Positions 1-64,000 of a stretch of DNA of 64,000 bases are shown in pieces. The stretch is taken from assembly GCA_037138755.1 (NCBI GenBank), contig JBAXHT010000001.1, positions 1,955,805-2,019,804 of the forward strand, written 5' to 3'. The position numbers and the translations under genes were made by a program. The notes under the pieces were generated by a model. That model was given only the letters and a program-made list of their open reading frames with translations, was not told where the DNA came from and ran no database searches. Every line of letters begins with the position of its first letter. Position 1 is the stretch's first letter. The stretch is from Armatimonadota bacterium (GTDB lineage Bacteria > Armatimonadota > Fimbriimonadia > Fimbriimonadales > Fimbriimonadaceae).

Positions 1-1
1 G

Positions 2-481
2 TTTCGGCTCACCCGAAATCCAGATATTGCGGCTGATGTTGTTGCAGATGCGTTTGTCCGGATCAACAACGCCCTCAAAAACTTTAAAGGAAACGCCGCG
101 TTTACAACTTGGCTGTACCGAATCATCACCAATTGCTATCTGGATCAACGCAAGCGCGAGAAAGGGAAGGGCAATCTCAGCCTCGACTCGGGCTTCCAGC
201 AGGATGACGAAGATGTCACACGAGAAATCGAGGATCCGGGCCGAACTCCGGACGAGTTGGTCGAGCGGAATCAGCGGGAAGCCCTGCTCCACAAAGCCCT
301 CGCACAACTGCCAGAGTTCCAGAAGTCAATGATCGTGATGTATCATGCCGAACAGCTCTCGTACGAAGAGATCGCAGAGTCACTTGACCTTCCGATTGGC
401 ACCGTCAAGAGTCGATTGAACCGAGCGAGAATCAGCTTGAGAGAAATTCTCGCCCAGGACGAGGAACTATTTAAGGTCTGA
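2..481 (+). CDS. RNA polymerase ECF-type sigma-70 factor, 5' truncated by the window edge
   Basis: About 159 C-terminal residues are visible; the reading frame is open from base 2 and no start is in the window. Region 2 is recognisable at the left (DVVADAFVRI, then TWLYRIITNCYLDQRKR), and region 4 with its helix-turn-helix at roughly residues 100-150 (LSYEEIAESLDLPIGTVKSR). This is the normal arrangement of extracytoplasmic-function sigma factors, which direct RNA polymerase to stress or envelope promoters. A gene for a membrane protein that looks like an anti-sigma factor follows 45 bases downstream, which supports an ECF assignment. The regulon cannot be inferred from the window. Confidence 0.93.
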   Translation, partial: FRLTRNPDIAADVVADAFVRINNALKNFKGNAAFTTWLYRIITNCYLDQRKREKGKGNLSLDSGFQQDDEDVTREIEDPGRTPDELVERNQREALLHKALAQLPEFQKSMIVMYHAEQLSYEEIAESLDLPIGTVKSRLNRARISLREILAQDEELFKV

Positions 482-526
482 GCGAGTCAGAAGACTCATC
501 AACCCTTAACAGGAGATGGATTTCCA

Positions 527-1396
527 ATGAGCCGCGAACGATTACAAGAACACTTTTCCGCCCTTTACGAAGGTTCGCTAGACGCTGGACTTACCCAGCA
601 GATTCAGAAACGCTTTGACACCGACCCTGACCTCAAGCAGGACTATGAAGCATTTTCCTTGATGATGGAGACCTTGGCGACAATGCCAGAGGAAACAGTT
701 GAAGTTCCATCCTTCCTTTCATCAAGAATCGCGGATCGGATGGACGCAGCGGTCAGCGCAAAGCCAGCGTTGTCTCTTCTAAATTGGTCGAAGTCGTTAG
801 GCTTTGGTGCAATTGCGACTGTCGCGATTGTCGGTTCGGTGATGGCGATCAAGAACCGAAGCGAGGGTCCGGTGACTGCGGACATGACCGGAATAAGTTC
901 TGCTGCTGTCAAGGCTCCGAAGGTTCTTGATACTATCGAAATCAAGATGCAAGCAGCAGACGCAGTTCTAAGCTACAACTCGAGTGGGCCGAAGACTCTT
1001 ACCGCGACGTTTTACGGCACGGGTCAAGAGTTGAAGAAGGCAGACCTGAACGGTGACTCCACCAGATATCCGTTAATCAACAGTGAGCCGTTGTCAGCCA
1101 TCTTCCAAATCGAAGTCACTGGCGACAAAGGCGACTTCTTCGTTGTAGTTCCTGGTTCGTCGACGGTCTTTGATCTACAAGGCGAAGGCAAGGTTGCAGA
1201 CTTCCTCAAGGGCGTCTCGTCAAAATTCCACAAAGTGATCTCATTGAGAATGCCAAGCGCAAAGCTGGAAGTAACAACGAAGTGGGACGTGAAGGGTGAT
1301 GACGCGGGTGCCATGCTCTCAACCGTGTTGCCGAGCAAAGATTATTCGATTTCGACGGCTCCGGACGGAATCATTTCCATCGAAGCTCACAACTAA
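527..1396 (+). CDS. Probable membrane-anchored anti-sigma factor
   Basis: 289 residues. The N-terminal 55 residues have the spacing and character of a zinc-finger anti-sigma domain (LQEHFSALYEGSLDAGL), but the HxxxCxxC zinc ligands are absent: there is no cysteine in this part. One membrane segment lies at about residues 90-107, followed by a periplasmic domain of about 180 residues that I do not recognise. Position directly after an ECF sigma gene, in the same direction and with an AGGAGATGG ribosome site, is the main ground for calling it the cognate anti-sigma factor. The assignment is inference from topology and context; the outer domain could sense an envelope signal. Confidence 0.72.
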   Translation: MSRERLQEHFSALYEGSLDAGLTQQIQKRFDTDPDLKQDYEAFSLMMETLATMPEETVEVPSFLSSRIADRMDAAVSAKPALSLLNWSKSLGFGAIATVAIVGSVMAIKNRSEGPVTADMTGISSAAVKAPKVLDTIEIKMQAADAVLSYNSSGPKTLTATFYGTGQELKKADLNGDSTRYPLINSEPLSAIFQIEVTGDKGDFFVVVPGSSTVFDLQGEGKVADFLKGVSSKFHKVISLRMPSAKLEVTTKWDVKGDDAGAMLSTVLPSKDYSISTAPDGIISIEAHN

Positions 1397-2424
1397 GGTC
1401 GCAGCCGAATGGTTCCGCTTGTCGGAACCATTCCAATTTGTCCCTGCTTTCGGAGCTTAACTGTCGCCCCACTCCATCGACCAGGCAAATCGGGCAGCCA
1501 AATGAGCTTTCCTTGAAGTTCCTTGTGAACCGGAATATCGGTGCTCACAACATCAGCCAGACACTCCTTGAGCGTTTTCGGGAGCGTGCCCGGCTTGTCC
1601 CCGTTGATCTTCATTAGCCGGCTGACAATCTTTGGCTCGAAGCAGAATTGAACCCAAAGGAGATATCCGATGTATTGGTTCATGGCAGATTCGCCTTTGC
1701 CTTTGAACATATCGGCATTGGGAAAAGTTTGGGCGGCTTTGAACATTAGCGGGCGCGCTTTCTCCCGCACCCACGCTTGGCACTCGGCTTGGCTCACGCC
1801 CATCATCTGTTCCGGATCATAGTCCTTTCTAACGCACAATTCGGACAGAAAGAGCTTTTCGCCAAGAAATCCGTTCGCCCAGTACTCGGGATAGTCGTAT
1901 CCGCCGACCGCTGGGAGCGTGGCATGTCCGTACTCATGCGCCACTTCTCGTAGCTGTTCCATCTTCTCCTTGAACGTAGGAAGATCATAAATGTAGATCG
2001 TGTTAACCTTACTTGAGCCGCCTCCCGGAGCTTGGGGGTCTTCATCGAAGAGGTGTTCGCCTCCGGCTTGTCCTGCCCAGCAAAGGTAGACATCGACGCA
2101 GCTCTTGGCGTAGTCGGGCTTATGGTCGATCTTCAGTTCATCGTAGTTGAAAGCCCAGAGCCGGAGCAGAGTTCGGGTGACCAATGGTGACAGCTCGGCG
2201 TGAACCTTGCGGTCTTGGGCAAAAACCCTAAAGCGAAGTTGTGGTTCAGGGGTGCTACTCCATGCATGGGCGAACCCCTCGGTCATCCATTCAAACTCGA
2301 AAGGTATGTTCTTGTCGGTGAACTTAAGTGGTGACTTTTTGACCGGATTCAGCGCCATCTCAAAAGGCCGCACCTCGGTCTTCGGGGTGTCCATCAGGGA
2401 CAGGGCTAGGGCGGCGGCGATCAT
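1393..2424 (-). CDS. Putative secreted HExxH metallopeptidase-like protein
   Basis: 343 residues, starting with a short hydrophobic segment (residues 1-11) that may be a signal peptide. The clearest motif is HEYGH at residues 163-167, with candidate third-ligand glutamates at 180 and 189 (YPEYWANGFLGE), as in gluzincin-type zinc peptidases. I recognise no named family, and a glycine/serine-rich loop precedes the motif. The start codon overlaps the coaX stop by four bases (ATGA), so the two are probably translated together as the last genes of the grpE-glmM-coaX chain. The 3' end meets that of the anti-sigma gene tail to tail with a 4-base overlap. Peptidase activity is inference from the motif alone. 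Confidence 0.7.
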   Translation of the reverse strand: MIAAALALSLMDTPKTEVRPFEMALNPVKKSPLKFTDKNIPFEFEWMTEGFAHAWSSTPEPQLRFRVFAQDRKVHAELSPLVTRTLLRLWAFNYDELKIDHKPDYAKSCVDVYLCWAGQAGGEHLFDEDPQAPGGGSSKVNTIYIYDLPTFKEKMEQLREVAHEYGHATLPAVGGYDYPEYWANGFLGEKLFLSELCVRKDYDPEQMMGVSQAECQAWVREKARPLMFKAAQTFPNADMFKGKGESAMNQYIGYLLWVQFCFEPKIVSRLMKINGDKPGTLPKTLKECLADVVSTDIPVHKELQGKLIWLPDLPGRWSGATVKLRKQGQIGMVPTSGTIRLRP

Positions 2425-3179
2425 GTCTTTTCGGCGAAAAGGCGCAGACCCTCGAGGGTCAGCATAGGGTTATACGCATCGATCCCGTCGCAAAGTTCAG
2501 TGAAAATCTCTCCCAAACCGCCGGTGGCGATAACCAACGGTTTTCCCTGAAGCTCGGACGAAATTCGGCCGATGAGTTCGTTTATCGCACCGGCATACCC
2601 AAACATAACGCCGCTTGCGATGCTGTGGCTGGTCGTCTTCCCGATCGCCTTTTCGGGAGCTTTGAGGTCAATGGCAGGTAACTTCGCGGTGTTCTTCACA
2701 AGCGCGCTGAGGCTGGTCAGAGGGCCAGCGAGAATCGCACCGCCAACGTAGACGTTTTTGCTGTCAATAACATCAAAGGTTGTTGCAGTTCCAAAATCCA
2801 CCACGATCATCGGCCCGTTTTGAATGGCAAGCGCTCCAAGTGCGTTAGCAATCCGGTCGGCTCCCACGCTGGATTTTGGCTCATAATCAACCGCCACACC
2901 GTGGTTCGCGCTCCCCGTGAGGAACTGCAGTTCCTTGCCGAAGTATTTCTGGCAGAGCAGCTTCAGCGTTCGGTCAATCCCTGGAACGACGCTAGCACAC
3001 ACCACCTTATCGGTCTCAAACTCGTAGTCCGCAACTTCAAACATCGACTTAAGCCAAGCAGCAAGTTCGTCCTCGGTGGACTCAATGTCGGTTCGGTGTC
3101 GCCAAGTATCCACCCAGCGGTTGCCGTCGTGCAGTCCGAAGACTGTATGGCTGTTACCGACATCAATCGCCAAGAGCAT
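2421..3179 (-). CDS. coaX: Type III pantothenate kinase
   Basis: 252 residues, normal for the family. It phosphorylates pantothenate, the first step of coenzyme A synthesis, in the cytoplasm. The ASKHA-fold motifs are present: the phosphate-binding loop DVGNSHT at residues 6-12, GADR at 106-109, DFGTATT at 128-134, and a C-terminal glycine-rich ATGGLG. Type III enzymes are not inhibited by CoA and need a monovalent cation. The start lies inside the end of glmM (17-base overlap), and the stop overlaps the next gene by four bases, so it sits in a translationally coupled chain. I am confident of the family. Confidence 0.95.
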   Translation of the reverse strand: MLLAIDVGNSHTVFGLHDGNRWVDTWRHRTDIESTEDELAAWLKSMFEVADYEFETDKVVCASVVPGIDRTLKLLCQKYFGKELQFLTGSANHGVAVDYEPKSSVGADRIANALGALAIQNGPMIVVDFGTATTFDVIDSKNVYVGGAILAGPLTSLSALVKNTAKLPAIDLKAPEKAIGKTTSHSIASGVMFGYAGAINELIGRISSELQGKPLVIATGGLGEIFTELCDGIDAYNPMLTLEGLRLFAEKT

Positions 3180-4542
3180 GAGTCAAATCTACCCGGCTGT
3201 ATATCTTGCCGCCTGCTTCTTTGGTGATCGCACCAACAACACTCGCCGCAACCAGGTCGCGAAGGTCGTAACTATCGGCCTCCACCATAACCCGCACAAT
3301 TGGCTGAGTTCCGCTCGCTCGAACGTTGATGCGACCGTGACCAGCAAGATCCTTACTGGCGTTCTCAAGGGCAGTCATCACTAGCTCCCCATCGTTCCAG
3401 GTAGAACGATCCGCGACTTCCATGTTGACCAGGAGCTGGGGCCAAGGCTCGTAGGCATCGTAATAGCTTGTCGCATCCCGGCCTGATTCCTTAAAGACCT
3501 TTAGAAGCTCCAGACAGGTGATGAGGCCGTCCCCAGTTGGGCCGTGGTTTGGGAAGATGATGTGGCCGCTTTGCTCGCCACCGATCAGCGCGCCAGTTTC
3601 GGCGATCTTTTGAGCGACGTACTTATCCCCAACTGGGGTTCTCTCGACGTGGATGCCATTGAGGGCCATGTAGTGCTCGAATCCGCCGTTAGACATCACG
3701 GTTCCGATGACCGTGGCTGGTTGCAACCTGCCTTGGGCTTGTGCGTGCTCGGCCCAGATTCCAATCGTTCGGTCGCCATTGATGAGGCGGCCCTGGCCAT
3801 CCGAAAACACAGCGCGATCTGCATCGCCGTCAAAGGCGACGCCGACTATGCTGCCGCTCTTCTTGGTGAGTTCTTGGACGACTTCTGGCTTCGTGGCTCC
3901 GCCGAATTCGTTGATGTTCACCCCGTCTGGAGCATCGCCACAGACGACGATCTCAGCTCCTAGGCGTCGAAGCACTTCTGGCCCTAGGGCGTATGCGGCC
4001 CCGTGCGAACCATCGACAGCGACTTTCATTCCGTCAAGCCCTCCTGGAATCAGGCCGACTAGCATGTCAGCATAGGCACCCAACAACTCCGGAGCCTGGG
4101 AGAACGCACCAACTCCACCAGCAACTGGGCGCTCGAAGGTCTCCTCCATCAGCTGCTCAATCCGCAATTCAACATCGTCCCGGAGTTTGCAGCCGTCGTG
4201 CCCAACGAGTTTGATCCCGTTGTCAGGGAAGGGATTGTGGGACGCCGAAATGATAATCCCCATTCCAAAATCGCCAGTCCGAGCCGCGAACGAAACGGCA
4301 GGAGTTGGTGCTACACCCACGGCGACCACATCGACTCCTGCAGCATTGAATCCTGCGGCCAGGGCCATTCCGAGCATGGGACCTGACTTGCGCGTGTCCC
4401 TGCCAATCACGACTCTACGGGTTTCGCCGGTTTCGATGAGATAGCGGCCTGCCGCCATTCCCAGGTTCAGTGCGATCTCGGCTGTCAGCTTCTGGTTGGC
4501 AACTCCGCGAATTCCGTCGGTGCCGAAGAATTTACGGCTCAT
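3163..4542 (-). CDS. glmM: Phosphoglucosamine mutase
   Basis: 459 residues, full length. It converts glucosamine-6-phosphate to glucosamine-1-phosphate on the way to UDP-GlcNAc for peptidoglycan and surface polysaccharide. The catalytic phosphoserine loop ISASHNPFPDNGIK places Ser101 as the phosphorylated residue. The metal loop DGDADR and the C-terminal phosphate-binding RASGTQP are intact, and the opening FGTDGIRG is typical. It overlaps grpE by four bases upstream and coaX by 17 bases downstream. GlmS, the enzyme before it in the pathway, is encoded at about 31.5 kb on the other strand, beside the polysaccharide locus. Confidence 0.97.
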   Translation of the reverse strand: MSRKFFGTDGIRGVANQKLTAEIALNLGMAAGRYLIETGETRRVVIGRDTRKSGPMLGMALAAGFNAAGVDVVAVGVAPTPAVSFAARTGDFGMGIIISASHNPFPDNGIKLVGHDGCKLRDDVELRIEQLMEETFERPVAGGVGAFSQAPELLGAYADMLVGLIPGGLDGMKVAVDGSHGAAYALGPEVLRRLGAEIVVCGDAPDGVNINEFGGATKPEVVQELTKKSGSIVGVAFDGDADRAVFSDGQGRLINGDRTIGIWAEHAQAQGRLQPATVIGTVMSNGGFEHYMALNGIHVERTPVGDKYVAQKIAETGALIGGEQSGHIIFPNHGPTGDGLITCLELLKVFKESGRDATSYYDAYEPWPQLLVNMEVADRSTWNDGELVMTALENASKDLAGHGRINVRASGTQPIVRVMVEADSYDLRDLVAASVVGAITKEAGGKIYSRVDLTHALGD

Positions 4543-5072
4543 GGCTTCACCGAAACGCGAACCGTTGCCGGACGGATGACCTTGTCACCCATCCGATAGC
4601 CGGTCGCAACTTCTTCAACAACGGTGTCTGCTTCGTACTCGTCCGTTGCAACCGTGCCGATTGCTTCATGAATGTTGGCATCGAACGGCTGGCCTACCGA
4701 GACCATCGCCTGAACTCCTTGCTGTTCGAGAATGAAGCGAAGTTGCTTGTCAATGGCTTTGACTCCAGTCAGGAGAGACTCCATCGATCCGCCATTTTCA
4801 GCGGCCCCGACGGCTCGTGAGAAGTTGTCGAGAGCGGGCAGAAGGGTCATGACCAGGGATTCTGTTGCGTACTGCCGCACCATCGCTTGCTCGGCCTGCT
4901 GGCGCTTCTTGTAATTCTGAAAGTCCGCCATTGTGCGAACAAGCTGATCCTGAATCTGGTCGCGCTCTTCGGTGAGCTTGGCGACGGCTTCTGAGATCGC
5001 GTTCAAATCGCCTTCAACTTGCTCGGCAGATTGTTCGTCGGTAAGTTTCTCTTGAACCTGTGGCTCGTCCAT
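4539..5072 (-). CDS. grpE: GrpE nucleotide exchange factor
   Basis: 177 residues. GrpE releases ADP from DnaK and works as a homodimer in the Hsp70 cycle. The acidic N-terminus, the long charged coiled coil (about residues 25-70, with DFQNYKKR), and the C-terminal beta domain with HEAIGTV and GYRMGDKVIRPATVRV are all family features. It is the first gene of a grpE-glmM-coaX-peptidase chain. Neither dnaK, dnaJ nor hrcA is adjacent, which is unusual, and I see no CIRCE operator in the 27 bases before the next gene. Confidence 0.93.
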   Translation of the reverse strand: MDEPQVQEKLTDEQSAEQVEGDLNAISEAVAKLTEERDQIQDQLVRTMADFQNYKKRQQAEQAMVRQYATESLVMTLLPALDNFSRAVGAAENGGSMESLLTGVKAIDKQLRFILEQQGVQAMVSVGQPFDANIHEAIGTVATDEYEADTVVEEVATGYRMGDKVIRPATVRVSVKP

Positions 5073-5099
5073 TTTGAGTTCAAGTTTACCTTGGGAGAG

Positions 5100-5618
5100 T
5101 TAATCTCTACGGTGCAAAAGCATAGTGAAGTCCCTTGGGGTTGCGTTATCGTCTCGCTGATCCCGGGCGAACTCGAGCGCGTCAAAGATCATTTTTTTGA
5201 AGATGGACAAGTCTTCCTCAGAAAGGCAGATCACCGTTCTCAAGATCTGTGCATTTTCAGAGTCATGCGCATGGGACTCGAAGTTTCGCATCACCCGGCG
5301 AAGCGTTGCAGAGATCGACTTTAAGACGAGGTGTTCGATGTCCGGCTGCCCTTCAGGAAATCGGTAGGACAATGCAGTCGCAGCAAAGACGTTCTCAGGT
5401 CGCTTAGTGGCAGCTCTTCGCTCGACGACTTCAACGAGTTCGACCTTTAAGAGTTCGTTCAGGTGGAAGTAAATGGTTTGGGCAGACATTCCCATGCTGG
5501 TGCTCAGCTCACGAGCCGAAACTCGTCCCTTGGACTTGAGAGTCTCGAACACGTCGGCTCGTACCGGCGAAGCCAGGCACTTGAGCTGTTCTTCCGAAAG
5601 CACGACTTCACTTTTCAT
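5100..5618 (-). CDS. Winged helix-turn-helix transcriptional regulator (ArsR-like fold)
   Basis: 172 residues. Residues 8-75 form an ArsR/MarR-like winged helix: LASPVRADVFETLKSKG, then the recognition region SARELSTSMGMSAQTIYFHL, and a basic wing. The C-terminal 90 residues are helical and of unknown role, perhaps dimerisation or ligand binding. No metal-binding cysteine motif such as CxC is seen, so the ligand is unknown. It is divergent from the serine hydrolase gene across 77 AT-rich bases holding an inverted repeat, so autoregulation and control of that hydrolase are plausible. It lies 27 bases upstream of grpE on the same strand and could be co-transcribed with it. Confidence 0.85.
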   Translation of the reverse strand: MKSEVVLSEEQLKCLASPVRADVFETLKSKGRVSARELSTSMGMSAQTIYFHLNELLKVELVEVVERRAATKRPENVFAATALSYRFPEGQPDIEHLVLKSISATLRRVMRNFESHAHDSENAQILRTVICLSEEDLSIFKKMIFDALEFARDQRDDNATPRDFTMLLHRRD

Positions 5619-5622
5619 ATTT

Positions 5623-5654
5623 ATTCAAATTATATCAACTTTTTGAATTATAAT
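5623..5654. promoter_or_regulatory. Divergent promoter/operator between the wHTH regulator and the serine hydrolase
   Basis: ATTCAAA (5623-5629) and TTTGAAT (5642-5648) form a perfect 7-base inverted repeat with a 12-base spacer, suited to a dimeric winged-helix protein. A consensus -10 box TATAAT lies on the plus strand at 5649-5654, and another on the minus strand at 5629-5634. The -35 boxes are weak. The layout suggests the regulator binds over both promoters; this is inference from sequence layout. Confidence 0.5.
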
Positions 5655-5695
5655 TACCTCAAGGTTTGTAGCCTCGTTTTGGGGCTAGGAAAGTT

Positions 5696-7141
5696 ATGCG
5701 AATCATCAAGTCCCTTCTTGGTCTATTTCTGGTCGTCGGAGTCGTCTCTGCCTGTCGTGCCCCGGTCGCGGAGGGATCGCTGCTCGAGGAAGTGATCCAA
5801 GTGATGAACTCGAAAGATCAAGCAACGATTGAAAAGTTCCTTCAGTCGAAAGCAGACTCCTCCGTTCCGCTCGTGGATCGGGTGAAGGGCATGATGATGA
5901 TCGCTGAGCGCGGGGCGCCGTTCACCTTAAAGCGGGTCGTTTCTGAGTCCGGGGGACAACTGAAGGCACTAGTCTCAGACGCGCGAGGCTTGGAGCACGG
6001 ATTCGTCTTAACCCTTTCACCAGGATCGACGGCGAAGATGGTGCGCCTCAACGTTGGCCCCCCGGAGATTCTTGAAGCGAAGCCTGTCAGGACTTACGCG
6101 GGGTGGAAGACATTGGCCGAGCTTTGCGAACTGGTTCGAGCTGACGCCAAGGCTCCTGCATTAGCCGTTGCCACTTCACGAGATGGAAAGATTGACATTG
6201 CGGTGGCTGGTACCCGGAGTCTAAACAATCGAGTCAAAGTGGGGCCTGATGAACCATGGAGCATTGGCTCAATAGGGAAGTCGCTCTGCACGACCGTGAT
6301 TGGCAAATTGATCGAATCTGGAAAACTCAAGTGGGAAACCAAACTCGGTGAAGTGTTGCCAGATGTTCCGATGCAGCCTGCATATCGAGAGGTCACCGTC
6401 GAACAACTGATGCAAAATCGTAGCGGAGTTCCATCTGATCTGCGCTTCGACAGGGAGACCGTGGACAGGATGATCGGGGGAGAGACAGAACCAACCAAGG
6501 TGAGGCTTCTGTACGCGAAGGATCTACTCAATCGGCAGCCAACGAGCACACCGGGCACGGCCTTTGAGTATTCGAATGGCGGTTTTGCGATCTTAGGGGT
6601 AATCGCTGAGAAGGTGACAGGCGTTGCCTACGAAAAACTAGTCAAGACGTACGTCTTCAATTCTCTCAAGTTGAAGAGTAGTTTTACAAACACGGATACC
6701 CTGCCAAAGAGCCGTCCGAGCGGGCACATGATGACACCTAACGGGTTAGAAGAGGCTAATTTCTTCGGAGTTCTCGACGTCATGACAGCTTCAGCCGGCG
6801 GAGGGATGTTCATGTCAGTCGGGGACTTAGCTCGTTACGGTCAGGCTCACTTGGATGGTTTGAAAGGGAAAGGCGGCCTGTTAAAGCCGGAGACGATCAA
6901 ACGTCTACACAAGGGGTTGCCCGATGGGACTGGCCGCGGCTACGCATGTGGTTGGGGGATTGAGACAGTTCCCGGCATCGGGTTGATGCATGGCCACAAC
7001 GGCTCGAACGGAACCATGGAAGCCCAACTATCTCTTTTCCCTGAGAAGGGAATGGTGGTTGTTTCGGTTATGAACGTTGGGAGCCCAATGCGTCCAGCTC
7101 CCCCGTTAAGCGCGGTGCTGGCGGTGGCCGCGAAAAACTAG
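5696..7141 (+). CDS. Serine hydrolase, class C beta-lactamase / penicillin-binding protein-like
   Basis: 481 residues. The N-terminus has a lipoprotein-type signal ending VVSAC (Cys20), so it is probably a lipoprotein. Residues 25-130 form an unrecognised N-terminal domain. The catalytic domain follows: SIGK at 192-195 supplies the nucleophilic serine and lysine, YSN at 292-294 the second triad, and HNG near residue 440 replaces KTG, as in class C and esterase-like members. Such proteins hydrolyse peptides, esters or beta-lactams; the substrate is not predictable. An AGGAAAG ribosome site precedes the ATG. It is divergent from the wHTH regulator and convergent with the thioredoxin gene. Confidence 0.9.
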   Translation: MRIIKSLLGLFLVVGVVSACRAPVAEGSLLEEVIQVMNSKDQATIEKFLQSKADSSVPLVDRVKGMMMIAERGAPFTLKRVVSESGGQLKALVSDARGLEHGFVLTLSPGSTAKMVRLNVGPPEILEAKPVRTYAGWKTLAELCELVRADAKAPALAVATSRDGKIDIAVAGTRSLNNRVKVGPDEPWSIGSIGKSLCTTVIGKLIESGKLKWETKLGEVLPDVPMQPAYREVTVEQLMQNRSGVPSDLRFDRETVDRMIGGETEPTKVRLLYAKDLLNRQPTSTPGTAFEYSNGGFAILGVIAEKVTGVAYEKLVKTYVFNSLKLKSSFTNTDTLPKSRPSGHMMTPNGLEEANFFGVLDVMTASAGGGMFMSVGDLARYGQAHLDGLKGKGGLLKPETIKRLHKGLPDGTGRGYACGWGIETVPGIGLMHGHNGSNGTMEAQLSLFPEKGMVVVSVMNVGSPMRPAPPLSAVLAVAAKN

Positions 7142-7155
7142 GGATTCAAAAACAA

Positions 7156-7183
7156 CCCCCGATGAGCTTTGCTACATCGGGGG
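7156..7183 (-). terminator. Rho-independent terminator for the TlpA-like gene
   Basis: Perfect 9-base stem CCCCCGATG / CATCGGGGG, extended inward by AGC/GCT with one bulged A. Read on the minus strand it is followed by TTGTTTTT, so it best serves the minus-strand thioredoxin gene. On the plus strand the tail is poor in T, though the hairpin may also slow transcription from the serine hydrolase. Confidence 0.8.
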
Positions 7184-7201
7184 AAGGGTTTACTCCAAAG
7201 C

Positions 7202-7711
7202 TCAGAGAAGCTTCTTGACAGTGGCCTCGAAATCGGCGTCTGCGCCCGGACCGTAGCCGGTCTTCACTGCGGCGACCTTTCCGGTCTTGTCAACGAAGAT
7301 GAACAAAGGAATTCCCTCTACACCAAGCTTTCCGGCAAGTGCGTCGTTACCCTTCGTGAAGGTGTAACTGTACTTGTGCTTCTTCGGATAGGCAAGTGCC
7401 TCTTTCATCGACTTCGGGTCTTCGCCCATGTTTGCGCCAATGACCTTCAGCCCCTTTGCCCCGTAAGTTGCGTGGAGCTTTTGCATCAAAGGTGAAGCTG
7501 CCTTGCAGGGTCCGCACCAAGTTGCCCAGAAGTCCAAGATGTAGGGCTTGCCTTTGAGGGACGCGCTGGTAACCTTTTGTCCCCCGAACGTTGTCATTGT
7601 AAATGCCGGCATCGTCTTGCCCTGCAGAGTCTCGGGCCCACCCTTGGCGAAAACCATGGAGGAGACAACAACGGCAGCAAGAACGAACCAACGAGTTTGT
7701 TTCATGTTCAT
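7202..7711 (-). CDS. TlpA/ResA-like thioredoxin-fold protein, exported
   Basis: 169 residues with a signal peptide at about 1-22 and a thioredoxin fold after it. The active site WCGPC has its redox cysteines at 66 and 69, within YILDFWATWCGPCK, and the cis-proline segment VEGIPLFIFV lies near residue 130. TlpA/ResA-type proteins reduce extracytoplasmic disulfides, often in cytochrome maturation. No cytochrome genes are near, so the partner is unknown. It has its own terminator and is divergent from the membrane protein at 7.8 kb. Confidence 0.9.
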   Translation of the reverse strand: MNMKQTRWFVLAAVVVSSMVFAKGGPETLQGKTMPAFTMTTFGGQKVTSASLKGKPYILDFWATWCGPCKAASPLMQKLHATYGAKGLKVIGANMGEDPKSMKEALAYPKKHKYSYTFTKGNDALAGKLGVEGIPLFIFVDKTGKVAAVKTGYGPGADADFEATVKKLL

Positions 7712-7764
7712 AAGTCTATTCTTTAATGACGCCGAGAGTTCCCGATTGCTTCATAATCGGTGGG

Positions 7765-9129
7765 ATGAAGGGCATGAGGGTGGGCATTTTGGTCGCACTA
7801 CTGTTGTGCCTCCCGATTTTGCTCGCAAGGGCAACATCGCCCGGACTGCTCAACGACTCAGATACCAAGTTTCTGTTGATGAAGCTAGGCGAGTACAACA
7901 ATCCTCTGCGGTGGTTCACACATGATTGGCCGTTGGAGAACCACTTCTACCGTCCGATTTCAACTCTGGTCTTCGAGTTGGATTGGCGGCTACATCCCGG
8001 CGATGCTGCCGCGTTTGGACTCACGAATGCGATTCTGTGTTGCTTCTGCGCTTTGGGAGTCTTCTGGCTGGCGTGGGAGCTCACTCAATCCATTCCAAAG
8101 GCGATTGCAACCCAGGCATTGTTTGTCTGGTGGACATTGGGGAGAGTTCTACCGTTCCTGGAGTTTGTGGCTCCGGTTGTTCTCGGTCTGATATTGATCC
8201 GCTTCTTTACCGAACGACGTTTTAGGTGGGATCAAGTTCTTGTCGCATTTTCGGCCCTCTTTATCACCTCGCTTCTGGTAGAGATTGATTCGAAGTTTTC
8301 AAGCGACACCCTCCGCTGGCTCCCCGGTCGAACCGCTACGACAATGACGGTTTTTTGCCTCGTTGCGTTGGCTTCATATATTCGATTTGAACGCCTCGGT
8401 GCAACTAGAAACGCCGAGCCTGCGCCATCCTCTACGGACGTCCCTGCAACCCGCTCTTCCGTTCAGCGAGGCTTTGAGCCTCACGGAGCTTGGGGATGGT
8501 TTGGGCTGTCGATTGCGTCCGCGGTTTTAGCGATGGGGTCTTACGAGCAAGCGGTAATGTTCCCGTTCGTTGTCTTCGGCCTGGGATTCTGGCTCAGAAC
8601 TCAAGGTGTTCAGGCTCGTTTTGCGCTGCAAACGATGTTCTGGCTGGTTCTGTTTGGCTACATTATGGTTCGCGTCCAGTTCATCCCGATCCGGCCGAGC
8701 GGTTACCAATCGCAGCAGTTCCGCTCCGGACCTGGGGTGTTGATGTCTGTCGCAGATTACGTTCTTCCGGGGGCATTATCATTCCACAACGTCTGGATTT
8801 CACTTTCCTCTGGGTTATTGATTCTGCTGACTCCCGGCATCTGGCTCAGTGCGGCGAACGGGTTGGCAAACCTCGCCTTTTGGGCGAGGCTCAAGGCGGC
8901 GGGGAAACCGCTCATGATCTTGGTCGGATGCGCAGCCGTCGCCTATCTGCCGATGGCATTCCTGCACCAGTTCGGTCACTACCACTACTGGCCGGGCGCA
9001 TTCATGGCCCTCTTTGCGGTGTTGGCCTGCGAGCAGTTTTGGAAGGTTCTGGTTACCGCAGTGTCGCCCCAAGCTTTGCAAGCTCCGCCACGATCAAGTC
9101 GCGCACCTGGTTCCCTTCCTCATCTGTAA
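7765..9129 (+). CDS. Polytopic membrane protein, possibly glycosyltransferase-like
   Basis: 454 residues from the chosen ATG. An in-frame ATG at 7726 would add 13 residues without hydrophobic or family character, and GGTGGG precedes 7765. About 10 hydrophobic segments are spread along the protein. The early luminal loop with HDWPLENHFYRPIS, followed by alternating helices, resembles GT39/GT-C membrane glycosyltransferases, but I see no decisive DD/DE motif, so this is tentative. The 3' 77 bases overlap the end of pheT on the opposite strand, and the last residues (proline/serine-rich) look like sequence acquired by read-on into pheT. Confidence 0.75.
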   Translation: MKGMRVGILVALLLCLPILLARATSPGLLNDSDTKFLLMKLGEYNNPLRWFTHDWPLENHFYRPISTLVFELDWRLHPGDAAAFGLTNAILCCFCALGVFWLAWELTQSIPKAIATQALFVWWTLGRVLPFLEFVAPVVLGLILIRFFTERRFRWDQVLVAFSALFITSLLVEIDSKFSSDTLRWLPGRTATTMTVFCLVALASYIRFERLGATRNAEPAPSSTDVPATRSSVQRGFEPHGAWGWFGLSIASAVLAMGSYEQAVMFPFVVFGLGFWLRTQGVQARFALQTMFWLVLFGYIMVRVQFIPIRPSGYQSQQFRSGPGVLMSVADYVLPGALSFHNVWISLSSGLLILLTPGIWLSAANGLANLAFWARLKAAGKPLMILVGCAAVAYLPMAFLHQFGHYHYWPGAFMALFAVLACEQFWKVLVTAVSPQALQAPPRSSRAPGSLPHL

Positions 9130-11110
9130 AGTTCTCACCGTGCTTACGGAACTGGAGTCCGATTCCGAGGGAGTGTTTGCCTTCCGGAATGCCGGCGCCT
9201 TCGAAGACGTCGAAGAGCCAGTGCTTCTCCAGCAGTTCGCCTCCCGCTGCCCGGATTGCACTTTCAAGTTCCCTGAACGACGTCGACTTGTCGACGAGCA
9301 CAGCGATATCCCGCCGCGTCGCCGGATTACGGCTAATGCTCTTGATGTTTAATCGAGGCGTAACGCTGTCGATCAACCAATCGAGAGCGAGCTCGGCTAA
9401 TATTGTCGTCTGTTCTAGTCCAGTTTCCTTGGCTGCCTGGGGATGAATTTGCGCTAGCGTTCCCACATGGGTTTCGCCGACATAAATAGCCGCCGTTCGG
9501 GTCGGGTGGAACCGCTGATCCTCACCCGGATCAAACGATTTCAATACGAGCTGATCCGAAACTCCGAGGGAAACGAAGGCATCGTCAAGAATCGACTTGG
9601 CACTAAAGAAGTCCGCTTGTGGCACCTTCTCGCCCTGACGCTGAGGCGGAACCAGATTCCCCTGGATTAAGATCGCCGCATAAAGCGTCTCGCCAAACTG
9701 ACCTTCGTGCTGGTAGAACACTTTTCCCATCTCGAACAGATGGAGATCTTTTCCGCCGTTTCTGCGAGCCGCGTCCGCCAGGCAGGGAAGCAGGGAGGAT
9801 CGGAGAGTATCGTGCTCTGGGGAAGCCGGCTGGCGAGGAGCGACCCGTTCGCAGGGCTCGTCAAGCGGGTGGACCGAGCGCAGCGAGTGGGAGATGATCT
9901 GAGTGAGTCCACTTCGCAACAAAGACTCTCGGAAGCGGTCTTTGACCAATTCCTTGCCGCGCGATCCGCCGATTGGCGTGCTTCCGAAAGGAAGAGCTTC
10001 CGGAATACGATCGTAGCCGTGAACCCGCCCAAGTTCTTCAACCAGATCTTCTTCGCGGATGATGTCGGGCCGCCACGAAGGCGGCGTGACTTTGAGATCA
10101 TCTCCGACTCGCTGAATGCTCATTCCCAGGCGTGAAAGGTAGTTCTCTGCTTGATCCGGGGTGATTTCCATTCCGAGAAGCATCGAAGCTCGGCCGACTC
10201 GCAAAGTCACCTTTTCAGGTGTCGGTGGTTGAGGATACAGGTCAAGGATTTCCGAAACCTGGACGCTAGGTTGGACCTGCAAAAGCAGGTCAGTAAAGCG
10301 TCGGGTTGCGGCAGTGACGCCGTCCGGGTCAACTGAGCGCTCAAAACGGTACGAAGCCTCGGTGTTTAGCCCCAGCTGTTTCCGCGTCTTTCGAACGACT
10401 TTGTTGACGAAGTTCGCGCTTTCGAGCAAGAGCGAAGTGGTCGACTCCGTAACTTCGGTTTCCAGTCCTCCCATCACGCCTGGGACGCCAACTGGTTTGA
10501 CGGCATCGCATATCATCATCTGACCGTCCAGGTCGTGCTCTTCGCCGTTCAGTGTGGTGAGGTTTTCGCCTGGCTTTGCATGCCGAACAACGAGACGACC
10601 CTCGGCGAGCCTGGTTCGGTCGAAGGCGTGAAGCGGCTGACCAAGCTCAAGCATCACGTAGTTCGTTAGGTCAACCAGTAGGGAAATTGGTCGCATTCCA
10701 CAGGCGTCCAATCGTTTCTGCATCCAAGCCGGGCTTTCTGCTTTGGCGTTCACTCCCTCGAATCCGCAAACCGCGAACCGCCGGCAATCGGCCGAATCAA
10801 TGGTCGCAGCGTTCCTAGGCAACGAACTTCCCGCTTCTCGCTTCCCGCTGTTTGCAAAACGCCCAGCCGCCTCGTCATACAACTCTGTTGGCTTAGAGTC
10901 AAGATCCTTCGCAAGAACCTCACGCGATAGGCCGAAGACAGAGAGTCCATCTCCGCGATTGGACATCACCTTGATGTCGAGCACGAATTCGTCGCCAACT
11001 TCTTCGATGCCCTCAAGCTCAAACCCCGCCATCGTCAGCAAATCGCCGATCTGATGAGCGTCGAGATTCGTCTCGACAAAGTCGCGGAGCATCGAATAGG
11101 GGAACTTCAT
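9053..11110 (-). CDS. pheT: Phenylalanine-tRNA ligase beta subunit, short form without the OB-fold tRNA-binding domain
   Basis: 685 residues, against about 790-800 in most bacteria. The B1 segment (MKFPYSMLRDFV and TMAGFELEGIEEV, residues 1-38) runs straight into FVLDIKVMSNRGDGLSVFG, so the EMAPII-like OB domain normally inserted here (about 100 residues) is missing. B3/B4 (ADCRRFAVCGFEGV onward), B5, the catalytic-like core (FRESLLRSGLTQIISHSLRS) and the C-terminal FDX-ACB domain (last 95 residues) are present. The alpha subunit gene pheS, usually immediately upstream, is not adjacent. The enzyme charges tRNA-Phe as an alpha2beta2 tetramer. Confidence 0.95.
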   Translation of the reverse strand: MKFPYSMLRDFVETNLDAHQIGDLLTMAGFELEGIEEVGDEFVLDIKVMSNRGDGLSVFGLSREVLAKDLDSKPTELYDEAAGRFANSGKREAGSSLPRNAATIDSADCRRFAVCGFEGVNAKAESPAWMQKRLDACGMRPISLLVDLTNYVMLELGQPLHAFDRTRLAEGRLVVRHAKPGENLTTLNGEEHDLDGQMMICDAVKPVGVPGVMGGLETEVTESTTSLLLESANFVNKVVRKTRKQLGLNTEASYRFERSVDPDGVTAATRRFTDLLLQVQPSVQVSEILDLYPQPPTPEKVTLRVGRASMLLGMEITPDQAENYLSRLGMSIQRVGDDLKVTPPSWRPDIIREEDLVEELGRVHGYDRIPEALPFGSTPIGGSRGKELVKDRFRESLLRSGLTQIISHSLRSVHPLDEPCERVAPRQPASPEHDTLRSSLLPCLADAARRNGGKDLHLFEMGKVFYQHEGQFGETLYAAILIQGNLVPPQRQGEKVPQADFFSAKSILDDAFVSLGVSDQLVLKSFDPGEDQRFHPTRTAAIYVGETHVGTLAQIHPQAAKETGLEQTTILAELALDWLIDSVTPRLNIKSISRNPATRRDIAVLVDKSTSFRELESAIRAAGGELLEKHWLFDVFEGAGIPEGKHSLGIGLQFRKHGENFTDEEGNQVRDLIVAELAKLGATLR

Positions 11111-11185
11111 GCGAAGCGCAGAGTTTACCGTGGCGGGTTAGCGTGCTCGAGCCCGCCGATCAGGGCTGTGCTAATCTCCCGCAAT

Positions 11186-12379
11186 CTACAGAGCAGCCCG
11201 AACTCGCTTGAACGCTTCCAAAGCCTCTTCCAAGTCCGCCTGCGTGTGAGCCGCTGAGGGCATGGTTCGGATTCGAGCTTTGCCTCTTGCAACCGTCGGA
11301 TACAAAATCGAGAGGGCATACACGCCTTCGTCCCACAGCATTCGCTCCATCCGCTGGGCGTCGCCTTCATCGCCCACGTAGACCGGGGTGATCGGGGTTT
11401 CGCTACCCATTGTGTCGAATCCTTCGGCAGCAAGCGCCTCTTTCCACCACTTAGTGTTTGCCCAAAGCCGTTCCATTGGTTCGGGATCGTTCTCCATGAT
11501 CTCCAGTGCGGCGATCAAAGCAGCGGCGACCATCGGCGGGTGGCCTGTGCTGAATAAGTACGGTCTGCCCCGGTTGATGAGCCAGTCTTTCAGGTTCGCC
11601 GAACCAGCGATGTAGCCGCCCATAACGCCGAGTGCCTTCGAAAGGGTTCCGAGTTGGATATCCACTCGGCCGTAGAGGTCGAAGTGTGACGCGGTTCCGG
11701 CGCCATTCTTTCCGAGGACTCCGCTGGCGTGAGCGTCGTCAACCATGACGATGGCGTCGTACTGCTCGGCAAGCGCGACGATCTCCGGCAGCGGAGCGAT
11801 GTCGCCGTCCATTGAGAAGACTCCGTCCGTAATGATCAGTTTCTTGGCGAACCCCTTTTCGTTCGCTTTCTTGAGGCACTCCTCAAGCTGGTTCATGTCC
11901 TTATGCCCGTAAACCCACCCTTCCGACTTTTTGTACGCCGCAGGCGAGAGGCGCACGCCGTCGATGATCGAGGCGTGATTAAGCTCATCACTGATGACAA
12001 CGTCTTTATTCGTCAGAACTGCAGGAATGCAGCCGCTGTTTGCGGTGAAACCGCCTGTGAACACCAGAACTGCCTCGGTGTGCTTGAAGGCGGCAAGTCG
12101 CTCTTCGAGTTCTTGGTGCACGGTCATCGTTCCGCCGATCCAGCGAACGGCTCCGGCGCCAACACCCCACTTCTCGATGGCATCCAGAGCGGCTTGACGA
12201 ACCTTCGGATGATTTGCCAGCCCAAGATAGTTATTGGATGCGAGGTTGATGACCTCTTTTCCGTTCATCTTGACTCGACCACCCGCCGGGCTCTCAAGAA
12301 TCTTGGGGATCTTATAGAGGTTGTCGGTTTTGAGTTGGTCGAGCTGTTCGCCGAGCCAGGACTGGAAGCCAGAATTCAT
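11186..12379 (-). CDS. kbl: Glycine C-acetyltransferase (2-amino-3-ketobutyrate CoA ligase)
   Basis: 397 residues, full length. This PLP-dependent alpha-oxoamine synthase interconverts glycine plus acetyl-CoA and 2-amino-3-ketobutyrate in threonine breakdown. The PLP lysine is in LGTLSKALGVMGGY; the cofactor-binding VDDAHASGVLG and the substrate-end NNYLGLANHP are intact. Kbl, BioF and HemA share the fold; the opening residues and overall similarity favour Kbl. Threonine dehydrogenase (tdh), its usual neighbour, is not next to it, so BioF-type use cannot be excluded. It is 75 bases upstream of pheT on the same strand. Confidence 0.9.
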   Translation of the reverse strand: MNSGFQSWLGEQLDQLKTDNLYKIPKILESPAGGRVKMNGKEVINLASNNYLGLANHPKVRQAALDAIEKWGVGAGAVRWIGGTMTVHQELEERLAAFKHTEAVLVFTGGFTANSGCIPAVLTNKDVVISDELNHASIIDGVRLSPAAYKKSEGWVYGHKDMNQLEECLKKANEKGFAKKLIITDGVFSMDGDIAPLPEIVALAEQYDAIVMVDDAHASGVLGKNGAGTASHFDLYGRVDIQLGTLSKALGVMGGYIAGSANLKDWLINRGRPYLFSTGHPPMVAAALIAALEIMENDPEPMERLWANTKWWKEALAAEGFDTMGSETPITPVYVGDEGDAQRMERMLWDEGVYALSILYPTVARGKARIRTMPSAAHTQADLEEALEAFKRVRAAL

Positions 12380-12401
12380 GCTCCCAGATTACCGTCTCGG
12401 A

Positions 12402-12587
12402 CTATCTGGCTTCGGATTCGTCCAGAGTCTTCTGGCCTTCTTTGACGTTTGCCGAGGCTTGACCTGCGACGTCTTTAGCTCGGTCAGCTGAGCCAAATGT
12501 TGCTCGGGTTGCTTCGTTTGCGGCTTGGTCGCCGGCTCCGCAGCCTAGAGCCATAAGGCTAACGAGCACGAGGAATGCGCTTTTCAC
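12402..12587 (-). CDS. Small lipoprotein of unknown function
   Basis: 61 residues. A 15-residue signal ends in LMALGC, a good lipobox with Cys16, followed by an alanine/glutamate-rich helical tail (mature part about 45 residues). It looks like the short entericidin- or Lpp-like envelope lipoproteins in size and composition, but I recognise no family. It lies 22 bases upstream of kbl and 18 bases downstream of the glycosidase gene, on their strand, so a three-gene transcript is possible. Confidence 0.7.
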   Translation of the reverse strand: MKSAFLVLVSLMALGCGAGDQAANEATRATFGSADRAKDVAGQASANVKEGQKTLDESEAR

Positions 12588-12605
12588 TCCCTGTTCTTTC
12601 CATAT

Positions 12606-13631
12606 CTACTCCAGTTCTCCCAGCCAGTCGTTGAGGTTCTTTCGGAAGTGCTTGTGGGCTTTTCTCGGTTTACCGTCCACGTTTCGCAGTCCGAGCGAGC
12701 TCAGGTAGGCGCGGAATCGATCGTCTTTGATCTTATAATAGTACTCAAACACATCCACCATTTGGGTGGAGAAGTCGGCTTGGAGGAAGTAGCTGGCGAG
12801 TTTGATGTTCGGTCTCTTTTTGATCTCAGCGAATGCTGCGTCGACGAATGCGGCCTGGATATCTTCACTGCTCTTGTTGACTTCGGAGGCTGGGCAGCCA
12901 AACTCGGTGATGTAGAGCGGCTTACTGCCGGCGAAAGAATCTAGGGTTTTGAAGTGGCTCGGAACCTCGCTCATAGGTAGAACGGAGAAAGCCTGGTCGA
13001 GGGGGTAGTAAGTGGTCATGAAGATGTCCCACGGTTGCTGGAGCTGCCTGACCAGTTCGGGGTGTCGCTTGGCTCCGTCGTAGGTGGTGATGACACCAAT
13101 AGGTGCGGTGATCCCGGCTCCGCGGAGCAGCGCACGGGAGGTCTTCATCATGTCGTTCCAGGCGGGTAGTTCGTCTTTGTGCTCGTTGAAGTACACATCA
13201 ACTTCGTTTCCAAGTGCCAAAGACTTGATGTTCTTGGGTAGGACTTTGACAACCTTGAGCAGTGCCTCTTCCCAGCGTTGTTGCGTCTGAGCGTTCCCGA
13301 GCGGGAGGGTCCCCAGATCGGGTGGCATCGACTTTGTGCTCGTGTTGATGGCGGTGAACGTGACGTGAATATCTGCTCCGATAAACTTGGCGAGTCCAAG
13401 CTGATCTTGAACCATTTTTAGGTTAAAAGGCTCTTGGTTTTCCAGGTCTTGCCACTTGATACTAATATTGATCTGAGGAACGCCAAGGCGGATCTGCTCG
13501 CGGAGCGCACCAAGGAAGGCTTCTTCGCCTTGGCCGTTACCAATTCCGACGGCGAGGCCGATGGGACAGAATTTTGGCGACTGTTGTTTGCCCAGCAGGA
13601 TAGAAGCGACGGCGACGGCGGTAGTAAACAT
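12606..13631 (-). CDS. Putative secreted glycoside hydrolase, clan GH-A TIM-barrel type
   Basis: 341 residues with a hydrophobic N-terminus (residues 1-13) that could be a signal peptide. Two glutamates sit where clan GH-A enzymes place them: E143 in LALGNEVDVYF (acid/base at the end of strand 4) and E243 in PLYITEFGCP (nucleophile at the end of strand 7), 100 residues apart. Barrel-like repeats such as INISIKWQDLE and WDIFMTTYYPLD fit a beta-glycanase or galactanase fold. The exact family (GH5, GH53 or another) and substrate are not determinable by eye. Confidence 0.75.
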   Translation of the reverse strand: MFTTAVAVASILLGKQQSPKFCPIGLAVGIGNGQGEEAFLGALREQIRLGVPQINISIKWQDLENQEPFNLKMVQDQLGLAKFIGADIHVTFTAINTSTKSMPPDLGTLPLGNAQTQQRWEEALLKVVKVLPKNIKSLALGNEVDVYFNEHKDELPAWNDMMKTSRALLRGAGITAPIGVITTYDGAKRHPELVRQLQQPWDIFMTTYYPLDQAFSVLPMSEVPSHFKTLDSFAGSKPLYITEFGCPASEVNKSSEDIQAAFVDAAFAEIKKRPNIKLASYFLQADFSTQMVDVFEYYYKIKDDRFRAYLSSLGLRNVDGKPRKAHKHFRKNLNDWLGELE

Positions 13632-13752
13632 GATGGTGCTACTCAGTATCCCTTTCCGACGTTTCAGGGTGGGTCTTTGGTAGGGTCAAGTTCTTTGATA
13701 ATCTGCATCCCGGTTGGGGTGAATCGTGTAGATTGAATTGAAGGTAGTTCGC

Positions 13753-14151
13753 ATGGAAAAGTTTGGACAGGAAATGGGCAGTGTCCGGGTTCCAGCGGGG
13801 GAGCTTCGGGAGTTGTTGTCCCGGTTGGCTTCATCGGATGGCGTAATGGACTCGGAGCAGCCGACTCTGCGCGATGTTGCTGAGGTCAGCGGACGATCCG
13901 TCGGTGAAGTCGCGGCGGCTTTGACTGCGATTCGAGGATCGCAAGTGGTTGCTCCGGCGCGGCAGGTTGCGAGCCGACCGCAGATCACGATGGCGATTGT
14001 TGGTGCGCTGGCACTGATGTTTGTCTTGCTGGGCGTACTGCTGTACTCGGGCGCATCCGCCCCACGGGCACCCGAGAGAATCGCGGCTCCCGCCGCCGCA
14101 AGTCCGGAGTCGTGGCCGGCCCCTCCGAATGATGTTGTGCCTTCAAGGTGA
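13753..14151 (+). CDS. Small single-pass membrane protein of unknown function
   Basis: 132 residues from the ATG preceded by GAAGG; an in-frame TTG at 13738 is an alternative start. The cytoplasmic N-terminal 70 residues contain a predicted helix-turn-helix-like stretch (PTLRDVAEVSGRSVGEVAAAL). One strong membrane segment follows (about residues 79-98), then a proline/alanine-rich tail. This order recalls membrane-tethered regulators, but the evidence is weak. It is divergent from the glycosidase gene. A palindromic repeat begins 30 bases past its stop. Confidence 0.65.
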   Translation: MEKFGQEMGSVRVPAGELRELLSRLASSDGVMDSEQPTLRDVAEVSGRSVGEVAAALTAIRGSQVVAPARQVASRPQITMAIVGALALMFVLLGVLLYSGASAPRAPERIAAPAAASPESWPAPPNDVVPSR

Positions 14152-14180
14152 GTTTTAGACTCCGCCGACCCCGCGCTTGC

Positions 14181-14262
14181 CCAAGGCCAATCCCCACCCA
14201 AAGTCGGAGGGAAGGCTCCGCATTCGCTACGCCTTCCATCCAACTTTGGGACCCGTGCCCTA
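14181..14262. repeat. Dispersed palindromic repeat, copy A
   Basis: About 82 bases closely matching copy B at 15777-15860. Each copy is an imperfect hairpin: CCCAAAGTCGG on one side, ACTTTGGG on the other, with an inner GGAAGGC/GCCTTCC stem, and both end in ACCCGTGCCCT. Loop bases differ between copies while most stem bases are conserved, as expected for a REP-like or miniature palindromic element. Confidence 0.8.
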
Positions 14263-14336
14263 CGCGGCGGAGCCGCGGTGTTTTGTTGGTTGCTACAGGA
14301 CTTCGGGGTCGCGGTCCGGTTAGCAGCATCCGGGGG

Positions 14337-14786
14337 TTAAGACTCGGTGTCGGCTGGTTTTGAATCCTCACTAGCGATTGAGTTTTCAGTTTGCAGTGCC
14401 AGCTCCGCCTCCTCGGCGTCAGTTTGCTCGGATGCGTCGGCACTTTGCACGGAGAGATCGCGTTCGATTTCGGAGTCGATCCACTGCTGGCCGTGCTGAG
14501 CTTCGGGGAGGGCGGGATTGATTCGGGCCGCTTCCTGATACTGCAGCTTAGCAAGCTGCCGGAGCACTGATCTCTTTGCGGGATCTTCGACAAGGCGGGC
14601 TTGCATGCCAAAGCAGTTGCCACGAGCGATGTGGTGCCAGGGACGTAGAGTTTGACCGGCTCCGTACTTCTTTGCGATATTGAGGAGTTCGTGGCATCGT
14701 TCGTAATAACCCTTCTCTCCGGCTTCAGCTCCCAGGCCGGCATATTGGTCGCCAATAGTTTGGCTTGACCGATCGTTCGGGTTCAT
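14337..14786 (-). CDS. Hypothetical TPR-like protein
   Basis: 149 residues from the first ATG. Residues 8-90 read as TPR-like helix pairs (GYYERCHELLNIAKKYG, KLQYQEAARINPALPEA), followed by an acidic, serine/glutamate-rich tail. Coding character continues upstream of the ATG in frame for 27 codons (FEAKVAKLDALARIV) up to the TAA that ends the neighbouring ankyrin-like gene, so the true start may be a non-ATG codon or the two may once have been one gene. Function unknown. Confidence 0.65.
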   Translation of the reverse strand: MNPNDRSSQTIGDQYAGLGAEAGEKGYYERCHELLNIAKKYGAGQTLRPWHHIARGNCFGMQARLVEDPAKRSVLRQLAKLQYQEAARINPALPEAQHGQQWIDSEIERDLSVQSADASEQTDAEEAELALQTENSIASEDSKPADTES

Positions 14787-14867
14787 CCGGACAATCCTGG
14801 CGAGGGCGTCGAGTTTTGCGACTTTTGCCTCGAAATCGGTATCGACGGGCGTTGTCTCGGGTTCGAT

Positions 14868-15731
14868 TTACTCCGGCTCCTTCCTGGATTTGAATTCTAC
14901 TTTCGAGAGCCACTTTAGGAAACACTCGTAGTCGTCTCGCGTACGCCAGCCCTCGTCGGCAATGACCTTTTTGCGATCCTTTGCTATGGTGAGGAGTCGC
15001 TTGCGGGATGGAAATCGGGGGTCGGCGGAGTAGTTTTGGATCAGGTATTCCAGAACCTCATCGGCTCCGTCGACCTCTGCGGGCTCGAGATATGCTGCGG
15101 CTTCGGCAGCATCAACGCCTTTAAGAACGGATCCGAGGCAACCACCAGAAACGTGGAGGTCGCGTCTTTTGAACGGATCGCCACCGAGACGAATCATGAG
15201 TTTAAGGACATCAATGTTATGCCGAAGCGCAGCGTATTGGACAAGGCTGGAGCTTGGTGAAGTGATCGCATAGGTTAAATCAATCTGCCTTGAGAGTGTT
15301 ATCAGAGCCCGGTAGCCCCCTTCTCTGTTAAAGCAAATGATCTGAAAGCAGTCTTCATCGGGCACCGCACCCGCCTTGACGAGGGCTTCAATGACGCGTT
15401 CGTCAGCGTGGAACACGCACTCAATGGTCAGCAACCGCGTCAGCTCGCTCCGAGTTAGTTCTCGGCAGAGTAGCCCGATGAGGTGGACAAGCGCCTCTCG
15501 ACGGTCAGTCTTCCGCTTTAACTGGACTTGTGAGATTGTCTCGTTCTTTGATTCTTGAGCCAGGGACTTGAACTCGGTCGACCACTTTTCGCCACAGAGT
15601 TCGCCGAGGGACAATGTGACGAACGCAGAGAGAGGCTCGTCTTGTCGCACGGCTGGAGTTGCCGCTTGGCCACTCATCAGCAACGACGCGACGCATAGGC
15701 CGGCTACCAGGCGTCGCGCATGTGGCTTCAT
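14868..15731 (-). CDS. Secreted ankyrin-repeat-like protein
   Basis: 287 residues from the ATG that begins a clear signal peptide (MKPHARRLVAGLCVASLLMS, ending near GQAATPA). The longer frame to 15797 reads through repeat copy B and is unlikely to be translated. Residues about 110-200 contain degenerate ankyrin-type units (VIEALVKAGAVPDEDCF, then LVQYAALRHNIDVLKLMIRL), which mediate protein binding. The stop is in frame with the downstream TPR-like reading frame. No family is recognised beyond the repeats. Confidence 0.7.
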   Translation of the reverse strand: MKPHARRLVAGLCVASLLMSGQAATPAVRQDEPLSAFVTLSLGELCGEKWSTEFKSLAQESKNETISQVQLKRKTDRREALVHLIGLLCRELTRSELTRLLTIECVFHADERVIEALVKAGAVPDEDCFQIICFNREGGYRALITLSRQIDLTYAITSPSSSLVQYAALRHNIDVLKLMIRLGGDPFKRRDLHVSGGCLGSVLKGVDAAEAAAYLEPAEVDGADEVLEYLIQNYSADPRFPSRKRLLTIAKDRKKVIADEGWRTRDDYECFLKWLSKVEFKSRKEPE

Positions 15732-15776
15732 CGTGTTGATATTATCCGCGATTTTGATGCAAGCCTCCGGGCGAGT

Positions 15777-15860
15777 CCAAGGCCAATCCCCTCCCAAAGT
15801 CGGACGGAAGGCTCCGCACTCGCTGCGCCTTCCCTCTGACTTTGGGACCCGTGCCCTGCG
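15777..15860. repeat. Dispersed palindromic repeat, copy B
   Basis: Second copy of the element at 14181-14262, in the same orientation and 1.6 kb away. It sits between the divergent starts of the ankyrin-like gene and the esterase gene. The outer CCCAAAGTC/GACTTTGGG and inner GGAAGGC/GCCTTCC arms can form a long hairpin. Confidence 0.8.
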
Positions 15861-15910
15861 ACGCGGGGCGGCCTGTCGGGTGGAGAGCCTTCATGCGGTA
15901 AAGTTCTGGG

Positions 15911-16612
15911 ATGGTTGGGGCGATTGCTTGGGGGGCGATTTTGCAGGGTTCCGGGAGTCCTCAGGGCATTTCGGCGGGGAAGTTTGAGGGGCCGATTGTT
16001 AAGCGGGCTTCGTTGCAGTACCTGGTTTCGGTTCCGGAGGATTATGAGACCGCGCGGGGGAAGCGGTATCCGTTGTTGCTGTTTTTGCACGGGTCGGGCG
16101 AGCGGGGGACGAACCTTGAGCTTTTGAAGGTTCATGGGCCGATGAAGCTGGCGGCGGCGGGGAAGAAATTTCCGTTTATTGTGGTTGCTCCGCAGTGTCC
16201 GGAGCGGCGGAGCTGGGATGCGGATGAGCTGATTGGGTTGTTGAACGACCTCGAGAAGAAGTTTCGGGTGGATCGGTCAAGGGAGTATTTGACCGGGATT
16301 AGCATGGGCGGGTACGGGACTTGGGCTTTGGTTGCGGCTCAGCCGAAGCGGTTTGCGGCGATTGCTCCGATTTGTGGAGGCGGGGACCCTGGTTCGGCGG
16401 CTTCTTTTGCCAAGGTTCCAACTTGGGTTGTGCACGGGGACAAGGATCCGGCGGTTCCGTTTACGCAGAGTGTGGCGATGGTGGACGCGATGAAGGCGGC
16501 GGGGGCATCACCGATCTTCACGCAGGTTGTGGGCGGGACCCACGACGTTTGGACGGAGTTCTATTTGAAAGACGAATTTTATGAGTGGTTGCTGAAGTTT
16601 CGGCGGCGGTGA
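15911..16612 (+). CDS. Alpha/beta hydrolase, esterase or prolyl oligopeptidase-like
   Basis: 233 residues with a hydrophobic N-terminus that may be a signal peptide. The catalytic triad is readable: Ser131 in the nucleophile elbow GISMGGYG, Asp178 in HGDKDPAVPF, His210 in GGTHDVW. The oxyanion region LLLFLHGSGERG is typical of phospholipase/carboxylesterase-like putative peptidases. It probably hydrolyses an ester, for example on xylan- or sugar-linked acyl groups, but the substrate is not shown. It converges on another alpha/beta hydrolase with only seven bases between the stops. Confidence 0.88.
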   Translation: MVGAIAWGAILQGSGSPQGISAGKFEGPIVKRASLQYLVSVPEDYETARGKRYPLLLFLHGSGERGTNLELLKVHGPMKLAAAGKKFPFIVVAPQCPERRSWDADELIGLLNDLEKKFRVDRSREYLTGISMGGYGTWALVAAQPKRFAAIAPICGGGDPGSAASFAKVPTWVVHGDKDPAVPFTQSVAMVDAMKAAGASPIFTQVVGGTHDVWTEFYLKDEFYEWLLKFRRR

Positions 16613-16619
16613 GGACGTT

Positions 16620-17315
16620 TTAGAGATTTTCGTTTAGGAAGGACTCGATGTGTTCGAGGAGGGTTTTGCCTTCGATCCGGGTGCCGAGCGCTATGCTGTG
16701 GCCGCTTTCGTTGGCCAGGAGTTTGTGTTTGATGCCTTCGGACTTTGCTCGGTTGACGAGATTGGTTGCGTGGCTGAAGGCGACGGTTCGGTCGTTGCGT
16801 CCGTGGATGATGAGGAGGGGGGCTTCGCCGCGTTTCATGTCGGATTCTTTGCCGTACATTCCGCCCCAGAGATCGATGACGGCTTTGACGGGCGTATTGC
16901 GGGAGTAGGTGGTGAAAAGGGTTGTGATAGCTCCTGCCGAGCCGCCGCCCATGGCGATGCGCTTGGGGTCCCCGCCGTATTTGGCAGCGTTGGCCACGGA
17001 CCAGTTGTAGGCGGCGGAGGCGTCGTCGACGGCAGCATCGATGGCGGTTTGGATGGATCCACCGACGTCATTTTGGAGCCGATAGTTGATGTCAAAACAG
17101 GTGTAGCCACGTTGGGAGAGGTATTGGCAGAGCTCGCCGGTGTTTCCGCCTTTGTTGCCTCCGGTGAATCCGCCGCCGTGGATGGCGATGAAGACTCGGC
17201 CAGTCGGTTTGGCGGCGCGGTAGGCGTCGAGTTGCAGGGATTTTCCGTTGATTGTTCGGTAGACAATGTCGCGATCGACTTGTTGTGCGAGGATGATGGC
17301 GGCGACAAGTGCCAT
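16620..17315 (-). CDS. Alpha/beta hydrolase of the hormone-sensitive lipase / carboxylesterase type
   Basis: 231 residues. HGGG at 46-49 forms the oxyanion hole, Ser126 is the nucleophile in GGGSAGA, Asp175 lies in HGRNDRTV and His206 in ESGHSI. The N-terminal hydrophobic stretch MALVAAIILA suggests export or membrane association. HGGG enzymes act on short acyl esters. It is not closely similar to its convergent neighbour although both share the fold. Confidence 0.88.
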   Translation of the reverse strand: MALVAAIILAQQVDRDIVYRTINGKSLQLDAYRAAKPTGRVFIAIHGGGFTGGNKGGNTGELCQYLSQRGYTCFDINYRLQNDVGGSIQTAIDAAVDDASAAYNWSVANAAKYGGDPKRIAMGGGSAGAITTLFTTYSRNTPVKAVIDLWGGMYGKESDMKRGEAPLLIIHGRNDRTVAFSHATNLVNRAKSEGIKHKLLANESGHSIALGTRIEGKTLLEHIESFLNENL

Positions 17316-17446
17316 GTCGGGAGGTTATCACGACGTATGCGGTTGGCGCAAGGGACTTTTTATCGAGCCTAACCGTCTTAACCTTGCCTGCCAATAATGC
17401 TAGGTACGACGTAGGGTGGCGAGGTAACCTTTGGGGAAGCGGGGAA

Positions 17447-17493
17447 CCCTCAGCTTTCAGCCTTCAGCAAGACTGATGGCCGACCGCTGAGGG
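17447..17493 (+). promoter_or_regulatory. Inverted repeat in the clpC leader
   Basis: CCCTCAGC (17447-17454) and GCTGAGGG (17486-17493) can pair across a 31-base loop in the 279-base region before clpC. No T-run follows, so it is not a simple terminator. It may be a leader structure; the remainder of the gap holds no recognised gene. Confidence 0.35.
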
Positions 17494-17594
17494 CTAAAAG
17501 CTCCATCGAAGGAACTCGAATAAACACCGGGCGTCTGACGTAGTAGTAGGGACGGCGAACCAAAGAATGGTGAGCCAAAGGAAACAACAAGCAT

Positions 17595-20123
17595 ATGTGG
17601 CAAAGATTTACAGAACGAGCGCGAAAGGTCGTGTTCTACGCCCAGGAAGAGGCGCAGAAGTTCGGTGAGGGGTACGTCTCCACCGAGCATTTGCTACTCG
17701 GTCTTGTGCGGGAGAGCGACAGTGTTGCGGCACGGGTACTCGACAAGCTTGGTGTTTCACTCAACCGCGTACGCGCGGAGGTTGAAAAGCAGCTGCCGAG
17801 GGGCGATGCGAGGCCGAATCAGGACATGACCCTGACGCCTCGTGCCAAGCGGGTCATTGACCTCGCTTATGACGAAGCACGCAACCTGAATAACAACTAT
17901 ATTGGAACTGAGCACCTGCTCCTTGGTCTGATTCGCGAAGGCGACGGGCTGGCGGGTCGGGTTCTTGCGAAGCTCGGGGTTGAACTTGAGAAGGCTCGGC
18001 GAGAAGTGATGGGGTTGCAAGACAACGACACGTCGTCGAAGCCGACCAGCGGTTCGGCGTCATCGTCTTCTTCGTCCTCGTCGCGCTCTTCATCTTCTTC
18101 GTCTTCCGGCGGCGCTAAGACGGCTACCCTGGATGAGTTTGGTCGGGACTTGACTGAACTGGCTCGCGAGGGTCGGCTTGACCCGGTTGTCGGGCGGCAG
18201 AACGAGATCGAGCGCGTGATGCAGATTTTGTGTCGACGCACCAAGAACAATCCTTGCCTTATTGGTGAGCCGGGCGTTGGTAAGACTGCCATCGCTGAGG
18301 GGCTTGCGGCGCGGATTGTGAACGGCGATATTCCGGACATTCTGAAAGATAAGCGAATTGTCTCGTTGGACCTCGCGGCTTTGGTCGCGGGCACCAAGTA
18401 TCGTGGTGAATTCGAAGAGCGAATGAAGAAGGTAATGGAAGAGGTTCGGCGAGCCGATGGCGCGGTGATCCTTTTCATCGACGAACTTCACACGCTGGTT
18501 GGCGCGGGAGCTGCAGAAGGTGCGATTGACGCCAGCAACATCATGAAGCCGGCTTTGGCGCGCGGCGAGCTGCAGTGCATCGGCGCGACGACCCAGGACG
18601 AGTTCCGAAAGTACATCGAAAAGGATGCGGCTTTGGAGCGACGGTTCCAGTCGGTTAAGGTCAAAGAGCCATCTGAGGAAGAGGCGATTGAGATTTTGAA
18701 GGGGCTGCGCGAGCGGTACGAGGCTCACCACCAGGTAGAGATCACGGACGACGCGATTGTCGCTTCAGTTCAGCTATCTCAGCGCTACATCTCGGATCGG
18801 ACGCTGCCGGATAAGGCGATTGACTTGGTTGACGAGGCCGCTTCGCGGGTTCGTTTGCATCAGAGTTTGCCGCCGAAGGATGTTCGAGATGATCGGGTTC
18901 GTCTCAATAAGATTGTGACGGAGATCGAGCACCTAGAGAAGCGTTCGACGGAGACGGAGAAGCTTGATAAGCTCGTCGCCGAGAAGGAGGCATTGGAGCT
19001 TTCGGTTAAGGAGCGCGAAGAGGCTTGGGAAGCTGAAGAAAAGATTGAGCCGATTGTGAATGAGGCGGAGATCGCAGGAATTGTGACTTCGTGGACCGGT
19101 ATTCCGGTGACCAAGATTGTGGCGACTGAGAGTCAGAAGCTGCTTGCAATGGAGGATGACCTCCATAAGCGAATCATTGGTCAGCACGACGCGGTTGTTG
19201 CGGTGAGCCGGGCAATTCGACGTTCGCGAAGTGGTCTTAAGGATCCGAAGCGACCGATGGGTAGCTTCATCTTCATGGGACCAACCGGCATCGGTAAGAC
19301 CGAGCTTGCGAAGGCTTTGGCGGCCTACCTCTACGATAAGGAATCGAACATGGTTCGCATCGATATGAGCGAGTACATGGAGCGATTCTCGATCTCGCGA
19401 TTGGTCGGTGCCCCTCCAGGATACGTAGGTTACGATGAGGGCGGTCAGCTTACTGAGGCCGTTCGGCGCAATCCTTATTGCGTGGTTCTTCTCGATGAGA
19501 TCGAGAAGGCACACCCGGAGGTCTTCAACTTGCTTCTGCAGGTGCTTGAGGATGGTCAGTTGACGGATAGCCAAGGGCGAACCGTTGACTTCCGAAACAC
19601 CTTGATCGTCATGACGTCGAACGTCGGCGTTAAGCCAATCGAGCTCGATAAGGCGCTTGGTTTCCGAGACACACGACAGGATGTCAACGATCCGAAGACC
19701 TATGAGGCGATGAAGAACAAGATGCTGGATGAGATGAAGAAGACCTTCCGGCCCGAGTTCCTCAACCGTGTTGACGAGATCATCGTGTTCCACCACTTGA
19801 AGAAGGAAGAGATCCTCCAGATTGCGGACCTCTACATGAAGCGAGTGAACGAGCAAGCGGCCGCGATGGGAATCACTCTGGAGCTGAGCGAGGCGGTGAA
19901 GAACCTTCTCGTGGAGCAAGGCTACGACCCAAATATGGGTGCGCGGCCTCTGCGACGGGCCGTTCAGCGGTTCATCGAAGATCCTCTTTCGGAAGAGATG
20001 CTGCTGGGCCGGTTTGCCGAGGGTGACCACATTCTGGCCGACGTCGAAGAAGACGGCAAGATCGTGTTCGTCAAGGTTGAACCAGAAGGGAAGAAGAAGA
20101 AGAAGGAACTGGTCGGACAGTAA
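17595..20123 (+). CDS. clpC: ATP-dependent Clp protease ATP-binding subunit ClpC
   Basis: 842 residues. The Clp-N double repeat (residues 1-145) binds substrates or adaptors. D1 has Walker A GEPGVGKT and Walker [11 protein letters not shown]2 has GPTGIGKT and [11 protein letters not shown]; a ClpP-docking LGF tripeptide lies in DKALGFRDT. Between Clp-N and D1 is a serine-rich low-complexity linker of about 25 residues. The middle domain is a charged coiled coil in which I see no clear UVR motif, although that motif is usual in ClpC. It unfolds proteins for ClpP. An AAAGGAAA ribosome site precedes the ATG. Neither mcsA/mcsB nor clpP is adjacent. Confidence 0.96.
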
Positions 20124-20143
20124 ACTATCACTTCTCAGCCCTC

Positions 20144-20172
20144 AGCCCCCAGTTTTTGCTGGGGGCTCTTTT
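20144..20172 (+). terminator. Rho-independent terminator of clpC
   Basis: AGCCCCCAG / CTGGGGGCT, a perfect 9-base stem with a TTTTTG loop, followed by CTTTT. It starts 21 bases after the clpC stop. Confidence 0.88.
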
Positions 20173-20209
20173 GTATGTCTGAAGGTAGTCTTTGCGAAGG
20201 ACATCAAAA

Positions 20210-21580
20210 ATGCAGCTCGCTTCAGATTCTCCCGGTTCCGAGAAGCTCAGAAAGTGGCTAGTTGCGTTTCTTTGTCTCGTTTTTGGCTTATCGATTATTG
20301 CTGCAATTTTGATGCCGGCTGAAAATCAAATCATGGGAGACGGCAAGCAGTACTTCGCCCAAACTAGGTCTCTTGTATTTGACCACGACATGGACATCAA
20401 GAATGACTTGATTGACTCCGGTGTTGAGCCGACGCTTAAGCCGAACGGAATGGCAAAAATCTCCTTTGCCTGCGGTGCACCGTTACTATGGATTCCGGGG
20501 TTTTATCTGTCTGACTTAGCCGCGAAAAAGTTCGATCCCTCTGCTGCAACTGGGCTCAGTAAGTGGTACACAGTTCCCGCCAGGATTGCAAGTTCGGCCG
20601 TCGGAGTGATTGCTTTTTTCCTTGCCTTCTTAGTGCTCCGGTCGAGAGTGTCTGAGAGAGTCGCTGCGCTATCAGTCGCAACGATTGCATTAGCTGGAAA
20701 TCAACTAGAGTCCATCATACTGGATCCTGCAAATTCTCATACGATGTCAATGTTTGCCACATCGTTGTTCCTTTACGTTTTGCTGATAGGCAAGTTTCGA
20801 AATGACCACACCCGATTTGCGGCTATCGGTCTAACGATCGGTCTTTGCTTCCTGGCGCGTTGGCAGGAAGTGTTCTTTATAGTGGTTCCCATTGCCGAGC
20901 TCGGAGCGAATGTTATCCGAAAGAAACTCAACGTCCTTAGCGGGATTAAGTTGGCGAGCATCATGGTTACAGCAATGCTTATAGTCAGCTTCCCTCAACT
21001 CAAGATTTTTGACGTTGTTCAAGGAAGCTACTTCAAGAGTCCTCAGGGTTCGGACTTCCTGTTTTTTACTGACCCGAAAATGCTCCAAGTCCTGTTTAGT
21101 CCCTATCATGGACTGTTCCTGTGGCATCCAATTTTCTTCGTTAGCTTGCTTGGGCTTCCGATCCTATTCCGAAAGGATCGATTGTTCTGTTGCTCTCTGA
21201 TCATCGTTTTCTTGATGCAGTTGTATCTGAATTCTGTCGTTCTGGACTGGAGCGGAACGGCCGGGTTCGGGCATCGTCGGTTTTTCGGGCAGTTCCCCGT
21301 CTTCGTCCTGCTTTTAGGGTTCGTTATCGAGAAGATGACGGCGAGAAACCTATGGGTTCTCGCCTCGATACTTTTTGTGCTTAACGTCTTCTCTTGGCTA
21401 CAACTACGGCTCAGATACATCAGCACGTACAAGCCACCCACGGTCGCGGAGGCGACCTATGAGCGATTTCTGGTACCCGTCCGTGCTTTCCAACGAGTCA
21501 AGGCTTTTGGCTTAAGAGGCATTCGCATGGAAGAAGAATCTGATCCGAACTTCTCGCTCTACGACGTCCATCGAAGGTAG
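20210..21580 (+). CDS. Polytopic membrane protein, GT39-like candidate
   Basis: 456 residues from the ATG preceded by GAAGG; an in-frame TTG at 20192 is a weaker start. About ten membrane helices. The first outer loop has IMGDGKQYFAQT, an aspartate just after helix 1 as in GT-C fold glycosyltransferases that use polyprenyl-phosphate sugars, and a late loop carries GFGHRRFFGQFP. It may move a sugar onto an envelope acceptor; this is inference. It is the second such protein in the window (compare 7765-9129), and no operon partner is evident. Confidence 0.8.
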   Translation: MQLASDSPGSEKLRKWLVAFLCLVFGLSIIAAILMPAENQIMGDGKQYFAQTRSLVFDHDMDIKNDLIDSGVEPTLKPNGMAKISFACGAPLLWIPGFYLSDLAAKKFDPSAATGLSKWYTVPARIASSAVGVIAFFLAFLVLRSRVSERVAALSVATIALAGNQLESIILDPANSHTMSMFATSLFLYVLLIGKFRNDHTRFAAIGLTIGLCFLARWQEVFFIVVPIAELGANVIRKKLNVLSGIKLASIMVTAMLIVSFPQLKIFDVVQGSYFKSPQGSDFLFFTDPKMLQVLFSPYHGLFLWHPIFFVSLLGLPILFRKDRLFCCSLIIVFLMQLYLNSVVLDWSGTAGFGHRRFFGQFPVFVLLLGFVIEKMTARNLWVLASILFVLNVFSWLQLRLRYISTYKPPTVAEATYERFLVPVRAFQRVKAFGLRGIRMEEESDPNFSLYDVHRR

Positions 21581-21611
21581 GTCTCTTCGCCGCTAAGATC
21601 GACAATAGGCT

Positions 21612-21938
21612 ATGCGCTGCAGAGCCTATACTCTAAATGTGTCCGACTTGCAGGAATTGCTTATTGATGTTGTCAAGGGGATCCCTGCTGGGTCGGTAAT
21701 GTCTTACGGAGACGTCGGGGCGATTATCGGCACCAGCGGACGCCAAGTCGGGCGGATGATGGCTCGGCTGGAGGGGAAGGAGGTGCCATGGTGGCGAGTT
21801 TGCAACGCCCGAGGGGAGTTTCCGATTAGTAAGCGGAATCCGATGTTTGAGAATGAGCAGCGGCAGCGGTTGGAGGAAGAGGGGGTTTCGTTTTTAGAGT
21901 CGGGGCGAGTGGATATGGCTCGGGCGCGCATGGTTTAG
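21612..21938 (+). CDS. Alkyltransferase-like protein (MGMT C-domain, no active-site cysteine)
   Basis: 108 residues. The DNA-binding domain of O6-alkylguanine-DNA alkyltransferase is recognisable (IPAGSVMSYGDVGAIIGTSG, then RQVGRMMARLEG). The reactive PCHR motif is replaced by PWWRV at residues 59-63, so it cannot accept alkyl groups. Alkyltransferase-like (ATL) proteins bind O6-alkylguanine, flip it out and recruit nucleotide-excision repair. A GTG at 21639 would give a start closer to the domain edge and is a real alternative. Confidence 0.9.
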   Translation: MRCRAYTLNVSDLQELLIDVVKGIPAGSVMSYGDVGAIIGTSGRQVGRMMARLEGKEVPWWRVCNARGEFPISKRNPMFENEQRQRLEEEGVSFLESGRVDMARARMV

Positions 21939-22079
21939 CCTTTTCCTCAACTCCTCACCTGTGAAATATACGAGCTTTGTACTGCTAATTGTGCCGGGTT
22001 CGAACCTGCAATGTGTACCAGCCAGTAAATGTATCGTAGTCTTGAGTCAGGGGTTCATCGGAGAATCCCCCGGAAAGCT

Positions 22080-22883
22080 ATGAAAACTTTGATTGTAGGA
22101 GCATTTGCTCTCTTAGGCGTATCGGCATTTGGGCAGACAGTTCTGTCAGCGGCATCGACTCCGGGAGATGCAGTGACAGCGAACGGAGCGACCGGAACAC
22201 TAGGATGGACGTACAATGACGTTCAGGCAGGAGCCACGGCGGGCATCAATACCATGTTTGCTCGGAACGGCAATGCTTCGATGGTTTAATAGTTCAACGG
22301 AAGCACCACAGCGAAGGCAGACATCCTGCAGCTCAATCCTAATGGATCAGGCGGATTCAATCCAATGGGTTCGCTCAGCAACCTAACGGCATGGGGTTAC
22401 GAGAGCTACATGGACGGTTCATCGGCAGTTCAGTTCCACGCTTCGGCCCGACTCGTGCTTGCTGGAAACCTGTTCTCATTCAACCAACTCGTTTTTGATT
22501 CGGCATTCACATCCGCGAACACTTGGGAGCAGAATACGATTACCGATTCGAGCTTGGTTTGGTTGTCGCGAGCGGTCACGATCGGCGCAACGATCTATGG
22601 TGGCAACACGGGCACCCAGGCGATCCAGTCGAATCCTATGGCTCTCGGCACCCTGAAAGGCCTACTCGATAGTGGCGGAAACTCGACCGCAGTTTACGGC
22701 TTCAACATCGGTGCGGGCAGCGGAGTTAACGGAACCTGGACTGGCGCTGCGGACACCCTCAGCTACCGGTTTGGAACGGGACCAGTGCAGACGTACAACT
22801 TCGAAGCAGTTCCAGAGCCAGCTTCGATGGCGGCACTCGGAATGGGTGCATTGGCACTTCTTCGACGACGCAAGAAGAGCTGA
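22080..22883 (+). pseudogene. PEP-CTERM sorted protein interrupted by tandem in-frame stops TAA TAG
   Basis: The frame opens at 22080 behind CCCGGAAAG with a signal peptide (MKTLIVGAFALLGVSAFGQ), reaches TAA TAG at 22287-22292 after 69 codons, and then stays open in the same frame for 197 more codons. It ends in an intact PEP-CTERM signal: VPEP, a hydrophobic stretch, then LLRRRKKS. Both halves have the same glycine/threonine-rich secreted character and no length change is needed to join them. The two stops would be CAA CAG (Gln Gln) if each C were read for T. The downstream half has no signal peptide of its own. Recent inactivation is simplest; readthrough or sequence error are alternatives. 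Confidence 0.75.
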
Positions 22884-22902
22884 TCCTTCTCATTTGAGCA
22901 CG

Positions 22903-22936
22903 AAATGCCCCTACTTGTATAGGGGCATTTTGGTTT
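22903..22936 (+). terminator. Rho-independent terminator after the PEP-CTERM gene
   Basis: Perfect 11-base stem AAATGCCCCTA / TAGGGGCATTT with loop CTTGTA, followed by TTGGTTT. It lies 19 bases after the PEP-CTERM stop, so transcription still seems to be delimited as for a live gene. Confidence 0.85.
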
Positions 22937-23009
22937 GGTTACCGAGTCTCACTGAGCCTGGTTCCGCGCTTCGTTGGAACGTCGGCAGCAGCGGACTGAT
23001 CGTCCCCTC

Positions 23010-24020
23010 TCAGAACGTGTAGCCGTTGCTTTGCAGAACGGACTTAATGGTTCCTTCCATTCCGCCGGCTTCGGCGTGAACGACCTTGCCTTCCCGATCA
23101 ACCACGATCATGGTTGGGAATTGAGTCACTCCGGCCGCTTGAGTCAAGTTCGTCGTGTCAAAGACCGTCGAAACCGGGGTTCGGCGTCCTCGGAAATATT
23201 GATTCGCCGGCTGGCTTTCGGAGTTGACGGCGATGACGTTAAGCTTTGGACGCGACTTGCGAGCAAGATCCCCGAGGGCAATCATCGCATCATTTGAAGC
23301 CGCTTGGCTCGCTCTGGTGTAGACGACTACGGTTAGGATCGAATTGCTGAAACGTCCGGCGAGAGCCTTATCGGATCCCCCCTCAAGAACGATTCCCACC
23401 TTCGGAAGACCGCTTGTCACGAAGGGAACTTGTCGTTCGCCCGGCTTAGCAGAAAAGGTGAACAGATTGTTACCAAGTCTCGGTTCAAGAGTTACCTGCT
23501 TGAACACGCCTTTGTACTCGACTCCGCCGACGATCATGGTGAACCCGGAAGGTAGAGCCGTAGTCGGATTGAGATACCGCTTTGTCGATCCGAACTCCAT
23601 TTGTACCGAATTAACACCTTCGAATTGCGTTACAACAGGAGAACCGGTGCCCGTGAATAACGCGACCGTGCGGTCTGCGATCGACTTGGACTGAACGATT
23701 GGTTCGAACGGGGTGAGGAGAGGGAACCCGGTTGATCGACTATCAAAGACTTGATAAGTCATCTTGGGGATGTCTCGAACGTACTTGTAGCGGCCGTCGA
23801 AGATCTCTTCTGAACCGGTGGTAGATACTTTGAACTGACCCTCTCGGTTGACTGCAAACTGCGCCTCACCGACACCAACGGCGCCTCCACTGAGCGAAAG
23901 GCTGAAAACGCCAGCGGCTGCGTTGGCATTTTGAAGTTGCCGGAGGTAGCGTGTCGCGACCTCTTGGGCGTCTATTTGTTGCCCAGTTCCGAGTGCGAGG
24001 ATAAATGCCGATGTAATCAT
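23010..24020 (-). CDS. Exported two-domain protein: lipoprotein-carrier-like N-domain plus cysteine-less thioredoxin fold
   Basis: 336 residues with a short signal peptide-like start. Residues 20-190 resemble DUF2092/LolA-type beta domains (EVATRYLRQLQNANA, then QVFDSRSTGFPLL). Residues 205-336 form a thioredoxin/TlpA fold: SILTVVVYTRASQAAS is where the active site belongs, but CxxC is replaced by residues without cysteine at about 236-240, while the cis-proline TQFPTMIVVDREGKVV is kept. It cannot be a dithiol oxidoreductase; a binding or chaperone role is possible. It converges on the PEP-CTERM gene and is divergent from groES. Confidence 0.8.
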   Translation of the reverse strand: MITSAFILALGTGQQIDAQEVATRYLRQLQNANAAAGVFSLSLSGGAVGVGEAQFAVNREGQFKVSTTGSEEIFDGRYKYVRDIPKMTYQVFDSRSTGFPLLTPFEPIVQSKSIADRTVALFTGTGSPVVTQFEGVNSVQMEFGSTKRYLNPTTALPSGFTMIVGGVEYKGVFKQVTLEPRLGNNLFTFSAKPGERQVPFVTSGLPKVGIVLEGGSDKALAGRFSNSILTVVVYTRASQAASNDAMIALGDLARKSRPKLNVIAVNSESQPANQYFRGRRTPVSTVFDTTNLTQAAGVTQFPTMIVVDREGKVVHAEAGGMEGTIKSVLQSNGYTF

Positions 24021-24192
24021 ATGATCTCAACTTGCGAGGCGCAATAAAATGACGGTCGCGCTCGCTTCCCTGTAAGTAGAGACGAATTTCCATACCAGAT
24101 AGTCAAGTTCCAGCATAAATTTCATGGAAATTGTGGACAACTCGTAGAAATACCGTCGAATCCTGGAGAGAAATGAAACACTGCGAGGTTGG

Positions 24193-24220
24193 TTGACGTT
24201 AGCACTCTCGGGGGTAAACT
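24193..24220 (+). promoter_or_regulatory. Candidate sigma-70 promoter of groES-groEL
   Basis: TTGACG (24193-24198) and TAAACT (24215-24220), with a 16-base spacer, lie directly across the CIRCE-like element and 64 bases before the groES start. Confidence 0.6.
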
Positions 24221-24225
24221 GCTAA
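24199..24225. promoter_or_regulatory. CIRCE-like operator (HrcA binding site) of groES-groEL
   Basis: TTAGCACTC, nine bases, then AACTGCTAA. The left arm matches the CIRCE consensus exactly and the right arm 7 of 9 (consensus GAGTGCTAA). Spacing and position over the promoter are standard. HrcA repression with heat-shock release is therefore expected. The hrcA gene is not in the window. Confidence 0.85.
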
Positions 24226-24283
24226 TACCGTTCTCGACCCGTTCGAGGTGGAAACCCCAAATTTTCATCTAGTTAGGAAAAGT

Positions 24284-26211
<1,928 letters not shown>

Positions 26212-26236
26212 TGCGTGTAGACAGTTGATTCTAACA

Positions 26237-26264
26237 GGGAGCCTAATGGCTCCCTCTTTTTTTG
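26237..26264 (+). terminator. Rho-independent terminator of groES-groEL
   Basis: GGGAGCC TAAT GGCTCCC followed by TCTTTTTTTG, 25 bases after the groEL stop; a short perfect stem with a long T-run. Confidence 0.92.
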
Positions 26265-26345
26265 TGCCTAGTTCGGTACTTCACTTGAGCGCCGGCCTCT
26301 GGAATGGGTTCGAGCAGACTCCACCGGGTGTAAAATGTTCGCGGA

Positions 26346-27500
26346 ATGGCAAAGAAGCAGTTGAACGTTGGGTTGATCGGTTATCAGTTTATGGGGAAGG
26401 CGCATAGCAATGCGTATCGGCAGGCGAATCGGTTCTTTGACCTTCCAGCACAGATCAATATGCACACGATCTGCGGGCGGAACCAGGCGGCGGTGACTGC
26501 TGCCGCGGAGACCATGGGCTGGGCCAATGTTGAGACCGATTGGCGCAAGGTGGTTGCTAACCCCGAGATCGACATTATCGACATCTCGACCCCGGGTAAT
26601 TTGCACGCCGAGATCGCGATCGAGGCGGCGAAGGCTGGGAAGGCCGTTTGGTGCGAGAAGCCGATTGGCAATACTCTGCCCGAGGCCAAGGCGATGCTGG
26701 ACGCGGTTCAGGCGGCGGGAGTTCCGAATGCGGTGTTCCACAACTACCGCAAGGCTCCGGCGGTTGCTTTGGTGAAGAAGATGATCGAGGAAGGTCGCCT
26801 TGGGACGATCTATCACTTCCGGGCGGTTTATCTTCAGGATTGGATTGCTGATCCTTCATTCCCGCTTGTGTGGCGGCTTCAGAAGGAGATCGCAGGTTCA
26901 GGGACCCACGGCGATATCAATGCGCACATCATTGATCTGGCTCGGCACCTGGTGGGTGAGTTCGACGAGGTCTGTGGACATCTGCACACGTTCATCAAGC
27001 AACGGCCGATTGCCGGTGCGATTAACGACAAACTCGGGGCGGAGGCGACTTCCGAAATGGGCGAGGTGACCGTCGATGATGCGGCAATGTTCTTGGCTAA
27101 GTTTAAGAACGGAGCTTTGGGCACGTTCGAGGCTTCGCGATTTGCCGTTGGACGCAAGAACAAGAACTCGTTTGAGATCAATGGCTCGAAGGGGTCGGTC
27201 GTTTTCAACCTCGAGAAGATGAACGAGCTGGAGTACTACAATGCCGAGGACCCCGAAGGGTACCAGGGCTTCCGACTGATTCAGGCGACGGAAGCGGTTC
27301 ACCCTTACGCCGGGCAATATTGGCCGGTTGGGCACATCATTGGGTACGAGCACACGTTTGTTAACTTGGTTGCGGATGCAGTTACAGCGATGTGCGCTGG
27401 AACTCCGATCTCTCCGGACTTTGTCGACGGGTACGAGAACCAGCGGGTGCTGGACGCGGTTGAGGTCAGCAGCGAGAAGCGCGGCTGGGTGTCGCTCTAG
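26346..27500 (+). CDS. Gfo/Idh/MocA family NAD(P)-dependent oxidoreductase
   Basis: 384 residues. Rossmann motif GLIGYQFMGKAH at residues 9-20, the conserved EKP (Glu104-Pro106) in VWCEKPIGNT, and the C-domain active-site segment GSGTHGDINAHIIDLAR with the usual aspartate and histidine. Members oxidise or reduce sugars and inositols; the substrate cannot be read from sequence. No signal peptide is seen, so it acts in the cytoplasm. No sugar transport or catabolic genes adjoin. Confidence 0.92.
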   Translation: MAKKQLNVGLIGYQFMGKAHSNAYRQANRFFDLPAQINMHTICGRNQAAVTAAAETMGWANVETDWRKVVANPEIDIIDISTPGNLHAEIAIEAAKAGKAVWCEKPIGNTLPEAKAMLDAVQAAGVPNAVFHNYRKAPAVALVKKMIEEGRLGTIYHFRAVYLQDWIADPSFPLVWRLQKEIAGSGTHGDINAHIIDLARHLVGEFDEVCGHLHTFIKQRPIAGAINDKLGAEATSEMGEVTVDDAAMFLAKFKNGALGTFEASRFAVGRKNKNSFEINGSKGSVVFNLEKMNELEYYNAEDPEGYQGFRLIQATEAVHPYAGQYWPVGHIIGYEHTFVNLVADAVTAMCAGTPISPDFVDGYENQRVLDAVEVSSEKRGWVSL

Positions 27501-27554
27501 AGGGAAGCGGGAAGTCGGAAGTTTGGGGAGCCTCGTTCTTCGCTTCGCTTGAAC

Positions 27555-27584
27555 ATCGGCGGAGTCAGGCGAGACTCCGCCGAT
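27555..27584. repeat. Perfect 12-base inverted repeat hairpin
   Basis: ATCGGCGGAGTC and GACTCCGCCGAT around a 6-base AGGCGA loop, 55 bases after the oxidoreductase stop. It is GC-rich and lacks a T-run on either strand, so it is either a weak terminator or a copy of an interspersed palindrome. Confidence 0.7.
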
Positions 27585-27647
27585 CCCATGGACGGCTTTG
27601 TCATGGAGATGAGAGTCGTAGTTTGAGAGTCGGAATTGAGTGAGCTT

Positions 27648-29078
27648 ATGAAGTTTCCTTGGCGGATTGTTGGTGGGTGCGTTGGGGTGATGGTTGTGTT
27701 GGCGGGGGCCAATGCGGGGTGGTCGGCTTGGGACTCGGCGCGGCGGGTGGAGCGGATTCGGGCTAAGTTGGACGTGGTTCGGAAGTTAGGGTGGGCGACG
27801 CATCCGTCTGAGTTGCCGACTCCAAAGGTGGTCGGGGTCAATGCCTACGATCAGGTTTCGCGGTTTTTGCCGGGACCAAATCGAACGGACGAGATGGGGC
27901 TTAAAGGGGCACGTTTTGAGCTGTTTTTGTCCAAAGATGACGCTGGGCTGCTGAAAAGCATTGTTGTTTCGCGGAAAGAACCGCTGGATGGCATTGCAAC
28001 AGCGATGAGGGCTTCGGGGGAGTTTTCGATCGTAGGTCCAAGGGCGGGAGAATTGCCTGATCCGTTTGCTACTACGATTCCGATTAAAACCCTGTGCTAT
28101 TGGATACTGGCGGCGGTGGTGGTGGATGTGCGTGAAGGCAAGCTTGAAGCAGCTAAAGAAAAGCTGGGGTGGAACCATCGTGTAGTTCAGAGTCTCTTTC
28201 GTCGACCGGAGCGGACGGATTGGTTGTCGGCGTCGACAGTTTTGGGGATGGAGCGGCAGTATTTGTTGATGCTGCTGAACCAGGGAGAGCCGGTCGAGGG
28301 GCTGATTGAGTTCCACGCGGACGCGGTGGCGAAGCTTGAGCTTGACCCGAGTTTAATCGCACAGGGAGAGCTGTTGCAGATGATCTCTATTCCGCGGGAC
28401 GGGGATATTCCGGCGGCTCAGAGGGAGAAGTGGGAGCGGAAGGTGAGGGAGTTTTTGAAGCTGGAGGACCCGAAAGACGATAACTATCTGGAGAGGCAGG
28501 GGGCGGGGTACATGCCGAAATATCCTAAGATGCAGCGCATGATGGAACGGCTGCTTGACGAGTGGATCGTGCTGGGGCCTAAAACGTCGGGGTGGAGTTC
28601 GGCGTTTGAGACTCGGGAAAAGATTGATTTGATCAATGACCATGTGTGGACGCAGATTCCGGATATTGCGGGCGATGATTGGGAGTATTCGACGGAGGAG
28701 TCGCGCCGAAGAAATGCGAGGTTGCTGGAGAAGCCATTGGTTCAGGGATCGATGGTGAGGGCGTTTTTGGAGGCTTGGAAGTTTCGTCGGTTGAAGGGGC
28801 GGTGGCCTTCGGCGGGAGAGTTGTTGCTGAAGGTTGATTCGCGTTATCCGGGGGCTAGGTTTGAGTTTTCTTCGTCTTCGGAGGGGTTTCTGATTGATTC
28901 GGATTCGATGGCGAGTTCTTCGGAGCCGGAGGTTGCGCTTAGGTATCCCCCAAAGCTTGGCGGAAAGATTTCGTCGGGGCAGGCTGAGATGCGGCAGATG
29001 GCTCTGGCTCATCTGGGGCTGGGAAAGGCTCCGGCGGTTCCGGGTGGTCCGCCAGCGGTCCCTTCGGGCGGGGGATGA
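27648..29078 (+). CDS. Membrane-anchored protein of unknown function, paralogue of 29974-31410
   Basis: 476 residues from the ATG; a TTG at 27636 is also in frame. One N-terminal membrane segment (about residues 6-24) is followed by a long soluble, helix-rich outer domain. The opening (MKFPWRIVGGCVG, then RIRAKLDVVRKLGWAT) aligns with the protein encoded two genes on (IQSKIALLKSHGWPT). I recognise no family. The stop overlaps the next start (ATGA), so the two are coupled. The C-terminus is a proline/glycine tail. Probably faces the periplasm. Confidence 0.75.
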   Translation: MKFPWRIVGGCVGVMVVLAGANAGWSAWDSARRVERIRAKLDVVRKLGWATHPSELPTPKVVGVNAYDQVSRFLPGPNRTDEMGLKGARFELFLSKDDAGLLKSIVVSRKEPLDGIATAMRASGEFSIVGPRAGELPDPFATTIPIKTLCYWILAAVVVDVREGKLEAAKEKLGWNHRVVQSLFRRPERTDWLSASTVLGMERQYLLMLLNQGEPVEGLIEFHADAVAKLELDPSLIAQGELLQMISIPRDGDIPAAQREKWERKVREFLKLEDPKDDNYLERQGAGYMPKYPKMQRMMERLLDEWIVLGPKTSGWSSAFETREKIDLINDHVWTQIPDIAGDDWEYSTEESRRRNARLLEKPLVQGSMVRAFLEAWKFRRLKGRWPSAGELLLKVDSRYPGARFEFSSSSEGFLIDSDSMASSSEPEVALRYPPKLGGKISSGQAEMRQMALAHLGLGKAPAVPGGPPAVPSGGG

Positions 29079-29932
29079 AGTCAGGGAGAGGCTGGCGAGT
29101 AGATTTTTTTTGCGTAACCAGTCTTGGACAGAGGCGTCAGGAGTTTGTGTTGCTAGGACTACTGGCTTTCGGCGTAATCATGCAACGCGCATCTCACTTG
29201 CCTGCGCAGGAGTTTAGGATCAATATTGCGACTAAGGGGCCAGTAAATGTCCCTAATCCTCGATCTGATGAAATTCTGGTTGATCGTGATTTGTCGTTCA
29301 TCGGAACTCTTAGGGTGTCTCCTCTGGGAACAAGCGATGCAGTGACGACCAGACTGAAAGTTGCGGGTCGGAGCAACTTGAAGGCCTTTCTACTTGCGGG
29401 GCTCCCTGAGGCACCTCCGCCGAAAGAGGGCGGAGTAGGGCGTTCTGGAGAAGAGCTTATTGTTGAATCCCGGTATCAGTTCGGGGTCAACTTCCGCGGT
29501 CCTGAAAAGTCTCTCTGGGCGATGGAATCTTCAAACGACCCTGGCATGCAATGGATTTTAGCTTCCGTGCTAGCCCTCGTTCACCATGTGAGAACGAAAC
29601 CAAAGGTCGCCAACTTTCTGGTTGCAGATGTCGACGGAATGCGTCTCGAGGCTAGTGTGCAGCCGGGGGATTTCAATAGTACCGATCCTTATCTGCTGAA
29701 GAACTTCAAGCATTTTCGGTTTACAGTTTTACGGCGCGATTCTAGCGACACGTTTCCTAATTACGTCAGTGGAACGTTTATTCTTCAGATAACGGGTGGA
29801 AAGCTGAAGGAGCTGAATGCGCTGTACGAGATCGGCAACTCCCCGTCAAGTACTGAACCGCGTGGTGTTCTACAAAACCTTCTTAGTAACGTTCAACTCA
29901 GGCTAGAAGACGAATCTCTGGCGAAGAAATAG
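29075..29932 (+). CDS. Membrane-anchored or exported protein of unknown function
   Basis: 285 residues. A basic leader is followed by a hydrophobic segment (about residues 24-37, VLLGLLAFGVIM) and then an outer domain of beta character (EFRINIATKGPVNVP, IVESRYQFGVNF). No family recognised. It sits between two paralogues, coupled by a 4-base overlap to the first and 41 bases before the second, so the three probably work together in the envelope. Confidence 0.7.
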   Translation: MKSGRGWRVDFFCVTSLGQRRQEFVLLGLLAFGVIMQRASHLPAQEFRINIATKGPVNVPNPRSDEILVDRDLSFIGTLRVSPLGTSDAVTTRLKVAGRSNLKAFLLAGLPEAPPPKEGGVGRSGEELIVESRYQFGVNFRGPEKSLWAMESSNDPGMQWILASVLALVHHVRTKPKVANFLVADVDGMRLEASVQPGDFNSTDPYLLKNFKHFRFTVLRRDSSDTFPNYVSGTFILQITGGKLKELNALYEIGNSPSSTEPRGVLQNLLSNVQLRLEDESLAKK

Positions 29933-29973
29933 TTTCTTCGAACTATTCAGATTGAGCGTCCGTCTAGGAAGCG

Positions 29974-31410
29974 GTGAAGTTCGTAGCGTGGCTCGTGGGG
30001 ATCGTGGCTCTCGTTGGGGGGCTGGTGATTGGGTTTGACGCGGTTCGGGCTCGGCGGGAAGAGGGGGAGATTCAGTCGAAGATCGCTCTGCTGAAGTCGC
30101 ACGGATGGCCGACTTGTGGAGATGACATGCCGAAGGGGCCACCGGAGGCGGAGAATGCCTTCTTGGTCATCGCTCCGCATATTACGAAGAACAAAGAGAC
30201 TTATGAGCCGAAGGAGCCGATTATCAAGGTCATCGATCCCTGGCCGTTTATGGAGCCAGGGGATGAGCAGTTGCTTCGGCAGGCGGTCGAGGTTGATCGT
30301 GGCGTGTTGGACATTACGGCGAAGGCTTTTCGGGAGCGGAAGGACTTCTTTATTCCTCACAAGTGGGACATGGGGCTATCCATGCTTCTGCCGGAATACG
30401 CAGGGCTGAAATCGTTGCAGAAGATGCTGTTAGGCGAGGTTGCGTTGGCGGTTAAGACTGGGAAGCTGGATGTCGCGCAGGAGCGGCTGGATTGGATTCA
30501 TCGGATTGAGAAAGGATTGGCCCAGGAGCCAGTTCTGATTGGGCGAATGGTTGCGCGGTCTCTGATGAGTCAGGAGCAGGGAACATTGATACGTTTGCAC
30601 CGACAGGGGCTCCCAGTGTTGCCGCTTTTGAAAGAGGTGTTGACGGAGTGGAAGACGTTTCCGAACGATCTGAAGCCCGTGGTAGGTTCGGAGATGTTGT
30701 CGGGATTGGCGACTGTTCGCTACCTCGACAATCCGAGGTTTTGGCTATATCAGAGTCTTCCGGGCAGCTTAATGAAGGGCCGAGTCGAAAACATTGAGGA
30801 GGGCTGCACGCCGAAGTCAGGAGATTATGTGCCGAAGGTGGGTGCAGCACGCGCAAAACTACGCGAGGTTTTGGATCGGTATATCAACATCGACTTGGAT
30901 ACGGCAAGTGGCGTTCACCACAAGCATATCGGAGTTGCTATGAAGGCGTCGGAGGAACTGTGGTCGACCGTGCCCTCATTCGCTGGTTTAGTAGTTGGTT
31001 CAACCGCAGGGTCGGAGCCGAGTGTTGGGGTTTCGATGGAGTTGCTGCGGTTGCAGCCCGCAATTCTGGACCTCCTAATCCGAGTGATTGAGTTTGAGCA
31101 GAAGGGCGGGAAGCTTTCAGCGCTGCCAGCTGATATCGCTTTGGGCGAGTTGGCGAGGGCGGACGGGATTTTGTTTGAGGTTTCGACTGAAGGAGAAAAA
31201 GTGGTTTTGACAGCGATGGAAGGTTCCAACGAGGTTGATCGGACGACTTATCCGGCAAGCCTTGACATGAAGTACCGCACGTATGCAACTGCTCGGACAG
31301 AGGCGATCAAGCGGCTTGAGGAGGTATCGGATCCTTCGAAGCGGAAACGAGGGGTTGGTGCAGACCCGGCGGGAGTGCCGCCGTCCGTAGGTGCGCCCGC
31401 CTCGCCATAA
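29974..31410 (+). CDS. Membrane-anchored protein of unknown function, paralogue of 27648-29078
   Basis: 478 residues, starting at GTG behind AGGAAG. Same plan as the paralogue two genes upstream: a short N-terminal membrane helix (residues 5-20), a coiled basic stretch, the W-P motif after a KSHGW turn, a long helical domain, and a C-terminal proline/glycine/alanine tail. Similarity is clear at the N-terminus and in layout, lower elsewhere, so the duplication is old. Function unknown. Confidence 0.75.
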   Translation: MKFVAWLVGIVALVGGLVIGFDAVRARREEGEIQSKIALLKSHGWPTCGDDMPKGPPEAENAFLVIAPHITKNKETYEPKEPIIKVIDPWPFMEPGDEQLLRQAVEVDRGVLDITAKAFRERKDFFIPHKWDMGLSMLLPEYAGLKSLQKMLLGEVALAVKTGKLDVAQERLDWIHRIEKGLAQEPVLIGRMVARSLMSQEQGTLIRLHRQGLPVLPLLKEVLTEWKTFPNDLKPVVGSEMLSGLATVRYLDNPRFWLYQSLPGSLMKGRVENIEEGCTPKSGDYVPKVGAARAKLREVLDRYINIDLDTASGVHHKHIGVAMKASEELWSTVPSFAGLVVGSTAGSEPSVGVSMELLRLQPAILDLLIRVIEFEQKGGKLSALPADIALGELARADGILFEVSTEGEKVVLTAMEGSNEVDRTTYPASLDMKYRTYATARTEAIKRLEEVSDPSKRKRGVGADPAGVPPSVGAPASP

Positions 31411-31457
31411 GGATCAGGGTGGTCCAAAGATTGACCTTAACCAAGTAAACTATCCGG

Positions 31458-33287
31458 GTGTGCGGAATTGCCGGATACGTCGGACCGAAAAACGCAGTTG
31501 ACGTTGTATTTGACCAACTAAAGCGCCTGGAATACCGGGGCTACGACAGTGCTGGGATTGCCTACCTGGAGGGTGACAAGATTGCGGTCACCAAGCGGGC
31601 AGGGAAGCTGAGCGAGCTCGGGAAGGTTCTGTTTGAATCTCCGAAGCAGGCGGAGCTTGCGATTGCGCATAGCCGCTGGGCCACTCATGGTGGACCTACG
31701 GATGAGAACGCTCACCCTCACTACGACCAGTTTGAGCGGGTTGCGCTCATCCATAACGGGATTATTGAGAACTACCTGGAGCTAAAGGAAGAGCTGATTG
31801 CGAAGGGGCACAAGTTCAAGTCGCAGACGGATACAGAGGTTGCCGCGCACATTATTGGCGAAGAGTATGCGCATGGTGTTTCGCTTGAAGAAGCGGTCAG
31901 GAAGTCGGCGAAGCGGCTCCGAGGAGCCTTCGCTCTGGTCGTGATGTCAAATACCGAGAAGGACAAGATTGTCTGTACTCGCAATGCTTCTCCATTGGTT
32001 TTGGGGATGGGAGTTGGCGAGAATCTGTTGGCGTCCGATATTCCTGCTCTGCTTCCTTACACGCGAGAAGTAGTAATCGTTGAAGAGCATGTTGTGGCGG
32101 TTTTGACCCGAGAGGGGATCATGCTGATAGATGCGGATGGCCGGTCGTTGCCAGTGAAGTCGACGCATATCGATTGGGATATTGCAAGTGCTGAGCGGGG
32201 CGGATTTGAGCATTTCATGCTGAAAGAGGTTTACGAGCAGCCGCAAGTGATGCGACAGGTGACGGCTGGGCGGATTGACGAGAAGTCGAAGATTCGGCTT
32301 GAGGGGATCTTTGGCGAGAACGTTTGGAACGAGATCGATAGGGTGAACATCATTGCCTGCGGTACGGCGTACCATGCGGGGCTGATGGGCAAGCACTTCT
32401 TTGAGTCAGTGCTGCGTTTGCCTACGGACGTCTATTACTCCTCCGAATTCCGCTACGGTGATCCGGTTCTGTCACCCAAGTCCCTGGCGATTTTCGTTAG
32501 CCAGTCGGGTGAGACGGCAGATACTTTGGCAGCGCTCAAACTCTGTAAAGATCGTCGTATTCGGACGCTGGGAATCGTAAACGTGATCGGCTCAAGCATA
32601 GCGAGGGAGTGTGATCGGACAATCTTTACTCAGGCGGGACCTGAGATAAGCGTCGCTTCCACAAAGGCTTACACTGCCCAAGTGATGGTGTTCGCCCTTC
32701 TCGGGCTATACATCGCGCAGGTGCAAGAAGTACCAGGTGTCAAAGTTGAGGAGTGGGCCGAGGAGCTGCTCCAGATGGACGGTTTTGCTCAGAAGTGTTT
32801 ATTGCTCGAGGATGAAGTCATTAAGTTGGCCGAGGAGATCAAGGATATGCCGCTGTGCTTCTTCCTTGGTCGGGGCGCGGACGCTTTTGTGGCAGCCGAG
32901 GGTGCGCTTAAGCTAAAGGAGATCGCCTATATCCCGACTCAGGAGTATCCAGCGGGTGAAATGAAGCATGGGCCTTTGGCCCTAATCACAAAAGATGTTG
33001 TTTCTATCTTCGGTGCAACCGACCCTAGGATCAGAGAGAAGGTAGTTTCGAACATGAAGGAAGTCCAGGCTCGAAGCGGTAAGGTTATTGCGATCGTGAC
33101 GGAGGATGACACCGTGACGGAACAAGCAGCGGACCACGTCGTCAGAATTCCTAGAACCAAGTTTGAGTTCCTTAACGCGCTTTTAGCGATTGTGCCGCTA
33201 CAATTATTGTCGTATCACATCGCAAGGTTGAACGGGTGCGAGATAGATCAGCCAAGAAACTTGGCGAAATCTGTTACTGTGGAATGA
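31458..33287 (+). CDS. glmS: Glutamine-fructose-6-phosphate aminotransferase (isomerising)
   Basis: 609 residues, beginning GTG TGC so that Cys2 becomes the N-terminal nucleophile of the mature enzyme (CGIAGYVG). The glutaminase domain covers residues 1-230, with RWATHGGPTDENAHP; two SIS isomerase domains follow, with FVSQSGETADTLAAL and GRGADAFVAAEGALKLKE; the C-terminus LAKSVTVE is diagnostic. It makes glucosamine-6-phosphate, the input to GlmM. Its place 43 bases before the first gene of the polysaccharide locus suggests coupling of amino-sugar supply to polymer synthesis. Confidence 0.97.
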   Translation: MCGIAGYVGPKNAVDVVFDQLKRLEYRGYDSAGIAYLEGDKIAVTKRAGKLSELGKVLFESPKQAELAIAHSRWATHGGPTDENAHPHYDQFERVALIHNGIIENYLELKEELIAKGHKFKSQTDTEVAAHIIGEEYAHGVSLEEAVRKSAKRLRGAFALVVMSNTEKDKIVCTRNASPLVLGMGVGENLLASDIPALLPYTREVVIVEEHVVAVLTREGIMLIDADGRSLPVKSTHIDWDIASAERGGFEHFMLKEVYEQPQVMRQVTAGRIDEKSKIRLEGIFGENVWNEIDRVNIIACGTAYHAGLMGKHFFESVLRLPTDVYYSSEFRYGDPVLSPKSLAIFVSQSGETADTLAALKLCKDRRIRTLGIVNVIGSSIARECDRTIFTQAGPEISVASTKAYTAQVMVFALLGLYIAQVQEVPGVKVEEWAEELLQMDGFAQKCLLLEDEVIKLAEEIKDMPLCFFLGRGADAFVAAEGALKLKEIAYIPTQEYPAGEMKHGPLALITKDVVSIFGATDPRIREKVVSNMKEVQARSGKVIAIVTEDDTVTEQAADHVVRIPRTKFEFLNALLAIVPLQLLSYHIARLNGCEIDQPRNLAKSVTVE

Positions 33288-33330
33288 ATTGGGTTGCCGC
33301 CCTGAGGAGAGATGGGGAGGCAAACCGAAA

Positions 33331-34062
33331 ATGTTTGATTGGAGGCATTGGAGTTTGGCACTGGATTCTAAGTTAGTTGGGAGCGATGATCCGAAAATCA
33401 TTTCGGTTGTTGGGCTGACTAGCGGCGAACAACCACTCATTTCTCCAATCAAGTGGCAAGGCTACTTCACGATCAAGCGAGCATTCGACATCGTGATCTC
33501 TGGCGTACTGTTGCTTCTCTTGTTTCCGTTCTTTTTCTTGGTTTCGGTGATCATCTTTGTTTCTTCGCCGGGCCCAGTTTTATACAAGGGGTCGCGGTAT
33601 GGAAAGGATGGCAAGCCGTTCCAGTTCCTGAAATTTCGCAGTATGTACGTTGACGCAGATAAGCGTCAGCTCGAAATGGAGAAGACGTGCAACGAGTCGA
33701 ACGGAGCAATTTTTAAGATGAAGGACGATCCGAGAATCATCCCTTGTGGGAAGTTCATTCGGAAGTACAGCATTGATGAACTGCCTCAACTCATCAACGT
33801 ATTTGTTGGCGATATGAGTCTTGTCGGACCTCGACCATTGCCCGTGCACCAAGGCGACAAACTGGTGGGAGTAGAACGGAGTCGGATGACGGTACCCCAG
33901 GGAATGACTTGTTTCTGGCAGGTCATGGGGCGGAGTGACCTCAGTTTCGAGGACATGGTTCGCCTTGATATCGAGTACGTTCAGAAGATTGGATTCCGTA
34001 CCGACGCGAGGATATTGTTGCGGACACCGATCGCGGTCATCACCGGTCGCGGTGCATATTAG
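33331..34062 (+). CDS. Polyprenyl-phosphate sugar-1-phosphate transferase (initiating glycosyltransferase)
   Basis: 243 residues from the ATG behind GGGGAGG; a TTG at 33289 would add 14 unsupported residues. One membrane hairpin (about 38-62) is followed by the catalytic domain of the WbaP/WcaJ small family: KFRSMYVDAD, the DELPQLINV motif with its catalytic Asp-Glu, and SLVGPRPLP. It loads the first sugar phosphate of the repeat unit onto undecaprenyl phosphate at the cytoplasmic membrane. It opens the polysaccharide operon and lacks the large N-terminal CoA-binding-like region of long WbaP forms. Confidence 0.94.
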   Translation: MFDWRHWSLALDSKLVGSDDPKIISVVGLTSGEQPLISPIKWQGYFTIKRAFDIVISGVLLLLLFPFFFLVSVIIFVSSPGPVLYKGSRYGKDGKPFQFLKFRSMYVDADKRQLEMEKTCNESNGAIFKMKDDPRIIPCGKFIRKYSIDELPQLINVFVGDMSLVGPRPLPVHQGDKLVGVERSRMTVPQGMTCFWQVMGRSDLSFEDMVRLDIEYVQKIGFRTDARILLRTPIAVITGRGAY

Positions 34063-34176
34063 CGAATTGTCGCATAATAGAGGTTGCCATACGCATTTTT
34101 GCTAGTTTGAATCAAAGCTGGCATCAATCTTAGGTGGTTTGTCGGTTGAAATAGACTGATACTAATCGGGTGAGGC

Positions 34177-36336
34177 GTGGAGTCAGTCTTTGACTGGCAT
34201 GCGTCTTGTCTTTTTATTGTCTGGAATCAAAAGTTTATGTTAAAGGTCCACCTTCGAAGAATGCTGGTCGTATCGGCAGTGCTAGGCTTCCTTGCCTGGT
34301 TCTGGGCGTTTAGGACGCCAAAGGTTTATCAGGCGGATGTCCAGATGAAGGTCGGTAGTCCAGTGCTGACCGCGGATACTTCGATGCCAATTAGCATCCG
34401 GAAAGTTTTGCTCTCAGGAATTCTTAACGATCTGGACAGTGACACCGGTATTTTGAAGTCTCAACGAATCTTCAAAGAAGGAATGGACTTGGCGTCCAAG
34501 GAAACTCAGATGGAAGACCTTGGTTCAGTACAGGCGTTTCAAGAGTTATTTCCGATGTATGACCTTGAGATTCCAGGGTCGCTGAACCAATATTCTCCCG
34601 ATTCCGTTCGAGTTGTCACGTTGAAGGTTCGAGCGTACTCTCCGAAGGCTGCCGCCTCTATTGCGAACAACGTTGCATATGCGTTCTCTGATTATCGCAA
34701 GCAAGGCGCTGCAACAGCGGTCCGTGAGGCCGTTGACATTGTTGAATCAACCTCAAAGTCGGCAAAGGCAAAACTTGACGAGATTGACAGAAAAATCAGA
34801 GAGCTGAAAATGAAGAGCAACATCGTTGATGTTGGAGAGTCTGGTCGGGCTCTCACTCAAAGCATCGAGATTCTGCGACAAAAGCGCTCTTCGATTGAGG
34901 CGGAGTTGGCAGGAACCCGAGCTGCGGTAAGTCAACTTCAAGCGAAGTTGGCAACGATAACGAAATACACCGACTCGGTGAAGACAACTCTCCCCGATCC
35001 CGCTGTGGATGGGTTGAGGCAGTTGGTCGTTCAGGCTGAGAGTGAGCTAGCCCTTCAAAGACAAACGTACGAAGATACAGCTCCGGCTGTAGTGCGAGCT
35101 AAAGAGAAGCTGACGACCGCCCGTCGTCGACTTTCAGACGCTGAAAAGATGATTCGCACAGTTCCTGGAGCTGGAACCACAGGAATTGCACCGAGCTATA
35201 CCGACACAGAATTAACGTTGATTCGGACCCAATCTCAGTCCAAGTCGCTTGAGAGTCAGCTAGGACCCATCAACCGAGCCATTCTCGAGTACGAGCAAAA
35301 GATGCTGAACATGCCCGGCATGGAGGCAACTTATCTTAACCTGGTTCGAAACCGGATGGTCAGTGAAGAGGACTATCAAAAATCGCAAAAGTGGGCGAGT
35401 GACTTGCGCACCGCGCGAGACTCGCGAACCACAACCATCGTTTCGAGTGCCGACCCGCGGCTCGTAGAGGCGGCAGGACCGGTCGCTCCAGACGTCAGAA
35501 AGTTTGTCACCCTCGGCCTGTTCCTCGGAGCCATGATCGGGCTGGCTTACTCCTTTGCAAGAGAGTCCTTCAAACTTCCAATCCATACCAGCTGGCAGCT
35601 CTCGGAAATGACGGCTCTTCCGGTGGCTGCGGCCATTCCTGCGCTTCCTGGGGCATTGGCTAAGCGCCATACGCAGATGATCAAAGATCCAGCATTCAAG
35701 CCGATCGAGAGCTTCAGGTTCATGGCGTTCAGCTTGCTTGCGCAAGAAAACCGCCCTAACGTGATCTTGTTCTCCGCCGTCGGAGACATGGTAGATTCCT
35801 CGATCGCGGCGGCAGAGTTTGCGGTTGCGATGTCCAAGACGGGTTCAAAGACTATATTGGTTGATGCTGATCTCAGAGCTTCGCGACTTAGCAAGGTCTT
35901 CGGATTGGAAGGCAGAAGCGGAGTTGCAGATATATTGGGCCGAACCATTCTCCCCGGAGAATCGACCGACCTATTTGTCAGCACCGAACACGACAATTTG
36001 ACGATTCTCCCGGCTGGCACGATAAGTTCATCTGGAATGGCGGACGTGTTGACTTCTCACTTGCAAGCGATGATTGGTGATCTGCGGGATAAGGGTGATA
36101 CTGTGGTGGTTCACTGTCCGCCGGTTGACGTATTTGCAGACTGCTCGCGCTTGTCCCAGTATGTCGATCACTGCTACATGGTAGTCAGTGCTAAGTCGAC
36201 CAGCTACCGATCAATTCCCGTGGCACAAGAAATTCTCGAAAAGTCCGGGGCTAAGTTTGTTGGGATCGTACTCACTCAGGCGTCTCAGACAGACGAACCT
36301 TTCGGAAACTCCACATCCTACCGATCTAGAATCTGA
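34177..36336 (+). CDS. Wzz-type polysaccharide co-polymerase fused to a degenerate BY-kinase-like domain
   Basis: 719 residues from GTG behind GGGTGAGG; an ATG at 34237 is a possible start. Membrane helix 1 (about 29-46) is followed by a long periplasmic coiled coil and a second helix near 450 (FVTLGLFLGAMIGLAYSF). The last 200 residues resemble the ParA-like tyrosine-kinase domain. Walker A' (TILVDADLR) is kept, but Walker A is SAVGDMVDSS, with no lysine, and Walker B is VVVHCPP, with His for Asp. The usual tyrosine cluster is absent. Chain-length control is likely; kinase activity is not. Confidence 0.88.
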   Translation: MESVFDWHASCLFIVWNQKFMLKVHLRRMLVVSAVLGFLAWFWAFRTPKVYQADVQMKVGSPVLTADTSMPISIRKVLLSGILNDLDSDTGILKSQRIFKEGMDLASKETQMEDLGSVQAFQELFPMYDLEIPGSLNQYSPDSVRVVTLKVRAYSPKAAASIANNVAYAFSDYRKQGAATAVREAVDIVESTSKSAKAKLDEIDRKIRELKMKSNIVDVGESGRALTQSIEILRQKRSSIEAELAGTRAAVSQLQAKLATITKYTDSVKTTLPDPAVDGLRQLVVQAESELALQRQTYEDTAPAVVRAKEKLTTARRRLSDAEKMIRTVPGAGTTGIAPSYTDTELTLIRTQSQSKSLESQLGPINRAILEYEQKMLNMPGMEATYLNLVRNRMVSEEDYQKSQKWASDLRTARDSRTTTIVSSADPRLVEAAGPVAPDVRKFVTLGLFLGAMIGLAYSFARESFKLPIHTSWQLSEMTALPVAAAIPALPGALAKRHTQMIKDPAFKPIESFRFMAFSLLAQENRPNVILFSAVGDMVDSSIAAAEFAVAMSKTGSKTILVDADLRASRLSKVFGLEGRSGVADILGRTILPGESTDLFVSTEHDNLTILPAGTISSSGMADVLTSHLQAMIGDLRDKGDTVVVHCPPVDVFADCSRLSQYVDHCYMVVSAKSTSYRSIPVAQEILEKSGAKFVGIVLTQASQTDEPFGNSTSYRSRI

Positions 36337-37757
36337 TGGCTTATCGAAGCACGACCGCCGCTCGATTACGCGCCCAGTCGCGCGGCGAGGGATTCTATGC
36401 CAAACGAGACGTAGCCAAACAGACGTTTGGCTACGGCAAGTGGTTTGTCGGCTGGTCGTACCTTAATGTCCTCTACTCGTTGATTATGACCACTACCTTT
36501 CACACGAGGTGGTTTGGAGGTTCTGGATGGCTGCTAACTCCGGTCGTCATTCTGAGTTGCATGTTGCAAGTTGCCTTGGGCAACTCGCTGTTCAAACTTC
36601 CGACGCGGGTTCCTTGGACAGTCTTTGGCCTCTTTCTTTTTTATGGCTATGCAATGACAACAAGCCTGATGGCGAACGTCGGGATTGCTCGTGAGGTTCA
36701 GTATTCGCTGGGTTGGGCGACAATGTGTCTGCTGTTTTATGCGGCGACGAGCTTGTCAGTCATCCAAGCCACGTTTATCAGCGAACGTTACCGAGAGCTT
36801 CTCAAATGGTCAATCATTTTTGTCGCTGTGGTCAGTGGACTCGTCGGGCTAGCTCAAAACTTCAATATCCTTAATCTTCGCGCAAGTTTTGCAGGACTTG
36901 AGAAGCAGCCTGAGGGTATCTATCGCCCCACGGGGCTCACAGACTACCCATCGCAGTTAGGTTTCCAAGCGACGATGGGTATGGCAATTTTGGGAGCACC
37001 GCTTTACTTCAGGAACCTCAAATGGTGGGAGTGGGGAGGCATTTGCTACTTCGTGCTGGTGATCCTGAGTGCTCAATATCGTTCCATGTACTATGCAGGG
37101 ATCGGGCTGGGCCTAGTAAGTTTTGGGTACCTGATCTACAGAAGAGATAAGCCCCAATCAATGATTTTCAGCTTGGTTGCGGTCTGCCTCATCGCGTTAC
37201 CGTTGATTGCATTTCCAAACAAGTTTGCCTACGGTCTTCGCGGGGCAAAGGATGACCCGGCCCTGAAAGCAAGACAAATTGCATGGAAGGAGGCCGAACC
37301 TGCCCAAATCATTCGCCCCCTCACGGGTATCGGACCCGATCCAAGCCTTATTCTTGCGACCGGAAACGTTTTAAACGGAGACAAGTACTCAACGACAGCC
37401 ATTGACAATCTTTACATCACGACCCGAACATGCTACGGCTGGGTCGGCGTCGCGCTGGCTGGATTTTTTGTGTTGACGACTTTTGCCGGGTTGCTATACC
37501 GACTGCTACTTGGTTCCCGGGTAGCAGCTTCTTGGGCGGTCGCCTCGCTCCTCGCGTCGTGTTCGATTATGATTTTTAGCCTTACAGGAAACAGCGTCGT
37601 TTACACTTCCGTCGGGTGCACATCCGCTCTAGTCTTTAGCCTAACATCTCCAACCTGGCGAGAGGAAGCTGAGGCCTCAACACTAACGGATCAGTTTATT
37701 CGGCTTCGGACAACTCTAGCCAAGGGGCTTCGAACCCTCGGAATCAACATCGGATGA
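36336..37757 (+). CDS. O-antigen polymerase/ligase-like membrane protein (Wzy/WaaL type)
   Basis: 473 residues with 10-12 membrane helices and a large outer loop after residue 300 (GPDPSLILATGN), the topology of Wzy polymerases and O-antigen ligases. Wzy and WaaL cannot be separated by sequence alone. Between a co-polymerase and a flippase, polymerase is the more likely role: joining lipid-linked repeat units on the outer face of the membrane. The ATG overlaps the upstream stop (TGATG) and the stop overlaps the next start (ATGA). Confidence 0.85.
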   Translation: MAYRSTTAARLRAQSRGEGFYAKRDVAKQTFGYGKWFVGWSYLNVLYSLIMTTTFHTRWFGGSGWLLTPVVILSCMLQVALGNSLFKLPTRVPWTVFGLFLFYGYAMTTSLMANVGIAREVQYSLGWATMCLLFYAATSLSVIQATFISERYRELLKWSIIFVAVVSGLVGLAQNFNILNLRASFAGLEKQPEGIYRPTGLTDYPSQLGFQATMGMAILGAPLYFRNLKWWEWGGICYFVLVILSAQYRSMYYAGIGLGLVSFGYLIYRRDKPQSMIFSLVAVCLIALPLIAFPNKFAYGLRGAKDDPALKARQIAWKEAEPAQIIRPLTGIGPDPSLILATGNVLNGDKYSTTAIDNLYITTRTCYGWVGVALAGFFVLTTFAGLLYRLLLGSRVAASWAVASLLASCSIMIFSLTGNSVVYTSVGCTSALVFSLTSPTWREEAEASTLTDQFIRLRTTLAKGLRTLGINIG

Positions 37758-39307
37758 CATTGAGTTCGTCCAACCGTGCGTCAGCGGCCGTGCTTCTGAT
37801 GAGTTCGAAGTCGGTTGCGATCGTCTTGCAATTGGCGTTTATTCCTGTTTGTTTCAAGATTCTTGGTAAAGACGGAAACGGCTTCGCACTCTGGGTAATG
37901 AGTGTGAGGTCCATGATGCAGCTCATCGATCTAGACCTTCCGCAAGGTATTCGTCACATTATGATGGCGAATGCCCGGACAGATGAAAATCGCTTTTGGC
38001 GAAGTTTCCAGACCGGACTGACGATGAATGGTTGCGTCGGAATTGTTGGTGGCTTGCTATTGGGATTGGGATGGAGTCTTTTGGATGGGCCCCAGTACGA
38101 CCAGTTCCGATCCATCATGCCGGTCATGTTCGGTTTGGCAGCCCTCCAGATGATCGTCGATTCGATTGGTTCCACGTTTTCACATCCTTTTTACGCAAAA
38201 GAAGAGTTTGCCCAGTTATCGATTAGTGGTGCGGTCGCGCCGAGCATCGCTTTGGTGTTTAACTTCATCCTCGTATTGGTGACTCGAAGTCCGGTCGCGA
38301 TGTTGATGGCGGGGGTTTTCGAATCTCTACTCACAATGTCCATTACTCTTTACCTGTTCAAAAAGCGTTTTGGACTCGAACATCTTCGACCGGGCTTCGA
38401 CCTCACTGTCGCAACTGACGTTTTACGCGTCGGTTTGAAAAGCTATCCCGGCAATATCTCCGGGAGAGTTGCTGGCACGGTTGATCGCGTCATCCTGGGG
38501 AGTGTGGCTGGGATGGATCTCCTCACAATCTATAACATCGCCACCAAGATCCCCCAGAGCTTGGCCCAAATCGTTGGTAGTGCAACCAGCATGATGGTTC
38601 CTGAGATGGTCCATGCCGCTCAAAATGAGCCAGAGACATTCCGCCACATCCTGCGTCGCAATGTTTCGTTTTTCTCCGTGCTGTACGCCTGCGCGATGGT
38701 CGTGTCTAGCGGATTCGCGGTTGTCATTCTCAAAGCATGGTTAAGAATTGACTATCCTGGATTTGCTGAATTAAGCATCTTGTTGGCGATTTACTACGCG
38801 CTGGAAATGAACTTCAGCACGATTACGACAGCGTTCTATGCTTTCAAACAAGCGCACTTGTTGTTTCCCTTCGCGCTGTGGAACGCGATTGTGACCGTAG
38901 CCGCTACAGGTCCGATGTCCAAGAAGTACGGGCTGATGGGATTGGGTTGGATGAACGCCTTCATCGACGTCGTTCAAATCGTCCCGATCCACTGGCTCCT
39001 AACCCGTACCGTCGTCCGTGATGACTCGATGTGGTGGTACATCCGTCGCCTGGTTTCGGCGATTGGGGCGGCGACTGTTATTGCGGTCGGAATCTCCTGG
39101 GCGCTTCGAGCTGTTCCAGTCGGGCGCGAAGCTGCGGCATTTGTAGTTCTGATGCCGGTGTCGAGCTTGGGAGCATTCGTTGTCGCAACTAGGCTCCGAT
39201 TGGTCGAGTTACCGAATAGCGTTCGCGAAAAACTTGCCAGGCGCAAGTTGGCGGTCAAGCTCTTTGGCTCATCGGTTTTGGAACGTCCTGAGGACAATCT
39301 CAGCTGA
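37754..39307 (+). CDS. Polysaccharide flippase (Wzx/MATE-like)
   Basis: 517 residues with about 12-14 membrane helices and the polysaccharide-transport family opening (SSKSVAIVLQLAFIPVCFKI). Such proteins move undecaprenyl-linked repeat units from the inner to the outer face of the membrane. It is coupled to the polymerase gene by ATGA, completing a PGT-Wzz-Wzy-Wzx set. The last 39 bases overlap, tail to tail, the end of the glycosyltransferase gene on the minus strand. Confidence 0.88.
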   Translation: MTLSSSNRASAAVLLMSSKSVAIVLQLAFIPVCFKILGKDGNGFALWVMSVRSMMQLIDLDLPQGIRHIMMANARTDENRFWRSFQTGLTMNGCVGIVGGLLLGLGWSLLDGPQYDQFRSIMPVMFGLAALQMIVDSIGSTFSHPFYAKEEFAQLSISGAVAPSIALVFNFILVLVTRSPVAMLMAGVFESLLTMSITLYLFKKRFGLEHLRPGFDLTVATDVLRVGLKSYPGNISGRVAGTVDRVILGSVAGMDLLTIYNIATKIPQSLAQIVGSATSMMVPEMVHAAQNEPETFRHILRRNVSFFSVLYACAMVVSSGFAVVILKAWLRIDYPGFAELSILLAIYYALEMNFSTITTAFYAFKQAHLLFPFALWNAIVTVAATGPMSKKYGLMGLGWMNAFIDVVQIVPIHWLLTRTVVRDDSMWWYIRRLVSAIGAATVIAVGISWALRAVPVGREAAAFVVLMPVSSLGAFVVATRLRLVELPNSVREKLARRKLAVKLFGSSVLERPEDNLS

Positions 39308-40387
39308 CTTGTCCCAGCCGAACTCCGTTGACCTTTCCAAACCGCGAGCGATCAGTTCGGGACGATTCTGTCGAGAGGCGGCCTTGATGAGGGCTTCGGC
39401 AATGTCTGCTTCATCGGTGGGGTTGAAGTAAACTGGCAGGTCACCGCCCACCTCTTGGAGGGCTCCGGTGTTACTGCTGCAAATTGGGCAGCCGTAAGTC
39501 ATGGCCTCGAGAACAGGGATCCCAAAGCCTTCCTCTAAGCTCGCAGTTACGGCAAACTCTGCTGAGCGATAGAGCTTCACGAGGCTCTCATCCTCGACGT
39601 AACCCAGGAACACGACTCGTTCAGAGAGCCCACTCCGGGTGATTTCGTCAAAGATTTCGGTAGTTTTCCAACCTTTTCCGCCGGCGACGGCGAGGTTGAT
39701 TCCCGCAAGAGCAGGGCTATTTGCGACTGCACTGAACGCGCGAAGCAGGCGGGGGAAATTCTTTCGAGGTTCCAGTGTGCTCACAGATAGAATGAACTTG
39801 CCAGCAGGCAACCCTAGCCCCTCACGATCCTCAGCGGACAAAGGCGAGAGGTTCTCACCGATTCTGGGTGGTTGACCAACCCCGAATGGCAGAGGCACGA
39901 CTCGATCGAGCGGATACCGAAAGTGATTTGAGAATTGCTCAGCAGTATGGTGGCTGTTGGAGAACACAACCGAAGCATGTCGGGCCGAGTTGGCGTACAT
40001 TTTTTGATGGATCACGCGGTCTTCTTCGGTATATGTGTCCGCAAAAGAGTGAAAAAAGATGTCGTGTATCAATGTCGCAGTCACAACTCCAGGAGTGCGA
40101 GGAACGTAGCCGCTGACCGAGAACCACGCCTTCAGGTTGTGACGCAAGGGCTCCAGATCACGCCCGATCAAGTGCCAGGTGCGATTTCGCTTCGAAGCAC
40201 GTACGACCTTGACATGTGGCATCGCCAGCCAATGCTCAGCGATCGGTGCATCCGGTCGAACGAAGACCACGTACTCGTGCTCGGTGCGGCGTAGGATAGC
40301 TTCTAGTAGTTGCAGGCTACTTCGGGACACTCCGGCGTGTTTGCTGCCTTCAAAGAAGATATTAGTCGCTTGAAGTCCGAGTCTCAT
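39269..40387 (-). CDS. GT4-family glycosyltransferase
   Basis: 372 residues from the ATG that overlaps the previous gene's stop (ATGA); a TTG 51 bases upstream is not needed. GT-B fold: the C-domain has FILSVSTLEPRKNF, a nucleotide-sugar loop, and the EX7E motif EGFGIPVLE. It resembles mannosyltransferase-like GT4 enzymes, as does the protein at 44377-45504, sharing TLEPRKN and EGFGIPVLEAM. It transfers one sugar to the growing lipid-linked unit in the cytoplasm. Donor and acceptor cannot be told. Confidence 0.9.
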   Translation of the reverse strand: MRLGLQATNIFFEGSKHAGVSRSSLQLLEAILRRTEHEYVVFVRPDAPIAEHWLAMPHVKVVRASKRNRTWHLIGRDLEPLRHNLKAWFSVSGYVPRTPGVVTATLIHDIFFHSFADTYTEEDRVIHQKMYANSARHASVVFSNSHHTAEQFSNHFRYPLDRVVPLPFGVGQPPRIGENLSPLSAEDREGLGLPAGKFILSVSTLEPRKNFPRLLRAFSAVANSPALAGINLAVAGGKGWKTTEIFDEITRSGLSERVVFLGYVEDESLVKLYRSAEFAVTASLEEGFGIPVLEAMTYGCPICSSNTGALQEVGGDLPVYFNPTDEADIAEALIKAASRQNRPELIARGLERSTEFGWDKSAEIVLRTFQNR

Positions 40388-41616
40388 TGCAGATTGTAAA
40401 CCTCTAATAGATCGCGCAAGTAGTTCTCTCGTGAACAAGGGTCTTGCCAGTAACGCTTGAAGGCATTTTCGCCAAGCCTTCGAATGAGTCCGTCGTCTTT
40501 TGTCTTCTCGAGCGCAGCCGTTAGAGATCCGGCGGTCTGGACGTTGAATGTTAGGCCGTTATCACCGTTAGTCACCCAGGAAGTCGCGGCACTGTGGTCG
40601 CCGATCACACAAGGGATACCCGCGGCGAGGCACTCCAGCACAACAAGCGAGGCGGTTTCGTACCATCCGGCATTCATAATCAGGCAGCGCGCGGTTTGTT
40701 GAATGATTGTCACATCATCCGGAGATCGCCAGCCAACGAACTCATGGTTTGAAAACTGTTTCTCGAGCTCTGCTCTCATCGGACCGTCGCCCACAAGTGT
40801 CAGCTTGACTCCAGCTTCATCAGCCGCTCGGAGAGCTACATCGGGGTCCTTCCCAGGAGTAAGTCTGCCGATCCAAATGTATCTGGTCCTGCTTGCCGGA
40901 TCGAGTTGTTTCGTTGATGCGGGTTCGACGGGACAACGAAGAACTCTCAGTTTCGGCAGATCGCCGATCGTCTTGGCAAGAATCGTTCGCGTGAATGGTG
41001 AGGGGCAGATGATTGAAGTGAGGCGGTCTGCCAGGCGATGCTTGTAGAAAGCCGACTCGGCTCTTCTGAATCGAAACTGCTTGAGATTCTGGTCGAATTG
41101 GTCCATACAAGGACTCGCCTTACACTCGTTAGAGAGCGGTGAAAGGGTGCAGATACGATTTTCGGGGAAGTTAAAAAACGTGGTGTTTGGACACACTAGC
41201 CCGTAGTCGTGACTGTGGAGATGTGTGCGGAAGCCCTGATTAAGTGCTGAGGAAACAATCAAATGTGAAAAGTGAGTGTGGAAACCGTGAACGTGGACAA
41301 CCGTGCACAGAGGGTCTAATCCGTCGAGAGCTGAGCGGAAAAGGGGAAGTAGGGAGGTGTCTCCTGAGCGAAGCGGGTAACTGAGAATTCTGTTCTTACT
41401 AAAGAACTTCTCCCAGACGACGGGCAGGTTTAGGGCGACCCCCGTGACTCCCGGAAGCGCGAGGTAGCTAGGTTCGATCTCGGGTGCTGAAGAGACGATG
41501 TGAACAGGGATTCCGTGCGAACTCAGAAGCTCGACGGTCTCAAACGCGACGCGCTCCGCACCTCCGGTTGGGCCGCCGCCTTCGACCACGATTACTACAC
41601 TAGAGAAATTGTTCAT
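40384..41616 (-). CDS. GT4-family glycosyltransferase with a cysteine-rich insertion (paralogue 1 of 3)
   Basis: 410 residues. N-domain with GGAERVAFE near residue 18; the C-domain has YIWIGRLTPGKDPD and the EX7E motif ETASLVVLE. At residues about 140-175 a run of cysteines (CPNTTFF, then IC, then EC and PC) marks an insertion shared with the proteins encoded at 41613-42818 and 46547-47734. Such spacing suggests a bound metal or disulfides. Starts and stops overlap neighbours by four bases (ATGA on both sides), so three glycosyltransferase genes form one coupled minus-strand unit. Confidence 0.9.
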   Translation of the reverse strand: MNNFSSVVIVVEGGGPTGGAERVAFETVELLSSHGIPVHIVSSAPEIEPSYLALPGVTGVALNLPVVWEKFFSKNRILSYPLRSGDTSLLPLFRSALDGLDPLCTVVHVHGFHTHFSHLIVSSALNQGFRTHLHSHDYGLVCPNTTFFNFPENRICTLSPLSNECKASPCMDQFDQNLKQFRFRRAESAFYKHRLADRLTSIICPSPFTRTILAKTIGDLPKLRVLRCPVEPASTKQLDPASRTRYIWIGRLTPGKDPDVALRAADEAGVKLTLVGDGPMRAELEKQFSNHEFVGWRSPDDVTIIQQTARCLIMNAGWYETASLVVLECLAAGIPCVIGDHSAATSWVTNGDNGLTFNVQTAGSLTAALEKTKDDGLIRRLGENAFKRYWQDPCSRENYLRDLLEVYNLQ

Positions 41617-42818
41617 GCGAGAAGTGGTTCGAAGAGTTCTAGAAGTCGGTCTACATACTGCTCGGTCGATCGTGGATTCGATTTGGACCAGGTCAGCGCA
41701 TTTTCGCGCATCTTAGACCAAGTCGATTGGTTGTCGATCGCAATCATTTGCTCCGCGAGAGCTTCGGGAGTGACTTTTGACGCCACCAGCCCGGCCCCGG
41801 ATTCAAGAACGACTTCGCTGGCTCCGACGTTAGTTGTTGAGATGACGGGGATGCCTCGATGGATTGCATCGACAACACTGAGACCAAAAGTCTCCCGCCA
41901 TCGGGAAGGGATGACCAGGCAACGGAGGCGCTTCATTTCATCTTTCAACGGCTGATCCGAGAGCCAACCTGTGAAACGTGCTTCCGGGTGGGCTTTGCGA
42001 AGAGCTTCTTCCATTGCTCCGCCACCGATAACCAGCGCAGGGATCCCCGCGAGCCTCGCTGCTTGGAGAAAGGTATCGGGAGCTTTCTCAGGAACAAGTC
42101 GGCCGATAAATGCAAATTCGCCGCCATCGTTAGGCCCCAGGTCATCAGCAGTTGGGTAGTCGTGCGGGTAATTGACGAGGATCAGCTGCTTCGGCAAGTG
42201 CGGCGCGAGAGTCGTAGCATTGAGTTTAGAAACCGCTAGAAAAAGATCTGCGCGCTCATAGAGCTTGAGGATCTGCTTGTTGCCGAAGTGCGCAGTCAAC
42301 TTGGGAAGCTTGTAGCGCCACTTTTGCCCCTGACACTCGCAGGTCAGGCAGCTGACTGAGAGAGGCTTGAGCGCACAGTTTTTACCGGAACGATGGTTGT
42401 AGTACAGCGACGTCGGACAGATCGTGGCGTACTCGTTGCAATGAAACGCCGTCCGGAATCCCATCTCCTGCGCGACTGCAACAGGGGTACCGCTCAGCTT
42501 GAGTCGAAAGGAATGGATATGAACGACTGTCTTTCCAGGCTCAAAACCCTTAAGGAACTGAATAACCGGCTCTCTTACGAAAGGGTTTTGGAAGAACATC
42601 TTGCTTCGACGAAATTTGTCAGATTCCTCGAACCAGCTGCTCGCGGGGATAAGAAGCAACTCAACTCCAGCTTCCTGTAGTCTCGAATCCGCTTCAATAT
42701 CTGCGGCAATGAAGCCAACTCTGATTCCTCTCCGGCGGAGTTCGAGGGCTTCAAGGACTGCCACCCGCTCGGCCCCGCCAGTAATGCGGGCTGATTCGCA
42801 GATGATGACAACGTTCAT
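41613..42818 (-). CDS. GT4-family glycosyltransferase with a cysteine-rich insertion (paralogue 2 of 3)
   Basis: 401 residues. GGAERVAVLEAL in the N-domain; FIGRLVPEKAPDTF and ETFGLSVVD in the C-domain, with Asp in place of the second Glu of EX7E. The cysteine-rich loop at about residues 133-165 reads CPTSLYY, NCALKPLSVSC, then CEC. Likely first gene of the minus-strand glycosyltransferase unit; its upstream region is shared with the divergent gene at 43014. Substrate unknown. Confidence 0.9.
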   Translation of the reverse strand: MNVVIICESARITGGAERVAVLEALELRRRGIRVGFIAADIEADSRLQEAGVELLLIPASSWFEESDKFRRSKMFFQNPFVREPVIQFLKGFEPGKTVVHIHSFRLKLSGTPVAVAQEMGFRTAFHCNEYATICPTSLYYNHRSGKNCALKPLSVSCLTCECQGQKWRYKLPKLTAHFGNKQILKLYERADLFLAVSKLNATTLAPHLPKQLILVNYPHDYPTADDLGPNDGGEFAFIGRLVPEKAPDTFLQAARLAGIPALVIGGGAMEEALRKAHPEARFTGWLSDQPLKDEMKRLRCLVIPSRWRETFGLSVVDAIHRGIPVISTTNVGASEVVLESGAGLVASKVTPEALAEQMIAIDNQSTWSKMRENALTWSKSNPRSTEQYVDRLLELFEPLLA

Positions 42819-43013
42819 GAATCACTCTTATTATGGTTTGCTGGTTCACTTAACCAAGGGTCGCTTGATTCACTCCTTATGAATGAAGCGTTAGAATCAC
42901 CCAAAAGGTCTTCAAGTTTGTTAGATTTGCTGGCGTAGAACCTGATAAAGTGCTTCTACAATAGAGGAGTGTTTTGGGCGTTTTGCCCATTCGATTGGTT
43001 TGTGGAATCTGGA

Positions 43014-44342
43014 ATGAAGAATGGCAACAAACTGAAAATCTTGGTTGTCTCGAATCTGTGTCCTCCTGAATACGAGGGTGGATTCGAACTCAGTGCGCTT
43101 CGCAACGCCGAGAGCCTCCGCGCCTTGGGGCATGAAGTCGATCTCATCACCAGTAAGTTTCGGAAGAGTTTTCAAGGCGAGCGAACGGATCGCCACTTTG
43201 TATCGCGAATTTTTCGACTTTCGACGGCCAAGGACGGTTGGGCCCTCGCGTCGAGTTTTATGGATGGGAGCTCAAAGCTCGATTTTTCCTTTGGCGAATT
43301 GGCGAAGCAGGTTGCGATTCGCATGGCGAATATCGGCTCGATTCTCGGAATGCTCCAGGTCTCATCGAGAAACGAAGCGGCAATGCGGGGCTTCCTTTCT
43401 GACAAAGAGTACGACGTGGCCTATGTCTTCGGCCTCCACATGATCGGAACCTCGGTCATTCATCCGTTGATGGCCAAAGGCATTCCATTGGTCTACCACC
43501 AAGGGGATGAGTGGCTTGCCGCTTACATCTTCGGTTCTCCCGTGAAGCATGCCATCCTGACGGCCTTTGCACCTCTGAGATACCGACGCGAACGAAAGAT
43601 TGACTTGAGCCGAGTAGTGACCGTTTCTCATTTCATGAAGACGCGATTCGGAGAACTCGGTTTTCCGCTGGACGGCGTTTCGGTTATCCATCGTGGATTT
43701 GAGCACGCCACGAGCCTCGTGGAGACGACCGACCGGTACGCTCCGCCCGTTTTTCTACTAGCCTCGAGATTGGCGCTGTATAAGGGGATACACATTGCGA
43801 TTAGGGCCGCAGAAACACTTGACGCTCAAATGCCGGATCAGCCGTGGGAAATGTGGATCGCAGGGGGTGGAGACCCCAAAGTGGTTGCCTTTTTCGAGCG
43901 AATGATCGCTGAACTCAAAGTGGAGCACCGGGTGAAGTTGCTCGGAAAACTCTCTCGCGACCAGGTGATCCAGCACATGCGTCGTTCGACGGCATTTATT
44001 TCGCCAAGCGTGTTTGATGAGCCGTTTGGCAACACCAACATCGAAGCGATGGCCTCCGGCGCACCTTTGATCGCTTCTCGCAGTGGTGCGATTGAAGAAA
44101 TCGTTGTCAACTCCGAATCGGGACTGATCTACAACCGCGCAAGCCACAATGAACTTGCGTCGCACATGAAACTGATCCTTACTGAGCCATCCGTGGCCGA
44201 ACGACTTTCGCGCCGAGGAGTCGAGAGAGTTCAAAATCACTTTCTCCAGTCAGAAATCATTAGGCAAGTCGAGGACACGTTAAGGGTTGCCGCTGGGGTT
44301 TCACCTGATCGCGTCGAAAGCACTTCGGCGACGCTGCGCTGA
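43014..44342 (+). CDS. GT4-family glycosyltransferase
   Basis: 442 residues from the ATG behind GGAATCTGGA; a GTG at 42969 adds residues of no family character. The N-domain starts KILVVSNLCPPEYEGGFELS, typical of GT4. The C-domain has FLLASRLALYKGIH and the EX7E motif EPFGNTNIE. No cysteine insertion. It begins a plus-strand set of three genes (two GT4 and gmd) divergent from the minus-strand glycosyltransferase unit. Confidence 0.9.
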   Translation: MKNGNKLKILVVSNLCPPEYEGGFELSALRNAESLRALGHEVDLITSKFRKSFQGERTDRHFVSRIFRLSTAKDGWALASSFMDGSSKLDFSFGELAKQVAIRMANIGSILGMLQVSSRNEAAMRGFLSDKEYDVAYVFGLHMIGTSVIHPLMAKGIPLVYHQGDEWLAAYIFGSPVKHAILTAFAPLRYRRERKIDLSRVVTVSHFMKTRFGELGFPLDGVSVIHRGFEHATSLVETTDRYAPPVFLLASRLALYKGIHIAIRAAETLDAQMPDQPWEMWIAGGGDPKVVAFFERMIAELKVEHRVKLLGKLSRDQVIQHMRRSTAFISPSVFDEPFGNTNIEAMASGAPLIASRSGAIEEIVVNSESGLIYNRASHNELASHMKLILTEPSVAERLSRRGVERVQNHFLQSEIIRQVEDTLRVAAGVSPDRVESTSATLR

Positions 44343-44376
44343 GGGGGCGATACGCAAAAGGTAAAGTTTGATACCT

Positions 44377-45504
44377 ATGCGCATCGCCATTTCGGGGTTC
44401 CCATTTACTACTGAACCCGGTAAGAGATATGCGGGTGTCGGGCGAAACATGGCGCGTGTGCTCGAAGAGATCGTTCGCAAAGATCGCGGAGATACCTATC
44501 ACATCTTTATCAACTCAAAGGTCGATCTCGACCCAAGTTGGGAGAATTGTAAATGGATCACTTGGCATAGAGTCGAAGTAAAGGGGGTTGCCCATCGACT
44601 TTTCTGGGAGCACTTCCTCGTTGGCAAACAAGCAACTAAATTAGGTTGCGATCTAGTGCACTCTTTATTCGCCAACTTGCCTTTTGGCTGCAAACTGCCG
44701 ATGACAACTCTTGTCCATGATGCCTTTCCCAGAACGCATCCCCAGTGGTACACGCCGCGCAACCGCCGGATCCTTGATTGGATGACTGCAAGCGGGTGCC
44801 GATTGGCAACTCACGTCCTGACCGTTTCTGAATTCGCAAGGACAGAGTTGAACCGGGCATACGGCACCCCGCTCGAGAAAATCACCGTCTGCTACAACGG
44901 GCCCGGAAACGATGTCCAGCAGTTAACCGAAGCCGAACTGATCTCCGTCAGTCGCGAGGGCCTGCCTGACTTAGACGTTCCGTTTGTGTTCACAGTGAGC
45001 ACGCTCGAACCAAGAAAGAATTTATCGGGGCTGATTCGAGCATTTGAATCGGTCCCTCAAATCAAGCTATATGTAGCAGGCGCGAAGGGTTGGCTCAATT
45101 CTGAGCTTGCCCAAGTGGTTGAGAATTCACCAGCAAGGGATCGAATCGTCTTTCTCGGCTACGTCTCAGATGAGCAGCTTAACCTTCTCCTAAACAAGTG
45201 CAAGCTGTTCGCATTGGTATCCTTTGTGGAGGGATTTGGGATTCCAGTCTTGGAGGCGATGATCGCCGGAGCGCCGGTCGTCACGAGCCAAACGAGCTCG
45301 CTACCGGAGGTGGCCGGCGGGTGGGCTTACTACTGTGATCCAGAGAATCCGGCTTCGATTGCCGAAGCCCTGTTATTTGCTCTAGGAAATGAGGAAGAAC
45401 TAAGTAGAAAAGCTGCGGGTGGCAAAGAATTTGCCACTCAATTTACTTGGGAAGCTAGTGTGGACAGAATGCACCAGGTTTTCCATTCATTGGTAGGAAG
45501 ATAG
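44377..45504 (+). CDS. GT4-family glycosyltransferase
   Basis: 375 residues from ATG; a TTG three codons upstream is less likely. The N-domain keeps the glycine-rich acceptor loop (KRYAGVGRNMARVLEE), followed by a HDAFPRTHPQWY segment. The C-domain has TVSTLEPRKNLSGL and EX7E EGFGIPVLE, very close to the enzyme at 39269-40387, which suggests an older duplication or the same linkage type. It lies six bases before gmd, so a GDP-mannose- or deoxyhexose-type donor is plausible; this is inference. Confidence 0.9.
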   Translation: MRIAISGFPFTTEPGKRYAGVGRNMARVLEEIVRKDRGDTYHIFINSKVDLDPSWENCKWITWHRVEVKGVAHRLFWEHFLVGKQATKLGCDLVHSLFANLPFGCKLPMTTLVHDAFPRTHPQWYTPRNRRILDWMTASGCRLATHVLTVSEFARTELNRAYGTPLEKITVCYNGPGNDVQQLTEAELISVSREGLPDLDVPFVFTVSTLEPRKNLSGLIRAFESVPQIKLYVAGAKGWLNSELAQVVENSPARDRIVFLGYVSDEQLNLLLNKCKLFALVSFVEGFGIPVLEAMIAGAPVVTSQTSSLPEVAGGWAYYCDPENPASIAEALLFALGNEEELSRKAAGGKEFATQFTWEASVDRMHQVFHSLVGR

Positions 45505-45510
45505 AAAAGA

Positions 45511-46545
45511 ATGTCGAAAGTTGCAATTGTTACGGGTGTCACAGGCCAGGACGGGGCGTACCTCTCCAAGCTGTTGTTGGAGAAGGGTTACAAGGTTTAC
45601 GGAGCAGTGCGACGTAGCGCGTCCACGAATTTTTGGCGTCTGGAAGAACTGGGGGTTCGAAGCGAAATCGAGTACGTCTCAATGGATCTCTGCGAGTACA
45701 CCAATATCATCCGAACAATCAGGAAGATTCAACCAGATGAGTTCTTCAACCTCGCAGCCCAGAGTTTTGTTGCAGCCTCTTTTGAGATGCCGATGTACAC
45801 CGCGGATGCCGATGGAACCGCAGTTTTGAGAATTCTTGAGGCGATCCGGGAATTCAGCCCCGCGACGCGATTCTATCAAGCTTCGACTTCCGAGATGTTC
45901 GGAAAGGTCCAAGAGATTCCTCAGAAAGAGTCAACTCCGTTCTATCCTCGCTCGCCATATGGAGTCGCGAAGCTGTTCGGACACTGGATGACGGTCAACT
46001 ACCGAGAGTCGTACAACATGCACGCCTCCTCAGGCATCCTGTTTAATCACGAGTCGCCACTGCGCGGAAGAGAGTTCGTCTCGCGAAAGATTACTTCGAC
46101 TCTGGCAAACATGGCCCGAGGACACGAATCCGTCCTTGAGCTTGGGAACATGGATGCAAAACGTGATTGGGGCTTCGCTGGCGACTACGTCGAGGGAATG
46201 TGGCGGATGCTGCAACAGCCCGAAGGAGGCGACTACGTCCTTGCGACGAACGAAACGCACACCGTTCGAAAGTTTGTCGAAATCGCATCACGTTTCGTTG
46301 GGTTCGAAATTGAATGGGCTGGCTCAGCCGAAGCTGAAATTGGAGTTGATAAGAAGACGGGACGAACGATTGTCAAGATCAATCCGGCATTCTATCGCCC
46401 CGCTGAGGTCGAGCTACTCATCGGTGATCCAGCGAAGGCTGAAAAAGTGCTTGGCTGGCAACGCAAGATGTCGTTTGAGGGCCTCGTCGAGGCGATGCAG
46501 CAAGCCGACCTCGATCGAGCTGCCAAGGGACTCGTTAGCAACTAA
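45511..46545 (+). CDS. gmd: GDP-mannose 4,6-dehydratase
   Basis: 344 residues, full length, of the extended SDR family. NADP-binding loop TGVTGQDGAYLSKLL near the start, catalytic Thr/Ser in ASTSEMFG, the Tyr-Lys pair in YPRSPYGVAKLFGHW, and the family signature SPLRGREFVSRK. It makes GDP-4-keto-6-deoxymannose, precursor of fucose, rhamnose, colitose or perosamine types. The next enzyme (fcl, rmd or an aminotransferase) is not in the window, so the final sugar is open. A strong terminator follows. Confidence 0.95.
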   Translation: MSKVAIVTGVTGQDGAYLSKLLLEKGYKVYGAVRRSASTNFWRLEELGVRSEIEYVSMDLCEYTNIIRTIRKIQPDEFFNLAAQSFVAASFEMPMYTADADGTAVLRILEAIREFSPATRFYQASTSEMFGKVQEIPQKESTPFYPRSPYGVAKLFGHWMTVNYRESYNMHASSGILFNHESPLRGREFVSRKITSTLANMARGHESVLELGNMDAKRDWGFAGDYVEGMWRMLQQPEGGDYVLATNETHTVRKFVEIASRFVGFEIEWAGSAEAEIGVDKKTGRTIVKINPAFYRPAEVELLIGDPAKAEKVLGWQRKMSFEGLVEAMQQADLDRAAKGLVSN

Positions 46546-46546
46546 T

Positions 46547-47734
46547 CTAAGCGAGCGAATTGTACACCTGGATCAATTGATCCAGGTGTTTTTTTGTCGT
46601 TAGCGGGGCTTTCCAGTAGCGTGTGTACGCCTCGTCGCCGAGGATTTGCGCTTGCTCGTCCGTCATAGCAGCTAGAACAGCCGCAAGTTCCGCTTCGCCT
46701 TGGTAAAGGACGCCAGTGGCTCCGTGCTCGATGTACTCGGTCGAAGCGCAGTTCTTGGCTACGATCGCCGTTACCCCTTGAGAAATCGCTTCGATCACGG
46801 CTAGTCCCGCCGTCTCGTACCAAAGGGAAGGCATCACGACCGCACGGCTCCCACGTATCCTCTTTTGTACGTCCTCGTGCGAAAGCCAGCCCGTCAGAAT
46901 CGCATCTGGATTGGCGACCAGGATGGCTTCTCGTTCTGGGCCATCACCGATGAACTGACACTTTACTCCGGCGGCTTTGGCGGCTCGGGCAAATCCGACG
47001 ACACCCTTTTCTTGTGATAGGCGACCGACGTAGGTAAAGACCGGATTGCGTTGTTCAGTTTTGGGTTCTTGGTCTTTGGAAACCGGATTGTAAATCGTGG
47101 TTGATGGAGTCGACTTCGGTAAGTGCGGTTCGATGATGCGGCGGCTGAATTCGCTCACGTAAACAAAGTGTTCGAAGTCCTCGAGTATCCGTTCTTTCGC
47201 TATTCTGGAACCTCTTGCCGTCTGCATTAGCTTCATAGGCCAACCTTTGTGCGTGCACTGGCAGGTTTTGCAGGCCAGTGAAAGCGGTTGGTGGTGGCAA
47301 ATCTGGTTCTTGGTGGAGATGTAAAAGGTTGTATTCGGACAGACAACCCCGAAGTCGTGAAGAGTGAAGACGAGCTTAAATCCGCGTTGCCTAGCTTCTT
47401 TGATCACGGCTCCCGTAAGAATACGCCGAAAGGCGTGGACGTGGATGACCGTGTCATTCGGCCTGAACTTGGAGAGAAGTTCACCGAATTTTTCGGCGGC
47501 AGCTTGGTTCCAAACAAACCGCTTGAAAACCTCTACCTTTGATGCGTGATACGCGTCGGACTGCTTTATCGAAACGCACTGAATGTTGTCTAGCTCGGGA
47601 GTCGAGACTGGCTCTCCCGCGAAGAAAGTGACGTTGTATCCAGCGCCTTTCAGGGCCAGCGCCGAGGTTATTGCAACACGTTCGGTGCCACCCGTTGTGC
47701 CGGCACCGTCGCAGACAATGATGATGTTTCTCAT
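46547..47734 (-). CDS. GT4-family glycosyltransferase with a cysteine-rich insertion (paralogue 3 of 3)
   Basis: 395 residues from the ATG that overlaps the ugd stop (ATGA); a longer frame to 47875 reads through ugd and is rejected. GGTERVAIT in the N-domain, FTYVGRLSQEKGVVG and the EX7E motif ETAGLAVIE in the C-domain. The cysteine-rich loop (CPNTTFY, ICHHQPLSLAC, then CQC) is closest to paralogue 1. The codons for the last residues carry the gmd terminator. Coupled to ugd, so a UDP-glucuronate-type donor is a reasonable guess, not a demonstration. Confidence 0.9.
   Translation of the reverse strand: MRNIIIVCDGAGTTGGTERVAITSALALKGAGYNVTFFAGEPVSTPELDNIQCVSIKQSDAYHASKVEVFKRFVWNQAAAEKFGELLSKFRPNDTVIHVHAFRRILTGAVIKEARQRGFKLVFTLHDFGVVCPNTTFYISTKNQICHHQPLSLACKTCQCTHKGWPMKLMQTARGSRIAKERILEDFEHFVYVSEFSRRIIEPHLPKSTPSTTIYNPVSKDQEPKTEQRNPVFTYVGRLSQEKGVVGFARAAKAAGVKCQFIGDGPEREAILVANPDAILTGWLSHEDVQKRIRGSRAVVMPSLWYETAGLAVIEAISQGVTAIVAKNCASTEYIEHGATGVLYQGEAELAAVLAAMTDEQAQILGDEAYTRYWKAPLTTKKHLDQLIQVYNSLA
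46564..46596 (+). terminator. Rho-independent terminator of the gmd transcript, inside the opposite gene
   Basis: CACCTGGATCAA and its complement form a perfect palindrome (46565-46588) followed by seven T on the plus strand. It starts 20 bases past the gmd stop and lies entirely within the last codons of the minus-strand glycosyltransferase gene, where it encodes part of its C-terminal helix. Confidence 0.9.
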
Positions 47735-49026
47735 GAAGCGATGCCGATGGTGTGGTACTCCCACCCCGCGGCTCTGGCTTTTTCGGGAGCGTACACGCGC
47801 CGACCGTCGAACATAATCGCTTCTTTTGCCGTTCCGGCAAGCCGGGCAAGATCGATCTGTCGGAACTCGTTCCATTCTGTGACAAGAACAACGACATCCG
47901 CGCCTTTACTCACATCGTAGGCGGAATTAACATAGATCGCAGCAGGGAAGTGCTCTTCAACAAGATGAGAGGCAACTGGGTCGTAGGCCTGCACTCGTCC
48001 GCCGGCCTTGAGGATTCGGTCGATAATGACCAAGGCCTTTGCATCACGGATATCGTCCGTGTTTGGCTTGAACGCTAGACCAAGAAGGCCAACGGTCTTT
48101 CCCTCAAATCCGCCGATTCGACTTTCGATGCGATCCAAGAAGTGATGCGTTTGGTCGTCGTTGATCTTAATGACTTCTTTGAGGAGCCCGAAATCGTAGT
48201 CAAGACCCTGAGCGGTTGCAACCATACCTTGGACGTCCTTGGGGAAGCAGGAGCCGCCCCACCCTAGCCCCGCGTACAGAAATTGTGGTCCGATTCGCTG
48301 GTCCGCCCCAATGCCTTTTGCAACATCTCCGATGTTGGCATTACAAAGTTCGCAAACGCGACTCATCGCGTTAATGAAGCTGATCTTGAGGGCCAAGAAG
48401 CTGTTTCCGCCGTATTTGATCAGTTCTGCCGAATTGAGGTCAGTGACGATGAACTCCGACTGGAGCGGAGCATACAGCTCCTTAAGTTTCTCCGCAGCTT
48501 CAGGTCGTCGAGTTCCGATAACGATTCGATCCGGATTAAGGGTGTCCGAGATTGCGCTGCCCTCGCGCAGGAATTCTGGGTTGGAAACGACATCGAACAT
48601 CTCAGCAGAAACGCCCTGCTCTCGAATGATCTGCTCGACCATATCTCCAGAGCCAACTGGAACAGTTGACTTATTGATGACGATGGTCGGTTTATCGATG
48701 GCCTTACCGATGTCGTTAGCAACCGCTCGGACTGCAGTCAGGTCAGGTGTTCCGTCGGCAGCGGGTGGAGTTCCCACGGCGATGAAGACTATTTCCGACT
48801 TCTTCACCGCGTCCGAAATGGAATTGGTAATTGCGAAGTTGCCGTTCTTCAGGGTCCGCTTAAGCATCTCCTCAATACCTGGTTCGAAGATGGGAGCAAT
48901 TCCTGCACGAATTGACTCAACCTTTTTAGGGTCTTTATCAACGCAAGTGACTTCGTTTCCTAAGTCGGCGAGCACCAATCCGGTGACCAAACCGACATAA
49001 CCAGTTCCAACAACTGCTACCTTCAT
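47731..49026 (-). CDS. ugd: UDP-glucose 6-dehydrogenase
   Basis: 431 residues. NAD-binding GTGYVGLVTGLVLAD at the N-terminus, VGTPPAADGTPDLTAV, and the catalytic cysteine in GWGGSCFPKDV with the family lysine following. It oxidises UDP-glucose to UDP-glucuronate in two NAD-dependent steps. The product is the substrate of the decarboxylase-like SDR encoded 0.6 kb away at 49595-50524, giving a route to UDP-xylose. It is followed by a GT4 gene with a 4-base overlap. Confidence 0.96.
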   Translation of the reverse strand: MKVAVVGTGYVGLVTGLVLADLGNEVTCVDKDPKKVESIRAGIAPIFEPGIEEMLKRTLKNGNFAITNSISDAVKKSEIVFIAVGTPPAADGTPDLTAVRAVANDIGKAIDKPTIVINKSTVPVGSGDMVEQIIREQGVSAEMFDVVSNPEFLREGSAISDTLNPDRIVIGTRRPEAAEKLKELYAPLQSEFIVTDLNSAELIKYGGNSFLALKISFINAMSRVCELCNANIGDVAKGIGADQRIGPQFLYAGLGWGGSCFPKDVQGMVATAQGLDYDFGLLKEVIKINDDQTHHFLDRIESRIGGFEGKTVGLLGLAFKPNTDDIRDAKALVIIDRILKAGGRVQAYDPVASHLVEEHFPAAIYVNSAYDVSKGADVVVLVTEWNEFRQIDLARLAGTAKEAIMFDGRRVYAPEKARAAGWEYHTIGIAS

Positions 49027-49080
49027 ATTTGACTCAGACTAAATTGTCGGCAACTTGCCAACAGAATTTGACGCTTGGCG

Positions 49081-49539
49081 TCAATCGAATTTGAATTGTG
49101 ATTCGATGTCCTCATGCCGGATTTCGTCCACAGGTTCAGTCTTACCCTTTCCAGCATACAGTTGGTTCGGAAAGTTAAGAACGTATGCATCTTCTGAGCC
49201 GACATTCCTGTAACCATGAACGACTCCTGGTGGCACGATGATCGCAACCGGGTTCGACTTGCCCACCAGAAATGTGTAGCTCCATTTGGGTTCTCCTGGG
49301 CGGTTTTCCCACAACCGAACCTCGTATTCACCATCCACGAAACAGAACAGATCTGTCTGGTTGACATGCTCGTGCGGTCCGCGAGCGATCCCCGGGTGAG
49401 TCACGCTGATGTATCCCATCGTGGGCAGGGTGCCCTCCGGTATTTCATCTGATCGAAATAGCTCGGTGAGGTGTCCACGCGAGTCAACATGGGTTCCGAG
49501 TGGCTTGATCACGACTCCGGCGGCTAAATCATTTGGCAT
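49081..49539 (-). CDS. RmlC-like cupin, dTDP-4-dehydrorhamnose 3,5-epimerase family
   Basis: 152 residues from ATG at 49539; an ATG at 49572 would add 11 residues but would leave only 22 bases to the divergent gene. The family pattern is clear: [20 protein letters not shown], the histidine in [18 protein letters not shown], and [14 protein letters not shown]. Such enzymes epimerise keto-sugars or have related isomerase roles. True RmlC also needs rmlABD, none of which is here, so it may act on the Gmd product or on another keto-sugar. It lies 54 bases upstream of ugd on the same strand. Confidence 0.85.
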
Positions 49540-49594
49540 GTCGATGAAATGTACCTGCGAACATCGTGCCATACAGCCACAATATAGGGAAGCT

Positions 49595-50524
49595 ATGAGA
49601 GTTGTTTTGACTGGTGGAGCTGGTTTTCTGGGATCGCACCTCTCGGACTTGCTGTTGAGCAAGGGGCATGAGGTTGTGGCGATTGACAGCCTCATCACTG
49701 GGTCTGGGCAAAACATAGCGCACTTGAAGGGCAATCCAAAGTTTGAGTTTGTCAGGCACGACTGCTCGCTTCCGTTCACCGTTGATGGAACGGTGGATTT
49801 TGTTGCCCACTTCGCCTCCGCTGCTTCTCCCGACGACTTCAAGAAGATTCCGTTCGATGTTCTCCGAGCCGGTTCCTACGCCACGGATAACTGCCTCGAT
49901 CTGGCTGTGTCAAAGGGTGCTAAGTTCATTTTGGCTTCCACCTCGGAAGTCTACGGCGACCCTCAGTTTTCACCGCAACCCGAGTCTTACTGGGGCAACG
50001 TCAATCCGAATGGTCCACGCTCGGTTTACGACGAAGCCAAAAGATTTGCCGAAGCCACGACGATGGCTTACCATCGCTTCAAAGGCGTCGACACGCGGAT
50101 CATTAGGTTCTTCAACACATACGGACCAAGGATGCGACTCGACGACGGTCGCGTCGTTCCAAACTTTGTCAACCAAGCCTTGAGGAATCAACCGATTACG
50201 ATCTACGGCGACGGCTCTCAGACTCGATCATTTGGTTACTGCGCCGATATTCTGGACTGCGTATACCGACTCATGGAATCCGACCTCCACGATCCCGTCA
50301 ACATCGGCACCGAGCAGGAACGAACGATCCTTCAATTCGCCGAAGCGGTAATCAAAGTGACCGGCTCTTCTTCCGAGATCGTTTATTTCGATGCGGCCGT
50401 CGACGATCCAAAGCAGCGGCGCCCCGATATCACCCGTGCAAGGACACTGCTTGGTTGGGAGCCAACGACTCAACTTGAGGAAGGACTTGCGAAAACGGTA
50501 CAGTACTTCCGCGAGTTGATGTAG
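49595..50524 (+). CDS. UDP-glucuronate decarboxylase-like NAD-dependent epimerase (UDP-xylose synthase type)
   Basis: 309 residues from ATG behind AGGGAAG; the longer frame from 49409 is a shadow of the opposite gene. Rossmann loop [10 protein letters not shown], the family [13 protein letters not shown] box, Ser/Tyr/Lys catalytic set in STSEVYGDP and [10 protein letters not shown], and the arginine in [20 protein letters not shown]. These match UXS-type decarboxylases more closely than dTDP-glucose dehydratases. With Ugd it would convert UDP-glucose to UDP-xylose. Divergent from the RmlC-like gene. Confidence 0.88.
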
Positions 50525-50621
50525 ATTGATGGAATGATTGGCACGATTTTAGCGTTAAAACGAGTGAGAATTTGATTTGGAGCAGGTCGCAACACTAGAA
50601 GCAAAGCAAGAGAAAGGCTCA

Positions 50622-51512
50622 ATGCTGGACGATGTCCAGGCGGTTTTGCGGCGCGTTCTTGACTGGGTCAAAGACGGAGGGCTTGCTCGCGTCTCTCGGC
50701 ATGAGCTTTTTATTCCTTCGGTAGTCGGTCTGATCGGGCTCAGCCTTATGTTCTGGCCGCTTTATCGCCAGGTCTACAAGATGTGGAACGAGGACGACAA
50801 CTACTCTCACATCATCCTGGTTCCGTTTTTGATCATTTGGCAGCTTCACCGGCGACGAGACATGTTTGTTGAGTCCGCGCGGAAAAGCGCGCCGATGGTT
50901 CTTCTTCTCCTGGCTCCGCTGGCTTACTTCCAATACATCGCGTTCATCGGCGACTGGTGGGCCATGCAGTCCATTTGCTTCATTGCAGCGGTCTTCGGGG
51001 TCGTTTGGACGCTGTTTGGTGGGCACTGGGCATGGAGGGCACTACTGCCGATCCTCTTCATCGTCTTCATGCTCCCAATTGCAAGCTCGTATCTTGACGC
51101 GAACACTAACGAGTTGCAAATCGCCTCGACGACGGTTGCTGAGAAGCTGTTAGCGTTGACCGGATTCGGTCCCACTCGCCTCGATCCAACCTCAATTCAA
51201 CTCAACTCTTACGCTTTGAACATAGCAGTGCCTTGTTCGGGTCTAAAGCTTCTGGTGGCCGTGACCTGCTTTACATGTCACTTCATCCTATTCGCCCGTT
51301 CGACGATCAACTTCAATTTCATGATGTTGCTGATGATCGTTCCCCTTTGCTTGCTAATGAATGGCCTTCGCATCGCGATGATCGGGATGGTCGGCGAACA
51401 ATGGGGGGCTCCGGCTGGTGCCGCCTTCCACGACTGGAGCGGCTACATCATGCTCCTCATTTGCTTCTGGATTATCTTCAAGGCAGCGAGACTGCTGGGA
51501 TGGAAAGAATGA
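50622..51512 (+). CDS. Exosortase (EpsH-type), PEP-CTERM sorting transpeptidase
   Basis: 296 residues from ATG behind AGAAAGG; a TTG at 50577 would add 15 residues. About eight membrane helices. The catalytic residues expected of the exosortase family are all present: Cys205 in VPCSGLKLL, Arg250 in MNGLRIAMIG, and His270 in AFHDWSGY. Exosortases cleave PEP-CTERM signals at the cytoplasmic membrane and probably attach the protein to surface polymer. Location at the end of a polysaccharide locus and coupling to epsI (ATGA) is the classic EpsH arrangement. Confidence 0.94.
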   Translation: MLDDVQAVLRRVLDWVKDGGLARVSRHELFIPSVVGLIGLSLMFWPLYRQVYKMWNEDDNYSHIILVPFLIIWQLHRRRDMFVESARKSAPMVLLLLAPLAYFQYIAFIGDWWAMQSICFIAAVFGVVWTLFGGHWAWRALLPILFIVFMLPIASSYLDANTNELQIASTTVAEKLLALTGFGPTRLDPTSIQLNSYALNIAVPCSGLKLLVAVTCFTCHFILFARSTINFNFMMLLMIVPLCLLMNGLRIAMIGMVGEQWGAPAGAAFHDWSGYIMLLICFWIIFKAARLLGWKE

Positions 51513-52150
51513 AAAAAACCCTCTGGATTCTGTCGGGACTGCTCACAACCATTGGCTTGGGTTACAACTTCGCGCCAAGACCGCCGGAAAAGATTCTCAC
51601 CGAAGACCAAGTCATCGCGATGCTGCCCACAAAGGTCGGTCGCTTTCAGCCGATGCTCAAGGACGGCGAGAAAGTGTCCTACAAGATGGACAAGAGCTCA
51701 TACGACATTCTCAAGCCATGGGGGATCTGTGCTCGAGTTTTCGTGAACGGCAACGAGTCCTATGATGTCGTAGCGATCGCGAGCAACAGCAAAGAAAGCT
51801 TCCACGATCCCCAGATCTGCTTCTCAGCCCAAGGCTGGCGACTCTCAAACCAACGAGAAGACGTGATCAAAACCAAGACGCACGGCGATATTCCAATCAC
51901 CCTTGTGGATATGGAGCAGGGCGGAAACGCCCGCGTTGCAATGTACTTCTTCCGATTGAACAAGGGCTACTACGGAAACATGTCGAAGGTGAAGCGCGAC
52001 ATGCTCATGTACTTGTTCACGAATCGAGCAAAAGACGAAGGCGCCTTCATCCGCGTGATTCCGACCGGTACTGTCGATGTCGCGAAGATGAAGCTCTTCG
52101 TTGCCGATTGGGTCGACGCCGCGAATCAGACAAGCAAAGGATACTACTGA
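51509..52150 (+). CDS. epsI: EpsI-family exosortase-associated protein
   Basis: 213 residues from the ATG overlapping the exosortase stop; the frame extending back to 51233 reads through the exosortase gene. One N-terminal membrane segment (residues 5-20) is followed by the EpsI domain: MLPTKVGRFQPM, then DPQICFSAQGWRL, which corresponds to the CxxxxGW motif of the family, and FFRLNKGYYGN. EpsI proteins occur fused to or directly after exosortases in polysaccharide loci and have an unknown biochemical role. It ends the locus. Confidence 0.92.
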   Translation: MKKTLWILSGLLTTIGLGYNFAPRPPEKILTEDQVIAMLPTKVGRFQPMLKDGEKVSYKMDKSSYDILKPWGICARVFVNGNESYDVVAIASNSKESFHDPQICFSAQGWRLSNQREDVIKTKTHGDIPITLVDMEQGGNARVAMYFFRLNKGYYGNMSKVKRDMLMYLFTNRAKDEGAFIRVIPTGTVDVAKMKLFVADWVDAANQTSKGYY

Positions 52151-52213
52151 TCGGCTTGAGTTAGCGAAGGTCTTACTTCCCTAGAAATCGACCCCAGCGA
52201 AGCGCACGAAAGA

Positions 52214-52576
52214 TCAACCTTGTGGCTTGTCGACGTGAAGCTTTGAAGACTTTTCATAGGACATTGCCCATGTGACTTTGTCGTCAGCAAACCGCACCCA
52301 CAGCTCGTGGAACTCGCTGACCTTCTTGTAGCGATAAATGAATGCAGGCTTTCCTGTCTTCTTCTCGCCCGTCTTGGTGAGTGCCTTCATGTCTTCTTCG
52401 ACAATCTCGTCTGGCTCCCCATGAACGGCTTTAACTTCGGAGATCGACATTCCTGGGGTCATCTTTGCAGCGAGTTCATCGACCATGACTCTGCTCCCAG
52501 CTTCGTCTTGCTTGCAACCACAGAGAGTGAGCATTAGCAGGGCTACCCCGATCGAGAGACCAATTGATTTCATCAT
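52214..52576 (-). CDS. Lipoprotein, SmpA/OmlA-like small domain
   Basis: 120 residues. Signal peptide ends LTLCGC (lipobox; Cys21). The mature part has MTPGMSISEVKAVHGEPDEI, which matches the start of the SmpA/BamE-type fold (G-M-S-x-x-E-V-x-x-x-x-G-x-P), and a beta-rich remainder (FIYRYKKVSEFHELWVRF). Many such proteins are small envelope lipoproteins without defined function; a role in outer membrane assembly should not be assumed. Confidence 0.8.
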   Translation of the reverse strand: MMKSIGLSIGVALLMLTLCGCKQDEAGSRVMVDELAAKMTPGMSISEVKAVHGEPDEIVEEDMKALTKTGEKKTGKPAFIYRYKKVSEFHELWVRFADDKVTWAMSYEKSSKLHVDKPQG

Positions 52577-52598
52577 AAGATATTACTCTAGTACAACA

Positions 52599-52626
52599 AA
52601 AAACCCTCCATTACTGGAGGGTTTTT
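52599..52626 (-). terminator. Rho-independent terminator of the pseudopilin/lipoprotein transcript
   Basis: AAAAACCCTCCA / TGGAGGGTTTTT, a perfect 12-base stem with a four-base loop. On the minus strand it continues TTTTTTGTTG, which fits termination of the 52648-52827 gene; the plus-strand tail is also T-rich but no plus-strand gene reads into it. Confidence 0.88.
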
Positions 52627-52647
52627 GCACTGTCTGCGGTGGCTCTT

Positions 52648-52827
52648 TTAGTTCGAGCCAGGTAACTTCTCGGTATCGCCAACGCCTTGGTTAAGGTTTG
52701 CCTTATCCGCTTTGACGGCTTCTGGAGCATTTTTACCGGCTCCTTCAGGTGCTGTTTCTCCGCCAGAACATCCAGCGAAAAGTGCACCAACGACCACGAG
52801 ACCAAGAACAAGTGTGAATTTCTTCAT
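52648..52827 (-). CDS. Small lipoprotein of unknown function
   Basis: 59 residues, easily missed because of its length. The start MKKFTLVLGLVVVGALFAGC is a textbook lipoprotein signal with Cys20. The mature 39 residues are charged and low in hydrophobics (GGETAPEGAGKNAPEAV, then LNQGVGDTEKLPGSN). It begins 10 bases after the pseudopilin stop on the same strand and has a strong terminator just beyond its end, so it is the last gene of a two-gene transcript. It resembles the small lipoprotein at 12402-12587 in plan but not in sequence. Confidence 0.82.
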   Translation of the reverse strand: MKKFTLVLGLVVVGALFAGCSGGETAPEGAGKNAPEAVKADKANLNQGVGDTEKLPGSN

Positions 52828-52837
52828 CTTTCTCAGA

Positions 52838-53788
52838 TTACCAGTTGCAGGGGTTGACCGTCCACGTCAGAGGGTATGTATCTCCGTTGTTGTCAGGTCG
52901 GAACAGTGCAGGGTACTGCACTGTGGTGGATCCGCAGAGTGAGTGGATGCCGCTGGTCAGCTGGCCGTTTGCAGGAACAGACAACCATGGTTGCTGGTAG
53001 CTCGCGCCACGAACTGGAACATACTTAGCCGAAGTATCGGTATAAGCAAAGACAGTTCCCTGACCGTAGTGGTGCATGCTGTTCAGAGTTGAGTCGACGA
53101 AGCGGAAGAATTGGTATGGCTGAAGAACAACCGCACCGGTGACTGGGTGTCCGCCTGCGTTGAATCGGCAAGGAAGAGGATTAGTAGCTGAGCCGGATCC
53201 GGTGCAAAGAAGCACAGGAGCTGCGGAGTAGCTACCGCCACGCCAGTTCTGCTTGAACGATCCAGCCCAGAACAAAGGAATGTTCGAAGGTCGGTTGATC
53301 GCGGTCATGCTGTACTGGTGAAGAAGTCCGTTCATGGTTAGAGCGGAAGTCGTCGGAGGGCGTACGAACGATGCCATGTAGGCAGCGGTGTAGATGTCTC
53401 GTCGGTTGAACGTCGGTTGCTCCATCATCTGCCAGTTCTTGATGTATGGCTGAGTAGAGTTGATCCATGCTTGTCCGTCGGTCTGAGTACAAATCGCAGC
53501 ATCTGCACCTGCAGGCGTGGTTGCCGCCCAGTTCCAGCTAGCGATGGTTCCGGGAAGTCCGAGGCCGCATGCGCTACCGTCCGAGATGGAAGTTGCCGAA
53601 GGGGCGTTGTCATCAGCGTCCGTGGTGTAAATGATTGCACCGGTAGCCGTCTGCTTGATGTTGCTGATTCCTTGGGCTTTCTTTGCGGCTTCTTTAGCCT
53701 GTGCAAAGACTGGGAAGAGAATCGCTGCGAGGATCGCGATGATCGCGATAACCACGAGGAGTTCGATGAGTGTGAATGCTCGTTTCAT
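52838..53788 (-). CDS. Type II secretion/type IV pilus-like pseudopilin, DUF1559-type
   Basis: 316 residues. The prepilin leader is ideal: KRAFTLIELLVVIAIIAI, with cleavage before Phe and Glu5 of the mature protein. It continues ILFPVFAQAKEAAKKA, a variant abundant in Armatimonadota. The C-domain is large, cysteine- and tryptophan-containing, and has HHYGQGTVFAYTD, similar to the H-x9-DG box of these proteins. Such proteins occur in large numbers in these genomes with mostly unknown roles in the envelope or surface. No secretion ATPase is near. Confidence 0.92.
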   Translation of the reverse strand: MKRAFTLIELLVVIAIIAILAAILFPVFAQAKEAAKKAQGISNIKQTATGAIIYTTDADDNAPSATSISDGSACGLGLPGTIASWNWAATTPAGADAAICTQTDGQAWINSTQPYIKNWQMMEQPTFNRRDIYTAAYMASFVRPPTTSALTMNGLLHQYSMTAINRPSNIPLFWAGSFKQNWRGGSYSAAPVLLCTGSGSATNPLPCRFNAGGHPVTGAVVLQPYQFFRFVDSTLNSMHHYGQGTVFAYTDTSAKYVPVRGASYQQPWLSVPANGQLTSGIHSLCGSTTVQYPALFRPDNNGDTYPLTWTVNPCNW

Positions 53789-53935
53789 TTATGATTTCCC
53801 TTGTGGCATCGTTGCCACACATGTAAACCGACTTGCAACCCTCAGAGAGTGTTCCTTATCGGTGGGAATATATTATCACTGACTTTGTCGAAACTGAGAG
53901 TGTTTTGAAAGAATTTCCCAAATATTAGTGAATCA

Positions 53936-53955
53936 GGGAACTTTGACGAGTTCCC
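53936..53955 (-). terminator. Hairpin immediately after the nuoD stop
   Basis: GGGAACT TTGACG AGTTCCC, a perfect 7-base stem touching the nuoD stop codon, without a T-run on the minus strand. It may stabilise the transcript end or terminate weakly. Confidence 0.45.
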
Positions 53956-55173
53956 TCAACGATCGATTTCACCCAAAACAATGTCAATCGAGCCAATGAT
54001 CGCGATCAAGTCAGCGATCATTCGATCTTTTGCCAAAACCTCAAGAGATTTGAGATTCATGAAACTGCTAGGTCTTTCGTGCCATCGGTAGGGACGGTTG
54101 GTCCCGTCGCTCACGATATAGAAGCCCAATTCCCCCTTTGAGCCTTCCACGGCGGCGTACGACTCTCCCACCGGAGGTCGAAAGCCTTCGGTGTAGAGTT
54201 TGAAGTGGTGGATGAGCGATTCCATTGAGAAATCAATCTCGGGCTTGGGCGGAGGCGCGATCTTGCGATCAGCCGTGCAGTAATCGCCTTCAGGAAGGCC
54301 ATCGATGGCCTGCTCGATGATCTTCGCACTCTCGCGAAGTTCGACCATTCGGACCAAATAGCGGTCGTAGACATCACCGGTTCGGCCGACTGGGACCGAA
54401 AAGTTGAAGTCTTCGTAAGAAGAGTAAGGCTTGTCCTTGCGCAGATCCCAGTTGATTCCGCTGGCACGCAAAATGGGCCCCGAACACCCAAGTGAAAGAG
54501 CATCCGAAGCTGACAAAATCCCAACATCGTAGGTTCGCTCTTTCCAGATTGGGTTTTCGTTGATCAGGGCTTCAAGCGTGTCCATCTCGTTATCGAAACT
54601 TTTCAGGAATTCTCGGAGCCGCGGCTCGAACTCTGCGGGTACATCGCCACGAAGTCCGCCGGGAACGATCCAAGAAGGCATCATCCGGACGCCGCTCACC
54701 ATTTCAAAGATGTCTAGAATGAGTTCGCGCTGTTGAAAAGTATAAAAGAACGGGGTCATCGCGCCCATGTCGAGCGCGTGGGTACCAAGCCAGACGAGGT
54801 GCGATGCGATGCGGCTTAGCTCTGCGAGGATGACGCGAATGTATTGTGCCCGCTTTGGAATTTCGCAACCCAGAAGCTGCTCTACCGCAAGCGCATGAGC
54901 TAAGTTGTTACCGTTGGCATTGAGGTAATCCATGCGGTCCGTCATCGGGACGCATTTCAGATACTGCTGGTACTCAGCTTCCTTCTCCATCCCAGTGTGG
55001 AGATAGCCAATCACGCACTTACACTGAACAATGGTTTCGCCGTCGAGCTCGGTGATGACTCGAAGGACGCCGTGAGTGGATGGGTGCTGAGGACCCATGT
55101 TGACGATCATGGTGTTTTCGCCAACACGCTGGAAGATCGTCTCGGTGGACGGCATAAAGGTTTGTTGGTTCAT
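53956..55173 (-). CDS. nuoD: NADH-quinone oxidoreductase subunit D
   Basis: 405 residues. The 49-kDa subunit of complex I lines the quinone cavity. MGPQHPSTHGVLRV carries the conserved histidines near the quinone site, and LDYLNANGNNLAHALAVE, PGGLRGDVP and the C-terminal DIVLGEIDR are family signatures. It overlaps nuoC by four bases (ATGA). It is the last nuo gene here; nuoE onward do not follow. Confidence 0.97.
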   Translation of the reverse strand: MNQQTFMPSTETIFQRVGENTMIVNMGPQHPSTHGVLRVITELDGETIVQCKCVIGYLHTGMEKEAEYQQYLKCVPMTDRMDYLNANGNNLAHALAVEQLLGCEIPKRAQYIRVILAELSRIASHLVWLGTHALDMGAMTPFFYTFQQRELILDIFEMVSGVRMMPSWIVPGGLRGDVPAEFEPRLREFLKSFDNEMDTLEALINENPIWKERTYDVGILSASDALSLGCSGPILRASGINWDLRKDKPYSSYEDFNFSVPVGRTGDVYDRYLVRMVELRESAKIIEQAIDGLPEGDYCTADRKIAPPPKPEIDFSMESLIHHFKLYTEGFRPPVGESYAAVEGSKGELGFYIVSDGTNRPYRWHERPSSFMNLKSLEVLAKDRMIADLIAIIGSIDIVLGEIDR

Positions 55174-55748
55174 CGTCCGCTGACCTCTTCGGTTCCGGTC
55201 TTGCCCTCAAAACTCTCTCCGGCATGGGGGCGCATTTTGTCTTCGACGGCTGGTCCGCGAGTTCCGATATCAAACAGAACGTCTTCACCGCCAAGCGGGT
55301 ACTCCTTTCGTAGCGGGAAACCGACCCAGTCGTCAGGAAGCATGAAGCGCTCGCCGGGTTTCAGTTCGTTTCCGGTGAATTTTATGCCGTACATGTCGCC
55401 GATCTCTTTCTCGGGGTACTCGGCCCCTTGATAAACCGGAATTGCGGATGGGATGGATTCACCATCGCTCACACTAGTCTTCACAAAGACTCGGTTTCCG
55501 CTCGAAAGCGAAAGAAGGTTGTAGACGACCTCGAAGCGGCCCGAGAGATCTCGCTCATGGGTCCAGGTGCTGTAGTCCGCACCAACGCACTCGCTAAAGA
55601 ACTTATAGTCATGCTTTTCTCGCAAGACGGTCAGTGTTTCAAGCAGGTCAGAAGGCGCGACGCAGAAATAGGTCCCGGCGTGCTTTTCAGCGATTTTCAA
55701 CAATCGCTCGCCCAGAAGAGACTGGAGTGTTTCGGTTTCCGCAACCAT
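55170..55748 (-). CDS. nuoC: NADH-quinone oxidoreductase subunit C
   Basis: 192 residues. The 30-kDa subunit signature is visible: GAEYPEKEIGDMYGIKFTGN, followed by MLPDDWVGFPLRKEYPL. It joins the peripheral arm next to NuoD. The start overlaps the nuoA stop by one base, and the stop overlaps nuoD by four, so the three are translated together. NuoC and NuoD are separate polypeptides here, not fused. Confidence 0.95.
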   Translation of the reverse strand: MVAETETLQSLLGERLLKIAEKHAGTYFCVAPSDLLETLTVLREKHDYKFFSECVGADYSTWTHERDLSGRFEVVYNLLSLSSGNRVFVKTSVSDGESIPSAIPVYQGAEYPEKEIGDMYGIKFTGNELKPGERFMLPDDWVGFPLRKEYPLGGEDVLFDIGTRGPAVEDKMRPHAGESFEGKTGTEEVSGR

Positions 55749-56155
55749 TACGCCGCCTCCTGGAACTCTTTAGGATCGGCTTCGGGCTCGTCCCAATCGA
55801 TTGCTTTCACCTTTAAAATATACGCATAAGCCAGAACCCAAGTCGCCATGAACGCCAGGAACTCGAAGAACGTGAACTTAATGAACTCGGCCGTTCCGCC
55901 CTTGTAAACAGTCATCCAAGCCCAAAGGAAGACCACTTCAATATCGAACAAGATGAAGATGATCGCAACGAGATAAAACTTGATCGGGAATCGCTCGCGA
56001 GCGTCACCGACGGGAGCAACACCGCACTCGTACGGAGCATTTTTATAAGAGGTGTTTCGCTTTGGTCCCAGAAGCCAACTGATGGTGGCAAAGACCGCGC
56101 AGAGAAATGCTGCGAGTCCCATGAGCGCGAGGATGCCGATGTACGATCCCATCAC
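55748..56155 (-). CDS. nuoA: NADH-quinone oxidoreductase subunit A
   Basis: 135 residues with three membrane helices. NuoA signatures: NAPYECGVAPVGDARERFPIK, then FDIEVVFLWAW with the conserved acidic residues of helix 2. It belongs to the membrane arm near the quinone site. nuoB, which usually separates nuoA and nuoC, is missing, so the operon is A-C-D. The first gene of this unit is divergent from trpD over 46 bases. Confidence 0.96.
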   Translation of the reverse strand: MMGSYIGILALMGLAAFLCAVFATISWLLGPKRNTSYKNAPYECGVAPVGDARERFPIKFYLVAIIFILFDIEVVFLWAWMTVYKGGTAEFIKFTFFEFLAFMATWVLAYAYILKVKAIDWDEPEADPKEFQEAA

Positions 56156-56201
56156 CTAAAAGCATACCTTTGGCAGTTAAAATTGGGCGATAATCGAAGC
56201 A

Positions 56202-57206
56202 ATGGAATTTGGACCGTTGCTTGGTAAAGTTGCAAACCGGGAGCACCTCTCGCTCGCCGAGGCCTCCTCCTTGATGAAGAGCCTCATCAAAGATGCGACT
56301 CCGGTGCAAATTGGCGCGACGTTGACCGCGCTCCAGATGAAAGGAGTTACTAACGACGAAATTGCGGGCTTCGCTCGAACTCTTAGGGCAGACTGCGTTT
56401 CAGTCGTTTCCCCGGTCAAGAACCATATTGATACATGCGGAACAGGCGGCGGAGTCTCCTCGTTCAACGTTTCGACTGCAGCGGCGATTATCGCCGCTGG
56501 CGCCGGGGCGACGGTTGCTAAGCACGGCAACCGAGCGATCACCGGTCGTTGTGGTTCAGCAGATGTTCTGGAAGCGATCGGAGTTCCACTCTGCGAGACG
56601 CCGGAAGATGCTTCTCGGCGGCTCAATGAACTCGGGTTTGCCTTTTTGTTTGCGCCAAAATTCCATCCTTCAGGAGCCAAGATGGCTCCGATTCGGAAGG
56701 AGCTTCCTTTCCGAACAGTGTTCAATGTTCTCGGGCCTCTTTTGAATCCAGCTGGTGCACGTCGCCAGATCGTTGGAGTTTGGGAGCCGGGGCTGCTTTC
56801 GATGGTGGCCGAAGCACTCGTTCGCCTTGATACCGAGTTTGCGATTGTCGTGCACGGCGAGCCGGGGATGGACGAGATCTCTCCAATCTCGGTGACTCAG
56901 GTTCGGGTCGTTGAGAACGGGGAAGTGAGAAGGGAAGAGTGGACGCCGGCGACTTTCGGGGCGAAGCCGGTTGATCTCTCGGCTCTGCTTTCGGGAGAGA
57001 CTCCATTGGATAACGGGCAGCTATTGGAAGAGGCGGTCACCCAGGTTTCTTCTCAGAAGTGTTTGGCGGTTTTGCCGAGCGCGGCGGTTGCGGTTCGGCT
57101 GGCCGGACTGGCCGATGACTGGAAGGGGGCATACGAACTGGCTCTGGAGACGGTTCGGAGCGGGGCCTCTGCGAGCAAGCTTGAGCGGCTGAAGGCGGAC
57201 GCTTGA
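56202..57206 (+). CDS. trpD: Anthranilate phosphoribosyltransferase
   Basis: 334 residues, full length. It transfers phosphoribose to anthranilate in tryptophan synthesis. The PRPP loop CGTGGGVSSFNVST and the anthranilate-site KHGNRAITGRCGSADVLE are intact, and the DE pair DEISP is seen. First gene of a trpD-trpC-trpF operon; trpE/trpG and trpB/trpA are not in the window. The stop overlaps the trpC start by four bases. Confidence 0.96.
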   Translation: MEFGPLLGKVANREHLSLAEASSLMKSLIKDATPVQIGATLTALQMKGVTNDEIAGFARTLRADCVSVVSPVKNHIDTCGTGGGVSSFNVSTAAAIIAAGAGATVAKHGNRAITGRCGSADVLEAIGVPLCETPEDASRRLNELGFAFLFAPKFHPSGAKMAPIRKELPFRTVFNVLGPLLNPAGARRQIVGVWEPGLLSMVAEALVRLDTEFAIVVHGEPGMDEISPISVTQVRVVENGEVRREEWTPATFGAKPVDLSALLSGETPLDNGQLLEEAVTQVSSQKCLAVLPSAAVAVRLAGLADDWKGAYELALETVRSGASASKLERLKADA

Positions 57207-57979
57207 CGATCCTGGAGAAGATTTTTGCCACCAAGCGCGAAGAAGTTGCACTGGCTCGGCAGGTGATTTCGGTTGAGGAACTTAGGGAACGAGCACTGCG
57301 CTTTGAGCCTCGCGGTTTCCGCGCAGCGTTGATGGCGGCACCCAAGCCGGCTCTAATCGCGGAGGTGAAAAAGGGCTCTCCTTCGATGGGCGAAATTCGA
57401 GCGGACTTTGATCCGGTTGCAATTGCTCAAAGCTATGAACGGGCTGGGGCGACTTGTCTGTCGGTTCTGACGGATGTTCAGTATTTTCAGGGTTCGCCGA
57501 CCTATCTGCGTGAGGTTCGGACAGCGGTGTCGTTGCCGTTGCTTCGGAAAGATTTTGTGTTTGACACTTATCAGTTAGATGAGGCACGGGCTTGGGGGGC
57601 GGATTGTGTTCTCCTAATTGTCGCTGGCTTGGAGCGGGGGCTGTTGACTGATCTCTATCATGAGGCGAAGCATCGGTTGTTGGATGTTTTGGTCGAGGTG
57701 CACGATGAAGCGGAGACGGAGTTTGCGGTTGAGTTGGGGGCGGACATGATTGGAATTAACAACCGTGACCTTCGGACGTTCAAGACAGATCTTTCGACGA
57801 CTTCGCGGCTGATTCAGTTGATTCCGGATGGGGTTCTGAAAGTTTCGGAGTCGGCTCTGGAGAGTGCGGAAGACGTTCGGGCGGTGCATGGGATGGGGGC
57901 GGATGCGGTTTTGATCGGGACGGCGTTTTGTGCTTCCTCGGACATTGAAGGGAAAGTTCGCGAGGTTATAGGTCGGTGA
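57203..57979 (+). CDS. trpC: Indole-3-glycerol phosphate synthase
   Basis: 258 residues, starting at TTG within the trpD stop (TTGA). The beta/alpha barrel motifs are all present: AEVKKGSPSMGEI with the catalytic lysine, PLLRKDFVFDTYQL with the second lysine, VLVEVHDEAE, and GINNRDLRTFKTDL. It closes the indole ring of CdRP. The non-ATG start inside the previous stop codon indicates translation by reinitiation. Confidence 0.96.
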   Translation: MTILEKIFATKREEVALARQVISVEELRERALRFEPRGFRAALMAAPKPALIAEVKKGSPSMGEIRADFDPVAIAQSYERAGATCLSVLTDVQYFQGSPTYLREVRTAVSLPLLRKDFVFDTYQLDEARAWGADCVLLIVAGLERGLLTDLYHEAKHRLLDVLVEVHDEAETEFAVELGADMIGINNRDLRTFKTDLSTTSRLIQLIPDGVLKVSESALESAEDVRAVHGMGADAVLIGTAFCASSDIEGKVREVIGR

Positions 57980-58572
57980 CGCGGGTTAAGATCTGCGGGC
58001 TGACCAACGAGCGGGACGCTCGGATGGCGATTGAGTTTGGAGCAGACGCGGTCGGGTTTGTGCATGAGCCTTCGTCGCCTCGGTGCGTCACGGAGACCGA
58101 TACGGCTTGGTTGCAGAAGCTGCCGCCGGTTCCGATCAAGGTTGCGGTTTTCGGGCGAGTGACGGGGGTGGCATTTCGGGGCTTGTTCGATTTGGTTCAG
58201 GGAGCAGAGTGGGAGGAGTATCCGGAGCCTTCGACGAAGCGGATTCATACTTTGCGGGTTCGGGTGGGGCAGAAGCCAGCGGACTATGTTCAGCAGACGG
58301 TGAACGCCTCGGCGTTGTTGTTGGATGCATACAAAGATGGTGTTTACGGCGGGACGGGTCTGGTTTTGGACTGGGGTTTTGCCGCAGAGTTCGTGGCTCT
58401 GGCCGATCGTCCAGTGATTTTGGCGGGCGGGTTGACGCCAGATAATGTTGCAGACGCGGTGCGTCGGGTGCGGCCGTTTATGGTCGATGTTTCTTCGGGG
58501 GTTGAAGAAGCGGTCGGGCGGAAGGACTTGGGCGCCGTTCGGGCATTTATCGATGCGGCTCGACTGGCTTGA
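57976..58572 (+). CDS. trpF: Phosphoribosylanthranilate isomerase
   Basis: 198 residues, starting at GTG overlapping the trpC stop (GTGA). VKICGLTNERDA carries the catalytic cysteine, and the catalytic aspartate falls in LLLDAYKDGVYGGTG. GGLTPDNVADAV and VDVSSGVEE form the phosphate site. It isomerises PRA to CdRP, the step before TrpC. After this gene the coding sequence stops for several hundred bases. Confidence 0.95.
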   Translation: MTRVKICGLTNERDARMAIEFGADAVGFVHEPSSPRCVTETDTAWLQKLPPVPIKVAVFGRVTGVAFRGLFDLVQGAEWEEYPEPSTKRIHTLRVRVGQKPADYVQQTVNASALLLDAYKDGVYGGTGLVLDWGFAAEFVALADRPVILAGGLTPDNVADAVRRVRPFMVDVSSGVEEAVGRKDLGAVRAFIDAARLA

Positions 58573-58580
58573 GCCTCTTC

Positions 58581-58646
58581 GAGAGAGAACTGCGACGCAT
58601 TTTGCTGGTGACATTAAGTTCAAATGGCTTCTCGCTTTTCGATTTT
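58581..58646. repeat. Imperfect direct repeat, copy 1
   Basis: Contains GAACTGCGACGCATTTTG and later a AAGTTCAAATGG box and TTTTCGATTTT. Copy 2 at 58704-58762 has the same three blocks in the same order with some base changes and a shorter spacing. Confidence 0.6.
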
Positions 58647-58703
58647 GGTGGGGACAAGTGGGGACAGGAATTTGGCTTTCGGTCATCGGCTATAGGCCAT
58701 CTG

Positions 58704-58762
58704 GAGGAGAGAAGTGCGACGCATTTGGTTGGGTAGTCAGGTTCAACGGGTTTCGATTTTCG
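58704..58762. repeat. Imperfect direct repeat, copy 2
   Basis: Contains GAAGTGCGACGCATTTGG, a AGGTTCAACGGG box, and TTTCGATTTTCGG, matching copy 1 about 120 bases upstream. Confidence 0.6.
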
Positions 58763-59080
58763 GATTCTTTGTGGGTAGGGGTGGGTAGGCGGTTATGAGT
58801 CTTGAGTCTTGAGTTTTCTCGATGGGATCGCTTGCGGACGAGAATCTTGCTCATCACCTACTAGGCGACTTTGGAGGGGAAAAGTCAACCAGGTGTGGAT
58901 TAGATTGGGGCAATTATTGGCTTGAGGGAGAGGATGTGGGTGCATTCTGGGAAGCTAAATCGGACCTGATGGGAAGGGTTTTGCTGAGGCATGACAGGAG
59001 CAAGCGGTCGTAACGACCGGGACTTCTTGCGAAGTCTTGGAATGCTCTTCGAGCGCGATGCGAGTTATTCTTGCGCTATC

Positions 59081-59230
59081 GGGATTTCGACGTTTCTTGA
59101 GAAAGGTGGTCTGCTTGGGACGGCGCGGTGGATTGCGGGGCACGCGGACAGTAGGAGGACGAAGGGGTATGACCGAAGAGCGACCAAGCTGGAACTGAGC
59201 GAGATTGCTCGGGTGCGAGACGAGCGTTAG
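59081..59230 (+). pseudogene. C-terminal remnant of a tyrosine recombinase/integrase
   Basis: The last 45-50 codons of an open frame (from 58991) read as the end of a phage-type integrase catalytic domain: STFLEKGG, WIAGHADSRRTKGYDRR, then LELSEIARVR. The conserved histidine of GHA and the nucleophilic tyrosine are nine residues apart, as in intact enzymes, and YDRR-x-LxLxE-I-R is the common C-terminal pattern of this group. The catalytic Arg/Lys part and the N-terminal DNA-binding domain are gone, so it is a fragment. It indicates past integration of a mobile element after trpF. Confidence 0.8.
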
Positions 59231-59456
59231 TTCAGGCTAGGTATGGCTACGTGATTGAATTTGTTGTAGCTCCAGGTTCCTGGCTAGGTTGGAAGGCTGT
59301 TCACGCTTAAGCCAGGCATCGGTGGACCAACTTCCCAGGAGACCATCGCTTAAACGTGTCACCCCAGCTACTCCTGTTTGTCCTGCCCACGAAGTGGCTC
59401 GCCGCATAAAACAGAGTTACAATGTTTAAGCTCAACGCGTGAGGTGCTGAATCCAT
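59231..59456. other. Intergenic with a possible stem-loop
   Basis: CCTGG (59279-59283) and GTTGG (59288-59292) can pair with CCAAC (59327-59331) and CCAGG (59335-59339) around an internal loop. No reading frame or known RNA family is recognised. GAGGTG just before 59457 serves as a ribosome site for the next gene. Confidence 0.35.
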
Positions 59457-59945
59457 ATGCGAAGTGATCTTTTTGTGGTGACTTTTAACCGGAAGAGTCC
59501 GCCGAGCTGGCAGCCGATTTGCCCTCGGTGCGGCGGAGTGGCTAATTCACGTTTGAGTTTTCTGACTCAGGCCAAATGGGGTTGCATCGGGATATTTGTT
59601 CCGATTTTGCTGCTGTTTGGGTTAGCACGGGTGACGGTACCGATTTGTACGGGTTGCAAGCGTGCGTTGCGAATTAAGCAACTTGGACGCACCGCGACTT
59701 GTGTGGCGTGCATGATGCCGGTGATTTGCGCGATGATTTGGCTTGGGATAGAGAACAAATACTTGAGGCGGATCGTGATGATTATTCTTACGATCATCGG
59801 TTTGCTACCTTGGGTCCTGCTGGAGGTCATCAAACCATTGGATGTTTCTGTTGAGTGCGAGGGCGATGAGTGCTCTTTTCGATTTGCCTCAGAGGCGTTC
59901 TCTTTGGCGCACGGTGGAAGAGCGTACAACTTCATGGAGGCCTGA
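59457..59945 (+). CDS. Membrane protein with two cysteine pairs (zinc-ribbon-like)
   Basis: 162 residues. CPRC at 22-25 and CTGC near residues 63-66 are the halves of a possible zinc ribbon, split by a hydrophobic segment at about 42-60. Two further membrane segments follow (about 80-95 and 103-122), then a short outer or cytoplasmic tail with CEGDEC. No family recognised. Single gene between the recombinase remnant and the PEP-CTERM gene. Metal binding is inference. Confidence 0.7.
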   Translation: MRSDLFVVTFNRKSPPSWQPICPRCGGVANSRLSFLTQAKWGCIGIFVPILLLFGLARVTVPICTGCKRALRIKQLGRTATCVACMMPVICAMIWLGIENKYLRRIVMIILTIIGLLPWVLLEVIKPLDVSVECEGDECSFRFASEAFSLAHGGRAYNFMEA

Positions 59946-59984
59946 CGCGCGAGTTGGCTAGGCTGACTTTGTGAATATTCCGAC

Positions 59985-60040
59985 CTTGCGTGCAAAAGCC
60001 CGACAGAGAGAGCTGTGCCGAAGCACAAGTGGTCTAGAGG
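59985..60040. repeat. Imperfect direct repeat flanking the PEP-CTERM gene, left copy
   Basis: Shares TGCGTGC, AGCCCGACA, AGAG, GTGC, GAAGCACA and GTCTAG blocks, in order and spacing, with 61097-61152. About three quarters of positions agree by eye. The repeats sit about 100 bases before and just after the 60145-61080 gene. Confidence 0.7.
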
Positions 60041-60144
60041 GTGCCTCGCGCGGCTCGAGACGCCTTTCTCTGCCGGCAGTCTCACCCTGCCACCGACAGT
60101 ATTTCTAGCTAGTTGAAGTTCTAGGATCGGTGTACAATTTGGTG

Positions 60145-61080
60145 ATGCGTTTGTTTGTTGGATGCGGCTTGGTTTTGGCTTCTGGGATTGCCTCAGCGCA
60201 GTTCTTGCTCGTTCCAGATTCTGGGAATGATCGGATTTTGAAGCTAGACGCGCAGACTGGGGCGGTTATTGATGCCAACTTCATTGTGAACGCCGCGTTT
60301 TCGACGCCGGTTGCGGCTAAGCAGGTGGGTGCTGAAATCTGGATCACGGATCAGATCAACGACTCGATCTACCGCTACAGTGATAGCGGAAGCCTGTTGA
60401 GCACAATCACGGGTCAGTTGGATAACGTTCGCGGGTTGAATGTGGTTAACGGCCAGGTCTGGGTTACAAACGCGGGAACAGCAAATGGCGGTGCCATTGG
60501 GATCTACCGCTACGACTTTAGCGGAAATCTGCTCGGGAACTTCGCGCTTGGAGCATCTTCGGGAAGTAACAGCCCTTGGGACATTAAGCAGTTTGGTTCC
60601 GACGTTTACATTTCGGATTCAACAAGCGATGATATTGATCGCTATGATGTTTCGGGCACATACCTTGGCAAGTTCTATAACTCGCCGGGGTCGGCGGACC
60701 TGAATTTTCCTCAGCAAATTGGGACGTTTAACAACCAAGTGATGGTTGCGGGGTTTAGCATTCCGACCGGGCTTTATCGCTTTGACAGCTCCGGAGCTAA
60801 GGTTGGAACCTACGATGTTTCGGGTTCACTTGGATTGCGGGGTGTCTACCAGCTTGGCAACGGAAACATTCTGGCTACGGGAGGCACTCGCTTGGTGTTG
60901 ATCAACACTTCCGGCCCGGTTTGGACAGATTCGAATTTGATCAACCAGCTGACACCGGCGGCGAGCTTCCGATTCATTCATGAATTCACTCCGGTGCCTG
61001 AGCCCGGAACTCTAGCAGTATTGGGGCTGGGGTGCGCGGCGATGTTGCGGCGGAAGCAGAAGGTCAAGAAGTCTTTGTAG
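60145..61080 (+). CDS. PEP-CTERM sorted protein with beta-propeller-like repeats
   Basis: 311 residues from ATG; GTG codons at 60130 and 60142 are also in frame. Signal peptide (MRLFVGCGLVLASGIASAQ), then five or six NHL/YVTN-like blades with repeated patterns of the type DSGNDRILKLD, NDSIYRYSDSG, SDDIDRYDVSG and TGLYRFDSSG. The end is a full PEP-CTERM signal: VPEPGTLAVLGLGC, a hydrophobic stretch, then RRKQKVKKS. It should be exported and processed by the exosortase encoded at 50.6 kb. No cognate partner gene is adjacent. Confidence 0.9.
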   Translation: MRLFVGCGLVLASGIASAQFLLVPDSGNDRILKLDAQTGAVIDANFIVNAAFSTPVAAKQVGAEIWITDQINDSIYRYSDSGSLLSTITGQLDNVRGLNVVNGQVWVTNAGTANGGAIGIYRYDFSGNLLGNFALGASSGSNSPWDIKQFGSDVYISDSTSDDIDRYDVSGTYLGKFYNSPGSADLNFPQQIGTFNNQVMVAGFSIPTGLYRFDSSGAKVGTYDVSGSLGLRGVYQLGNGNILATGGTRLVLINTSGPVWTDSNLINQLTPAASFRFIHEFTPVPEPGTLAVLGLGCAAMLRRKQKVKKSL

Positions 61081-61096
61081 GGGGCCTGAGTGGTCT

Positions 61097-61152
61097 CCTG
61101 CGTGCTAGAGCCCGACATTTAGAGTGGTGCTGAAGCACACGCAGTCTAGTGG
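61097..61152. repeat. Imperfect direct repeat flanking the PEP-CTERM gene, right copy
   Basis: Counterpart of 59985-60040. Starts 17 bases after the PEP-CTERM stop. The GTGCTGAAGCAC part is nearly palindromic. A weaker match to the first half (GCGTGCTCGAGCCCG) is seen at 11142-11174 between pheT and kbl. Confidence 0.7.
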
Positions 61153-61209
61153 GCGGCGTTGCACCCTATGGTTTCGACTGCGAATTAGGGTTGTGCGCTC
61201 CTAGAAGAC

Positions 61210-61258
61210 AAAAAAATGTGAGGTGGCGGATAGGAGAGCTATGCTGGCCAACCTCACA
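61210..61258 (-). terminator. Rho-independent terminator on the minus strand without an assigned gene
   Basis: TGTGAGGTGGC and GCC-A-ACCTCACA arms (one bulged base) close a 19-base loop; read on the minus strand the stem is followed by seven T. No annotated minus-strand gene ends here, so it implies an unassigned transcript arriving from the direction of 61.3-61.6 kb. Confidence 0.7.
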
Positions 61259-61612
61259 AAGGCTTGCACCGTTGACTTTGCCCTTGGATCTCTCCCCCGA
61301 AGGTGTCCCATCAACTGGTGACTGGTAGTATTACCAGCCAATCTTGCAAAACGCAAGTTTTTGTTAAATTTGCTCTCGATTTCACAATAAATCTTTTCGC
61401 TGCGGGTATGGCTTTGACTCATTTTGTTAGGAGCGATGAACTCCCGGTAAGATTGCTGGGTTATCGAGCAAAACCCGGGCAGTTTCAGAATTTCGTGAAA
61501 ATCGGAACTTCTGGCGCGGGAATTGTGTCTGACACCGAAGTCGGAGGCGTGCGTCGTGTCTCCTGACAGGTATCCTAGACGCGATCTTAAATCATAGGGA
61601 GGTGCGCGACCC

Positions 61613-62524
61613 TTGGCCGCCGCCATAGAAACAAAGCAGTTAACAAAGACTTACAAGAGCAAAAGCCGAAACCTTACCGTTGTGGACAAGCTCGACCTTC
61701 ACGTTGAAGAAGGCGAGATTTTCGGATTCTTGGGGCCAAACGGCGCCGGGAAGACGACGACCATCAAGATGCTTCTCAGCATCATTGAAGCAACGTCAGG
61801 CGAAGGATACATTCTTGGTAAGGAACTTGGTGACTTTGATGTGCACAAGCTCATCAGTTACGTCCCCGAGCGACCTTATTATTACGAGTACATGACCGGA
61901 CTTGAGATCCTCAAGTTCTACGGATCGCTCTTCGGAATCTCCGATGTGGCGCACATGCAGAACTTGCTGGAGCGCGTAGGCCTTGCCGACGCTCGCAATA
62001 CCAACAAGACGATCAACCAGTACTCGAAGGGTATGCAGCAACGCATCGGGCTTGCCCAGGCGCTCCTGAACGATCCTAAGTTGTTGTTCCTAGACGAACC
62101 TACGGGTGGACTTGACCCGATTGCTCATCGCGAGATTCGCGACCTTATCTTGGGCTTCCGCGAGGAAGGCCGAACGGTCTTTATTTCATCGCACGAGCTT
62201 TCGGAAGTTGAGCTGATCTGCGACCGCGTAGCGATCATCAACCACGGCGTCATCGTTGCACAAGGCAAGCTGACCGACCTTCTGGCTGGCGGGCGAGTTG
62301 AAATTCTGGTTGGAAAGCTTGATCGAGGCGTTTTCAGCGACATGAAGATCGAAGATGGCAACATCCACGACACTCCGGCTGGTGTGTTGTTCGACGTTCC
62401 GGAAGGATCGGAAATCAACGCGATCATCGATGGTGCTCGTGCAAAGGGTGGCCAGATCGTGAGTATTGTTCCGCGCAAAAAGCGCCTTGAAGACCTATTC
62501 GTGGAGGCGGTTCGAAACAAATGA
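61613..62524 (+). CDS. ABC transporter ATP-binding protein (ABC-2 exporter type)
   Basis: 303 residues, starting at TTG behind GGGAGGTG. Walker A GPNGAGKTT at residues 41-49, the signature YSKGMQQR, Walker B LLFLDEPTGGLDP, and the switch histidine in FISSHELSEVE. The C-terminal extension of about 80 residues is typical of NatA/CcmA-like exporters. The stop overlaps the permease start (ATGA). Substrate unknown. Confidence 0.94.
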   Translation: MAAAIETKQLTKTYKSKSRNLTVVDKLDLHVEEGEIFGFLGPNGAGKTTTIKMLLSIIEATSGEGYILGKELGDFDVHKLISYVPERPYYYEYMTGLEILKFYGSLFGISDVAHMQNLLERVGLADARNTNKTINQYSKGMQQRIGLAQALLNDPKLLFLDEPTGGLDPIAHREIRDLILGFREEGRTVFISSHELSEVELICDRVAIINHGVIVAQGKLTDLLAGGRVEILVGKLDRGVFSDMKIEDGNIHDTPAGVLFDVPEGSEINAIIDGARAKGGQIVSIVPRKKRLEDLFVEAVRNK

Positions 62525-63306
62525 GACCAGTTATTGCTATTGCAAAGGCGACGGTTGGCGAAGCAATTCGTCGGCGCGTTTTGCTGATTATCCTTTTCAT
62601 CGCTGTTCTGTTGCTGTTGGTTGCACCGCTTTTGGGCGTGCTTTCGGCTCGACAAGAGCAAACGGTTCTTACCGGCTTCGTGCTTGGCATCGTTCAGCTC
62701 TCGAGCGCAGTGATTGCGATCACTTTGACGGTTTACATGTTGCCTAACGAGGTTGAGCGACGCACGATCTACACGATTTTGAGTAAGCCAGTTCAGCGCT
62801 GGCAATTCCTCATCGGCAAGTATCTCGGAGCCGTTTCGGCTTTGGCGATCATGATGGGGCTGATGGCGATTGTTTCGGTTCTTGAGTTTGGGTTGTTCCA
62901 CCAAGATTGGGCGAAGGGTATCTCGCTACTTCAGGCGTATGGAATGTTCTTCGTTCAGATGAGCTTGTTGGCTTCGGTCGCGATCTGCTTATCGACCTTC
63001 GTTGCTCCGCTAGTGAACTTCTTCCTTACCGGAGGAATTTATCTGATCGGAACTCTTGGTTATGCCTTCTTCGATTCGTTTAACAAGAATCCCAATGCAC
63101 CTCAGCTTGGAAAAGCTCTCTCGTTCATCGTGAGTTCGATCCTTCCAAACTTTGCCAGCTACAACGTTCAGAACCCGCTGATTAATCCTGAGACAACGAT
63201 CACCAATCCGACGATGTATGCGATCAACGCAGTTCTGTATGGTCTGTTCTACATCATGATCATGCTGATCATCGGGATGCTGATGTTCGACCGAAAGGAG
63301 GTCTAA
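62521..63306 (+). CDS. ABC-2 type permease
   Basis: 261 residues with six membrane helices (VLLIILFIAVLLLLVAPLLG, then others through the C-terminal helix at about 240-258). The short loop after helix 2, MLPNEVERRTIYTILSKP, is the expected coupling region for the ATPase. Half-transporter that would dimerise. Coupled by a 4-base overlap to the ATPase gene; AAGGAGGT near its end is the ribosome site of the next gene. Confidence 0.92.
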   Translation: MRPVIAIAKATVGEAIRRRVLLIILFIAVLLLLVAPLLGVLSARQEQTVLTGFVLGIVQLSSAVIAITLTVYMLPNEVERRTIYTILSKPVQRWQFLIGKYLGAVSALAIMMGLMAIVSVLEFGLFHQDWAKGISLLQAYGMFFVQMSLLASVAICLSTFVAPLVNFFLTGGIYLIGTLGYAFFDSFNKNPNAPQLGKALSFIVSSILPNFASYNVQNPLINPETTITNPTMYAINAVLYGLFYIMIMLIIGMLMFDRKEV

Positions 63307-63311
63307 GCCTA

Positions 63312-64000
63312 ATGGGAAGTTTCGAAACTAAGAAAGCATTTCGGTCGAAACTAGCTGTAGCGGCTGCGGGTCTTTTCGTCGGTCAAGCCGTCATCGGTAA
63401 TCTCGGCGTCTTTCCGGGTTGGAGTAAGAATTACAGCCCGGTTAAGGAAGGGAAGAGCCTCGTCTCAGCCTCACTTTCGGCGGACCAAATGCTGTTCGCG
63501 CTTGCTGGCTTTCGCGAGTTGATCGCGGGAATCCTGTGGGTTCGAGCGGACTCGTTCTTCGAGACGGGGAATTACGACGCGATTCTGCCGATCATTCGGC
63601 TGGTCACGATGTTAGATCCTCACCAGATCGACGTCTATGCAACCGGAATGTGGCACATCGGCTACAACTTCACGGATGAGGATCAACGGTCTGATCGTAG
63701 ATATCTGCCTTCGGCGGTGGCGCTCGGAACCGAAGGTGCCGAGCAAAACCCGAAGACCTATGAAATGTTCTTCGAAACGGCTTGGCTTTGGTATCACAAG
63801 ATTGAAGACAACTATCCGGCTGCTGTGAAGTGGATGGAGGAGGCGCACAAGCGGGTGGATATTATGCCAGCTCGCAGAAACTTGCTTTGCCGGCTTTATG
63901 AGCGCAATGGTCAGGTTGATAAGTCCGTTGAGCTGTGGTACACGCTGAGCGATGAAGCAGTCAAGCTGTACGAGATGGATAAGCAACGGCGCAACTACTC
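63312..64000 (+). CDS. TPR-like membrane protein of the ABC operon, 3' truncated by the window edge
   Basis: 229 complete codons are visible to the window edge with no stop. The ATG lies eight bases after a perfect AAGGAGGT and five bases after the permease stop, so it belongs to the transporter operon. An N-terminal membrane segment (about residues 14-34) is followed by helical TPR-like repeats, for example ETGNYDAILPIIRLVTMLDPHQ and AVKWMEEAHKRVD and LLCRLYERNGQVDKSVELW. Probably an accessory or sensor partner for the ABC exporter; the exact role is unknown. Confidence 0.85.
   Translation, partial: MGSFETKKAFRSKLAVAAAGLFVGQAVIGNLGVFPGWSKNYSPVKEGKSLVSASLSADQMLFALAGFRELIAGILWVRADSFFETGNYDAILPIIRLVTMLDPHQIDVYATGMWHIGYNFTDEDQRSDRRYLPSAVALGTEGAEQNPKTYEMFFETAWLWYHKIEDNYPAAVKWMEEAHKRVDIMPARRNLLCRLYERNGQVDKSVELWYTLSDEAVKLYEMDKQRRNY

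Follow-up and report, generated by a model that had tools for sequence, protein, structure and literature searches.

Surface proteins of the PEP-CTERM/exosortase (EpsH) systems (PF07589, TIGR02595 and PF09721) have in common with the product of the gene described here a signal-peptide-like N terminus and a C-terminal VPEPAS-transmembrane-RRRKK arrangement, and the exosortase is the enzyme expected to process them. The locus described here lies in a stretch of 64,000 nucleotides (hereafter the window, all positions being counted from its first letter) of an Armatimonadota bacterium of the genus Fimbriimonas, whose genome is a 3.27-Mb draft of 20 contigs, 97% complete. As in the described systems, an exosortase (PF09721, E = 4.7e-43 at window positions 50733-51494) and an EpsI-type DUF3485 protein are encoded in the same window. 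The DUF3485 gene, at 51509-52150 (+), directly follows that of the exosortase, with which it overlaps by ATGA, and the pair, spanning 50577-52150, is likely to process the PEP-CTERM proteins of this genome. The genome has about 35 PEP-CTERM matches, including the gene that concerns us, located 28 kb from the exosortase. The initial annotation considered it a PEP-CTERM gene, in agreement with the scores obtained for its C-terminal part with PF07589 (28.9 bits against a cut-off of 20.7) and TIGR02595 (25.8 bits against a cut-off of 16), as well as with the presence of a PEP motif, a hydrophobic helix and a basic tail. Unlike the described proteins, however, this one has no single open frame that includes both the signal peptide and the sorting signal, as TAA TAG separates them, and an anchored product is not expected. 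The features of the locus are as follows.

21612..21938, + strand: flanking gene for an O6-methylguanine DNA methyltransferase DNA-binding-domain (ATL-like) protein
21939..23009, no strand: interval between the ATL-like and redoxin-like genes, of 1071 bases here, with an extra gene (PEP-CTERM), as compared with 25-68 bases in three congeners
22080..22289, + strand: 5′ part of the interrupted PEP-CTERM gene, with ATG, signal-peptide-like N terminus and first beta-sandwich strands, ending at TAA
22282..22296, + strand: +1 frame stretch WFNSS, which fits the family columns in a frameshift-aware alignment (moderate evidence, 3 of 224 controls being as good)
22287..22292, + strand: adjacent in-frame stops TAA TAG, at residues 70-71, inside a predicted strand (67-73)
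22293..22883, + strand: 3′ part, with the remaining beta-sandwich, the PEP-CTERM sorting signal and TGA
22901..22932, + strand: terminator-like hairpin, in a number not above that expected in shuffled sequence
23010..24020, - strand: flanking gene for a redoxin/thioredoxin-like protein
50577..51512, + strand: exosortase (PF09721)

Translation of the window bears out that TAA (22287-22289) and TAG (22290-22292) interrupt one frame, 22080-22883, as initially reported. The translated product starts with MKTLIVGAFALLGVSAFGQ, reads NGNASMV, the two stops and FNGSTTAKAD in its interrupted region, and finishes with VPEPASMAALGMGALALLRRRKKS before the terminal stop. There are 69 residues before the stops (86 with the upstream ATG at 22029 as start), and the frame continues after them without any shift, also as previously described, for 196 sense codons and TGA. 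A profile of the relatives of this protein spans both sides of the stops, from end to end, with E = 4.5e-86. Because of this match and of the PF07589 and TIGR02595 scores above their cut-offs, the frame on either side of TAA TAG is real coding sequence. The two parts are not separate genes, an arrangement that the initial annotation regarded as incompatible with its proposal: in all the relatives there is one gene, and the 3′ part, whose first in-frame ATG is at 22365, has no signal peptide of its own. The remaining signals of the gene had been described as all intact. This holds for the ATG, the signal-peptide-like N terminus and the sorting signal; however, the ribosome site is weak, with only GGAAAG at 2 nt or GGAGAA at 14 nt upstream of the ATG, and terminator-like hairpins are no more numerous than by chance (one found, 1.3 expected in shuffled sequence).

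The closest relatives form an unnamed family of PEP-CTERM proteins from the same order (alignment A3), of about 260-320 aa, with 24-36% identity to the window gene over the whole length, with which they share the motifs GD, Y, GI, GxGS, W, GxGS and FEV-PEP; literature searches returned nothing on this family. The search for a close orthologue covered 20 congeners, 85 genomes from the family and 113 from the order, as well as a collection of genome contigs, and returned nothing above 39% identity. The 29 homologues in the alignment are all single uninterrupted genes, internal stops being present only in the window gene. Besides the two stops in the predicted strand, the window gene differs from its family in having the longest end branch of the tree (1.52, with a median of 0.38) and a site that is geneless in relatives. 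Of the 42 conserved columns it retains 33, only one of the 30 rows having fewer, and this, together with the long branch, fits a relaxed constraint on the sequence. Stops were also flagged in other PEP-CTERM matches (L014, L056 and L109-L116), but wherever these were read they coincided with the normal C-terminal end or lay just ahead of it, and no internal stop was found in the other PEP-CTERM matches of the host genome. Additionally, four sister-family homologues (L095-L098) have a dockerin type I domain at the C terminus, where most others have PEP-CTERM; the beta-sandwich is the same, and its C-terminal module appears to have been swapped.

A structural model of the read-through protein, obtained with 28 sequences (pLDDT 83.5, pTM 0.78), consists of a beta-sandwich with one helix at each terminus, and the positions of TAA TAG cut it in the middle of a predicted strand. 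No sequence match to solved structures was found. The nearest solved folds are the bacterial carbohydrate-binding modules CBM11, CBM28, CBM16 and CBM22, which are weak matches (Foldseek E of about 1e-3 to 1e-2, TM-score of 0.3-0.4 by query and 8-12% identity) and matches of fold only. The gene would accordingly encode a beta-sandwich protein resembling carbohydrate-binding modules by fold, and neither part of the interrupted gene alone would be expected to complete the sandwich.

The place of this gene in the genome is not shared with its relatives. In a close relative, Fimbriimonas sp. MAG D15.bin.35 (G016), whose identity to the window reaches 99% for GroEL, 98% for ClpC and 77% for the redoxin-like protein, the gene order clpC - ATL - redoxin - groES - groEL is the same as in the window, but only 68 bases separate ATL from redoxin and there is no PEP-CTERM gene between them. 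In the more distant congeners G002 and G006, the flanking genes are 25-27 bases apart, with nothing in between. The homologues of the interrupted gene in G002, G006 and G010 sit at other genomic places, and none of the window's neighbour genes was found within the surrounding stretches of 12-13 kb. As the flanking genes adjoin without it in relatives and the congener homologues are located elsewhere, the PEP-CTERM gene would most simply be a lineage-specific gain at the ATL/redoxin place, rather than ancestral there. It is not the only such gene in the vicinity, since a second lineage-specific gene, encoding a 462-aa membrane protein with a weak PMT_2 match (20192-21580, +), lies between clpC and ATL and is missing there in G016. 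A T-loop-like string near 21998 (GGTTCGAACC) turned out on checking not to belong to a tRNA. Elsewhere in the window, a gap without good genes contains an open frame of 79 aa (58991-59230, +) that includes GTARWIAGHADSRRTKGYDRR and resembles by eye the C terminus of a tyrosine recombinase; it has no Pfam match at E 0.01 and is possibly the remnant of a mobile element.

Regarding the origin of the stops, it had been proposed that two C-to-T transitions converted CAA CAG (Gln Gln) into TAA TAG, and that alignment with relatives would reveal whether Gln Gln occurs in them. The alignment argues against this ancestor. At the position of the first stop, all 29 homologues have Phe, Leu, Met or Ile and never Gln, so Gln-Gln is not a likely precursor; the column of the second stop is variable. 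The +1 frame fits the family better. Across the stops it reads W F N S S T, while many relatives have [VA]-[YWH]-[FL]-[NS]-[ST]-S, and a frameshift-aware profile alignment with equal penalties places frame changes at 22281 and 22297-22298, avoiding both stops. This path scores 6.4 bits better than that through the stops (5.1 bits with a profile from the same family only). A per-site value of 3e-5 for WFNSST is overstated, as frame and offset were picked after looking. In the calibrated control, artificial double stops (TAATAG) were put at 224 randomly chosen codon pairs of 16 intact homologues and scored with leave-one-out profiles, and three of them (about 1.3%) did as well as the real one, for which reason the evidence for indels is only moderate. 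Two small indels, which according to the frameshift-aware alignment would be deletions around the stops, are consequently favoured as a best guess at the origin, followed by substitutions. Two adjacent point substitutions, for instance a C-to-T pair, arising in one event or two, would be compatible with the fact that each stop is one change away from several sense codons and with a loop length equal to that of the nearest homologues when the stops are counted as residues. Nevertheless, the residues found at the first position and the better score of the frameshift path, reached by so few of the controls, make this variant of gene inactivation rather doubtful. An in-frame insertion of 6 bases was also considered and ruled out, as the profile gain is only 3 bits and the resulting loop length is absent from the family.

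Inactivation and sequence error had both been put forward initially, and both are still live. We consider it probable, although by no means certain, that the interrupted gene is a recently inactivated pseudogene. It is homologous to 29 intact genes and its frame is disrupted, every other member is uninterrupted, and the family is patchy, with members in 4 of the 20 genomes from the genus and in 28 of the 113 from the order. Additionally, with some 35 PEP-CTERM matches in this genome, losing a single one would be cheap. By contrast, one disruption in 267 codons, with 196 open codons beyond it, represents little decay, the break is known from a single assembly, and the long branch may reflect the divergence of a working gene. 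Little decay implies that the pseudogene is recent or that the sequence is wrong. In the latter case, the gene would be intact in the living organism, with a pair of small indel errors, separated by about 16 bases, or several wrong bases clustered there putting a short stretch out of frame and creating the stops. The +1 frame that fits the family across the stops is what two nearby compensating indels would leave, no other break exists in the rest of the gene, and the genome is a draft of 20 contigs. However, the window is densely and cleanly coding, and neither there nor among the remaining PEP-CTERM genes of the genome was a second broken gene recognised, so the assembly is not generally error-prone and a local error, although a serious contender, is the less likely explanation. 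In any case the observation is ordinary, and its most likely cause is inactivation of the gene or a local error and not a new kind of gene.

Two further options from the initial annotation, readthrough and phase variation, found no support. In-frame stops surrounded by signs of purifying selection have been reported in bacteria (PMC7918605), and the downstream frame is open and family-like, as would be expected if readthrough, or two ribosomal frame changes, yielded the full protein. Against this, the stops are a tandem TAA TAG kept in no homologue, and the code is standard, as initially stated: all three stops are in normal use in the window (TGA 26, TAG 12 and TAA 11 among ORFs of at least 150 aa, so that TAA and TAG end 23 of 49), and the genome has both prfA (RF1), over its cut-off, and an RF2-like gene. 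Phase variation, by which the gene would be reversibly off, would suit a surface-exposed type of protein, but there are no direct or inverted repeats of at least 12 bases in 21900-23010 and no simple-sequence tract at the stops, and hence neither an unstable repeat nor an invertible segment. With these observations, both readthrough and phase variation become very improbable, and a double programmed frameshift, in which the ribosome would slip to the +1 frame for the five codons of WFNSS and back, is the least credible of all.

Under the preferred reading, that of a recently inactivated gene, an extra gene between the ATL-like and redoxin-like genes would have encoded an exported beta-sandwich protein with a PEP-CTERM anchor, the intact product of which would have been exported and then processed by the exosortase. 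A local mutation would later have produced TAA TAG in the coding frame. The first product would then comprise only 69 aa and break off halfway through a beta-strand, and the 3′ part, without a start bearing a signal peptide, would give no anchored protein.

As regards method, a pair of adjacent stops that resembles the outcome of two transitions may instead have been left by two small indels close to each other, and the two cases can be better told apart when the adjacent frame is compared with a family profile and a proper control is included. For the organism, we infer that the loss is real, recent and of little consequence: one of about 35 exosortase substrates has apparently been lost, which matters little and is in line with the way in which surface proteins are commonly gained and lost.
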